From NCBI GenBank assembly GCA_007129945.1, contig SKUN01000151.1, positions 1 to 40,846 of the forward strand: a stretch of 40,846 nucleotides of DNA, written 5' to 3'. Origin of the DNA: Bacteroidales bacterium (lineage in GTDB: Bacteria; Bacteroidota; Bacteroidia; Bacteroidales; UBA7960). Under the pieces are notes generated by a model. It was given only the letters and a program-made list of their open reading frames with translations. It did not search any database and was not told the DNA's origin. Position numbers and translations under genes: made by a program. Numbering within the stretch: the first letter of the stretch is position 1; every line of letters starts with the position of its first letter. Shown in pieces: positions 1-40,846 of the stretch.

Positions 1-1139
1 ACCCCAGCCTCGGATCAGCCATGATGCACGACACGCTGGCCCTTATCAACGTATTTGAGCAATGGGAATCAGCCGTAAAATCAGCCGGCATTCGAACAAT
101 TGCCGGACACGTGATTGCCGACGAGCGGGTTTTTGATGAAGAAATGGTGCCACGACGGTGGGTTTGGGAACACCTGGGCAATTATTTCGGAGCGGGTGCA
201 AGCGGCCTGACTGTCAATGAAAATGAATACAGTGTCCACTTCAATGCGGGCAACAGGGTGAGTACCGATGCCACCGTAACATATACCGACCCGGAAATTC
301 CCGGGATGATTTTCATGAACCAGGTCAGAACCGGATCCGCAGGATCGGGTGACCAGGTGTATATTCTGGGGGCGCCCTACGTCAGGGAACGCTGGCTCAC
401 AGGAACTGTGCCTTTGGGAGCGAAAAACTTTGAGGTCAGAGGCTCCATGGCAGACCCCCCTGTTTTTATTGCAGAAAGTTTGCTGCGGCATCTTTCCGCA
501 AACGGAGTGGAAATAGCAGGAATAGCCACCTCATACAGGCTGGCAGCCATCCAGGGAATCGAGCCTTCCGACACCCGGGCAAAACTTTCCGTATGGCACT
601 CCCCTCCCCTCTACGAAATCATTTTCAGGACAAACTTGTCCAGCGTTAACACTTATGCAGAAAACCTGCTGAAAACCATCGGATTACAAAACAATGAACA
701 GGGATCAACCAGTGCGGGCCTGAAAGTGCTGGATGATTTCTGGGCCCAAAGAGGCATGAACACCGATACCTGGGTACTTTATGACGGCAGCGGATTGTCG
801 CCGTCAAACAGGCTCAGCACCCACCACCTGATGACCGTATTGCAGGAAGCAGCCACCCATCATTCATTCAGTGCACTCATTCAGTCATTGCCACTGGCCG
901 GTTACAGCGGTGCTTTGCAAAACTGGTTCCGGGGAACCTCCTCTGAAGGGCTGTTGCGGGCCAAAAGCGGATATCTTACTGGTGCCAGGGGTTATGCCGG
1001 CTACACCACCATGCAGAATGGAAATATGGCCGCCTTTGTGATCCTGGCAAACGATTACCAGGGCAGCCCTGCTGCATTGAGAAACAGCATGTTCAATCTG
1101 ATGCACGCCATCACCCTGCACAACGGGAGCAGCTACTGA
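1..1139 (+). CDS. dacB: D-alanyl-D-alanine carboxypeptidase / endopeptidase (PBP4, S13 family), 5'-truncated by window edge
   Basis: Frame is open upstream of the ATG at 21 (PSLGSAMMHDT...), so the gene starts before the window. SxN-like 'DGSGLSPSNRLS' and KSG-like 'AKSGYLTGARGYAGY' motifs typical of S13 PBPs. Confidence 0.85.
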   Translation, partial: PSLGSAMMHDTLALINVFEQWESAVKSAGIRTIAGHVIADERVFDEEMVPRRWVWEHLGNYFGAGASGLTVNENEYSVHFNAGNRVSTDATVTYTDPEIPGMIFMNQVRTGSAGSGDQVYILGAPYVRERWLTGTVPLGAKNFEVRGSMADPPVFIAESLLRHLSANGVEIAGIATSYRLAAIQGIEPSDTRAKLSVWHSPPLYEIIFRTNLSSVNTYAENLLKTIGLQNNEQGSTSAGLKVLDDFWAQRGMNTDTWVLYDGSGLSPSNRLSTHHLMTVLQEAATHHSFSALIQSLPLAGYSGALQNWFRGTSSEGLLRAKSGYLTGARGYAGYTTMQNGNMAAFVILANDYQGSPAALRNSMFNLMHAITLHNGSSY

Positions 1140-1226
1140 TTTTTTTTATATATGCCCGGTTTACAAATATTATTATAATTTAGCAGGCAGACAAAGCATA
1201 TTTTATAATCATAAAATCATTTTATC

Positions 1227-2246
1227 ATGCAACAAATAGATTGGGGAAAGCTTCCTTTCGGATACTTTCAGACGGATTACAATGTAAGGTGTTATTATCG
1301 TAATGGTGAATGGGGCAAAATGGAGGTATCTTCTTCCCCCCACATCAATATCCATATGGCAGCCACCTGCCTCCACTACGGACAGGAGGCATTTGAAGGC
1401 ATGAAGGCCTATAGGGGAAAAGACGGAAAGATCCGGTTGTTCCGCTGGGAGGAAAATGCAAAACGAATGCAACGGTCTGCTGATGGCATTCTCATGTCTA
1501 AAGTGCCGGAAGAACTGTTCCATAAAATGGTTACCGAAGCGGTCAGACTTAATGAATCGTACGTGCCGCCTCACGGGCAGGGTGCAGCCCTGTACATTCG
1601 GCCATTGCTTATCGGAACAGGCATACAGGTTGGTGTAAAACCAGCGGATGAATACCTGTTTATGGTGTTCGTAGGCCCGGTAGGCCCTTATTTCAAAGAA
1701 GGATTCAACCCGGTGAGTATGCAAATCGTTCGGGATATGGACCGTGCCGCCCCCCAGGGAACCGGACACATTAAGGTCGGCGGGAACTATGCCGGAAGCC
1801 TTCGCGCTTCTGAAAGGGCCAAAGAAGAAGGCTATGCAGCCGTTTTATTCCTGGAAGCCAAGGAAAAGAAATATATCGACGAAGCCGGACCGGCCAACTT
1901 CTTCGGAATTAAGGACAACACCTACATTACCCCGAAGTCAGATTCCATCCTGCCCTCCATTACCAACATGAGCCTGATGCAAATCGCGGAAGACATGGGC
2001 ATGAAGGTGGAGAGAAGAGAAGTTCCGGTGGAAGAACTTGAAACTTTTGAGGAAGCAGGTGCCTGCGGAACTGCGGCCATCATCTCACCAATCGGCAAGA
2101 TCGTTGACAGGGAGTCCGGCAAGGAATACAACCTGAGTAAAGACGGAAAGGCTGGTCCTGTATCCACCGAACTGTTTAAAAAACTGCAGGGTATCCAATA
2201 CGGAGATGAGCCTGATCCCCACGGATGGGTCAGCATAATTGAATAA
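1227..2246 (+). CDS. ilvE: Branched-chain amino acid aminotransferase
   Basis: 339 aa; class IV aminotransferase motifs 'ATCLHYGQEAFEGMKAYRGKDGKIRLFR', 'YIDEAGPANFFGIKDN', 'EEAGACGTAAIISPIGKI'. Confidence 0.95.
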   Translation: MQQIDWGKLPFGYFQTDYNVRCYYRNGEWGKMEVSSSPHINIHMAATCLHYGQEAFEGMKAYRGKDGKIRLFRWEENAKRMQRSADGILMSKVPEELFHKMVTEAVRLNESYVPPHGQGAALYIRPLLIGTGIQVGVKPADEYLFMVFVGPVGPYFKEGFNPVSMQIVRDMDRAAPQGTGHIKVGGNYAGSLRASERAKEEGYAAVLFLEAKEKKYIDEAGPANFFGIKDNTYITPKSDSILPSITNMSLMQIAEDMGMKVERREVPVEELETFEEAGACGTAAIISPIGKIVDRESGKEYNLSKDGKAGPVSTELFKKLQGIQYGDEPDPHGWVSIIE

Positions 2247-2364
2247 TTGTCTGGTTGACGGCTTTTATTCATTGGTTGAGTGTTAGACTGAGGGACGGTG
2301 GGTGGGATAAATCAGTCGGTATGTTTCGCAGAATGGTATTGTTGTTCTGCGCTTATGAGATCAG

Positions 2365-3819
2365 TCACTGCTTCCGGATAATCATCAAACCGATGATGGT
2401 AAACAAACCGTTGACCAGTAGTATTTCAAAACCAAACTGATATCCCCCCAACAACTGCTCAGAGAACACACTTAACAGGTAGCTGAGTATCGGCGAAAGT
2501 AATGCCACTACAGGCACATACCTGTCTTTCAGCTCCCATTTGGTATACAATCCCACAAAGTAAAGCCCCAGCAAGGGGCCATACGTGTAGCCTGCAATGG
2601 TAAACAATTTACTGATCAGGGCTTCGTCGTTGATCGCCCCGTATCCCATAATGATCAGCATGACCAGGAAGGCAAAGGCAATATGTACCTTGTACCGAAT
2701 CTTTTGGATTCTCTCTTCTGTCATTCCCGGCTTGCGTCTCAGCCCGAGGAAGTCTATACAAAAGACTGTGGTAAGGGCTGTGAGCGTACCGTCAGCACTT
2801 GAATAAGCGGCAGAAATCAACCCGAAGAAGAAGGCCAGACCGGCGGTCACCCCCAGGTAATTCAAAGCAATGGTCGGGAAAAGCTCGTCCGAGGTCTGAT
2901 CAGGCCCAAGCGTCAGTCCCACTTCTCCGGCGTAAATCCACAATACTGCTCCCAGGAACAAAAACAACAGGTTAATGGGAACCAGCACAAAGCCGAATGT
3001 CATGACATTTTTCTGTGCATCGCGAAGATTCCGGCAACTCAGGTTTTTCTGCATCATGTCCTGGTCAAGCCCTGTCATTACAATCGTAATGAACATGCCG
3101 GCAAAGAATTGCTTGAGAAAAAACCGCGGGTCAGTAAAATCGACCACAAATAAATGGGTAAACCCCCTGTCACCTGCCTCCGAAACAAGGTCGCCCAGGC
3201 CCATTCCAAGTTGCCTGGAAATCAGCACAACACTTAACACAACTGCTGTGACCATAAAAGTGGTTTGAAGCGTATCTGTCCAAACAATGGTTTTAATCCC
3301 GCCCCTGAATGTGTAAAGAAAAATAAGCACCATAAACAAGGTTACCGTAACCCCCAGGGGGATACCCCATGCATCGAACACAAAGCGCTGCAGGACAATG
3401 ACCACCAGAAACATGCGGAATGATGTACCGATCAGGCGGGAAATAATGAAATAAAAAGATCCTGTTTTGTATGAGGCGAACCCGAAACGTTTTTCCAGGT
3501 AAGTGTAGATTGAGGTAAGGTTCATCTTGTAATACATCGGGAGCAGAACTTTGGCAATCACCGTGTAACCGGCTATATAACCAAACACAAGAACCATGTA
3601 GGAGAATTGTTCATCCTTCACCAGCCCGGGTACTGACATAAAAGTTACCCCGGAAAGTGTGGCCCCGATCATGCCGTAAGCGACTACATACCAGGGTGAA
3701 TTCCTGTTTCCGAGAAAATACGCCTCATTATTCACCTTTTTACGGACTGTCAGCCTGGAGATCAAAAAGATCAGGGATGTGTACAGCAGAAAAGAAAACA
3801 ATATCAGGTAAGGACTCAT
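2365..3819 (-). CDS. Sodium:solute symporter (SSS family)
   Basis: 484 aa, multi-TM protein with SSS-like segments 'NEAYFLGNRNSPWYVVAYGMIGATLSGVTFMSVPG' and 'FRGGIKTIVWTDTLQ'. Confidence 0.9.
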   Translation of the reverse strand: MSPYLILFSFLLYTSLIFLISRLTVRKKVNNEAYFLGNRNSPWYVVAYGMIGATLSGVTFMSVPGLVKDEQFSYMVLVFGYIAGYTVIAKVLLPMYYKMNLTSIYTYLEKRFGFASYKTGSFYFIISRLIGTSFRMFLVVIVLQRFVFDAWGIPLGVTVTLFMVLIFLYTFRGGIKTIVWTDTLQTTFMVTAVVLSVVLISRQLGMGLGDLVSEAGDRGFTHLFVVDFTDPRFFLKQFFAGMFITIVMTGLDQDMMQKNLSCRNLRDAQKNVMTFGFVLVPINLLFLFLGAVLWIYAGEVGLTLGPDQTSDELFPTIALNYLGVTAGLAFFFGLISAAYSSADGTLTALTTVFCIDFLGLRRKPGMTEERIQKIRYKVHIAFAFLVMLIIMGYGAINDEALISKLFTIAGYTYGPLLGLYFVGLYTKWELKDRYVPVVALLSPILSYLLSVFSEQLLGGYQFGFEILLVNGLFTIIGLMIIRKQ

Positions 3820-3889
3820 AGACCTTTTCGGTTAAAGTGCAGCGGCAAAAATAGCCAAAGATTTTGTCTTTTACGCGGGTAAATATTGT

Positions 3890-3897
3890 TAACTTTG
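3890..3897 (+). promoter_or_regulatory. Candidate -7 box (TAACTTTG) for recR
   Basis: Exact TAnnTTTG match, lying inside the longest recR ORF; TTTG at 3863-3866 is 23 nt upstream, longer than ideal. Confidence 0.4.
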
Positions 3898-3942
3898 GCT
3901 GTTCACCAAAGCAACAAAGACATATCAAAGCCAGCAAACGTT

Positions 3943-4566
3943 TTGGAAACCTATTCCTCAAAATTATTACAATCCGCTGTTGAAGAATTTTCAAAGCTGC
4001 CGGGCATCGGAAAGAAAACAGCGTTGAGATTGGTCCTGCACATGCTCAGGCAAGACACTGAAACCGTGGAACGTTTTTCCGACTCCCTTACCCGGCTGAG
4101 CCGGGAAGTAAAATACTGCCGTGAGTGCCACAATATTTCCGACCATGGCCTTTGCGAAATTTGCAGCTCTCCCCGTCGCGACCCATCCATCGTGTGTGTT
4201 GTGGAAGACATAAGGGATGTGGTGGCCATAGAAAACACCGGGCAGTTTCACGGACGTTACCATGTGCTCGGTGGCATTATATCGCCCATGGAAGGTATTG
4301 GCCCGGCCGATCTTACCATTGATGCCCTGGAAGAGAGAATTGCAGGCAGTTCTGCGATCCGCGAAGTCATTCTGGCACTCAGTACAACCATGGAGGGAGA
4401 TACCACGGGCTTTTACCTGTATAAGAAATTACAGCCGTTCAACCTGAAAATATCTGTGATCGCGCGCGGGGTAGCCATTGGCGATGAACTGGAATACGCG
4501 GATGAGATCACCCTTGGCCGCTCGATTATCCATCGCACCGCCTACGACCTGACAACCGCTAAATAA
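3943..4566 (+). CDS. recR: Recombination protein RecR (probable TTG start at 3943; longest ORF opens at TTG 3886)
   Basis: HhH '[22 protein letters not shown]', zinc finger '[16 protein letters not shown]', Toprim '[17 protein letters not shown]...[16 protein letters not shown]'. Neither candidate start is ATG. Confidence 0.93.
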
Positions 4567-4571
4567 GACCT

Positions 4572-6542
4572 ATGCTGCTGTCTGTAGTAATTGTCAATTA
4601 CAATGTACAGTACTTCCTGGAACAATGCCTGCATTCGGTGTTCAAGTCAGGAGAAGATTTGGCCATGGAGGTTTTCGTGGTGGATAACAATTCTTCAGAT
4701 GGCTCCGTGGAAATGGTGAAAAAAAAATTTCCCCGGGTAAAGCTCATTGCCAACAAGAATAATCTTGGCTTCAGTAAAGCCAACAACCAGGCCATCAGGC
4801 AGGCCGGCGGACGTTACATTTTGCTGCTCAATCCCGACACGGTGGTCGAGGACAAAACACTGCCAAAGGTGGTAGGATTTATGGAGCAGCACCCCGAAGC
4901 CGGAGGACTTGGGGTGAAGATGCTGGACGGCCAGGGAAAATTTCTTCCTGAATCAAAAAGAGGCCTCCCCACCCCGGGGGTAGCTTTCTGCAAAATATTT
5001 GGCTTATCCACCCTTTTCCCGAAGTCAAAGATTTTTGGCAGATATCATCTGGGCTTTCTTGACAAAGACAAAACCCATCAGGTTGAAGTGCTTTCGGGTG
5101 CTTTCATGTTGCTGAGAAAAGAAGCACTGGACCGCGCAGGACTCCTTGATGAGGATTTTTTCATGTACGGCGAAGACATAGACCTGTCTTACAGGCTCGA
5201 AAAGGCGGGATACCGGAATTACTATTATCCCGAAGCACGCATTATTCACTACAAGGGAGAAAGCACCAAAAAAAGCAGCATCAACTACGTCATGGTTTTT
5301 TACAAAGCCATGGTCATTTTTGCCGGGAAACATTTTTCCCGAAAAAATGCCAGGACCTTCTCTCTTCTGATCAATATGGCCATTTACCTGCGTGCCATGA
5401 TCGCCATCCTATCACGCTTCTTCCGTCGCATTTTCTGGCCGGCACTCGATGCCGCAGTCATTTACGGGGGATTTTTCTACCTGACCAATTACTGGGGGCA
5501 CCAGATGTTTGCAGCCGACGGAGCCTATTATCCGCCAGGATTTATGTACCTGATGGTTCCCGCCTACATCCTCATCTGGTTGTCTGCGGTATATATCAGC
5601 GGCGGATATGACCGCCCACCGGGCCTGTTCCGCATCGTCCGCGGTATCGGACTGGGGACTATCGCTATTCTTGTCATTTATGCACTGCTGCCCATACATC
5701 TCAGGTTCTCCAGGGCATTGATTCTCATTGGCAGTGTCTGGGCCCTCTTTATCATGTTATTCACCCGGACCGTTTACACCCTGACTAAACACAAATCCCT
5801 TCATGCGGGCAGACCGGGAAATAAAAGAGTGATCGTGGTGGGAAAAGAAAAAGAGGCCGGCCGTATTTTCCAGATGCTCCGGCAGGGCGGTCACACCTCC
5901 TTTATGGGGCTGGTAAGCCCCGAAGAAGAATTACCCGGTGATGAGGGTTACCTCGGAACCGTAGACCAGCTCGAGGATATAGCCGGAATTTATCAGATCA
6001 ACGAAGTGATTTTCTGCGCAGGAGATATCTCTTCCCGCTCCATAATCAATACCATGTCCGGGCTACAGGACAAACAGCTGAACTTCAAGATAGCCCCGCC
6101 TGAGAGCCTCTATATCATTGGCAGCAACAGCATTGAACCATTCGGTGACCTGTTTACCATCAATGTGAACTCCATCAACCTGCCCCCCAACAGGCGGAAT
6201 AAAAGGTTATTTGACTTCTTTTTCGCCCTGTTGTTGCTGGTCACTTTTCCGTTTCACCTGGCTTTTCAGCAATACAGGTGGGGCTTCCTGAAGAATCTTT
6301 TGTATGTGCTTGCTGGGAAAATTTCCTGGGTAGGCTATCATTCTTCACCCGGGATGGACAAATTACCCGCCCTGAAACCCGGGGTTCTGGCACCGGGCGA
6401 CATGATTCAGAACCAGCCCCTGCAGGAAAACACCAGGGAAAATCTGAATAACCTCTATGCAAAAGATTACAAGGTGGAAAATGATTTCCACATTTGCACG
6501 GCAAAATACGGCCGCCTCGGACAACCAGCCTGCAATTCCTGA
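4572..6542 (+). CDS. Family 2 glycosyltransferase fused to a membrane/Rossmann/degenerate sugar-phosphate transferase (WbaP-like) module
   Basis: N-terminus 'LLSVVIVNYNVQYFLEQCLHSVF...LLLNPDTVVE...FFMYGEDIDLSYRLEKAGY' is GT2. Then hydrophobic helices, a Rossmann-like 'NKRVIVVGKEKEAGRIFQML', and 'NKRLFDFFFALLLLVTFP...LKNLLYVLAGKISWVGYHSS' resembling a truncated PGT domain. Confidence 0.85.
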   Translation: MLLSVVIVNYNVQYFLEQCLHSVFKSGEDLAMEVFVVDNNSSDGSVEMVKKKFPRVKLIANKNNLGFSKANNQAIRQAGGRYILLLNPDTVVEDKTLPKVVGFMEQHPEAGGLGVKMLDGQGKFLPESKRGLPTPGVAFCKIFGLSTLFPKSKIFGRYHLGFLDKDKTHQVEVLSGAFMLLRKEALDRAGLLDEDFFMYGEDIDLSYRLEKAGYRNYYYPEARIIHYKGESTKKSSINYVMVFYKAMVIFAGKHFSRKNARTFSLLINMAIYLRAMIAILSRFFRRIFWPALDAAVIYGGFFYLTNYWGHQMFAADGAYYPPGFMYLMVPAYILIWLSAVYISGGYDRPPGLFRIVRGIGLGTIAILVIYALLPIHLRFSRALILIGSVWALFIMLFTRTVYTLTKHKSLHAGRPGNKRVIVVGKEKEAGRIFQMLRQGGHTSFMGLVSPEEELPGDEGYLGTVDQLEDIAGIYQINEVIFCAGDISSRSIINTMSGLQDKQLNFKIAPPESLYIIGSNSIEPFGDLFTINVNSINLPPNRRNKRLFDFFFALLLLVTFPFHLAFQQYRWGFLKNLLYVLAGKISWVGYHSSPGMDKLPALKPGVLAPGDMIQNQPLQENTRENLNNLYAKDYKVENDFHICTAKYGRLGQPACNS

Positions 6543-6608
6543 ACCTTTTTGCCTTTTTGTTGTTTCAATGTCAGGAATACTTTGGATCAATCTGAAAATA
6601 TATCACAT

Positions 6609-7976
6609 ATGGCTACCTTCGAATTAAAAATGCCCAAATTGGGCGAAAGCATCACCGAAGCAACAATTACCAAGTGGTTGAAAAACACCGGAGACACCAT
6701 CGAACTGGACGATCCGGTCGTTGAGCTGTCAACCGATAAAGTAGACTCTGAAATTCCCAGTCCCGTTGAAGGTGTTTTGAAGGAACAACTTTTCAATGAA
6801 GGAGACACGGTTGAAGTGGATACGGTGATCGCCATCATTGAGGTGGAAGGTGAGGATGATGATGATGATACTGCATCGCAGGAAGAAGAAGAGGAACCGG
6901 ATTCAGGTAAAGAAAAAGAAGCGGATAGTAAAAGCGGGGAGAAAAGCCAATCAGCCGAAGAAGAAAAGCCTGAAGACAAAAGCAAAGAGAAGAAGCCTGA
7001 GGAGAGGGAAGGCACAAGATTCTACTCGCCCCTGGTCAGGAATATTGCGAAGGAAGAGAACGTTTCCATGGAGGAGTTGGAGCAAATTTCCGGAAGTGGT
7101 AAACATAACCGTGTAACCAAAGAGGACCTGCTTGCCTGGCTGAAAGACCGTTCAGAAAAACCCGCTCCGGCCAAAGAAGCAAAAGAAGAAAAAGAGGCCC
7201 CTGTTTCTGAGAAACCCTCCGACAAAGCTGCTTCTTCGGGTACTTCTTCAAAAATTCCTGTAGGAGACAAAGACGAAGTAGTTGAGATGGATCGTATGCG
7301 GAAACTCATTGCCGACCACATGGTGCATTCCAGAGATACTTCTGTACATATCACTTTATTCAGGGAAGCAGACATGACAAATATTGTCAAATGGCGCAAC
7401 AAGCAGAAGGCTGTCCTGCAGGAAAGGGAGCAGGAGAAACTCACATTTACCCCGATATTCATAGAAGCCATTTCCAAGGCCCTGCGTGATTATCCGATGG
7501 TGAATGTGTCACTTGACGGGCAAAAGATCATCAAAAGAAAAAATATCAATGTAGGGATGGCCGTAGCCCTGCCGGGCGGAAACCTTATCGTCCCCGTCAT
7601 AAAAAATGCAGGAGACAAGAGTCTGCTGGGATTGACCAAGGAAGTGAACGACCTGGCAGCCCGGGCAAGAGAGAACAAGCTGAAACCGGACGAGATCCAG
7701 GGGGGCACGTTCACCCTCACCAATTTCGGTACTTTCGGCGCCACCATGGGCACCCCCATCATCAATCAGCCCCAGGTGGCAATTCTTGGCGTAGGCCTGA
7801 TCCAGAAAAAACCTGTTGTTGTGGAAACACCTGATGGAGACAGCATCGCCATCCGCCACCGGATGGATCTCTCACTGGCATGTGACCACAGAATTGTGGA
7901 CGGGGCACTGGGCGGAATGTTCCTGCAAAGGGTGGCCGAATACCTGGAAAACTTTGATGTGAAACAAACCATCTGA
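6609..7976 (+). CDS. Dihydrolipoamide acyltransferase (E2 component of a 2-oxoacid dehydrogenase complex)
   Basis: Lipoyl domain 'MPKLGESITEATITKWLKNTGDTIELDDPVVELSTDKVDSEIPSP', charged linker, E3-binding domain, catalytic 'LSLACDHRIVDGALGG'. ATG at 6609 fits the E2 N-terminus better than the longer ORF start at 6549. Confidence 0.93.
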   Translation: MATFELKMPKLGESITEATITKWLKNTGDTIELDDPVVELSTDKVDSEIPSPVEGVLKEQLFNEGDTVEVDTVIAIIEVEGEDDDDDTASQEEEEEPDSGKEKEADSKSGEKSQSAEEEKPEDKSKEKKPEEREGTRFYSPLVRNIAKEENVSMEELEQISGSGKHNRVTKEDLLAWLKDRSEKPAPAKEAKEEKEAPVSEKPSDKAASSGTSSKIPVGDKDEVVEMDRMRKLIADHMVHSRDTSVHITLFREADMTNIVKWRNKQKAVLQEREQEKLTFTPIFIEAISKALRDYPMVNVSLDGQKIIKRKNINVGMAVALPGGNLIVPVIKNAGDKSLLGLTKEVNDLAARARENKLKPDEIQGGTFTLTNFGTFGATMGTPIINQPQVAILGVGLIQKKPVVVETPDGDSIAIRHRMDLSLACDHRIVDGALGGMFLQRVAEYLENFDVKQTI

Positions 7977-8101
7977 TCATCAGGTCAGACGGCATACAGA
8001 CCGTAATTTTTACCGTTGGGTCTGCCGATTGTCGCCCTGCAAGCAGATTTGTTGTAACTTCGCAAAAAACAATTCTGCTCATTTAAAGCGACGAATGCCT
8101 T

Positions 8102-8932
8102 ATGCAGTTAAATCTCACCAGGCCCATTGCCTTTTTCGATCTCGAAACCACAGGAACCAATGTGGTAAAGGATCGCATCGTGGAAATCAGCATATTTAAG
8201 GTGCTGCCCAATAACCACACCGAATCCATTACCAGACTGGTAAACCCCACCATCCCTATTTCGGCCGAATCCACCGCCATACATGGCATTAAAGATGAAG
8301 ACGTGGCCGACGCCCCGACTTTTGCCCAACTTGCACCTACCCTCGAAAAGTTTCTGGAGAACTGCGATCTGGCAGGTTACAACTCCAACAGGTTTGATGT
8401 ACCCATGCTTATTGAGGAATTTTTACGCTGCGGGATTCAATTTGACATCAAGAAGCGAAGGCTGGTGGATGTACAGAACATTTTCCATAAAATGGAGCCA
8501 CGCAACCTCCGGGCGGCTTATCGGTTCTATTGCGGCAAAGACCTGACAGATGCACATGCTGCCGAGGCAGATACCAAAGCCACCTATGAAATCCTGCTTG
8601 CCCAGATTGAGCATTATGAAGGTGTTGAATATGAGGACAAAGACGGAGGGGTGACCCAGCCCGTCAAAAATGACATACAGGCCTTGTATGAATTTTCCTA
8701 CAACCATAACAATGCCGACCTTTCAGGGCATATCGGATACAATAAAAATGGCCGGGAAATTTTTAATTTCGGCAAGTATAAAGGGAAAGAGGTGGAAGAG
8801 GTATTCAAAAAAGAACCGCAATACTTCGACTGGATGATGAAAGCAGATTTTCCTCTTTCCACCAAAAACACCATACAATCGATCATTCTCCGGGGGTTTG
8901 ACAAAGGCAACGCCATCCTGAAAGACAAGTAA
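8102..8932 (+). CDS. 3'-5' exonuclease, DnaQ/epsilon-like, with a C-terminal 'FGKYKG...YFDWMM' (DUF3820-like) segment
   Basis: ExoI 'IAFFDLETTGTNVVKDRIVEISI', 'AIHGIKDEDVADAPTF', ExoIII-like 'DAHAAEADTKATYEIL'. Confidence 0.88.
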   Translation: MQLNLTRPIAFFDLETTGTNVVKDRIVEISIFKVLPNNHTESITRLVNPTIPISAESTAIHGIKDEDVADAPTFAQLAPTLEKFLENCDLAGYNSNRFDVPMLIEEFLRCGIQFDIKKRRLVDVQNIFHKMEPRNLRAAYRFYCGKDLTDAHAAEADTKATYEILLAQIEHYEGVEYEDKDGGVTQPVKNDIQALYEFSYNHNNADLSGHIGYNKNGREIFNFGKYKGKEVEEVFKKEPQYFDWMMKADFPLSTKNTIQSIILRGFDKGNAILKDK

Positions 8933-8937
8933 CATTC

Positions 8938-9549
8938 ATGAAGATCATCTGCATTTCAGGGAACTATCCTGCCCCGGCAGAGAGGGAAGTGCAGGGGTTC
9001 TCAGGGGCAGCCGGCATGTACATGAAGCCGGAAACAGCATTTATCAGGGGCCGGATGCCTTTTTTCCTCCCCGATTTCTCAGGTCAAATACATGCAGGAG
9101 CCGAATTGGTATTACGCATCGGAAAACTGGGGAAGAACATTCAGCCCCGTTTTGCACACACCTACTACCGTGAAATCGGGCTGGCTGTTAACTTTATGGC
9201 CACAGACCACCTTCAAATGTGCATCAGGGAGGGCAAGCCATGGGAAGAAGCAATTGCATTTGACGGCTCGGTGAAAGTATCGGATTTTGTTCCGGTGAAT
9301 CAATTCCCTGATCCGGACAATATCGGCTTTTCACTGAAGTGCAACGGAGACAAAAGTCAGCACGGTCTGAGTGGTCAGATGCTCATGCATTTTAACCAGC
9401 TCATCGCCTATGTCTCCTCTTTTGTCACCCTGAAAATCGGGGACTACCTGTTAACCGGTTCGCCCCCGGGCTGTTTACCGGTGAAGCAGGAAGACAAACT
9501 GGAGGCCTTTCTGGCCGAAAAGAAAACAATCTCAATGATCGTCAAATAA
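8938..9549 (+). CDS. Fumarylacetoacetate hydrolase family protein
   Basis: 203 aa; 'ELVLRIGKLGKNIQPRFAHTYYREIGLAVNFMATD', 'VTLKIGDYLLTGSPPGCLPVKQEDKLEAFL' resemble the FAH fold. Confidence 0.8.
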   Translation: MKIICISGNYPAPAEREVQGFSGAAGMYMKPETAFIRGRMPFFLPDFSGQIHAGAELVLRIGKLGKNIQPRFAHTYYREIGLAVNFMATDHLQMCIREGKPWEEAIAFDGSVKVSDFVPVNQFPDPDNIGFSLKCNGDKSQHGLSGQMLMHFNQLIAYVSSFVTLKIGDYLLTGSPPGCLPVKQEDKLEAFLAEKKTISMIVK

Positions 9550-9564
9550 CCGTAATCACAAACT

Positions 9565-10752
9565 ATGAAAATCATATTGCGTTCCGGAAAAGATGACGCC
9601 CTGCGCCGCTTCCATCCATGGGTATTCAGCGGAGCGATCAAGAAAACAGAAGGACGAACCTATGAAGGTTGCCTTGCCGAAGTGTTTTCCAACAAAGATG
9701 AGTACCTGGGAAGCGGAATATACCAGGATGCTGCCATAGCGGTCAGAATTTTGGCTTTTGCTCCGGAACGTCCGAAATCTTTTGATCAGGATTTCTGGGA
9801 GAAGAAAATCCACAGGGCATTTGACCTCCGGAAGCTGACCGGTCTCACTGACAATCCCCATACAAATGTTTACCGGCTTGTACACGGGGAGGGTGATCAT
9901 TTGCCCGGACTGATCGTTGATCATTATGACGGACACCTGGTAATTCAGATACATTCCACCGGGCTTTACGCTTACATTGACCAGATCGCCGAGGCCCTGA
10001 AAAAGGTCTACGGTAATAAACTACGCAGTATTTTTGACAAAAGCAGGGAAACGCTGCCCGCTGCATTTTGGGAAAAAACCTCACCCGGAGAAGTGATTTA
10101 CGGGGAATGCGGAAAAACAGAAGTGCTTGAAAACGGACATCGTTTCGTGGTGGATATTGACGGAGGACAAAAAACCGGGTTTTACATTGATCAGCGAGAC
10201 AACAGGAAACTGCTGGCCGGTTATTGTAAAGGGAAGGAAGTACTGAACACTTTTTGTTACAGCGGGGGTTTCTCCGTCTACGCCCTGAAGGCAGGAGCAA
10301 GCGGGGTTGACTCCCTGGACAGCTCGGCCAAAGCCACGGCCCTGGCAGAAGAAAATGTATCCCTGAATATAGGACCCGCAGACATCCACCAGATCATTAC
10401 CGATGATGCCATCCGTTACCTGAACGCAATGGACAAAGCCTATGACGTGATCATCCTGGATCCCCCTGCATACGCCAAACACCAGCATGTGAAACACAAA
10501 GCCGTTCAGGGGTACAAACGCCTGAACCTTGCCGCATTAAAGAAAATTCAAGAGGGCGGGGTGCTTTTTACCTTCAGCTGTTCCCAGGTTGTTGACATGC
10601 AGTTGTTCCGGTCAACGGTAATGGCAGCGGCCATTCAGTCCGGCAGGACCGTCAGGATACTGCACCAGCTTACACAACCCTCTGATCACCCTGTAAATAT
10701 TTTTCACCCCGAAGGACAATACCTGAAGGGACTGGTTCTATTCGTAGATTAG
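9565..10752 (+). CDS. Class I SAM-dependent rRNA (cytosine) methyltransferase, RlmI-like (PUA + MTase)
   Basis: N-terminal PUA-like 'RFHPWVFSGAIKK', 'GFYIDQRDNRKLLAGYCKGKEVLNTFCYSGGFSVYALKAGA', catalytic 'VIILDPPAYAK', 'FTFSCSQVV'. Confidence 0.9.
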   Translation: MKIILRSGKDDALRRFHPWVFSGAIKKTEGRTYEGCLAEVFSNKDEYLGSGIYQDAAIAVRILAFAPERPKSFDQDFWEKKIHRAFDLRKLTGLTDNPHTNVYRLVHGEGDHLPGLIVDHYDGHLVIQIHSTGLYAYIDQIAEALKKVYGNKLRSIFDKSRETLPAAFWEKTSPGEVIYGECGKTEVLENGHRFVVDIDGGQKTGFYIDQRDNRKLLAGYCKGKEVLNTFCYSGGFSVYALKAGASGVDSLDSSAKATALAEENVSLNIGPADIHQIITDDAIRYLNAMDKAYDVIILDPPAYAKHQHVKHKAVQGYKRLNLAALKKIQEGGVLFTFSCSQVVDMQLFRSTVMAAAIQSGRTVRILHQLTQPSDHPVNIFHPEGQYLKGLVLFVD

Positions 10753-10764
10753 GTTGTTTACAGC

Positions 10765-12099
10765 ATGTCTGAAGCAAATAACACCTATAAAGGTATCTGG
10801 CGGATATCATATCCCATCATCCTGGGGCTGACGGCCCAGAATCTGATGATTGCCATAGATACCGCCTTCCTGGGCCGCCTGGGGGAAATAACCCTGGGAG
10901 CCTCAGCCATCGGAGGGATTTTTTACCTGTGCCTGGTCATGCTGGGCGCCGGGTTCTCAATCGGCACCCAGATTCTCATTGGCCGTCGCAACGGTGAGGG
11001 TAAAAAGCATCAGATCGGGCGCGTTTTCGACCACGCCATCTATTTTTTGATCGCCCTTGCATTCCTGCTTTTCCTGTTCCTGACCTATATTGCCCCCACC
11101 TTCCTGGAATGGTTCCTCAAATCAGAGAGAATCTGGAGCGAAAGCCTCGTCTTTCTTCAGTACAGGCGGTTTGGTTTTTTGTTCGGGTTTTTGACGCTGG
11201 GCTTCAATGCATTTTATACCGGAATTACCCGAACAAGGTTGCTGATCCTCAGCACCTCGGTGATGGCCGCCACCAATATTATTCTGGATTATGTCCTGAT
11301 ATTCGGTCACTTCGGCCTTCCGGCAATGGGGATCGCCGGCGCCGCAGTAGCCACCAATATTGCTGAACTGGTTACATTCGGTTTTTTCCTGTACTGGTCT
11401 CACAAAAACAGGATGCTCTACACATGCCGTCTGTTTGTATTTCACCGCCCGAACTGGCAGCAATACCGCCCATTGCTGAAGGTAGCGGTACCGGTAATGT
11501 TTCAGTACTTTCTCTCCTTTGCCGCCTGGTTTGTTTTCTTCATGGTGATCGAACAGATCAGCGAAACAGCCCTGGCGGCATCCAATATTACCCGCAGTTT
11601 TTATATGCTGCTAATGATCCCTGTTTTAGGTTTGAGTTCAGCCACCAACACAATTGTCAGCAACCTGATCGGTCAGGGGAACACTCAGCAGGTGATCCCC
11701 CTGATCAAAAAAGTTTTGATAATCGCCTTGTCGATGACAATCGCCATTATCCAGCTGAATATATTTATGCCGGCACAAATTGCCGGATTATTTACTTCCG
11801 ACCCGAAACTGGTGGAGGCAAGCATCCCGCTCCTGCGGGTTACCTCCCTGGCAATGATCGCTTTTGCCTTCGGAATGATTCTTTTCAGCGGGCTTTCGGG
11901 AACGGGAAAAACCCTGGTCGCTTTGCTGATCGAAATTTTATCGATCACTTTTTACCTGTCCAGCGCCTTTATACTGGCCGTCGCCCTCAATGCCTCCGCA
12001 CCTGTCGTTTGGTTTGTGGAAGTGATTTATTTCTCCATGCTCGGGCTGGGCTCACTGATGTACCTGAAAACAGGCAAGTGGAGAGTCTATAAATTATAA
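10765..12099 (+). CDS. MATE family efflux transporter
   Basis: 444 aa, about 12 hydrophobic segments; 'YPIILGLTAQNLMIAIDTAFLGRLGEITLGASAIGG', 'GFSIGTQILIGRRNGEGK'. Confidence 0.9.
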   Translation: MSEANNTYKGIWRISYPIILGLTAQNLMIAIDTAFLGRLGEITLGASAIGGIFYLCLVMLGAGFSIGTQILIGRRNGEGKKHQIGRVFDHAIYFLIALAFLLFLFLTYIAPTFLEWFLKSERIWSESLVFLQYRRFGFLFGFLTLGFNAFYTGITRTRLLILSTSVMAATNIILDYVLIFGHFGLPAMGIAGAAVATNIAELVTFGFFLYWSHKNRMLYTCRLFVFHRPNWQQYRPLLKVAVPVMFQYFLSFAAWFVFFMVIEQISETALAASNITRSFYMLLMIPVLGLSSATNTIVSNLIGQGNTQQVIPLIKKVLIIALSMTIAIIQLNIFMPAQIAGLFTSDPKLVEASIPLLRVTSLAMIAFAFGMILFSGLSGTGKTLVALLIEILSITFYLSSAFILAVALNASAPVVWFVEVIYFSMLGLGSLMYLKTGKWRVYKL

Positions 12100-12229
12100 C
12101 TTGCCGGCCCTGATTGTTACAAATGACTTACGCCCGCCAAAATACCCGCGCACCAGGGACGACGATCAGGAGGATTGTTATATATTTGCAGGGTAATGTA
12201 CAATTCTGTCTGGTTTCATTGTCACTGTC

Positions 12230-15200
12230 ATGCAAAAATATTATTTGATCTGTAGCAGCCTGGTTCTTCTTTTTATACTGCTTTTAACAGGCCCTGTTAC
12301 AAGCCGGAACAATGAACTGCCTCTGTCAATTCCCCAGGGAACCCCGGATTACACAACTCCGTGGGTGGATTCGGTTTTTGCCTCACTCGACCTGGAAGAA
12401 CGTATTGCGCAGCTGCTGATGATACGGGTTCATACAGATCGTAATGAAGCCTATTATGACGATATAGTACGTGAAATCAGAGAACATAATGTCGGCGGAG
12501 CAGCCTTTTTCCGGGGAGGGCCAAAACGCCAGGTCTCCATGACAAACCGTATCCAGAACCAGGCAAAAACACCGGTGCTGATTGCCATGGATGCGGAATG
12601 GGGGCCGAGCATGCGACTCGACAGCACCATTGTATTTCCCCGGCAGATGACACTGGGAGCCATTGAAGATGACCAGCTGATTTATGAGATGGGGATGGAA
12701 ATCGGCCGGCAACTTAAGCGACTGGGGGTACACATGAATTTTGCCCCGGTAATTGACGTAAACAACAATGCGGACAACCCGGTAATCAATTTCAGGGCGT
12801 TCGGTGAGTCCAGGGAAAAAGTCGCCCGTAAAGGCCTGGCTTATATGCAGGGTCTGCAGGATGCGGGAATTTTTGCCACGGCCAAACATTTTCCCGGTCA
12901 TGGTGATACGGATGCAGACTCTCACCATACACTTCCCCTGTTGCGCCAAAGCTATGAAGAACTGGATTCTATCCATTTTTATCCTTTCCGGGAGTTGATC
13001 AACAAGGGACTTCACGGGGTCATGGTGGCCCACCTCGAAATTCCGTCAATTGAACCTGAAGCCAACCTGGCTTCTACGCTCTCCTATAACATAGTTACGC
13101 AACTGCTGAAAAGAGACATGGGGTTTCAGGGACTGGTCATCACCGATGCACTGGATATGCGCGGCGTATCTGATTATTTTGAACCCGGCGAACTTGAGCT
13201 TCGCGCACTGATGGCCGGGAACGACATTCTATTACTCCCCGAAAATGTTCCCGCTGCCATCCGGACAATCAAAAAAGCCGTTCAGGATGGCATAATCACT
13301 GAGGAGCTGGTCAATGAACGATGCAGGAAAATACTGTATTACAAAGAGAAAGCCGGCCTGGACGATTTTGATTACATTTTCCCCGACGGACTGACCGATA
13401 AACTGAACACCCCTTCCGCCAGGTTGCTTAACAAAAAGCTGGCCGAAGCGGCGGTCACCCTGGTGCGGAACGAGAAGAACCTGGTCCCATTGTCAGGTCT
13501 CAACCACCGTCGTATAGCCGCCCTGTCGATTGGTGAAAAGCCCGGCAATCCCTTTCATGCCATGTTAAATAACTATGCTCCAGTGTCCACCTATGGCATT
13601 GACAAAAATCACACTCCGGACAGGGCCCTTCAAATAATGCAGGAACTTGAAAAGTACGACCTGGTGATCGTTTCCCTGCACAATAACAGTATGTTTGTAT
13701 CAGCTGATTATGGAATGACCCGGGAGTCAATTGGCCTGATCAACGATCTGTCCCGGCGAAAAGATGTGATTCTTTCATTGTTTGCCAACCCTTACAGTCT
13801 CTCCTTTTTTGAAAAAGGGATATTGGATACGGAAGCCATCGTGGTAGCCTATGAAGACGGAGAAAATTTTGAACGTGCGGCGGCCCAGGCCATCTTTGGG
13901 GGCATTCAGACCACAGGAAGACTCCCTGTAACTGCCAGGCCTTTTTTTGCTGCAGGACAAGGCATTATCAGCCCGCAACCAGTCAGGATAAGGTTCGGAC
14001 AACCTGAAGAAACCGGAATCTCCTCTTCCCGGCTCACCGGCATTGATTCCCTGGCTGAAAGCGGCATTCGGATGGGTGCCTATCCTGGATGCCAGATCGC
14101 TGTGATAAAAGACGGCGTGATGGTATATAACAAAGCGTTCGGAAACCATACCTATGACAGCATACAGGCTGTTTCCCTTTCGGATCTTTATGATGTGGCG
14201 TCGGTCACCAAAGTCGCAGCCACAACATCTGCCGTAATGCGACTTGTAGATGAAGGACGACTTGACCTGAACAAGACCCTGGGAGATTACCTCCCATGGC
14301 TCAGAGAATCAGATAAAAACATGCTATCCATTCGGGATGTGCTTTCTCACCAGGCGAGATTGACCTCATGGATTCCTTTTTACCGCTCCACAATGGAGGA
14401 GGGAACCCTCATCAATGGCATCTATACAGAAGATGCCTCGGAGGATTTCAATATACAGGTTGCTGAAGGGCTGTTCATGCATCACAGCTACCGCGACACG
14501 ATTTTTTATGGAATTGCCGGGTCAGAATTACGCAACAACAACGACTACATTTACAGTGATCTCGGGTTTATACTGTTAGCGGAAGTTATCAGGGAGATAA
14601 CCGGGCAGAGACTGGATCAGTTCATTGAACATTTTCTTTACAACCCATTGGGGCTTTCCGTTACAGGATTCAACCCGCTTCAACGGTTTGATTCCGGACG
14701 CATCATACCAAGTGAGAAGGATACGTTGTGGCGCAGGCAGGTAGTAAGGGGTTTTGTTCATGATCCGGCCGCAGCCATGCTGGGTGGTGTGAGCGGGCAT
14801 GCAGGGTTATTCTCCAACGCACAGGAACTGGCCGTCTTGATGCAATTGTTTTTACAGGGCGGCAACTATGGAGACAGGCAATACTTCGGAAAAAATACCC
14901 TGGAAGAATTTACAAGGGTACAGTTCCCGGATAATGACAACAGACGGGGATTGGGTTTTGACAAACCGTCTCTTGACGACCCGGATTCCGGGCCTGCATG
15001 TAAAAGCGCATCCCCCATGAGCTTTGGACATAGTGGATTTACAGGAACATATGTCTGGGCAGACCCGGCTGAAAACCTGGTATTCGTATTTCTTTCCAAC
15101 CGCACTTATCCCGACCAGGATAACCGAAAACTGATCAGGGAAAACATACGAACAGATATCCACCAGGTTATTTACGACGCAATCCAGCACGCGAGAACCC

Positions 15201-15238
15201 TGAATCACTTCACCACCGAAAGCACCCTGAATCAATAA
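12230..15238 (+). CDS. Glycoside hydrolase family 3 (NagZ-like) fused to a serine hydrolase / beta-lactamase-like domain
   Basis: 1002 aa; GH3 'FATAKHFPGHGDTDADSHHTLPLL', 'GLVITDALDMRGVSDYF'; C-terminal 'YDVASVTKVAATTSAVMRLVDEGRLDL' (SxxK), 'YIYSDLGFILLAEVI' and 'FGHSGFTGTYVWADP'. N-terminal signal peptide. Confidence 0.93.
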   Translation: MQKYYLICSSLVLLFILLLTGPVTSRNNELPLSIPQGTPDYTTPWVDSVFASLDLEERIAQLLMIRVHTDRNEAYYDDIVREIREHNVGGAAFFRGGPKRQVSMTNRIQNQAKTPVLIAMDAEWGPSMRLDSTIVFPRQMTLGAIEDDQLIYEMGMEIGRQLKRLGVHMNFAPVIDVNNNADNPVINFRAFGESREKVARKGLAYMQGLQDAGIFATAKHFPGHGDTDADSHHTLPLLRQSYEELDSIHFYPFRELINKGLHGVMVAHLEIPSIEPEANLASTLSYNIVTQLLKRDMGFQGLVITDALDMRGVSDYFEPGELELRALMAGNDILLLPENVPAAIRTIKKAVQDGIITEELVNERCRKILYYKEKAGLDDFDYIFPDGLTDKLNTPSARLLNKKLAEAAVTLVRNEKNLVPLSGLNHRRIAALSIGEKPGNPFHAMLNNYAPVSTYGIDKNHTPDRALQIMQELEKYDLVIVSLHNNSMFVSADYGMTRESIGLINDLSRRKDVILSLFANPYSLSFFEKGILDTEAIVVAYEDGENFERAAAQAIFGGIQTTGRLPVTARPFFAAGQGIISPQPVRIRFGQPEETGISSSRLTGIDSLAESGIRMGAYPGCQIAVIKDGVMVYNKAFGNHTYDSIQAVSLSDLYDVASVTKVAATTSAVMRLVDEGRLDLNKTLGDYLPWLRESDKNMLSIRDVLSHQARLTSWIPFYRSTMEEGTLINGIYTEDASEDFNIQVAEGLFMHHSYRDTIFYGIAGSELRNNNDYIYSDLGFILLAEVIREITGQRLDQFIEHFLYNPLGLSVTGFNPLQRFDSGRIIPSEKDTLWRRQVVRGFVHDPAAAMLGGVSGHAGLFSNAQELAVLMQLFLQGGNYGDRQYFGKNTLEEFTRVQFPDNDNRRGLGFDKPSLDDPDSGPACKSASPMSFGHSGFTGTYVWADPAENLVFVFLSNRTYPDQDNRKLIRENIRTDIHQVIYDAIQHARTLNHFTTESTLNQ

Positions 15239-15245
15239 ACCTGCT

Positions 15246-16049
15246 ATGAATAAGAAAACCATTCTTTTCTGGATTTTTGCCGTTGTCATCACCCTTTCAA
15301 GCGCTGTTTTTCAGCGAATGACAGGCCCCACAAAACCTTACAGAGGACAAACAGAACTGGGAGAATCAGCCATATCCTACCGTCTTATCCGCACTTTTGA
15401 CCGGCCAGAGGATGCCCCTGTATCCCTAAAAGCCGAGGACAGAGAAATCAGTGGGTTTTATATTTACAAAAGATATCCAAGCCATGACGCATGGGAACAG
15501 GCACCCCTGAAAAGAGAGGGAGACCGGCTTATTGCCAATATCCCGCAACAACCGGCAGCCGGGAAAGTAATGTACCAGATATACCTGGAAAAAGGAGATG
15601 ACCAGGTAATGCTTTCCGAAGAACCCATCATCATCAGGTTCCGTGACAGCGTACCGGGCTGGGCCATGTTACCCCATATAATCTTAATGTTCACCGCCAT
15701 GCTGTTCAGCACCAGGGCCGGCCTGGCAGCACTATTCAGAGAAAAAACATTCAGTCTGACCTTGTGGACCTTTATCACCTTTGTTTTTGGGGGCCTGATT
15801 TTTGGCCCGATCGTCCAGAAATATGCTTTTGGTGACTTCTGGACGGGTTGGCCATGGGGCACTGATCTCACTGACAATAAAACAGCATTTGCATTTATCT
15901 TCTGGCTCATTGCATTCATTAAGGTATATAAAAATCCGCGGCACCGGAGCTGGGTACTGGTGGCTTCCATTGTGCTGCTCCTGATTTACCTCATTCCGCA
16001 CAGCCTGCTGGGATCCGAAATCGACTGGACGCAGGAAGGAGTTGAATAA
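15246..16049 (+). CDS. Conserved-looking integral membrane protein of unknown function
   Basis: 267 aa; one N-terminal TM, a soluble beta-rich segment, then several hydrophobic helices with 'FGDFWTGWPWGTDLTDNKTAFAFIFW'. No family recognised. Confidence 0.75.
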   Translation: MNKKTILFWIFAVVITLSSAVFQRMTGPTKPYRGQTELGESAISYRLIRTFDRPEDAPVSLKAEDREISGFYIYKRYPSHDAWEQAPLKREGDRLIANIPQQPAAGKVMYQIYLEKGDDQVMLSEEPIIIRFRDSVPGWAMLPHIILMFTAMLFSTRAGLAALFREKTFSLTLWTFITFVFGGLIFGPIVQKYAFGDFWTGWPWGTDLTDNKTAFAFIFWLIAFIKVYKNPRHRSWVLVASIVLLLIYLIPHSLLGSEIDWTQEGVE

Positions 16050-16080
16050 ATCCTTGATTATAAACGTGTTATAAGCACAA

Positions 16081-16100
16081 TGTTTTTTTCCGAAAAAACA
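16081..16100. repeat. Inverted repeat TGTTTTTT-TCCG-AAAAAACA upstream of parA
   Basis: Perfect 8-bp arms with a 4-nt centre. Confidence 0.6.
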
Positions 16101-16211
16101 AGTCTAAAGCATGGAGAAGTTGTAAATTTGCAGTTGGCCCGAAAAAAATCACGAATCCATCCGGGAAGATCAATTGTTACACGAATCAGTTAATTTGAAC
16201 GTTATTCTGTT

Positions 16212-17015
16212 ATGGGTAAAGTCATTGCCATCGCCAATCAAAAAGGAGGAGTAGGAAAAACAACCACAGCGATTAATCTCGCCGCAAGCATGGCCGTGCT
16301 TGAACACAAAACCCTGCTGATTGACGCAGACCCCCAGGCCAACGCAACTTCCGGTGTGGGGATCGATCCAAAAGTGGTAAAGACCAGCATATATGAAAGC
16401 ATCATCGATGATGTGGACCCCAGAAAAATCAGACTGGAAACCTCCACCCCAAACCTGGATCTGATCCCGGCCCATATCGATCTGGTGGGTGCAGAAATAG
16501 AAATCATCAATCTCCCCAACAGGGAAAAAATGATGAAAAAAGTGATCGACCAGGTCAAAGATGATTATGATTTTGTGGTAATCGACTGCTCACCATCCCT
16601 GGGGCTGGTAACAGTAAATGCGCTAACTGCTGCAGACTCAGTGATCGTTCCGGTGCAATGTGAATATTTTGCCCTGGAAGGTCTCGGGAAACTGCTCAAT
16701 ACCATCAAAATTGTACAGTCACGCCTGAATCCGAAACTGGAAATTGAAGGAATTTTGCTCACGATGTATGATGCCCGCCTCCGGCTTGGCAACCAGGTGG
16801 TGGAAGAAGTGAGAATGCATTTTCAGGATCTGGTGTTTGACACCATCATTTATCGCAACATTAAACTGGGAGAGGCACCAAGCTTCGGGGAAACGATCAT
16901 TATGCATGATGCACACTCCAGGGGGTCGCTGAATCACCTGAACCTGGCCAGAGAAATACTGCAGAAGAACAACATGACCAGAATACCGGAAGAAGATAAA
17001 AAGGTAAATATATGA
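16212..17015 (+). CDS. parA: Chromosome partitioning ATPase ParA/Soj
   Basis: 'MGKVIAIANQKGGVGKTTTAINLAASMA', 'LLIDADPQANATSGVG', 'DYDFVVIDCSPSLGLVTVNAL'. Confidence 0.96.
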   Translation: MGKVIAIANQKGGVGKTTTAINLAASMAVLEHKTLLIDADPQANATSGVGIDPKVVKTSIYESIIDDVDPRKIRLETSTPNLDLIPAHIDLVGAEIEIINLPNREKMMKKVIDQVKDDYDFVVIDCSPSLGLVTVNALTAADSVIVPVQCEYFALEGLGKLLNTIKIVQSRLNPKLEIEGILLTMYDARLRLGNQVVEEVRMHFQDLVFDTIIYRNIKLGEAPSFGETIIMHDAHSRGSLNHLNLAREILQKNNMTRIPEEDKKVNI

Positions 17016-17917
17016 ACGCCAAAAAACGTGCTTTAGGAAAAGGACTAGGCGCATTGCTTGATGATTCAGGCGTGGAACCTCAGCCAGTTTATGACGTGGA
17101 GAAAGATCTGCTTGCAGTGGGTACCATCGGCAAAGTACCCATTGACATTATTGAGGTGAACCCGCATCAGCCCCGAACAGATTTCGACGAGGAAGCCCTG
17201 AACGATCTGGCTGCATCCATTAAAGAACAGGGGGTGATCCAGCCAATCACCCTCCGGAAAATTGAAGACAACAAGCTTCAGCTTATTTCAGGGGAACGAC
17301 GCCTGAAGGCGTCCAAAATGGCAGGATTAACGGATATTCCGGCATACATCATTGTCGCCGAAGACAATACCATGCTGGAAATGGCCATTGTCGAAAACAT
17401 CCAGCGGGAAAACCTGAATCCCATCGAAATTGCCCTGGGATACAGACAATTGATAGAGGACTATAAGCTGACCCAGGAAACACTGAGCGAAAGACTGGGC
17501 AAAAGTCGCTCCTCCATTGCCAACTTCCTGAGATTGTTAAGACTTCCCGGAGAGATCCAGATCGGACTGCGGCAGGAGCATATTTCCACCGGTCACGCAA
17601 AAGCCCTTCTGTCAATCGAAGATTCCCAGACCCAGCTTGAAGTGTATCAGGATGTACTGGCACAGGATTTATCAGTAAGAGAGCTGGAGGAAATCATTAA
17701 GCAATTGCTCAGTAAGGAGGACGAGGAGCAGAAGGAGCAACCAATAAAACCGAAAGCAACAGATCACAAAGAACACCGGGAACTTAAGAAGGCGTTGGAG
17801 AATCGGCTTAACGCCAGGATACAGGTAAAAAACAGAGCAAACGGACAGGGATCCATTGTGATAAATTACAGGTCGGAAAGTGATCTGATGCGGATCGCCG
17901 AACTCTTAAAACAATAG
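17012..17917 (+). CDS. parB: Chromosome partitioning protein ParB/Spo0J
   Basis: 'RALGKGLGALL', 'INPHQPR'-type 'VNPHQPRTDFDEEALNDLAASIKEQGVIQPITLR', 'ENIQRENLNPIE', HTH. ATGA overlap with parA. Confidence 0.96.
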   Translation: MNAKKRALGKGLGALLDDSGVEPQPVYDVEKDLLAVGTIGKVPIDIIEVNPHQPRTDFDEEALNDLAASIKEQGVIQPITLRKIEDNKLQLISGERRLKASKMAGLTDIPAYIIVAEDNTMLEMAIVENIQRENLNPIEIALGYRQLIEDYKLTQETLSERLGKSRSSIANFLRLLRLPGEIQIGLRQEHISTGHAKALLSIEDSQTQLEVYQDVLAQDLSVRELEEIIKQLLSKEDEEQKEQPIKPKATDHKEHRELKKALENRLNARIQVKNRANGQGSIVINYRSESDLMRIAELLKQ

Positions 17918-17933
17918 GCTAGCAGACATTAAG

Positions 17934-18581
17934 GTGTGGAAATATTCTGCGCATACGAATAAGCCGTCAGGTCACAGGGCAGTTAAGACAGCCCTGTGGA
18001 AACCCTTTGTCAGAACGGGCTGCTGCTTCCTGCTTGTTCTTTTCATCCTTTCCCCTGCAAAAGCCCAGGTTCAGGATCAGGAAAGCCTGCCGGAGCCTGA
18101 ACTGAACATGGAGGAAGCCTTTGCCCCATCGCCCGCCAAAGCAGCCATGCTTTCAGCTACCCTGCCCGGAATGGGACAAGTCTATAATCAGAAATACTGG
18201 AAAGTTCCCATTATATATGCCGGGTTTGGAACCCTGTATTATTTTCTGGACATGAACAGTTCCGAATACCGGAAGTGGCGGCAAGCCTGGATTGCCCGGG
18301 TAGACGGAAACCCCAATACCATCGATGATTTCCCCAGGCATTCCACAGCCATGCTGGAAAGGGCCATGGACTTTTACAGGCGGAACCTCGAGATCACTTA
18401 TATACTTACCGCGGCACTGTATCTCTTGAATATTTTGGATGCCAGCGTGGATGCCCATTTGATGAACTTTGATGTGGGTGAAGAACTCAGCTTTGGCATG
18501 GACTCCCATCCAATTCCATCGGCATCCAATAATGTGTTTCCAAGGCATAGTCCGCAGCTTAAAGTAACTATCAAGTTTTAA
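17934..18581 (+). CDS. DUF5683-like membrane/envelope protein
   Basis: Signal-like hydrophobic segment, then 'KAAMLSATLPGMGQVYNQKYWKVPIIYAGFGTLYYF'. Position parB - this gene - dapB - lepB fits Bacteroidetes gene order as I recall it. Confidence 0.8.
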   Translation: MWKYSAHTNKPSGHRAVKTALWKPFVRTGCCFLLVLFILSPAKAQVQDQESLPEPELNMEEAFAPSPAKAAMLSATLPGMGQVYNQKYWKVPIIYAGFGTLYYFLDMNSSEYRKWRQAWIARVDGNPNTIDDFPRHSTAMLERAMDFYRRNLEITYILTAALYLLNILDASVDAHLMNFDVGEELSFGMDSHPIPSASNNVFPRHSPQLKVTIKF

Positions 18582-18583
18582 TC

Positions 18584-19318
18584 ATGATGGAAAAAAAACT
18601 GCATATCGCCCTGATCGGGTACGGGAAAATGGGCAGAACAATTGAAAAGCTTGCCCTTGCCCGCAACCACGTTATCAATGCTGTAATTGATAACGAAATG
18701 CAATGGGAAACCGAAGGGAAACATCTGAAAAACTGTGATGTAGCCATCGAATTTACGACACCGTCAGCTGCCCCGGAGAATATTAAAAAGTGTTTTGAGT
18801 ACCATTTACCAGTCATCACGGGTACAACGGGATGGCTTAATGAATTTCCGGCCATTGAATCGCTGTGCAAAAAAGAAAAACAAACACTGTTTTATGCTTC
18901 CAACTTCAGCATTGGCGTAAATTTCTTTTTTGAACTGAACCGGTATCTGGCCGGGATGCTTTCAGATATGGCCGGATACAGGCCACGGATTACGGAGACT
19001 CATCATATGCAGAAGCTTGATGCACCCAGTGGTACTGCCATCAGCCTTGCCAGAGATATCATTGAAGCACGCAATGGACTGAGCAAATGGGGAAATGCAG
19101 ATGAGTCACTACCTGAAGAAGCTTTGCCGATTAAGGCCTACAGGATGGAAAATGTAACAGGCACACACATTGTTTCCTATGAATCAGTCATCGACAGCAT
19201 TGAGATCAAGCATACTGCACATGACAGAAGCGGGTTCGCAGAGGGAGCGTTGCTTGCTGCAGAATGGGTGCAAGGCAAACGGGGAGTGTTTACAATGAAG
19301 GATTTATTAAATATTTAA
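18584..19318 (+). CDS. dapB: 4-hydroxy-tetrahydrodipicolinate reductase
   Basis: 'HIALIGYGKMGRTIEKLA', 'VITGTTGW', catalytic 'ETHHMQKLDAPSGTAISLA'. Confidence 0.95.
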   Translation: MMEKKLHIALIGYGKMGRTIEKLALARNHVINAVIDNEMQWETEGKHLKNCDVAIEFTTPSAAPENIKKCFEYHLPVITGTTGWLNEFPAIESLCKKEKQTLFYASNFSIGVNFFFELNRYLAGMLSDMAGYRPRITETHHMQKLDAPSGTAISLARDIIEARNGLSKWGNADESLPEEALPIKAYRMENVTGTHIVSYESVIDSIEIKHTAHDRSGFAEGALLAAEWVQGKRGVFTMKDLLNI

Positions 19319-19328
19319 CCACATTGCC

Positions 19329-20822
19329 ATGAGCATATACATGATAGTGACCCTGATTTTTTTTCTTGCATCCCTGGCGGGGTTATGGAAAATTTTCCGG
19401 AAAGCAGGTTACAAAGGCTGGGAAGCAATCGTACCCCTGTACAATGCTTATATCTGGCTCAAAGTGATTGACAAGCCGGTGTGGTGGTTGATTTTTGTCC
19501 TTCTTCCGTTTATCAATGTATTCACCCTTTTGCTGATGGTGGTGGAGACCCTGAAATGTTTCAGGAAAAACGGGTTGGGAGAACAGGCACTCGGCGTATT
19601 GTTCCCTTTTCTTTTCCTGCCCTACCTGGGATTCGCAAAGAATGAAGCGTACACACATCCTTCCAGACTCCCGGTAATCAAAAAATCAGCATCCCGTGAA
19701 TGGGCAGATGCCATCATTTTTGCGGTGATTGCTGCCACCATCATACGCACATTCATGCTGGAGGCCTACACCATACCAACCTCATCCATGGAAAAATCCA
19801 TGCTGGTGGGCGACTATCTTTTTGTGAGCAAACTGAGTTACGGACCCAAGATCCCCCGGACCCCCATTGCATTTCCTTTCACCCATCATACACTACCACT
19901 CACTGAATATACAAGGTCTTATGTTGAGTGGATACAGCTTCCCCATTACCGGTATCCGGGGATACGGTCAATCAGCAACAACGATGTGGTGGTTTTCAAT
20001 TATCCGGAGGGAGATACCGTTGCCCTGCAACTGCAGAACCAGAGTTATTACTCACTTGTCCGTGAGATGGGCCGCGATGCAGTCCGGGAACGTTTTGATG
20101 TCACACACCGACCGGTCGACAAAAGGGAAAACTACATTAAACGATGTGTAGCCATTCCCGGTGATACTTTTGCCATCCGGGAAGGCAACCTGTACATCAA
20201 CAACAAACCCCTGCCCGACCCTCCGGATGTACAGCATAATTACAGGGTGGTTACCAACGGGACCCGGCTTTCAGCCAGGCTTATAGACAGGCTGAACATC
20301 ACGGACTGGGGACAGGCCGCACAGGACGTTTACATCCTGGCCATGACCGAAGAAAATGCCAGGGAAATACAAAGGGCAGGAGGCGTGGAATCGGTGACCA
20401 GGGTAACCCGGCCGGCCGGTCACGGCGAAAAACATATTTTTCCGCACGATGATGCATTTCCCTGGAACGAAGACAATTTCGGGCCGCTTTACATTCCGGA
20501 GAAAGGAGCTGAGGTTACAATTAACACGGACAATTTGCCGTTCTACGAAAGAATCATCACGGTATATGAAGGCAATGAATTGACCACCGACAACGACCGC
20601 ATCTTTATCAACGAACAGGAAACTGACACCTATACTTTTGAGATGGATTACTACTGGATGGTCGGAGACAATCGCCATAATTCTGCCGATTCGAGGTACT
20701 GGGGATTCGTTCCCGAAGACCATATTGTCGGAAGGGCCATGTTTGTGTGGTTGTCCCTTGACCCGAACAAGGGATTTCCGAACAACATAAGATTTAATAA
20801 AAGTCTGAGGATCATACGGTAA
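19329..20822 (+). CDS. lepB: Signal peptidase I with N-terminal DUF5684-like membrane region and enlarged periplasmic insertion
   Basis: 497 aa; catalytic Ser 'YTIPTSSMEKSMLVGDYLFVSK', Lys box 'NYIKRCVAIPGDTFAIREGNLYINN', 'YYWMVGDNRHNSADSRYWGFVPEDHIVGRA'. Confidence 0.95.
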   Translation: MSIYMIVTLIFFLASLAGLWKIFRKAGYKGWEAIVPLYNAYIWLKVIDKPVWWLIFVLLPFINVFTLLLMVVETLKCFRKNGLGEQALGVLFPFLFLPYLGFAKNEAYTHPSRLPVIKKSASREWADAIIFAVIAATIIRTFMLEAYTIPTSSMEKSMLVGDYLFVSKLSYGPKIPRTPIAFPFTHHTLPLTEYTRSYVEWIQLPHYRYPGIRSISNNDVVVFNYPEGDTVALQLQNQSYYSLVREMGRDAVRERFDVTHRPVDKRENYIKRCVAIPGDTFAIREGNLYINNKPLPDPPDVQHNYRVVTNGTRLSARLIDRLNITDWGQAAQDVYILAMTEENAREIQRAGGVESVTRVTRPAGHGEKHIFPHDDAFPWNEDNFGPLYIPEKGAEVTINTDNLPFYERIITVYEGNELTTDNDRIFINEQETDTYTFEMDYYWMVGDNRHNSADSRYWGFVPEDHIVGRAMFVWLSLDPNKGFPNNIRFNKSLRIIR

Positions 20823-20840
20823 AATAAAACTCCGGTGCTG

Positions 20841-22238
20841 ATGAAGAACAAATACATCGACCTGATCGAACAAACCTTTGACTTTCCCCAGGAAGAGTTC
20901 AAGGTCATTGACAATGAGTTGTATTTCCATGACCTGTGCATGATGGACCTGGTAAAACAATACGGAACGCCATTGAAGATCAGCTATTTGCCTAAAATAA
21001 GTCAGCAGATACAAAAAGCTAAGCGGATGTTCAACGTGGCAATGGCCCGGGTAGACTACAACGGAGAATACCATTATTGTTACTGTACAAAAAGCTCACA
21101 CTTCACTTTCGTACTTGAAGAGGCACTGAAGAATGATATACACATAGAAACTTCGTCCGCTTTCGACATTTTCATTGTGGAGGAATTACTCAGAATGGGG
21201 CTTATTGATAAATCCCGCTATGTGGTCTGCAATGGGTTTAAACGCCCATTGTATACAGAAAAGGTCAGTGATCTGATCAATGACGGTTTTGAAAATACCA
21301 TTCCGGTAATTGACAACAAGGATGAGATCAAAGATTATAACGAGCTCATCCGGAACGACAGGCAATGTAATCTCGGAATCCGTATAGCTGCCGAAGAAGA
21401 GCCCAAGTTCGAGTTTTACACATCCCGACTGGGGATCCGTTACAAGGATATTGTCCCCTATTACAAGGCACATATTCAGAATGACCGCCGATTCGGGCTG
21501 AAAATGCTTCATTTCTTTATCAACACCGGGATCAAAGACAATGCGTATTACTGGAATGAGCTTTCAAAATGTGTCAATGTTTATTGCCAGCTTAAAAAGA
21601 TCTGCCCTGAACTGGACAGCCTGAATATTGGCGGCGGCTTTCCCATTAAAAACTCACTCGGGTTTGAATACGATTATGAGTACATGGCCGAGGAGATCAT
21701 TGGCCAGATCAAATTGATCTGTGAGCAGCACAACGTGCAGGAGCCCGATATTTTTACCGAGTTTGGGGCATTTACCGTGGGAGAAAGCGGGGCTGTCATC
21801 TATTCAATTCTTAATCAGAAACAACAAAATGACCGTGAGTTGTGGAATATGATCGACAGCAGTTTCATGACCACACTTCCCGACATCTGGGCCAGCAAGC
21901 AACGTTTTATCCTGCTGGCACTGAATAACTGGGACAGGGAATATGAAAGGGTGAACCTTGGGGGGCTGACATGCGACAGCATGGATTACTATAACGCAGA
22001 ATCCCATGCCAATGCAGTCTTTCTGCCAAAACTGAGAAAAGACAGCACTCAGTACATCGGGATGTTCCATACGGGTGCCTACCAGGAAACCCTTGGCGGA
22101 TTCGGAGGGCTTCAGCATTGCTTGATCCCGGCCCCGAAAATGGTCATTATTGACCGGGATGAAGAGGGTGAATACCACACCAAGTTGTTTGCCAAGGAAC
22201 AGAGTTATAAATCGATGCTGAAAACCCTCGGGTTTTAA
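20841..22238 (+). CDS. Arginine decarboxylase-like PLP enzyme (fold type III), Bacteroidetes short form
   Basis: 466 aa from ATG 20841 (longest ORF opens at GTG 20835); PLP-Lys-like 'YHYCYCTKSSHFTFVLEEAL', 'LNIGGGFPIKNSLGF', 'FTEFGAFTVGESGAVIYSI'. Confidence 0.85.
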   Translation: MKNKYIDLIEQTFDFPQEEFKVIDNELYFHDLCMMDLVKQYGTPLKISYLPKISQQIQKAKRMFNVAMARVDYNGEYHYCYCTKSSHFTFVLEEALKNDIHIETSSAFDIFIVEELLRMGLIDKSRYVVCNGFKRPLYTEKVSDLINDGFENTIPVIDNKDEIKDYNELIRNDRQCNLGIRIAAEEEPKFEFYTSRLGIRYKDIVPYYKAHIQNDRRFGLKMLHFFINTGIKDNAYYWNELSKCVNVYCQLKKICPELDSLNIGGGFPIKNSLGFEYDYEYMAEEIIGQIKLICEQHNVQEPDIFTEFGAFTVGESGAVIYSILNQKQQNDRELWNMIDSSFMTTLPDIWASKQRFILLALNNWDREYERVNLGGLTCDSMDYYNAESHANAVFLPKLRKDSTQYIGMFHTGAYQETLGGFGGLQHCLIPAPKMVIIDRDEEGEYHTKLFAKEQSYKSMLKTLGF

Positions 22239-22251
22239 ATCACGATTTTCT

Positions 22252-22259
22252 TAACTTTG
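22252..22259 (+). promoter_or_regulatory. Candidate -7 box (TAACTTTG) upstream of ftsK
   Basis: Exact TAnnTTTG match 27 nt before the ftsK ATG; no clear -33 element. Confidence 0.4.
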
Positions 22260-22285
22260 TAAGTTTTCAACTTAATGCCACGGGA

Positions 22286-24823
22286 ATGACTTCCAACAAC
22301 AATACATTTAAGAAGAACACATTTAAGTCGCCCGGCAAAACCCCGGCAGGAAACAAAGGCGGGAAAAAGCTGTGGTCAGGCCCGGGACATTTCTCCGCAA
22401 ACAACCGGGTCCGGAAAGCCGGCGGGCTGTTTCTGGTATTGCTATCCGTCTTTTTGCTGCTGGCCTTCGTTTCTTATCTGTTCAGCTGGAAGGCCGATGA
22501 CGCAATGCTGGACGGAAGAACCTTCAACTGGTCTTTACTGACAGACTCTGCAATTGATGTGGAGAACATGATGGGACGAATCGGTGCCATACTTGCACAT
22601 TTCTTTGTCAAACAGGGGTTCGGCCTCGCATCTTTCGCTTTTGTGCTGATCCTGTTCGTATCAGGGATACGGGTTTTAACCGGATTTCATTTACTCCCGT
22701 TAAAACGAACCATTGCCAATGCAGTTTTTCTCCTTGTTTGGATTTCTGTTTTCTTTGGCTATCTGATTGGTGCCGGAGACCTGCTGATACTCGGCGGAAT
22801 ATTTGGCTATGAAGGGGCTTTGTGGCTGAATGGATTACTGGGAAAAGCCGGAACAGCCATTTTATTGTTCTTCGCTGCCGGCGCATGGGTCATCATCGTA
22901 TTTGATCCCAGTTTCAGAAATGCCGGGATTTTCCTGGCCGGTCTTTTCCGGGGGAAACAGGAAAAAGCGGAAAGTGGAACTCCGGCTGATTCGTGGAACC
23001 AGGAAACAGTTGCAGATTCCCTTTCAACCGGTCAGAACCCTGCTCAGCCGGATATGGAGCCCTCCACACAAACCGATGCTGCGTCAGAACAGACGCATGA
23101 AGATGAGCCTTCCGGAGATGGCAATGAAAAAGACCTTGTTTCAGACATTGAACTTGACACCGAACTACCTGACAATGAAGTTGATAAAAAAAGGGAAACC
23201 GGTGAAGACCCGGAACTGGAAATTGAAATTGCCGACGGAAAGATCACTGGCAACAACTATCAGTCAATCGAGGATCCTTTTTCCGGTGAGGGTGATGAGA
23301 CACCAGACCTCTCACACCTGGGTGAATATGACCCGACGCTGGATCTGCCAAAGTACCGCCTGCCTGATCTTCGGTTGCTCGACGACAGGGGAAGCGGAAC
23401 AATACAAATCAACAAAGATGAGCTGGAGGCCAACAAAAACCGGATCATTGAAACACTCAACAACTACAGCATCAGCATCGACAAAATCAAGGCTACCGTT
23501 GGCCCCACGGTTACCCTGTACGAGATCATTCCCGCCCCCGGTGTACGCATTTCCAGGATCAGAAACCTGGAAAATGACATTGCCCTCAGCCTGGCCGCAT
23601 TGGGGATCCGGATCATTGCCCCCATTCCCGGAAAGGGCACCATCGGCATTGAGGTGCCGAACAGTCAGCCGGAGATCGTATCCATGAAATCAGTACTGGG
23701 CAGCGACCGTTTCCGCAATTCTTCTTACGAACTGCCCATTGGGCTGGGCAAAACCATTGCCAATGAAACCTTCATTGCCGACCTCACAAAAATGCCCCAT
23801 CTTCTCATGGCCGGAGCAACCGGGCAGGGGAAATCGGTTGGACTGAACGCCATACTGGCGTCGATCCTTTACAAAAAACATCCGGCATATGTAAAGTTTG
23901 TACTGGTCGATCCCAAAAAAGTGGAACTGAATCTTTTTTCCAAAATTGAAAGACACTTTCTTGCCAAGCTTCCGGATGCGGAAGAGGCCATCGTTACAGA
24001 AACCCGGCAGGTAGTGAGAACCATCAATTCTCTATGTGTAGAGATGGACAACCGCTATGACCTGCTGAAAGATGCCCAGGCAAGAAATATCAAAGAATAC
24101 AATACAAAATTTGTGGCCCGGCGACTCAACCCCAATATGGGGCATCGCTTTCTCCCCTATATCGTTTTGTTTATTGATGAATTTGCCGACCTGATCATGA
24201 CAGCCGGAAAGGAAATAGAATTGCCTATAGCCCGGCTGGCTCAGCTGGCACGTGCAGTGGGCATCCACCTGATCATTGCGACCCAGCGCCCGTCAGTCAA
24301 TATCATTACCGGAACCATCAAGGCCAATTTCCCGGCAAGGATCGCCTTCCGCGTCACTTCCAAGATCGATTCCCGCACCATTCTCGACAGCGGAGGCGCA
24401 GATCAACTGATCGGCCGTGGAGATATGCTGCTCTCCACAGGCAGTGATCTGCTCCGGTTACAATGTGCATTTATTGACACCCCGGAAATTGAGCGCATCT
24501 GCGAATTCATCGGATCGCAAAGAGCTTACCCCGATGCATTTCACCTGCCCGAATACCACGAAGATGAGGCATCAGAACAGGAAACCGGAGACCCGTCGGA
24601 ACGGGACGAATTATTTGAAGATGCCGCCCGTATTGTGGTTTCCACACAGCAGGGATCTACTTCCTTAATTCAGCGGAAGTTAAAACTCGGCTATAACAGG
24701 GCTGGCAGGATTATTGATCAGCTTGAAGCAGCGGGTATTGTCGGCCCCTTTGAAGGCAGCAAAGCCAGGGAAGTACGGGTCAGGGACGAAGTACGCCTGG
24801 AGGAAATTCTGCAAAACGAATAA
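22286..24823 (+). CDS. ftsK: DNA translocase FtsK/SpoIIIE
   Basis: N-terminal TM region, acidic linker, Walker A 'LLMAGATGQGKSVGLNAILASIL', 'IVLFIDEFADLIMTAG', 'IATQRPSVNIITGTIKANFPARIAFRVTSKIDSRTILD', C-terminal gamma winged helix. Confidence 0.96.
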   Translation: MTSNNNTFKKNTFKSPGKTPAGNKGGKKLWSGPGHFSANNRVRKAGGLFLVLLSVFLLLAFVSYLFSWKADDAMLDGRTFNWSLLTDSAIDVENMMGRIGAILAHFFVKQGFGLASFAFVLILFVSGIRVLTGFHLLPLKRTIANAVFLLVWISVFFGYLIGAGDLLILGGIFGYEGALWLNGLLGKAGTAILLFFAAGAWVIIVFDPSFRNAGIFLAGLFRGKQEKAESGTPADSWNQETVADSLSTGQNPAQPDMEPSTQTDAASEQTHEDEPSGDGNEKDLVSDIELDTELPDNEVDKKRETGEDPELEIEIADGKITGNNYQSIEDPFSGEGDETPDLSHLGEYDPTLDLPKYRLPDLRLLDDRGSGTIQINKDELEANKNRIIETLNNYSISIDKIKATVGPTVTLYEIIPAPGVRISRIRNLENDIALSLAALGIRIIAPIPGKGTIGIEVPNSQPEIVSMKSVLGSDRFRNSSYELPIGLGKTIANETFIADLTKMPHLLMAGATGQGKSVGLNAILASILYKKHPAYVKFVLVDPKKVELNLFSKIERHFLAKLPDAEEAIVTETRQVVRTINSLCVEMDNRYDLLKDAQARNIKEYNTKFVARRLNPNMGHRFLPYIVLFIDEFADLIMTAGKEIELPIARLAQLARAVGIHLIIATQRPSVNIITGTIKANFPARIAFRVTSKIDSRTILDSGGADQLIGRGDMLLSTGSDLLRLQCAFIDTPEIERICEFIGSQRAYPDAFHLPEYHEDEASEQETGDPSERDELFEDAARIVVSTQQGSTSLIQRKLKLGYNRAGRIIDQLEAAGIVGPFEGSKAREVRVRDEVRLEEILQNE

Positions 24824-24831
24824 CAAAACCC

Positions 24832-25494
24832 ATGAAAAACATGATCGCATTTATTTGTTTGATTTTTTGCATCCAGCTGATTTCGGCTCAGAATCAGGAC
24901 GATGCTCCCAGGATGTATGAAGAAAAGGCTGAGGAGATCCTGGAGGAAGCCGGCCGGGTTCTCAGGAGTTATGAATCTCTTTATGCTTCATTTATTTATC
25001 AGATGGAGGACGGGGAAAGTGGTTATGAAGAGGAAATGGATGCCATACTGTACACAAGGGGTGATCAGTATCATATGCGCATAGGCACCAATTATTTTAT
25101 TTCTGACGGCGAAGTGGTCTGGACATTCATGGAAGAGGTCAATGAAGTCCATATCAGCCTGGCGGAAGATACGGAAGGTGCCATGACCCCCACTTCCGTA
25201 CTCGACAACTTCAGGGAAGAATTTCGTTCAACCTGGCTCAGGGAGGAATCCCATAACAATCAAACCGTGCACATTATTGACATGATGCCCCAACAACCAC
25301 AGGCTTTCTACAAATACAGGGTGGCCATCAATACAACAACCCATCGGCTTGAATACACCCAGGCCCACGACAGGCACGGAGGCATCTACCGCTACAATAT
25401 AGAAGCACTGGAACCAAACCCTGACATCCCGGACGGTATCTTTTCTTTCGATCCCTCAGCATATCCGGAAATTGAGGTCGTAGATCTTCGCTGA
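24832..25494 (+). CDS. lolA: LolA-like outer membrane lipoprotein carrier protein
   Basis: Signal peptide; 'LRSYESLYASFIYQMED', 'DQYHMRIGTNYFISDGEVVWTF', 'VDLR'-type C-terminus; follows ftsK. Confidence 0.85.
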   Translation: MKNMIAFICLIFCIQLISAQNQDDAPRMYEEKAEEILEEAGRVLRSYESLYASFIYQMEDGESGYEEEMDAILYTRGDQYHMRIGTNYFISDGEVVWTFMEEVNEVHISLAEDTEGAMTPTSVLDNFREEFRSTWLREESHNNQTVHIIDMMPQQPQAFYKYRVAINTTTHRLEYTQAHDRHGGIYRYNIEALEPNPDIPDGIFSFDPSAYPEIEVVDLR

Positions 25495-25495
25495 C

Positions 25496-27754
25496 TCATT
25501 CTTCGTTCTCTTCCGAAACTTCTCCGGCAAAAATCTCGATGGGTCGGCTGACATCCACCCGGCGATAATTCTGGATACGGTAAATGCTGGTGTTGGTGTT
25601 CTCCCAGCCATGTCCTGTACCAAAGGGACGCTTAAAAGAGAACGGACTTTCAAACCCCCTGTTATTTAACAACGCCATACAACGGTCAAAATCTTTTCCG
25701 TATTCGTACAGTGCGTTCAGGAAGAAATAAATGGTCTGCGCTCCCTTGAAGGCATCATCATCGGGCTCAGTGTGGTAGACACCCCTGTAACGGTTTACAA
25801 AATCCTGTATATGCAGATCCCTGTAATCGTAAAAATCGGGGGTAAATGTATGGACATTCAGGTTTTGAAGATAGTCAATTTCTATGCTTTGATAATCCTC
25901 CCATTCAGGAATACCGAACACCGATATGTCAAACTCGCGGCGATATTCATGCAGCCGGCGCAGGTAATCAGACAAAAAAGGCTCACCACTAATCAGGGTG
26001 ATTAACACATTTTTCTGATCCGGCCTCATTTTCCCCAGGACCCCTTCAATCCCTTCGTGCCGATAGATCACTTCCTGTACATTTTCTGGCCGGGCCACAC
26101 GTCGCCCTGAAATCATCCCGGGCATCTGTCCGGCTCCCGATTCCGCCACCAGCTGACTGACCCTGCGGTTTCCGACCAATGTACCATCATAATAATACCC
26201 GTTTACCCTGGCCAGTTGCAGGCTGTCATAAAAATGATTGCGCATGGCCACATTCTGCAGCAGGGTATCCTGAAATGCACTGATCACTTCCTGTGCTCCG
26301 GGCTGATTGTTGTGGACCAATAAGATGTTTTGCCTGGGGTAATTGACAGATACATAATTTGCCACCTCAGAGAGCATGGTCTCCAGTGACGGCGTGGCCT
26401 TAAAAAGATTCGGCATGTCACGCAAATGATGATTGGCGGGCAGTAATGGGGAGACTACAGGAATATCATGGCGGCGACCATAAGCTGCAATGTAATCGAG
26501 GGTTTGCTCATAAAAGGGACCGATAATCAGATCCATATCCTGAAACCCATTGCTGTCTGTGGCTCTTCTTGCCTTGGGCAATTGCTCACAAACGTCATAC
26601 ACATGAAGCGTCACATCCATACCCTGCTCACGAAGGGAGTCCAGGGCAAGCAATGCGCCCTGGTAATAGCTCAGGAAAGCAAATGAAGGATGATCGAGCG
26701 GCAGGATCCCTGCACGCCGGCTTCCGGAATCACCGCGCCCGGTTCTGTTATTGAGGAGTTCTTCCGGCACCGTAACAGGCAGGCGGTCTTCCATAAAGGG
26801 CAATTTTCCGGGAAGATCAACTTCTTCCAGAAATAGCGGGATCAATAATGCCACCTGGTAATGGTCTTTGTGTTCCGGTTCAAAACAATAGGCATCCGGC
26901 CGGGGTGCAACCTCCCTATGCGAATCAGTCGGCAGGAAAATATAGCTTTGCCTTTCACGTTGAGGCTCCCGCTCTGCCGCTGCCATGGGTTCGGTTGGCA
27001 CCCGAATTTCCTGGCCTGCCTGCAACCCCTCCCTGATATCCGGGTTAAGCCTCTCCAAAACCTCCACCGTTAACCCGAATTGTTGCGATATCCCGAATTT
27101 GGTTTCTCCTGAAGAAACGGTATAAAGGCGGTACTCACCATCTGTTTCAAATTCCGTAACTTGCGCTTCCCCGGGATCCACTGCAGGGATCCTCAGCACA
27201 TGACCGACCTGCAGCCCCCCGCGTGCCTGCGGATTATAAAAAAGGATTTCTTCAATGGACACGCCGTATTGCTGAGACAGACCAAACAATGTTTCCTGCC
27301 GCTGCACTTCGTGCCCGGTAAAATCACCCCGGGGCTCCGGAGCCACCTCCCTGATCTCCACAGGCTCCGTCCTCCTGATATCCTCTTCGTCAAAATCTTC
27401 TTCGTCAACAGGAATTCGGATCACCTGGTTGTACTGCAATCCATACCTGACATCCGGGTTTTCTTCCAGGATGTCCTCCTGCAATACACCATAAGCCCTG
27501 GCAATAGAGTAAAGCGTTTGCCCCTGTAGTACCGCATGCAGGTAATAAGGCTTTTCATCAATGATATGGATGGTGGTCGAACGGTTGGTAATCCCCCGGG
27601 CTTCCTGCCCTTCCTGCTGCTCTTGTGCCAAAGCAGGCAATCCTGCCTGAACCAACAGGATGACAATCAATGCAAAAACAAATCGTGTCACCATATTAAA
27701 AAATGGTTTACTTAACATACGTCTGTACCGGGAAAAAAATTGCAATACGGTCAT
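25496..27754 (-). CDS. Envelope protein with three LysM domains followed by a periplasmic-binding-protein-like (LpoA/receptor ligand-binding type) domain
   Basis: LysM repeats 'YLHAVLQGQTLYSIARAYGV...VIRIPV', 'HEVQRQETLFGLSQQYGVS...VLRIPA', 'YTVSSGETKFGISQQFGLT...EIRVPT'; then 'YQVALLIPLFLEEVD...DLIIGPFYEQTLDYIAAYGRRHDIPVVSPL'. Start set at the ATG after the guaA stop (the longer ORF overlaps guaA). Confidence 0.85.
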   Translation of the reverse strand: MTVLQFFSRYRRMLSKPFFNMVTRFVFALIVILLVQAGLPALAQEQQEGQEARGITNRSTTIHIIDEKPYYLHAVLQGQTLYSIARAYGVLQEDILEENPDVRYGLQYNQVIRIPVDEEDFDEEDIRRTEPVEIREVAPEPRGDFTGHEVQRQETLFGLSQQYGVSIEEILFYNPQARGGLQVGHVLRIPAVDPGEAQVTEFETDGEYRLYTVSSGETKFGISQQFGLTVEVLERLNPDIREGLQAGQEIRVPTEPMAAAEREPQRERQSYIFLPTDSHREVAPRPDAYCFEPEHKDHYQVALLIPLFLEEVDLPGKLPFMEDRLPVTVPEELLNNRTGRGDSGSRRAGILPLDHPSFAFLSYYQGALLALDSLREQGMDVTLHVYDVCEQLPKARRATDSNGFQDMDLIIGPFYEQTLDYIAAYGRRHDIPVVSPLLPANHHLRDMPNLFKATPSLETMLSEVANYVSVNYPRQNILLVHNNQPGAQEVISAFQDTLLQNVAMRNHFYDSLQLARVNGYYYDGTLVGNRRVSQLVAESGAGQMPGMISGRRVARPENVQEVIYRHEGIEGVLGKMRPDQKNVLITLISGEPFLSDYLRRLHEYRREFDISVFGIPEWEDYQSIEIDYLQNLNVHTFTPDFYDYRDLHIQDFVNRYRGVYHTEPDDDAFKGAQTIYFFLNALYEYGKDFDRCMALLNNRGFESPFSFKRPFGTGHGWENTNTSIYRIQNYRRVDVSRPIEIFAGEVSEENEE

Positions 27755-27755
27755 A

Positions 27756-29285
27756 TTATTCCCATTCAATGGTCGCGGGTGGCTTGGAACTGATGTCATA
27801 CACCACCCTGTTTACGCCCTTTACATTATTAATGATTGCGTTGCTGACATTGGCAAGAAAATCATAAGGAAGATGGATCCAGTCAGCCGTCATCCCGTCT
27901 GTAGAGCCGACCGCCCTCAATACCACAGCATTTTCGTAAGTACGCTCATCCCCCATCACGCCAACCGACTGTACGGGCAACAGAATTGCCGCTGCCTGCC
28001 AGACATCGTCATACAACCCCTCCTTTTTCAGTGCCTGAATAAAGAAATGATCCACTTCCTGCAAAATCCTGACCTTTTGGGCACTCACCTCACCCAGTAT
28101 ACGGATACCCAACCCGGGTCCGGGGAAAGGATGTCTTCCCAGAATTGCCGGAGAAATATCCAGGCTGTGGCCGACTTTCCTTACCTCGTCTTTAAACAAG
28201 CTGTTCAGTGGTTCCACAACCTTCAGATTCATCAGGTCAGGTAAACCACCTACGTTGTGGTGAGATTTGATGGTCACAGAAGGCCCTTTCACCGAAACCG
28301 ACTCAATCACATCCGGGTAAATGGTCCCCTGTGCCAGCCAGTTCACATCCTTTATCTTGTGAGCTTCCCTTTCAAAAACTTCAATAAACACCCGCCCGAT
28401 TGCCTTTCGCTTGACTTCCGGGTCTGTCACCCCCTTCAGGGCCTGAAGGAAGTGGTCGGCGGCTCTCACTCCGCGTACATTCAGCCCCATATCCTTATAG
28501 GAGGAAAGCACTTCCTCAAATTCATTCTTGCGCAGCAAGCCATTATCCACAAAAATGCAATGCAACTGTTTTCCGATGGCCTGATGCAGCAGCACTGCCG
28601 CCACACTGGAGTCCACACCACCGGACAACCCAAGCACCACTTTATCAACTCCGATCTTATCTTTCAGTTTATTTACTGCATCCTGAACAAATGACTCAGG
28701 TGTCCAATCCTGCGCACACCCGCAAATGTCCACCACAAAATTTCTGAGTAATTGCTGCCCCCGGGTAGTATGATATACCTCAGGATGAAACTGCAGTCCG
28801 TATGTTTTTTTCTCGGGAATCCCAAAAGCCGCCACACCAATATCATTGGTACGGGCGAGCAGGCGATGGCCCTCAGGCAATCGTGTGATCGTATCTGCAT
28901 GCGACATCCATACCTGGGATTTCAGGTCAATATCACGAAACAGGGGCTCACCCGGTTCAATGTGCGAGAGAAGTGCCCGCCCGTATTCCCGCGTAGAAGA
29001 AGCCATGACCTCACCCCCGTGCATCACTGTCAGCAGCTGTGCCCCGTAGCAGACACCCAATAGTGGTTTTTGTACATCAATCCACGAAAGATCAGGACGA
29101 AGTGCTTCATCGTCACGAACGCTGAACGGGCTTCCGGACAGAATAACCCCCTTAATCCGGGCGTCATTATCGGGTTTGTAATTGTAAGGGTGTATCTCAC
29201 AATACACATTCAGCTCCCGGACCCTCCTTGCAATAAGCTGGGTATACTGGGAACCGAAATCCAGAATCAAAATCATTTCTTGCAT
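27756..29285 (-). CDS. guaA: GMP synthase (glutamine-hydrolysing)
   Basis: '[21 protein letters not shown]', '[11 protein letters not shown]', '[11 protein letters not shown]', PP-loop '[17 protein letters not shown]', C-terminal '[13 protein letters not shown]'. Confidence 0.97.
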
Positions 29286-29360
29286 GATGCAAAGATAATT
29301 ATATGATTTATTCCGCTGACGAATATACAGGGATATAAAAAAGCGTTCATGGTAATTTCT

Positions 29361-29368
29361 TATTTTTG
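29361..29368 (+). promoter_or_regulatory. Candidate -7 box (TATTTTTG) for the yggS-like gene
   Basis: TAnnTTTG match in the guaA/yggS divergent intergenic region. Confidence 0.4.
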
Positions 29369-29389
29369 CATCAACAAAAAATGAGCCAT

Positions 29390-30058
29390 ATGACTGTTGC
29401 AGATAACCTGAAAAAAATTTTTGAAGAGCTTCCCGAAGAAGTCAGACTGATTGCAATAAGCAAAACAAAAAGCACGGACCAGGTCATGCAGGTGTACAAT
29501 GCCGGGCACCTCGTGTTTGGCGAGAGCAAGGCCCAGGAACTACTGCCAAAATACGAGGCACTGCCAAAAGACATCCGCTGGCATATGGTCGGGCACCTGC
29601 AGTCCAATAAGGTGAAATACATCGCTCCTTTCGTAGAACTTATACACAGTATCGACAGTTTAAAGCTCCTCAGAATTGTCAACAAGGAAGCACGGAAAAA
29701 TGCGCGGACCATTCAATGCCTGCTCCAGATACACATCGCGGAAGAGGAGTCAAAATACGGGCTTCAATTTGAAGAAGCTTGCGAGATACTGGAAAGTGAG
29801 TCATTTCGCAATATGGGAAATGTGGAAATTTGCGGGCTGATGGGCATGGCCACATTGACCGATAATACAGATCAGGTAAAATCAGAGTTCCGGCAACTTA
29901 AACAATACTTTGACACCATCCGTGAGAAATACTTTCCCCGGAAAGCCTCATTCAAAGAGATTTCGATGGGAATGTCAGGCGATTACAGGCTTGCCATTGA
30001 GGAAGGAAGTACAATGGTCCGTATTGGCAGTGCAATTTTCGGCGAACGTGATCATTAA
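29390..30058 (+). CDS. YggS-family PLP homeostasis protein
   Basis: '[38 protein letters not shown]', '[17 protein letters not shown]', '[28 protein letters not shown]'. ATGs at 29381 and 29390; 29390 chosen. Confidence 0.92.
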
Positions 30059-30127
30059 TCCGCACCGATCCGGTAAAAAAACCACCAGATCTGCCGAACC
30101 TGAACCATTTTTCTTATTTTTGAAACA

Positions 30128-30145
30128 TCCCCGCCGGGGGTTTTT
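30128..30145 (+). terminator. Possible short intrinsic terminator between the yggS-like gene and pckA
   Basis: TCCCC-GCC-GGGGG hairpin immediately followed by TTTTT, about 70 nt after the yggS stop. Confidence 0.4.
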
Positions 30146-30180
30146 ACCAACAACAACCTGACACCAAAACCAAACAACAC

Positions 30181-32469
30181 ATGAAAGAAACTGAAACGAA
30201 AAAGGGCGCCGGAATCAAAGCCCCTGATCTTGCGCAGTACGGTATCCATGACGTCCAGCAGGTCTTTTACAACCTTTCTTATGACGAACTTTTTCACCAT
30301 GAAACCGATCCTGCCCTGGAAGGTTATGAAAAAGGATTTGTCACCGACACAGGAGCCGTAGCGGTAGACACAGGTATTTTCACCGGACGCTCACCCAAAG
30401 ACAAGTACATTGTCAGGGAGGGAACCTCACAAGACAATATCTGGTGGGCCGACGGGAAAAACCGGTCAGACAACAAGCCCATTACCGAAGAGACCTGGGA
30501 TTCCCTGAAAGAGACCACCCTGAACCAGTTTCACGGGAAGAAGCTGTATGTGATGGATGCGTTCTGTGGTGCCAATGAGAACACCCGGATCAAAATACGC
30601 GTGATCACGGAAGTTGCCTGGATGGCCCATTTTGTCAAGAATATGTTCATCCGTCCTGCCGACGAAGACCTGGAAAATTTTGAACCGGACTTCGTGATGC
30701 TGAATGCATGTAAAACGGTCAATGAGAAATGGGAAGAGCAGGACCTGAATTCTGACGTATATGTGGCTTTTAACCTGAAAGAAAGAAAGGCCGTTGTGGG
30801 TGGCACATGGTATGGCGGTGAGATCAAGAAAGGCTTCTTTTCCATGATGAATTATTACCTCCCGCTCAGAGGAATTGCCGCCATGCACTGTTCGGCAAAC
30901 ATGGGTAAAAATGGTGACACAGCCATATTTTTCGGGCTTTCCGGCACCGGCAAAACAACGCTTTCAGCCGATCCGGACAGGTACCTGATCGGTGACGATG
31001 AACATGGATGGGACGATGAAGGGATCTTCAATTTTGAGGGTGGCTGTTATGCTAAATGTATCAACCTGAGTAAGGAAAAGGAACCCGACATTTACAACGC
31101 CATACAGCGTAACGCCCTGCTGGAAAATGTAGTTTATGACGAAAAAACAGGGGAGATCGACTTCTCGGACACCAGCAAAACAGAGAATACCAGGGTGTCA
31201 TACCCCCTTTATCATATTAAAAACATTGTCAGACCTGTTTCCAAGGGAACCCACCCAAAGAAGATAATCTTCCTCACCGCAGACGCCTTCGGGATACTGC
31301 CTCCTGTGGCGCGCCTGAACCGCGACCAGGCGATGTATTACTTCCTCAGCGGCTACACGGCCAAGCTGGCAGGCACCGAACGGGGAGTCAAAGAACCACT
31401 GCCAACCTTTTCCTCGGCCTTTGGCGCAGCCTTCCTGCTGCTCCATCCGACTGTTTATGCCCAGGAGCTGGCTAAAAAGATGAAAGAACATGGTGCCACT
31501 GCCTACCTGGTCAATACGGGCTGGATCGGGGGCCCGTACGGTGTCGGGCAGCGCATAGATATTGAGAGCACCAGGAATATTATCCGCTCCATCCTCGACG
31601 GATCACTGGACCGGACAGAAGTGGAGGAACTTGCACCATTCGGCCTGATGATCCCGAAAGAGGTCAGGGGAGTCGACAGCAGCATCCTGAATCCCAAAAA
31701 TACCTGGAAGTATGAAACAGCGTACATGAAGCAGGCCGACCAGCTGGCTGAGAAGTTCATTGAAAATGTTAATAACTTCACTGATACCGAGGAAGGTCAG
31801 CGACTTGTAGCGGCGGGACCCCAAAACAAGTTCATGAAGCAGTATTACCGGTACTATGAAAAGAAGATTGACCGGCTGGAGAAAAAACATATGGCCGAAA
31901 TACACCGGCTTAAAGACCAGATCTATATACTGCAGAATTCTTTCAATGAATACATCTCCTTCAACTCAATCAATACCGATTATAAAAAACGAAAGCTGAA
32001 GAGACATGTGCCAGTGGTTTCTTTCTTTGATACCCAAAATAAGGATGTGCTGAATAAATGCAACCGGGAACTGAGCCGGTTAATGGATGCTGTGGGATTT
32101 GAATTTTTCTCCAACGGAGAAAAGCGGGAAGGACTGACCGAACACATGACAAAATCCATAAATGATCTCAGTCTTTACGAAGTTTACGAGCGCATTGACG
32201 ACATCGCCAAATGCATCAATGGGAGAAATTGCGCCAATCAGCAACTTGAAGAAACAACCCGGGATCTGCTGAACCTGACAAATGATATCCCACGTTTTCT
32301 GATCAAAGCAGGATCATTGCTTGTGGTGAAATGTCACGGAGAAGATGGGGAACAACAAAATAGTGTCAGGGCCGTTAAACTATCAGTATCGGGACTCATC
32401 CATATTGACAAGAATCCCGGTCTTTTACAACAGCCGGAGCAGCTGATGCAGGAGATCAACCATTTCTAG
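30181..32469 (+). CDS. pckA: Phosphoenolpyruvate carboxykinase (ATP) with an in-frame C-terminal extension of about 215 aa
   Basis: '[13 protein letters not shown]', '[45 protein letters not shown]', '[14 protein letters not shown]' (usual end of ATP-PCK, codon 547, nt 31821), then no stop until 32469: '[38 protein letters not shown]...'. Confidence 0.93.
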
Positions 32470-32481
32470 AAACGTCCTGAA

Positions 32482-32555
32482 ATAACCGGCAGTAAGCCCG
32501 TTTGACCTTAACCTCTCTACTTGCACGAGTCACACAAACGGGAGCTGCCGGTTAT
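32482..32555. repeat. Long two-stage inverted repeat / potential structured RNA or DNA element
   Basis: Outer arms ATAACCGGCAG / CTGCCGGTTAT (11 bp), inner arms CCCGTTTG / CAAACGGG (8 bp), internal loop TAAG/AG, 30-nt apical loop. Confidence 0.85.
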
Positions 32556-32626
32556 CTTCAATCCCACACAATACGCCATTCGGTCATAAAAAATTGCAGT
32601 TTGCCGGGAATTTTTCCATAAAATCC

Positions 32627-32656
32627 TTGTGAATGGACAAAATTTTCGTACATTTG
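32627..32656 (+). promoter_or_regulatory. Bacteroidetes-type sigma-ABfr promoter for the csp gene
   Basis: TTG (32627-32629), N19, TACATTTG (32649-32656) matches the -33 TTTG/TTG, -7 TAnnTTTG pattern; ATG 36 nt further downstream. Confidence 0.65.
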
Positions 32657-32691
32657 ATTTGTCCACCAATTTATTATTTAATCCGTTTGTT

Positions 32692-32886
32692 ATGGAAACC
32701 GGTACAATTAAGTTTTTTAATGAGAAAAAAGGGTATGGGTTCATCGTTGATGACAAAACAGAGAAGGATGTTTTTGTTCACCACACCGGCTTGCTTGATC
32801 CTGTCACCAACAATGACAAGGTAACGTTTGAAATCTCTGAAGATGAGAGGGGGAAAAAAGCAATCAATGTAAAGAAAGACGAATGA
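32692..32886 (+). CDS. Cold shock domain protein (CspA family)
   Basis: 64 aa 'METGTIKFFNEKKGYGFIVDDKTEKDVFVHHTGLLDPVTNNDKVTFEISEDERGKKAINVK'; RNP1/RNP2 motifs. ATG at 32692 preferred over the 5'-extended ORF at 32629. Confidence 0.95.
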   Translation: METGTIKFFNEKKGYGFIVDDKTEKDVFVHHTGLLDPVTNNDKVTFEISEDERGKKAINVKKDE

Positions 32887-32908
32887 CCTGTTTGTCTTTA
32901 CGCTGTCA

Positions 32909-32940
32909 AAGCTCCGTATCGCTTACGGAGCTTTTTTTTT
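32909..32940 (+). terminator. Intrinsic terminator downstream of the cold shock gene
   Basis: Perfect 10-bp stem AAGCTCCGTA-TCGCT-TACGGAGCTT followed by a T-tract. Confidence 0.9.
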
Positions 32941-32973
32941 GAAAAAACCATTACTTTTACACCAAAAACAAGC

Positions 32974-33555
32974 ATGGTCATTGTTGGGATAACAGGTACG
33001 CTGGGAGCCGGGAAAGGAACGGTGGTTGATTACCTGGTCAGGGAAAAGCGATTCGCCCATTTTTCCGTACGTGAATTTCTGAAAGAGGAGCTGGAAAGGC
33101 GACAGATGCCTGTAGACAGGGATACCCTTACAGCCATTGCCAACTCAATCAGGGCAAAATACGGCCCTTCGCACATCGCTGAAGCCCTTATAAAAAGGAC
33201 AAAGGATCTGGGTCAGAATTGTGTGATCGAGAGCATTCGGACGCCGGGAGAAGTGGAAGCCCTGCGCAGGGAAGAAGCGTTTTTCCTGCTGGCCGTAGAC
33301 GCAGACCCCCGCATCAGGTACAAGCGGATCCGCTACAGGAATTCAGAAACCGACCGGGTATCGTATTCAACCTTCATCATGAATGAGGAAAGGGAGATGC
33401 ACACCACCGATCCCAATAAGCAAAACCTTGCAGCCTGTATTGATGCTGCCGATTATGTAATCAGGAATGACGGCAGCCTTTCAGATCTGCACCGGAAAAC
33501 AGAAGCGTTTCTCAAACATATAGGTACAGAACAAAATAAGCAACCAGGCGGATAA
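32974..33555 (+). CDS. P-loop (d)NMP-kinase / dephospho-CoA-kinase-like AAA-type ATPase
   Basis: Walker A 'VGITGTLGAGKGTVVDYL', 'HFSVREFLKEEL', 'NCVIESIRTPGEVEAL'; 2 nt gap to the downstream deaminase. Confidence 0.85.
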   Translation: MVIVGITGTLGAGKGTVVDYLVREKRFAHFSVREFLKEELERRQMPVDRDTLTAIANSIRAKYGPSHIAEALIKRTKDLGQNCVIESIRTPGEVEALRREEAFFLLAVDADPRIRYKRIRYRNSETDRVSYSTFIMNEEREMHTTDPNKQNLAACIDAADYVIRNDGSLSDLHRKTEAFLKHIGTEQNKQPGG

Positions 33556-33557
33556 CT

Positions 33558-34049
33558 ATGACAACCAGTAATTATAAAAGACCTTCATGGGATGAATATT
33601 TCATGGAGATTGCCCATACGGTAAGCAAACGAGCAACTTGTGACCGGGGAAGAAGCGGATGCGTCATTGCCAAAGGGCGGCAAATTCTTGTCACCGGTTA
33701 TGTGGGATCTCCCACAGGCCTCCCTCATTGCGATGATGCGGGTCATCAAATGAAAAAACTTCAGCACGAGGATGGCCGCGTAACCACCCACTGCATGCGG
33801 ACAGTCCACGCTGAACAAAATGCCATCTGCCAGGCGGCAAAACTGGGCATCAGCATTGAGGGTGCCACCCTATACTGCCGGATGACTCCCTGCAGGGTTT
33901 GCGCCATGCTCATAATCAACTGCGGGATTAAACGGGTGGTTTGTGAAAAAAAATACCACGCCGGCAGTGAATCGGAACAATTGTTCGCTGAAGCCGGCGT
34001 GGTACTTGAATATTTCTCAGATGAGGTACTGCAATATAAAAATCAGTAA
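33558..34049 (+). CDS. dCMP deaminase family protein
   Basis: Zn motifs 'TVHAEQNAIC' (HAE) and 'MTPCRVCAMLIINCGIKRVV' (PCxxC); N-terminal 'RPSWDEYFMEIAHTVSKRATC'. Confidence 0.93.
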   Translation: MTTSNYKRPSWDEYFMEIAHTVSKRATCDRGRSGCVIAKGRQILVTGYVGSPTGLPHCDDAGHQMKKLQHEDGRVTTHCMRTVHAEQNAICQAAKLGISIEGATLYCRMTPCRVCAMLIINCGIKRVVCEKKYHAGSESEQLFAEAGVVLEYFSDEVLQYKNQ

Positions 34050-34055
34050 TCAGGG

Positions 34056-35051
34056 TTACTCGTCGCCAAAGATCTTCACCACGCGCTCACCGTCTGAACG
34101 GGTGTAGCCACGAAACATTCCCGACGTATTGAAAGGCATACTCACGTTGCCGTCTTTATCAACGGCAATCAGACCGCCATTCACACCCAGTTCCCGGAGA
34201 GTTCCATGGATAATACTGTTGGTGGCCTCCTCCAGTTCAACACCTTTGTAACGCATCTGTGCAGACACATCATACGCCACGGCATATTTAATGAAGTATT
34301 CGCCATGCCCGGTGGAGGAAACGGCACAACTGGAGTTCTCCGCATAAGTTCCTGCACCGATAATCGGGCTGTCTCCCACACGGTTGTAACGCTTTGCGGT
34401 CATTCCGCCCGTGGAGGTAGCGGCTGCCAGGTTTCCGTTTTTATCAAGGGCAACCGCACCAACTGTACCCATCATATCTGCAGAATCGATATAGCCGGTT
34501 TCGTCCATCTGGCGAAGCCGTTCCTGCAACTGGTCGTAACGGTACTGATCAAAAAAGTAAGAAGGATCCACGGTTTCTGCACCGTGCTCCATGGCGAAAG
34601 TTTCCGCCCCGGTACCGGACAAAAGCACATGGGGGGAAAGATCCATCACTTTACGGGCAGTGCTGATGGGGTTTCGGATATTGGTCACTCCTGCAATGGC
34701 ACCTGCCGTCATCTGCTGACCGCACATAATGGAAGCATCCAGCTCATTGCCACCCTCGTGCGTAAAAACAGCTCCTTTCCCTGCATTAAATTTGGGAGAA
34801 TCCTCCATGATCCGCACTGCAGCTTCCACTGCTTCAAGGCTGGAACCACCCGCTTCAAGTATGGCCTCCCCGGCATCCAGGGCCTCATTCAATTTGGCAT
34901 AAAAAGCCTCTTCCCGGTCCTCAGGCACCCGCTCACGATCCACATTTCCGGCCCCACCGTGGATTACCAGGGTATAATTCCCCTGGGCAAAAAGCCCGGA
35001 GAAACCTGCCAGGCAGACAAACATCAAAAAAACAGTCAATTTTTTAATCAT
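34056..35051 (-). CDS. Isoaspartyl peptidase / type 2 L-asparaginase (Ntn hydrolase), exported
   Basis: Signal peptide; 'LVIHGGAGNVDRE', cleavage motif 'GTVGAVALDKNGNLAAATSTGGMTAKRYNRVGDSPIIGAGTYAEN', 'STGHGEYFIKYAVA'. Confidence 0.93.
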   Translation of the reverse strand: MIKKLTVFLMFVCLAGFSGLFAQGNYTLVIHGGAGNVDRERVPEDREEAFYAKLNEALDAGEAILEAGGSSLEAVEAAVRIMEDSPKFNAGKGAVFTHEGGNELDASIMCGQQMTAGAIAGVTNIRNPISTARKVMDLSPHVLLSGTGAETFAMEHGAETVDPSYFFDQYRYDQLQERLRQMDETGYIDSADMMGTVGAVALDKNGNLAAATSTGGMTAKRYNRVGDSPIIGAGTYAENSSCAVSSTGHGEYFIKYAVAYDVSAQMRYKGVELEEATNSIIHGTLRELGVNGGLIAVDKDGNVSMPFNTSGMFRGYTRSDGERVVKIFGDE

Positions 35052-35064
35052 CGTTCAATTGGGT

Positions 35065-35733
35065 TTATTGGTTTTGTTCATATTCATAATTCAGCTGATC
35101 AAGAACTTCTGCTGTCACATCGTATGCCTGGTCAGCAAACAGAATTCCGCCTCCACGTGAATAGCCCAGGATAAAGTCATACCCCTGATCCCGGTTGTAG
35201 CGCTCCAGAAAGTCACTGATCCTGTCCAGCAATTCCTCATTCAACTCCCTTTCCTTCCTGGCAAGGCGATCCATATATGTTTCATTAAGCTGCATCAGGT
35301 CCTGCTGACGCTGCATCAATTCCTGCTCCATCAGCTGGGCTTCTTCCATGTCAATAGTCCCCGCCTGAATCTGTTGCTGAAAGCGCTCCACGTCATTCTG
35401 AAAAGTGCGTTGACGCCTTTCCAGATCAGTTTCCAGCTGTCTTTGCTCGGTTTCAAAATCTGCCCGCATATCAATGGCCATGGTATACTGCTCCATCAGA
35501 ATCTCATTATTCACATAAGCAATGGCATGCGTGGCCTCATCAATTTTTCTTTCAACCACAGGAATCTCCCCTGCATTCTGTTCTTCCCCGACCGGGCTTC
35601 CCATAAAATGAAGTCCGTAGAGTACAACGAGGCCCAGAAAAAGAACCACATTAATAACCATGCCCTTGTTCATTCCACCGGATGCAGGTTCCCTGTCAGG
35701 GGTAGCCTGTTCCATCTTCTCTTTTTTTTCCAT
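35065..35733 (-). CDS. OmpH/Skp-like membrane-anchored coiled-coil protein
   Basis: N-terminal TM, then 'AYVNNEILMEQYTMAIDMRADFETEQRQLETDLERRQRTFQNDVERFQQQ...GYDFILGYSRGGGILFADQAYDVTAEVL'. Confidence 0.85.
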   Translation of the reverse strand: MEKKEKMEQATPDREPASGGMNKGMVINVVLFLGLVVLYGLHFMGSPVGEEQNAGEIPVVERKIDEATHAIAYVNNEILMEQYTMAIDMRADFETEQRQLETDLERRQRTFQNDVERFQQQIQAGTIDMEEAQLMEQELMQRQQDLMQLNETYMDRLARKERELNEELLDRISDFLERYNRDQGYDFILGYSRGGGILFADQAYDVTAEVLDQLNYEYEQNQ

Positions 35734-35743
35734 ATTGAATGTT

Positions 35744-35775
35744 GATTGTAGATAGTGATTGTAGATAGTGATTGT
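35744..35775. repeat. Short tandem repeat of GATTGTAGATAGT (2 full copies plus partial third)
   Basis: Direct reading of 35744-35756, 35757-35769 and the GATTGT remnant at 35770-35775. Confidence 0.85.
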
Positions 35776-35794
35776 TATTGCAAAGCGTTATCTG

Positions 35795-38023
35795 CTAGTT
35801 TCCCATCTCCGACATAAAACGTATCCGGACCAGTCTGACCTCCTCTGCTGTGAAATCGTCCTCTCCCAGTTCTTCGAGGGCCTGCTCAAAAGAATCGCTT
35901 TCTGCTGTGGTGAAATAATCAAATATTTCCTCCTGCTTGTCCACGTCGACCGCCTCGTTAATATAGTAACCAATGTCAATTTTGGTACCGGAAGCTACAA
36001 TACTCTCGAGTTCGTGCAGCAGGTCATCAAAATCCAGCCCTTTGGCCTCAGCAAGATCCTCCAGGGAAACTTTCCGGTCAATATTCCGGATCAGGTACAC
36101 CTTCAGTCCGGATTTATTCACCACAGATTTCACCACCATATCCATGGGCCGTTCGATCTCATTGTCTTCAACATACCTGGATATCAGACCAATAAATGGA
36201 CGACCAAAACGCTCTGCCTTTCCGCTGCCTACCCCTGTGATCTGTTTCAATTCGTCGAGTTTGACCGGGTACTGGATGGCCATATCCTCCAGCGACGGAT
36301 CCTGAAAGATAACAAAGGGAGGAAGGTTGTGTTTACGGGCCATCTGTTTACGAAGGTCTTTAAGCAATGAGAAAAGGACCTTATCCGTTGCACTGGTTTT
36401 CTGAGCCATTCCTGCTACGCTGTCGGCATCATCAGGGGTATCGTAATCATGATCTTTACTCATCCGGACAGAGCGGGGATTCTCCAGGTACCCATGTCCT
36501 GCTGCCGTGACCTTCAATGTGCCATAGTCTTCGATATCCTTTTCCAGAAGCCGTTCAACGAGGCTTTGCCTCAGAACAGCGTACCAGAACTTCTCATCTC
36601 TGTGGGCGCCTTTGCCAAAAACATCCAGCTGATTGTGCTTGCAGGATTTAACAGCTGTGGTATTTTTTCCCATAAGAACGCTGATTACATGTTTAGGTTT
36701 AAACAATTCCTTCACCGCAATAACGGCTTCTAACAGCAGGCAAATATATTCTTTTCCTTCAAATTTTTCTTTCGGATTCAGACAATTGTCACATGATCCG
36801 CAATTTCCTTTGTCATATACTTCACCGAAGTAGTTTAAAAGTGTTTTTCTCCGGCAGATGGAGGATTCAGCATAAGCAACTGTTTCCATAAGCAACTGCA
36901 TCCCGACCTCCTGTTCGGCCACCGGTTTCCCTTTCAGGAATTTTTCCATCTTCTGGATGTCATCGTAAGAATAGAAAGCAATGCAATTCCCCTCTCCTTC
37001 ATCCCGACCGGCACGACCGGTTTCCTGGTAGTACGCCTCAAGGCTTTTCGGGATATCGTGATGGATAACGTAACGGACATCGGGTTTATCGATTCCCATT
37101 CCGAAAGCAATGGTGGCAACGATCACCTCCGCATCCTCCATCAGGAACTTATCCTGGTTGTTCACCCTGACCGCGGCATCCAGACCGGCATGATAGGGAA
37201 GCGCACGAATTCCGTTTACCTGCAAAGTGGCAGCGAGTTCTTCCACCTTTTTACGGCTGAGGCAATAAATAATTCCTGATTTACCCTCCTGCGACTTGAC
37301 ATAATGAATAATATCACGGGTGATATTCTTTGTTTTAGGTCGGATCTCATAGTAAAGATTGGGCCGGTTAAAAGACGAAATAAAGTGGCGCGCATCCGTC
37401 ATTCCCAAATTTTTCTGGATATCCTGCTGTACTTTCAGGGTGGCTGTAGCGGTAAGTGCAATTACAGGTACTTTCCGCTCAAAGGCCTCGATAATCGGAC
37501 GCAAACGCCGGTATTCAGGCCTGAAGTCATGCCCCCATTCAGAAATACAATGGGCTTCGTCTACGGCAAAAAATGAAATGTCGAGCGTTTTGAGAAACGA
37601 TACATTCTCCTCCTTGGTAAGCGATTCCGGGGCCACATACAATAACTTGGTCACCCCGCTGCTGAGATCACTTTTTACCTGGTTGACCTCCGCACGGGTA
37701 AGAGAGGAGTTCAACACATGGGCAATGCCGTCAAAAGATGCAAAATTGCGGATGGCATCCACCTGGTTCTTCATGAGGGCAATCAGAGGAGAAACAATGA
37801 TGGCCGTACCCTTTCCTATCAGGGCAGGCAACTGGTAGCACATAGACTTACCACCACCGGTGGGCATGATCACAAAAGAGTCATTCCCGTTCATCAGGCA
37901 TTGAACGATGGCTTCCTGGTCTCCTTTAAACGTTCCGTATCCGAAAATCTGTTTAAGCAGTTCACGAAGAGAAACACTGCTTTTTACCTCCATGGTATTA
38001 TTATCTATATTGTGCACTTCCAT
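35795..38023 (-). CDS. recQ: ATP-dependent DNA helicase RecQ
   Basis: 'FVIMPTGGGKSMCYQLPAL', 'AVDEAHCISEWGHDFRPEYRRL', 'ATIAFGMGIDKPDVRYVIHHDIPKSLEAYYQETGRAGRD', Zn 'CRRKTLLNYFGEVYDKGNCGSCDNC', HRDC region. Confidence 0.96.
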   Translation of the reverse strand: MEVHNIDNNTMEVKSSVSLRELLKQIFGYGTFKGDQEAIVQCLMNGNDSFVIMPTGGGKSMCYQLPALIGKGTAIIVSPLIALMKNQVDAIRNFASFDGIAHVLNSSLTRAEVNQVKSDLSSGVTKLLYVAPESLTKEENVSFLKTLDISFFAVDEAHCISEWGHDFRPEYRRLRPIIEAFERKVPVIALTATATLKVQQDIQKNLGMTDARHFISSFNRPNLYYEIRPKTKNITRDIIHYVKSQEGKSGIIYCLSRKKVEELAATLQVNGIRALPYHAGLDAAVRVNNQDKFLMEDAEVIVATIAFGMGIDKPDVRYVIHHDIPKSLEAYYQETGRAGRDEGEGNCIAFYSYDDIQKMEKFLKGKPVAEQEVGMQLLMETVAYAESSICRRKTLLNYFGEVYDKGNCGSCDNCLNPKEKFEGKEYICLLLEAVIAVKELFKPKHVISVLMGKNTTAVKSCKHNQLDVFGKGAHRDEKFWYAVLRQSLVERLLEKDIEDYGTLKVTAAGHGYLENPRSVRMSKDHDYDTPDDADSVAGMAQKTSATDKVLFSLLKDLRKQMARKHNLPPFVIFQDPSLEDMAIQYPVKLDELKQITGVGSGKAERFGRPFIGLISRYVEDNEIERPMDMVVKSVVNKSGLKVYLIRNIDRKVSLEDLAEAKGLDFDDLLHELESIVASGTKIDIGYYINEAVDVDKQEEIFDYFTTAESDSFEQALEELGEDDFTAEEVRLVRIRFMSEMGN

Positions 38024-38075
38024 AACACCGTAACAAAAAACAGGCCGAAATATTTAATCAATGAATTATAACAGT

Positions 38076-38096
38076 TTTTTCCCATTTTGGGAAAAA
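38076..38096. repeat. Perfect inverted repeat TTTTTCCCA-TTT-TGGGAAAAA
   Basis: 9-bp arms, 3-nt centre, in a divergent intergenic region. Confidence 0.85.
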
Positions 38097-38101
38097 TCGC
38101 G

Positions 38102-38109
38102 TAGGTTTG
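38102..38109 (+). promoter_or_regulatory. Candidate -7 box (TAGGTTTG) upstream of kdsD
   Basis: TAnnTTTG match in the recQ/kdsD divergent intergenic region, preceded by a palindrome at 38076-38096. Confidence 0.4.
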
Positions 38110-38168
38110 TAGTGTAAATTTAGTATTAAATAAATGGTTTAACAAAGTTTTTCAATAATTATAATAAA

Positions 38169-39134
38169 GTGAAATCAGCCAGGGAAATCAAGGAAATTGC
38201 ATTGCATACGATAGAAGATGAGCGGCTGGCGATAAGTCGCTTAAAAAACTATATCGATGATGATTTTGTGCTGGCCGTTGAACAAATCCTTCGGAGCAAA
38301 GGCCGCATTGTTGTAACTGGTATCGGTAAAAGTGCCATCATTGCAGAAAAGATCGTGGCAACCTTCAACTCAACGGGAACCCCGGCCATCTTTATGCATG
38401 CAGCGGATGCCATTCACGGAGATCTGGGCATCATCCAGAACGAGGATCTGGTCATGTGTATCAGCAACAGCGGAAACACCCCTGAAATCAAGGTGCTCGT
38501 TCCTATGCTCAAAGCACTGGGCGCCAGTCTGATTGCCATGACCGGCAACACCAGCTCATATCTTGCCAGGCAATCGGACATACTGATTAATACAACGGTC
38601 GAAAATGAGGCTACCCCGGGCAATCCGGCCCCCACCTGCAGCACCACTGCCCAGCTGGTCATGGGTGATGCCATGGCCATTGCGTTGCTTCACTGCCGTG
38701 GATTTACTGCCAGTGATTTTGCGAAATACCATCCGGGAGGATCCCTGGGCAAGCAACTTTACATGAAAGCTGAGAACCTTTATCCGCGTAATGAAAAACC
38801 TGCGGTTTTGCTGGACGACGATATCCAGACCATTATTGTGGAGATTTCCGGGAAACGCCTGGGAGCTACCGCTGTTTTGGATAAAGGGCAGGTTGTGGGC
38901 ATTATTACGGACGGTGACCTTCGGCGGATGCTTCAGAAAAACCAGGATATTTCCGGCATCCGGGCCAACGATATTATGAGTGCCAATCCGAAAGTCATAA
39001 CCGGTGACACCCTGGCCGTGGATGCCCTGCAACTGATGCGACAAAATAACATCACCCAGCTTATCGTTGTGGATAACAATGAATACAAGGGCATTGTCCA
39101 TTTGCACGATATTCTCAATGAAGGCATTATCTGA
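38169..39134 (+). CDS. kdsD: KpsF/GutQ (arabinose-5-phosphate isomerase-like) SIS + CBS domain protein; GTG start
   Basis: 'GRIVVTGIGKSAIIAEKIVATFNSTGTPAIFMHAADAIHGDLG', 'CISNSGNTPEIKVLVPMLK', 'AKYHPGGSLGKQL', two CBS domains. Confidence 0.92.
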   Translation: MKSAREIKEIALHTIEDERLAISRLKNYIDDDFVLAVEQILRSKGRIVVTGIGKSAIIAEKIVATFNSTGTPAIFMHAADAIHGDLGIIQNEDLVMCISNSGNTPEIKVLVPMLKALGASLIAMTGNTSSYLARQSDILINTTVENEATPGNPAPTCSTTAQLVMGDAMAIALLHCRGFTASDFAKYHPGGSLGKQLYMKAENLYPRNEKPAVLLDDDIQTIIVEISGKRLGATAVLDKGQVVGIITDGDLRRMLQKNQDISGIRANDIMSANPKVITGDTLAVDALQLMRQNNITQLIVVDNNEYKGIVHLHDILNEGII

Positions 39135-39164
39135 CCCTTTTAACGATTCCTAACACCTGTCTGC

Positions 39165-39899
39165 ATGAACAGTATGAAGTTGTATACACAAAACCTGGTA
39201 AAAAAATACAAGAAGCGCGTGGTGGTCAACCATGTGTCGGTTGAAGTAAGTCAGGGGGAGATCGTCGGGTTGCTTGGCCCCAACGGTGCCGGTAAAACCA
39301 CGACTTTTTACATGATGGTGGGATTGATCAAACCCAATAAAGGATCGATCCACCTGGAAAACGAGAACATCACCAGCCTGCCCATGTATAAAAGGGCACA
39401 GATGGGCATTGGTTACCTGGCACAGGAAGCCAGTGTGTTTCGCAGCCTCAGCGTGGAGGATAATATAAAAGCCGTACTGGAATTTACTGACAAAAGTAAA
39501 GAAGAACAAAAGGAAAAGCTTGAAAGCCTGCTGGATGAATTCGGATTGCAATATATCAGGAAAAGTAAGGGCATTACACTTTCTGGCGGAGAAAGGAGGC
39601 GAACAGAAATTGCCAGGTCACTGGCCGTGGATCCCAAATTTATTTTGCTGGATGAGCCCTTTGCAGGAGTTGACCCCATTGCCGTTGAAGATATCCAGGG
39701 AATCGTTTCGCAGCTCAAAGAAAGGAATATCGGGGTATTGATCACAGATCATAATGTACATGAAACCCTGTCAATTACCGACAGGGCCTACCTGCTCTTT
39801 GAAGGCTCCATTCTGAAAGCCGGCACCTCCGACGAACTGGCGGAAGACCCGGAGGTAAGGAAATTATACCTGGGGGAAAGTTTCCAGCTGAGGCGCTGA
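39165..39899 (+). CDS. lptB: LPS export ABC transporter ATP-binding protein LptB
   Basis: Walker A '[20 protein letters not shown]', '[21 protein letters not shown]', '[40 protein letters not shown]'. Confidence 0.95.
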
Positions 39900-39901
39900 C
39901 C

Positions 39902-40378
39902 CTATCCGGACGATCTGACGAGGACAACAGCCTGAGCGGCAACGCCCTCTTCGCGACCAACAAACCCCAGTTTTTCAGTTGTAGTGGCTTTAACCGAAAG
40001 CTGATCCGGGTTAAGCTGCATCAATTCGCACAATACCCGTTTCATTTCAGGAATATATGGGGAGATCTTCGGTTGCTGCAGGCAAACGGTGGAATCAATA
40101 TTACCGATTATCATACCCCGTTGATGAAGCAGCAGCATAACCTTTTCCAGTAACCATTTACTGTCGGCATCTTTATAACGGGGATCGGTATCCGGAAAAT
40201 GCTGACCGATATCCCCAAGGGCCGCGGCACCCAGCAAGGCATCCATAATGGCATGAATCAGCACATCGGCATCGGAGTGACCCACAGCGCCTTTATCATA
40301 AGGGATCAACACCCCTCCGATCACAAATGGCCGGTTGCCATCAAGCCGGTGCACATCATATCCAAAGCCGACACGCAT
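39902..40378 (-). CDS. ispF: 2-C-methyl-D-erythritol 2,4-cyclodiphosphate synthase
   Basis: 'MRVGFGYDVHRLDGNRPFVIGGVLIPYDKGAVGHSDADVLIHAIMDALLGAAALGDIGQHFPDTDPRYKDADS', 'SVKATTTEKLGFVGREEGVAAQAVVL'. Confidence 0.97.
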   Translation of the reverse strand: MRVGFGYDVHRLDGNRPFVIGGVLIPYDKGAVGHSDADVLIHAIMDALLGAAALGDIGQHFPDTDPRYKDADSKWLLEKVMLLLHQRGMIIGNIDSTVCLQQPKISPYIPEMKRVLCELMQLNPDQLSVKATTTEKLGFVGREEGVAAQAVVLVRSSG

Positions 40379-40386
40379 ATCAGGGA

Positions 40387-40846
40387 TTATCTTTCAGCCC
40401 GCAGGGCATCAAAGTCAAACGACAGGGAGAAACGCAATACGTTTTCCAATGGGCTACGCTGGGCAACGGGAATCACATAGGCAAAATCAAGCCCGAATAC
40501 GTTATACTTCAAACCCAGTCCGACGGTAAAATACTTCCTGTTTCCCTTGTTTTCATGTTCATGGAAATATCCGGCGCGAATGGCAAACTGCTCGTCATAC
40601 CAGTACTCTGCCCCGGCCGAAATGGTAAATTCCTGCAATTCCTCACTGACCCCCCCCGGGGCATCGCTGAATGATCCCAGCATACCTGCCACCACAGAAC
40701 GATTGGGGTCTCTCCCCTCGGCAATGATCGGGTCATCGTTATCGTCAAACATAACCTGCCCGTTTTCATCACGCTCATAAACAGGGGGTGTGGGGACCAA
40801 CAGCTTATTGAAGTCTACCATAAATGCAAGGGTATTATAGTCATCA
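40387..40846 (-). CDS. porV: Type IX secretion outer-membrane protein PorV/LptO-like, C-terminal part (gene continues beyond the window)
   Basis: 'EFTISAGAEYWYDEQFAIRAGYFHEHENKGNRKYFTVGLGLKYNVFGLDFAYVIPVAQRSPLENVLRFSLSF', a FadL/PorV-like C-terminal beta-barrel end. Confidence 0.8.
   Translation of the reverse strand, partial: DDYNTLAFMVDFNKLLVPTPPVYERDENGQVMFDDNDDPIIAEGRDPNRSVVAGMLGSFSDAPGGVSEELQEFTISAGAEYWYDEQFAIRAGYFHEHENKGNRKYFTVGLGLKYNVFGLDFAYVIPVAQRSPLENVLRFSLSFDFDALRAER

Follow-up and report, generated by a model that had tools for sequence, protein, structure and literature searches.

The pckA gene in the window, i.e. the whole stretch of 40,846 nucleotides analysed, encodes an ATP-dependent PEP carboxykinase (PckA) which continues in frame, past the end of its catalytic core, into a tail of 215 further residues, predicted to form a coiled-coil linker and a globular domain. 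Among fused homologues the whole length of the tail is conserved, and it is under purifying selection. On the whole, the protein is probably best explained as a catalytically normal PckA carrying a fused oligomerising coiled coil and a docking or regulatory domain. A stable fusion of this kind, maintained by selection and adding a coiled coil and an adaptor-type domain to PckA, leads one to expect oligomerisation and new regulation, and suggests an unstudied way to assemble or control PEP carboxykinase. The architecture is undescribed in the open-licence papers that were searched for PckA fusions and extensions.

Table 1. Location of the fused pckA reading frame and its parts in the window, with the basis of each assignment.
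Feature	Position (nt)	Strand	Basis
Whole fused ORF	30181-32469	+	762 aa, no internal stop
ATP-dependent PEP carboxykinase catalytic core, residues 1-547	30181..31821	+	PF01293, NF006819, E. coli PCK structures
C-terminal tail, residues 548-762 (215 aa)	31822..32466	+	frame of the core; full-length conservation; dN/dS well below 1
In-frame ATG, codon 552	31834..31836	+	Met invariant in all tails
Predicted coiled-coil helix, about residues 555-591, conserved 3-4 hydrophobic spacing with one stutter	31843..31953	+	AF2 helix; heptad pattern
Near-invariant connector ending in RHVP, residues 591-611	31951..32013	+	invariant or nearly invariant columns in tail alignments A1 and A2
Predicted globular alpha+beta domain, about residues 608-762, ferredoxin/RRM-like, motifs GSLLxxK and HxDKNPxLLxxPxxL	32002..32466	+	AF2; profile-profile match

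Catalytic core and anatomy of the tail

The core matched PF01293 with 707 bits (E 1e-212, cut-off 26.5) and TIGR00224 with 833 bits (cut-off 590), the NCBIfam model NF006819 covered residues 13–548 (E 1e-276), and the alignment with E. coli PCK structures (E 1e-237) ended at residue 548. The PckA models stop at residue 547–548, and residues 548–762 continue in frame. The initial annotation had placed the end of the catalytic part near codon 547, followed by an in-frame extension of 215 residues, and both the end of NF006819 and the open frame of 762 codons agree with this. In comparison with ATP-dependent PckA as defined by the three family models, the likeness extends over the full-length core with an E. 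coli-type active site, whereas known ATP-PEPCKs stop at about 530–546 residues and lack the C-terminal addition; a length of about 530–545 aa and the monomer state are typical of the family, not defining for it.

The active-site residues of E. coli PCK, from its P-loop, metal and substrate sites (R70, Y211, K216, K217, H236, S254, K258, T259, D272, D273, K292 and R338), were all present, and they were invariant among 32 fused homologues. For these two reasons the fused PckA is apparently a catalytically normal ATP-PEPCK, and activity would be expected of it.

The conserved part of the tail sets in at residue 548–549 (QN.FMKQYY). Its division into a coiled-coil linker and a globular part, as foreseen from the first reading of the sequence, was supported by a conserved heptad pattern and by an AF2 helix followed by a better-supported alpha+beta domain. 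In tail numbering, positions 9, 12, 16, 19, 27, 30, 34, 37, 41 and 44 were hydrophobic in 97–100% of 36 tails, and the remaining positions in 17% on average; position 23, which together with these ten makes up the 3-4 repeat with one stutter, was hydrophobic in 11%. AF2 placed a single helix at tail residues 2–43 with low to middling pLDDT. On the basis of this residue pattern, the linker is predicted to be a heptad coiled coil with a spacing conserved among orthologues.

AF2 confidence was low in the connector, and pLDDT was about 80–93 across most of tail residues 61–165. The modelled elements are, again in tail numbering, a strand at 62–69, a helix at 74–90, a beta hairpin at 93–112, helices at 118–132 and 140–155, and strands at 159–163, 166–171 and 181–186, followed by C-terminal helices. 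As modelled, the globular domain would adopt a ferredoxin/RRM-like alpha+beta fold. Foldseek searches with the tail returned diffuse ferredoxin-like matches (ACT domains of aspartokinases, NIPSNAP proteins, designed ferredoxin folds), with no match at E<1e-3 against the PDB and viral models. In the full-length AF2 model the core was badly modelled, because the alignment was shallow, and this model was left unused for docking of the tail on the core.

The added domain had been described as one without an assigned family, and residues 548–762 indeed had no counterpart among the sequence families of Pfam, NCBIfam and the PDB. The Pfam near-matches PAH_ZNF598, Mu Gam, CCCH zinc finger and DUF1246 lay far below their cut-offs and concerned mainly helical segments, and the PDB sequence matches USP28, HEXIM1 and caspase-4 were rejected as being at chance level.

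Distribution, age and selection of the fusion

A search with the tail profile identified the complete tail in 35 of the 47 genomes of the host's family, a count derived from 37 profile matches after removal of G014 (a remnant of 54 residues) and G003 (a fragment where the contig ends). In a search of 98 related genomes, too, most genomes of the genus and of the family showed the uninterrupted fused frame. Outside the family, eight further genomes of the order, belonging to four other families (G072, G073, G078, G096, G186, G191, G204 and G296), contained the tail within frames of 689–783 aa, the shortest being cut by a contig end, and the first four were confirmed as PckA fusions in the 98-genome search. 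Additionally, two fusions (G970 and G944) come from a different order of the class.

In one scan of a species-level genome collection, the PckA core preceded the tail in frame at 49 of 49 loci. The titles of these loci were those of Bacteroidales or Bacteroidetes MAGs, many with isolate names including CSSed, T1Sed or B1Sed, which were taken, from the record names, to mean soda-lake sediments; carriers were also present among MAGs without such names (e.g. MEOH01000007, PHDB01000070 and JAHJDW010000134). One fused locus was labelled Deltaproteobacteria, and its core fell inside the fused clade. At another locus (L083:2898-5168), the frame of the fused pckA was intact except for one in-frame stop at residue 30, which is due either to a sequencing error in the MAG or to a start that lies downstream of it.

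In a tree of 76 PckA cores, constructed by a quick method with no bootstrap, all fused proteins formed one clade (SH-aLRT 99). A single tail-less PckA of genome G031 was nested inside this clade, and the simplest reading of the tree is one fusion followed by one later loss. The tail-less gene (L042:2188-3924) ends at ...AAGPKTSI with no downstream trace of the tail, and unfused PckAs of the same order finish at ...AAGP plus a few residues. The tail is dispensable, as one lineage lost it and kept pckA. Because the fused proteins constitute a single old clade, and because unfused PckAs end at ...AAGP, it is ruled out that the tail arose here by recent stop-codon loss. The idea of an ancestral separate gene joined by stop-codon loss, raised in the initial annotation, was accordingly abandoned, and the comparison of orthologues for the fused versus split state, proposed together with it, returned the 35 fused family genomes and no split relatives.

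In genome G014, of the same genus, only little more than 50 codons from the end of the tail are left (L044:4764-4922, minus strand, about 46% identical). This remnant is flanked by the YggS-type gene on one side and the cold-shock/kinase genes on the other, where relatives have pckA, and it looks like the product of a deletion that removed the entire PckA core. In the genus members G012, G013 and G016, no pckA was seen at all.

Among near relatives, dN/dS (Nei-Gojobori) was 0.02–0.04 for the core, 0.00–0.08 for the linker (residues 548–604) and 0.05–0.18 for the globular part (residues 605–762). The tail is under strong purifying selection, and the linker, its most constrained part, is constrained as much as the enzyme. 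These comparative data also bear on the suspicion that a sequencing or assembly error, hiding a stop near nucleotide 31821, had joined two genes. The source is a draft MAG of 209 contigs, with this gene as its sole pckA and a single copy of the tail; the identical uninterrupted join, however, is present in dozens of independently assembled genomes, and purifying selection spans it, by which an artefact is refuted and left with next to no probability.

The ATG at codon 552 had been considered as an independent start, from which the tail might additionally be made as a separate protein. Met552 is invariant and opens the conserved block MKQYY. Upstream codons nevertheless vary synonymously, and since synonymous conservation near the junction is close to the gene average, with no excess around the ATG, nothing points to a concealed start, or to any other signal at the nucleotide level, in this codon. 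Moreover, among the 49 loci and the family genomes, no genome contained a stand-alone tail gene replacing the fusion. A separate tail product is judged very improbable; the start signals of Bacteroidota are weak, which keeps the evidence against a start at residue 552 short of full exclusion.

A wider family of C-terminal domains

When searched against genomes, the profile of the PckA tails also matched proteins other than PckA, with E-values of 2e-19 to 2e-6, and the members of this wider family are found at L117, L118, L119, L120, L121, L122, L123, L124, L137, L138 and L139. Among them are a type I HsdR (L118), a pentapeptide-repeat protein (L122), and two proteins encoded next to DNA methylase genes, namely a ResIII-type protein (L119, N6/N4 methylase) and a DruE-like DEAD/MZB helicase (L117, Eco57I-type methylase). 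In two further members (L120 and L121), the rest of the protein is predicted to be partly helical or contains no recognised domain. A second-round profile, built from the non-PckA members only, picked up one more HsdR-like and one more helicase-like protein along with a second L120-type protein, and recovered both PckA fusions of the other order. Two members are actinobacterial, a DUF6232 protein from Nonomuraea and a hypothetical protein from Amycolatopsis. A plasmid search produced no match with the PckA tail, and two matches, both actinobacterial, with the distant domain profile. At L117, positions 2043-3545 (minus strand), near the helicase and the methylase, one protein joins a cytidine-deaminase-type domain to a HATPase_c_4 (RecG-like C-terminal) domain.

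The alignment of the PckA tail with the wider family by hhalign had a probability of 99.4 (E 3e-21) over about 150 residues, and reciprocally, profile A4, built without PckA, found the tail of the window at E 6.6e-14. As judged from these profiles, the globular part of the PckA tail is homologous to the C-terminal domain of restriction helicases and other unrelated proteins. The initial annotation had likened the tail to a C-terminal domain of multidomain proteins in cyanobacteria and Bacteroidetes, and because profile-profile and reciprocal searches confirm the homology, this likeness holds for Bacteroidetes, where restriction-type helicases and a pentapeptide-repeat protein are among the carriers. 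An unnamed domain family, common to restriction helicases and a core metabolic enzyme, is hereby brought out, with type I, type III and Druantia-like restriction proteins among its members; it has no Pfam or NCBIfam model and no PDB match.

The motifs GSLLxxK and NPxLLxxPxxLL are common to the PckA tails and the wider family, and in the closest non-PckA relatives (L120 and L138) a charged helical stretch likewise precedes the domain. In the predicted beta2-beta3 turn, G-S (GSWF-type) was invariant in eight non-PckA members, whereas in the PckA tails G was present in 21 of 36, with Y, V, L or F, rarely S, as the next residue. The PckA branch has lost the G-S-W turn motif, and it differs further from the wider family by a shorter helical insert and by a metabolic enzyme as the partner. 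In every member the domain is C-terminal or near-C-terminal, on unrelated catalytic partners, and this mobility fits an adaptor and not a part of PEPCK catalysis.

Bacterial TRADD-N domains are RRM-like adaptors fused to pentapeptide repeats, effectors and others (PMC8195603, PMC7159879), with a signature of a small-residue and Ser motif in the beta2-beta3 turn (PMC8195603). The likeness to these consists of the two-layer alpha+beta RRM-like fold class, the promiscuous fusions and, in the wider family, the G-S between predicted strands 2 and 3. The likeness in fold is tentative: in the AF2 model the elements in the first part of the domain agree in order with the beta-alpha-beta-beta-alpha-beta of TRADD-N, and one additional helix and two additional strands were modelled as well. 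The differences are the length of about 150 residues (90 in TRADD-N), the C-terminal placement (between two domains in TRADD-N), and PckA tails without the serine. PF09034 and PF13820 (TRADD-N) were not among the matches listed at E up to 1 or 5, nor was any TRADD entry among the 50 Foldseek matches listed. Because the domain is longer and C-terminal, with no TRADD-N profile among the matches listed and with the serine rare in PckA tails, only an adaptor-like working is proposed, i.e. the domain may work like a TRADD-N-type adaptor, and membership is not claimed.

Proposed role of the tail

ATP-PEPCK is an enzyme of the PEP-oxaloacetate node, and few allosteric controls of it are known in bacteria. 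In the proposed explanation, a module of a coiled coil and an alpha+beta adaptor domain was joined once to a normal ATP-PEPCK, in an ancestor shared by some of the Bacteroidia. The coiled coil would hold at least two PckA subunits together, giving an oligomer of a normally monomeric enzyme, and the globular domain may serve as a protein-interaction or ligand-sensing module, through which the enzyme would bind a partner or have its activity tuned. The tail may plausibly have a regulatory or effector role; the role of the globular domain is suggested by its architecture, and no solved structure matched it at E<1e-3. The low model confidence of the helix, and the dispensability of the tail in the lineage that lost it, speak against this explanation. 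A functional analogy, and only that, is offered by malic enzyme, in which a non-catalytic C-terminal PTA-like domain confers allosteric control (PMC8100219): in both cases a central-carbon enzyme has a domain fused to its C-terminus, whereas the enzyme and the domain are both unrelated to those described here.

Somewhat unlikely is a tail that acts chiefly as a structural module for oligomerisation or stability, in adaptation to saline, alkaline or low-energy sediment, with the globular domain packed on the core and sensing nothing. The linker being the most constrained part of the tail is in line with this, as are the record names of many carriers, which are those of soda-lake sediment MAGs, and the normally monomeric state of bacterial ATP-PEPCKs (PMC8100219). 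The carriers include, however, MAGs not named after soda lakes, and the presence of the domain on unrelated DNA-acting proteins points to a general interaction role.

The company that the domain keeps elsewhere could also indicate a conflict-linked switch, in which an immunity or stress adaptor, TRADD-N-like in principle, couples the PEP/oxaloacetate flux to phage-defence or damage signalling, e.g. by metabolic shutdown on infection. Its homologues occur on type I HsdR, ResIII-type restriction protein, DruE-like helicase and pentapeptide-repeat protein, two of them adjoining DNA methylase genes, and the G-S turn of the wider family agrees with the TRADD-N signature (PMC8195603). This reading is nonetheless quite unlikely: the serine of the motif is absent from the PckA tails, no TRADD-N Pfam match was among those listed, and the fusion, in contrast to conflict genes, has been kept stably and passed on vertically. 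Moreover, the neighbours of pckA are housekeeping genes (GMP synthase, YggS-type protein, cold-shock protein, NMP-kinase-like protein and dCMP deaminase) and not a defence island, which speaks against a dedicated defence role for the PckA copy of the window. Similarly improbable is a permanent recruitment of a domain of restriction or conflict proteins to PEP carboxykinase, resulting in an oligomer that ties carbon flux to the sensing of stress or invaders; if true, an enzyme of gluconeogenesis and anaplerosis would thereby have come to respond to signals as an oligomer.
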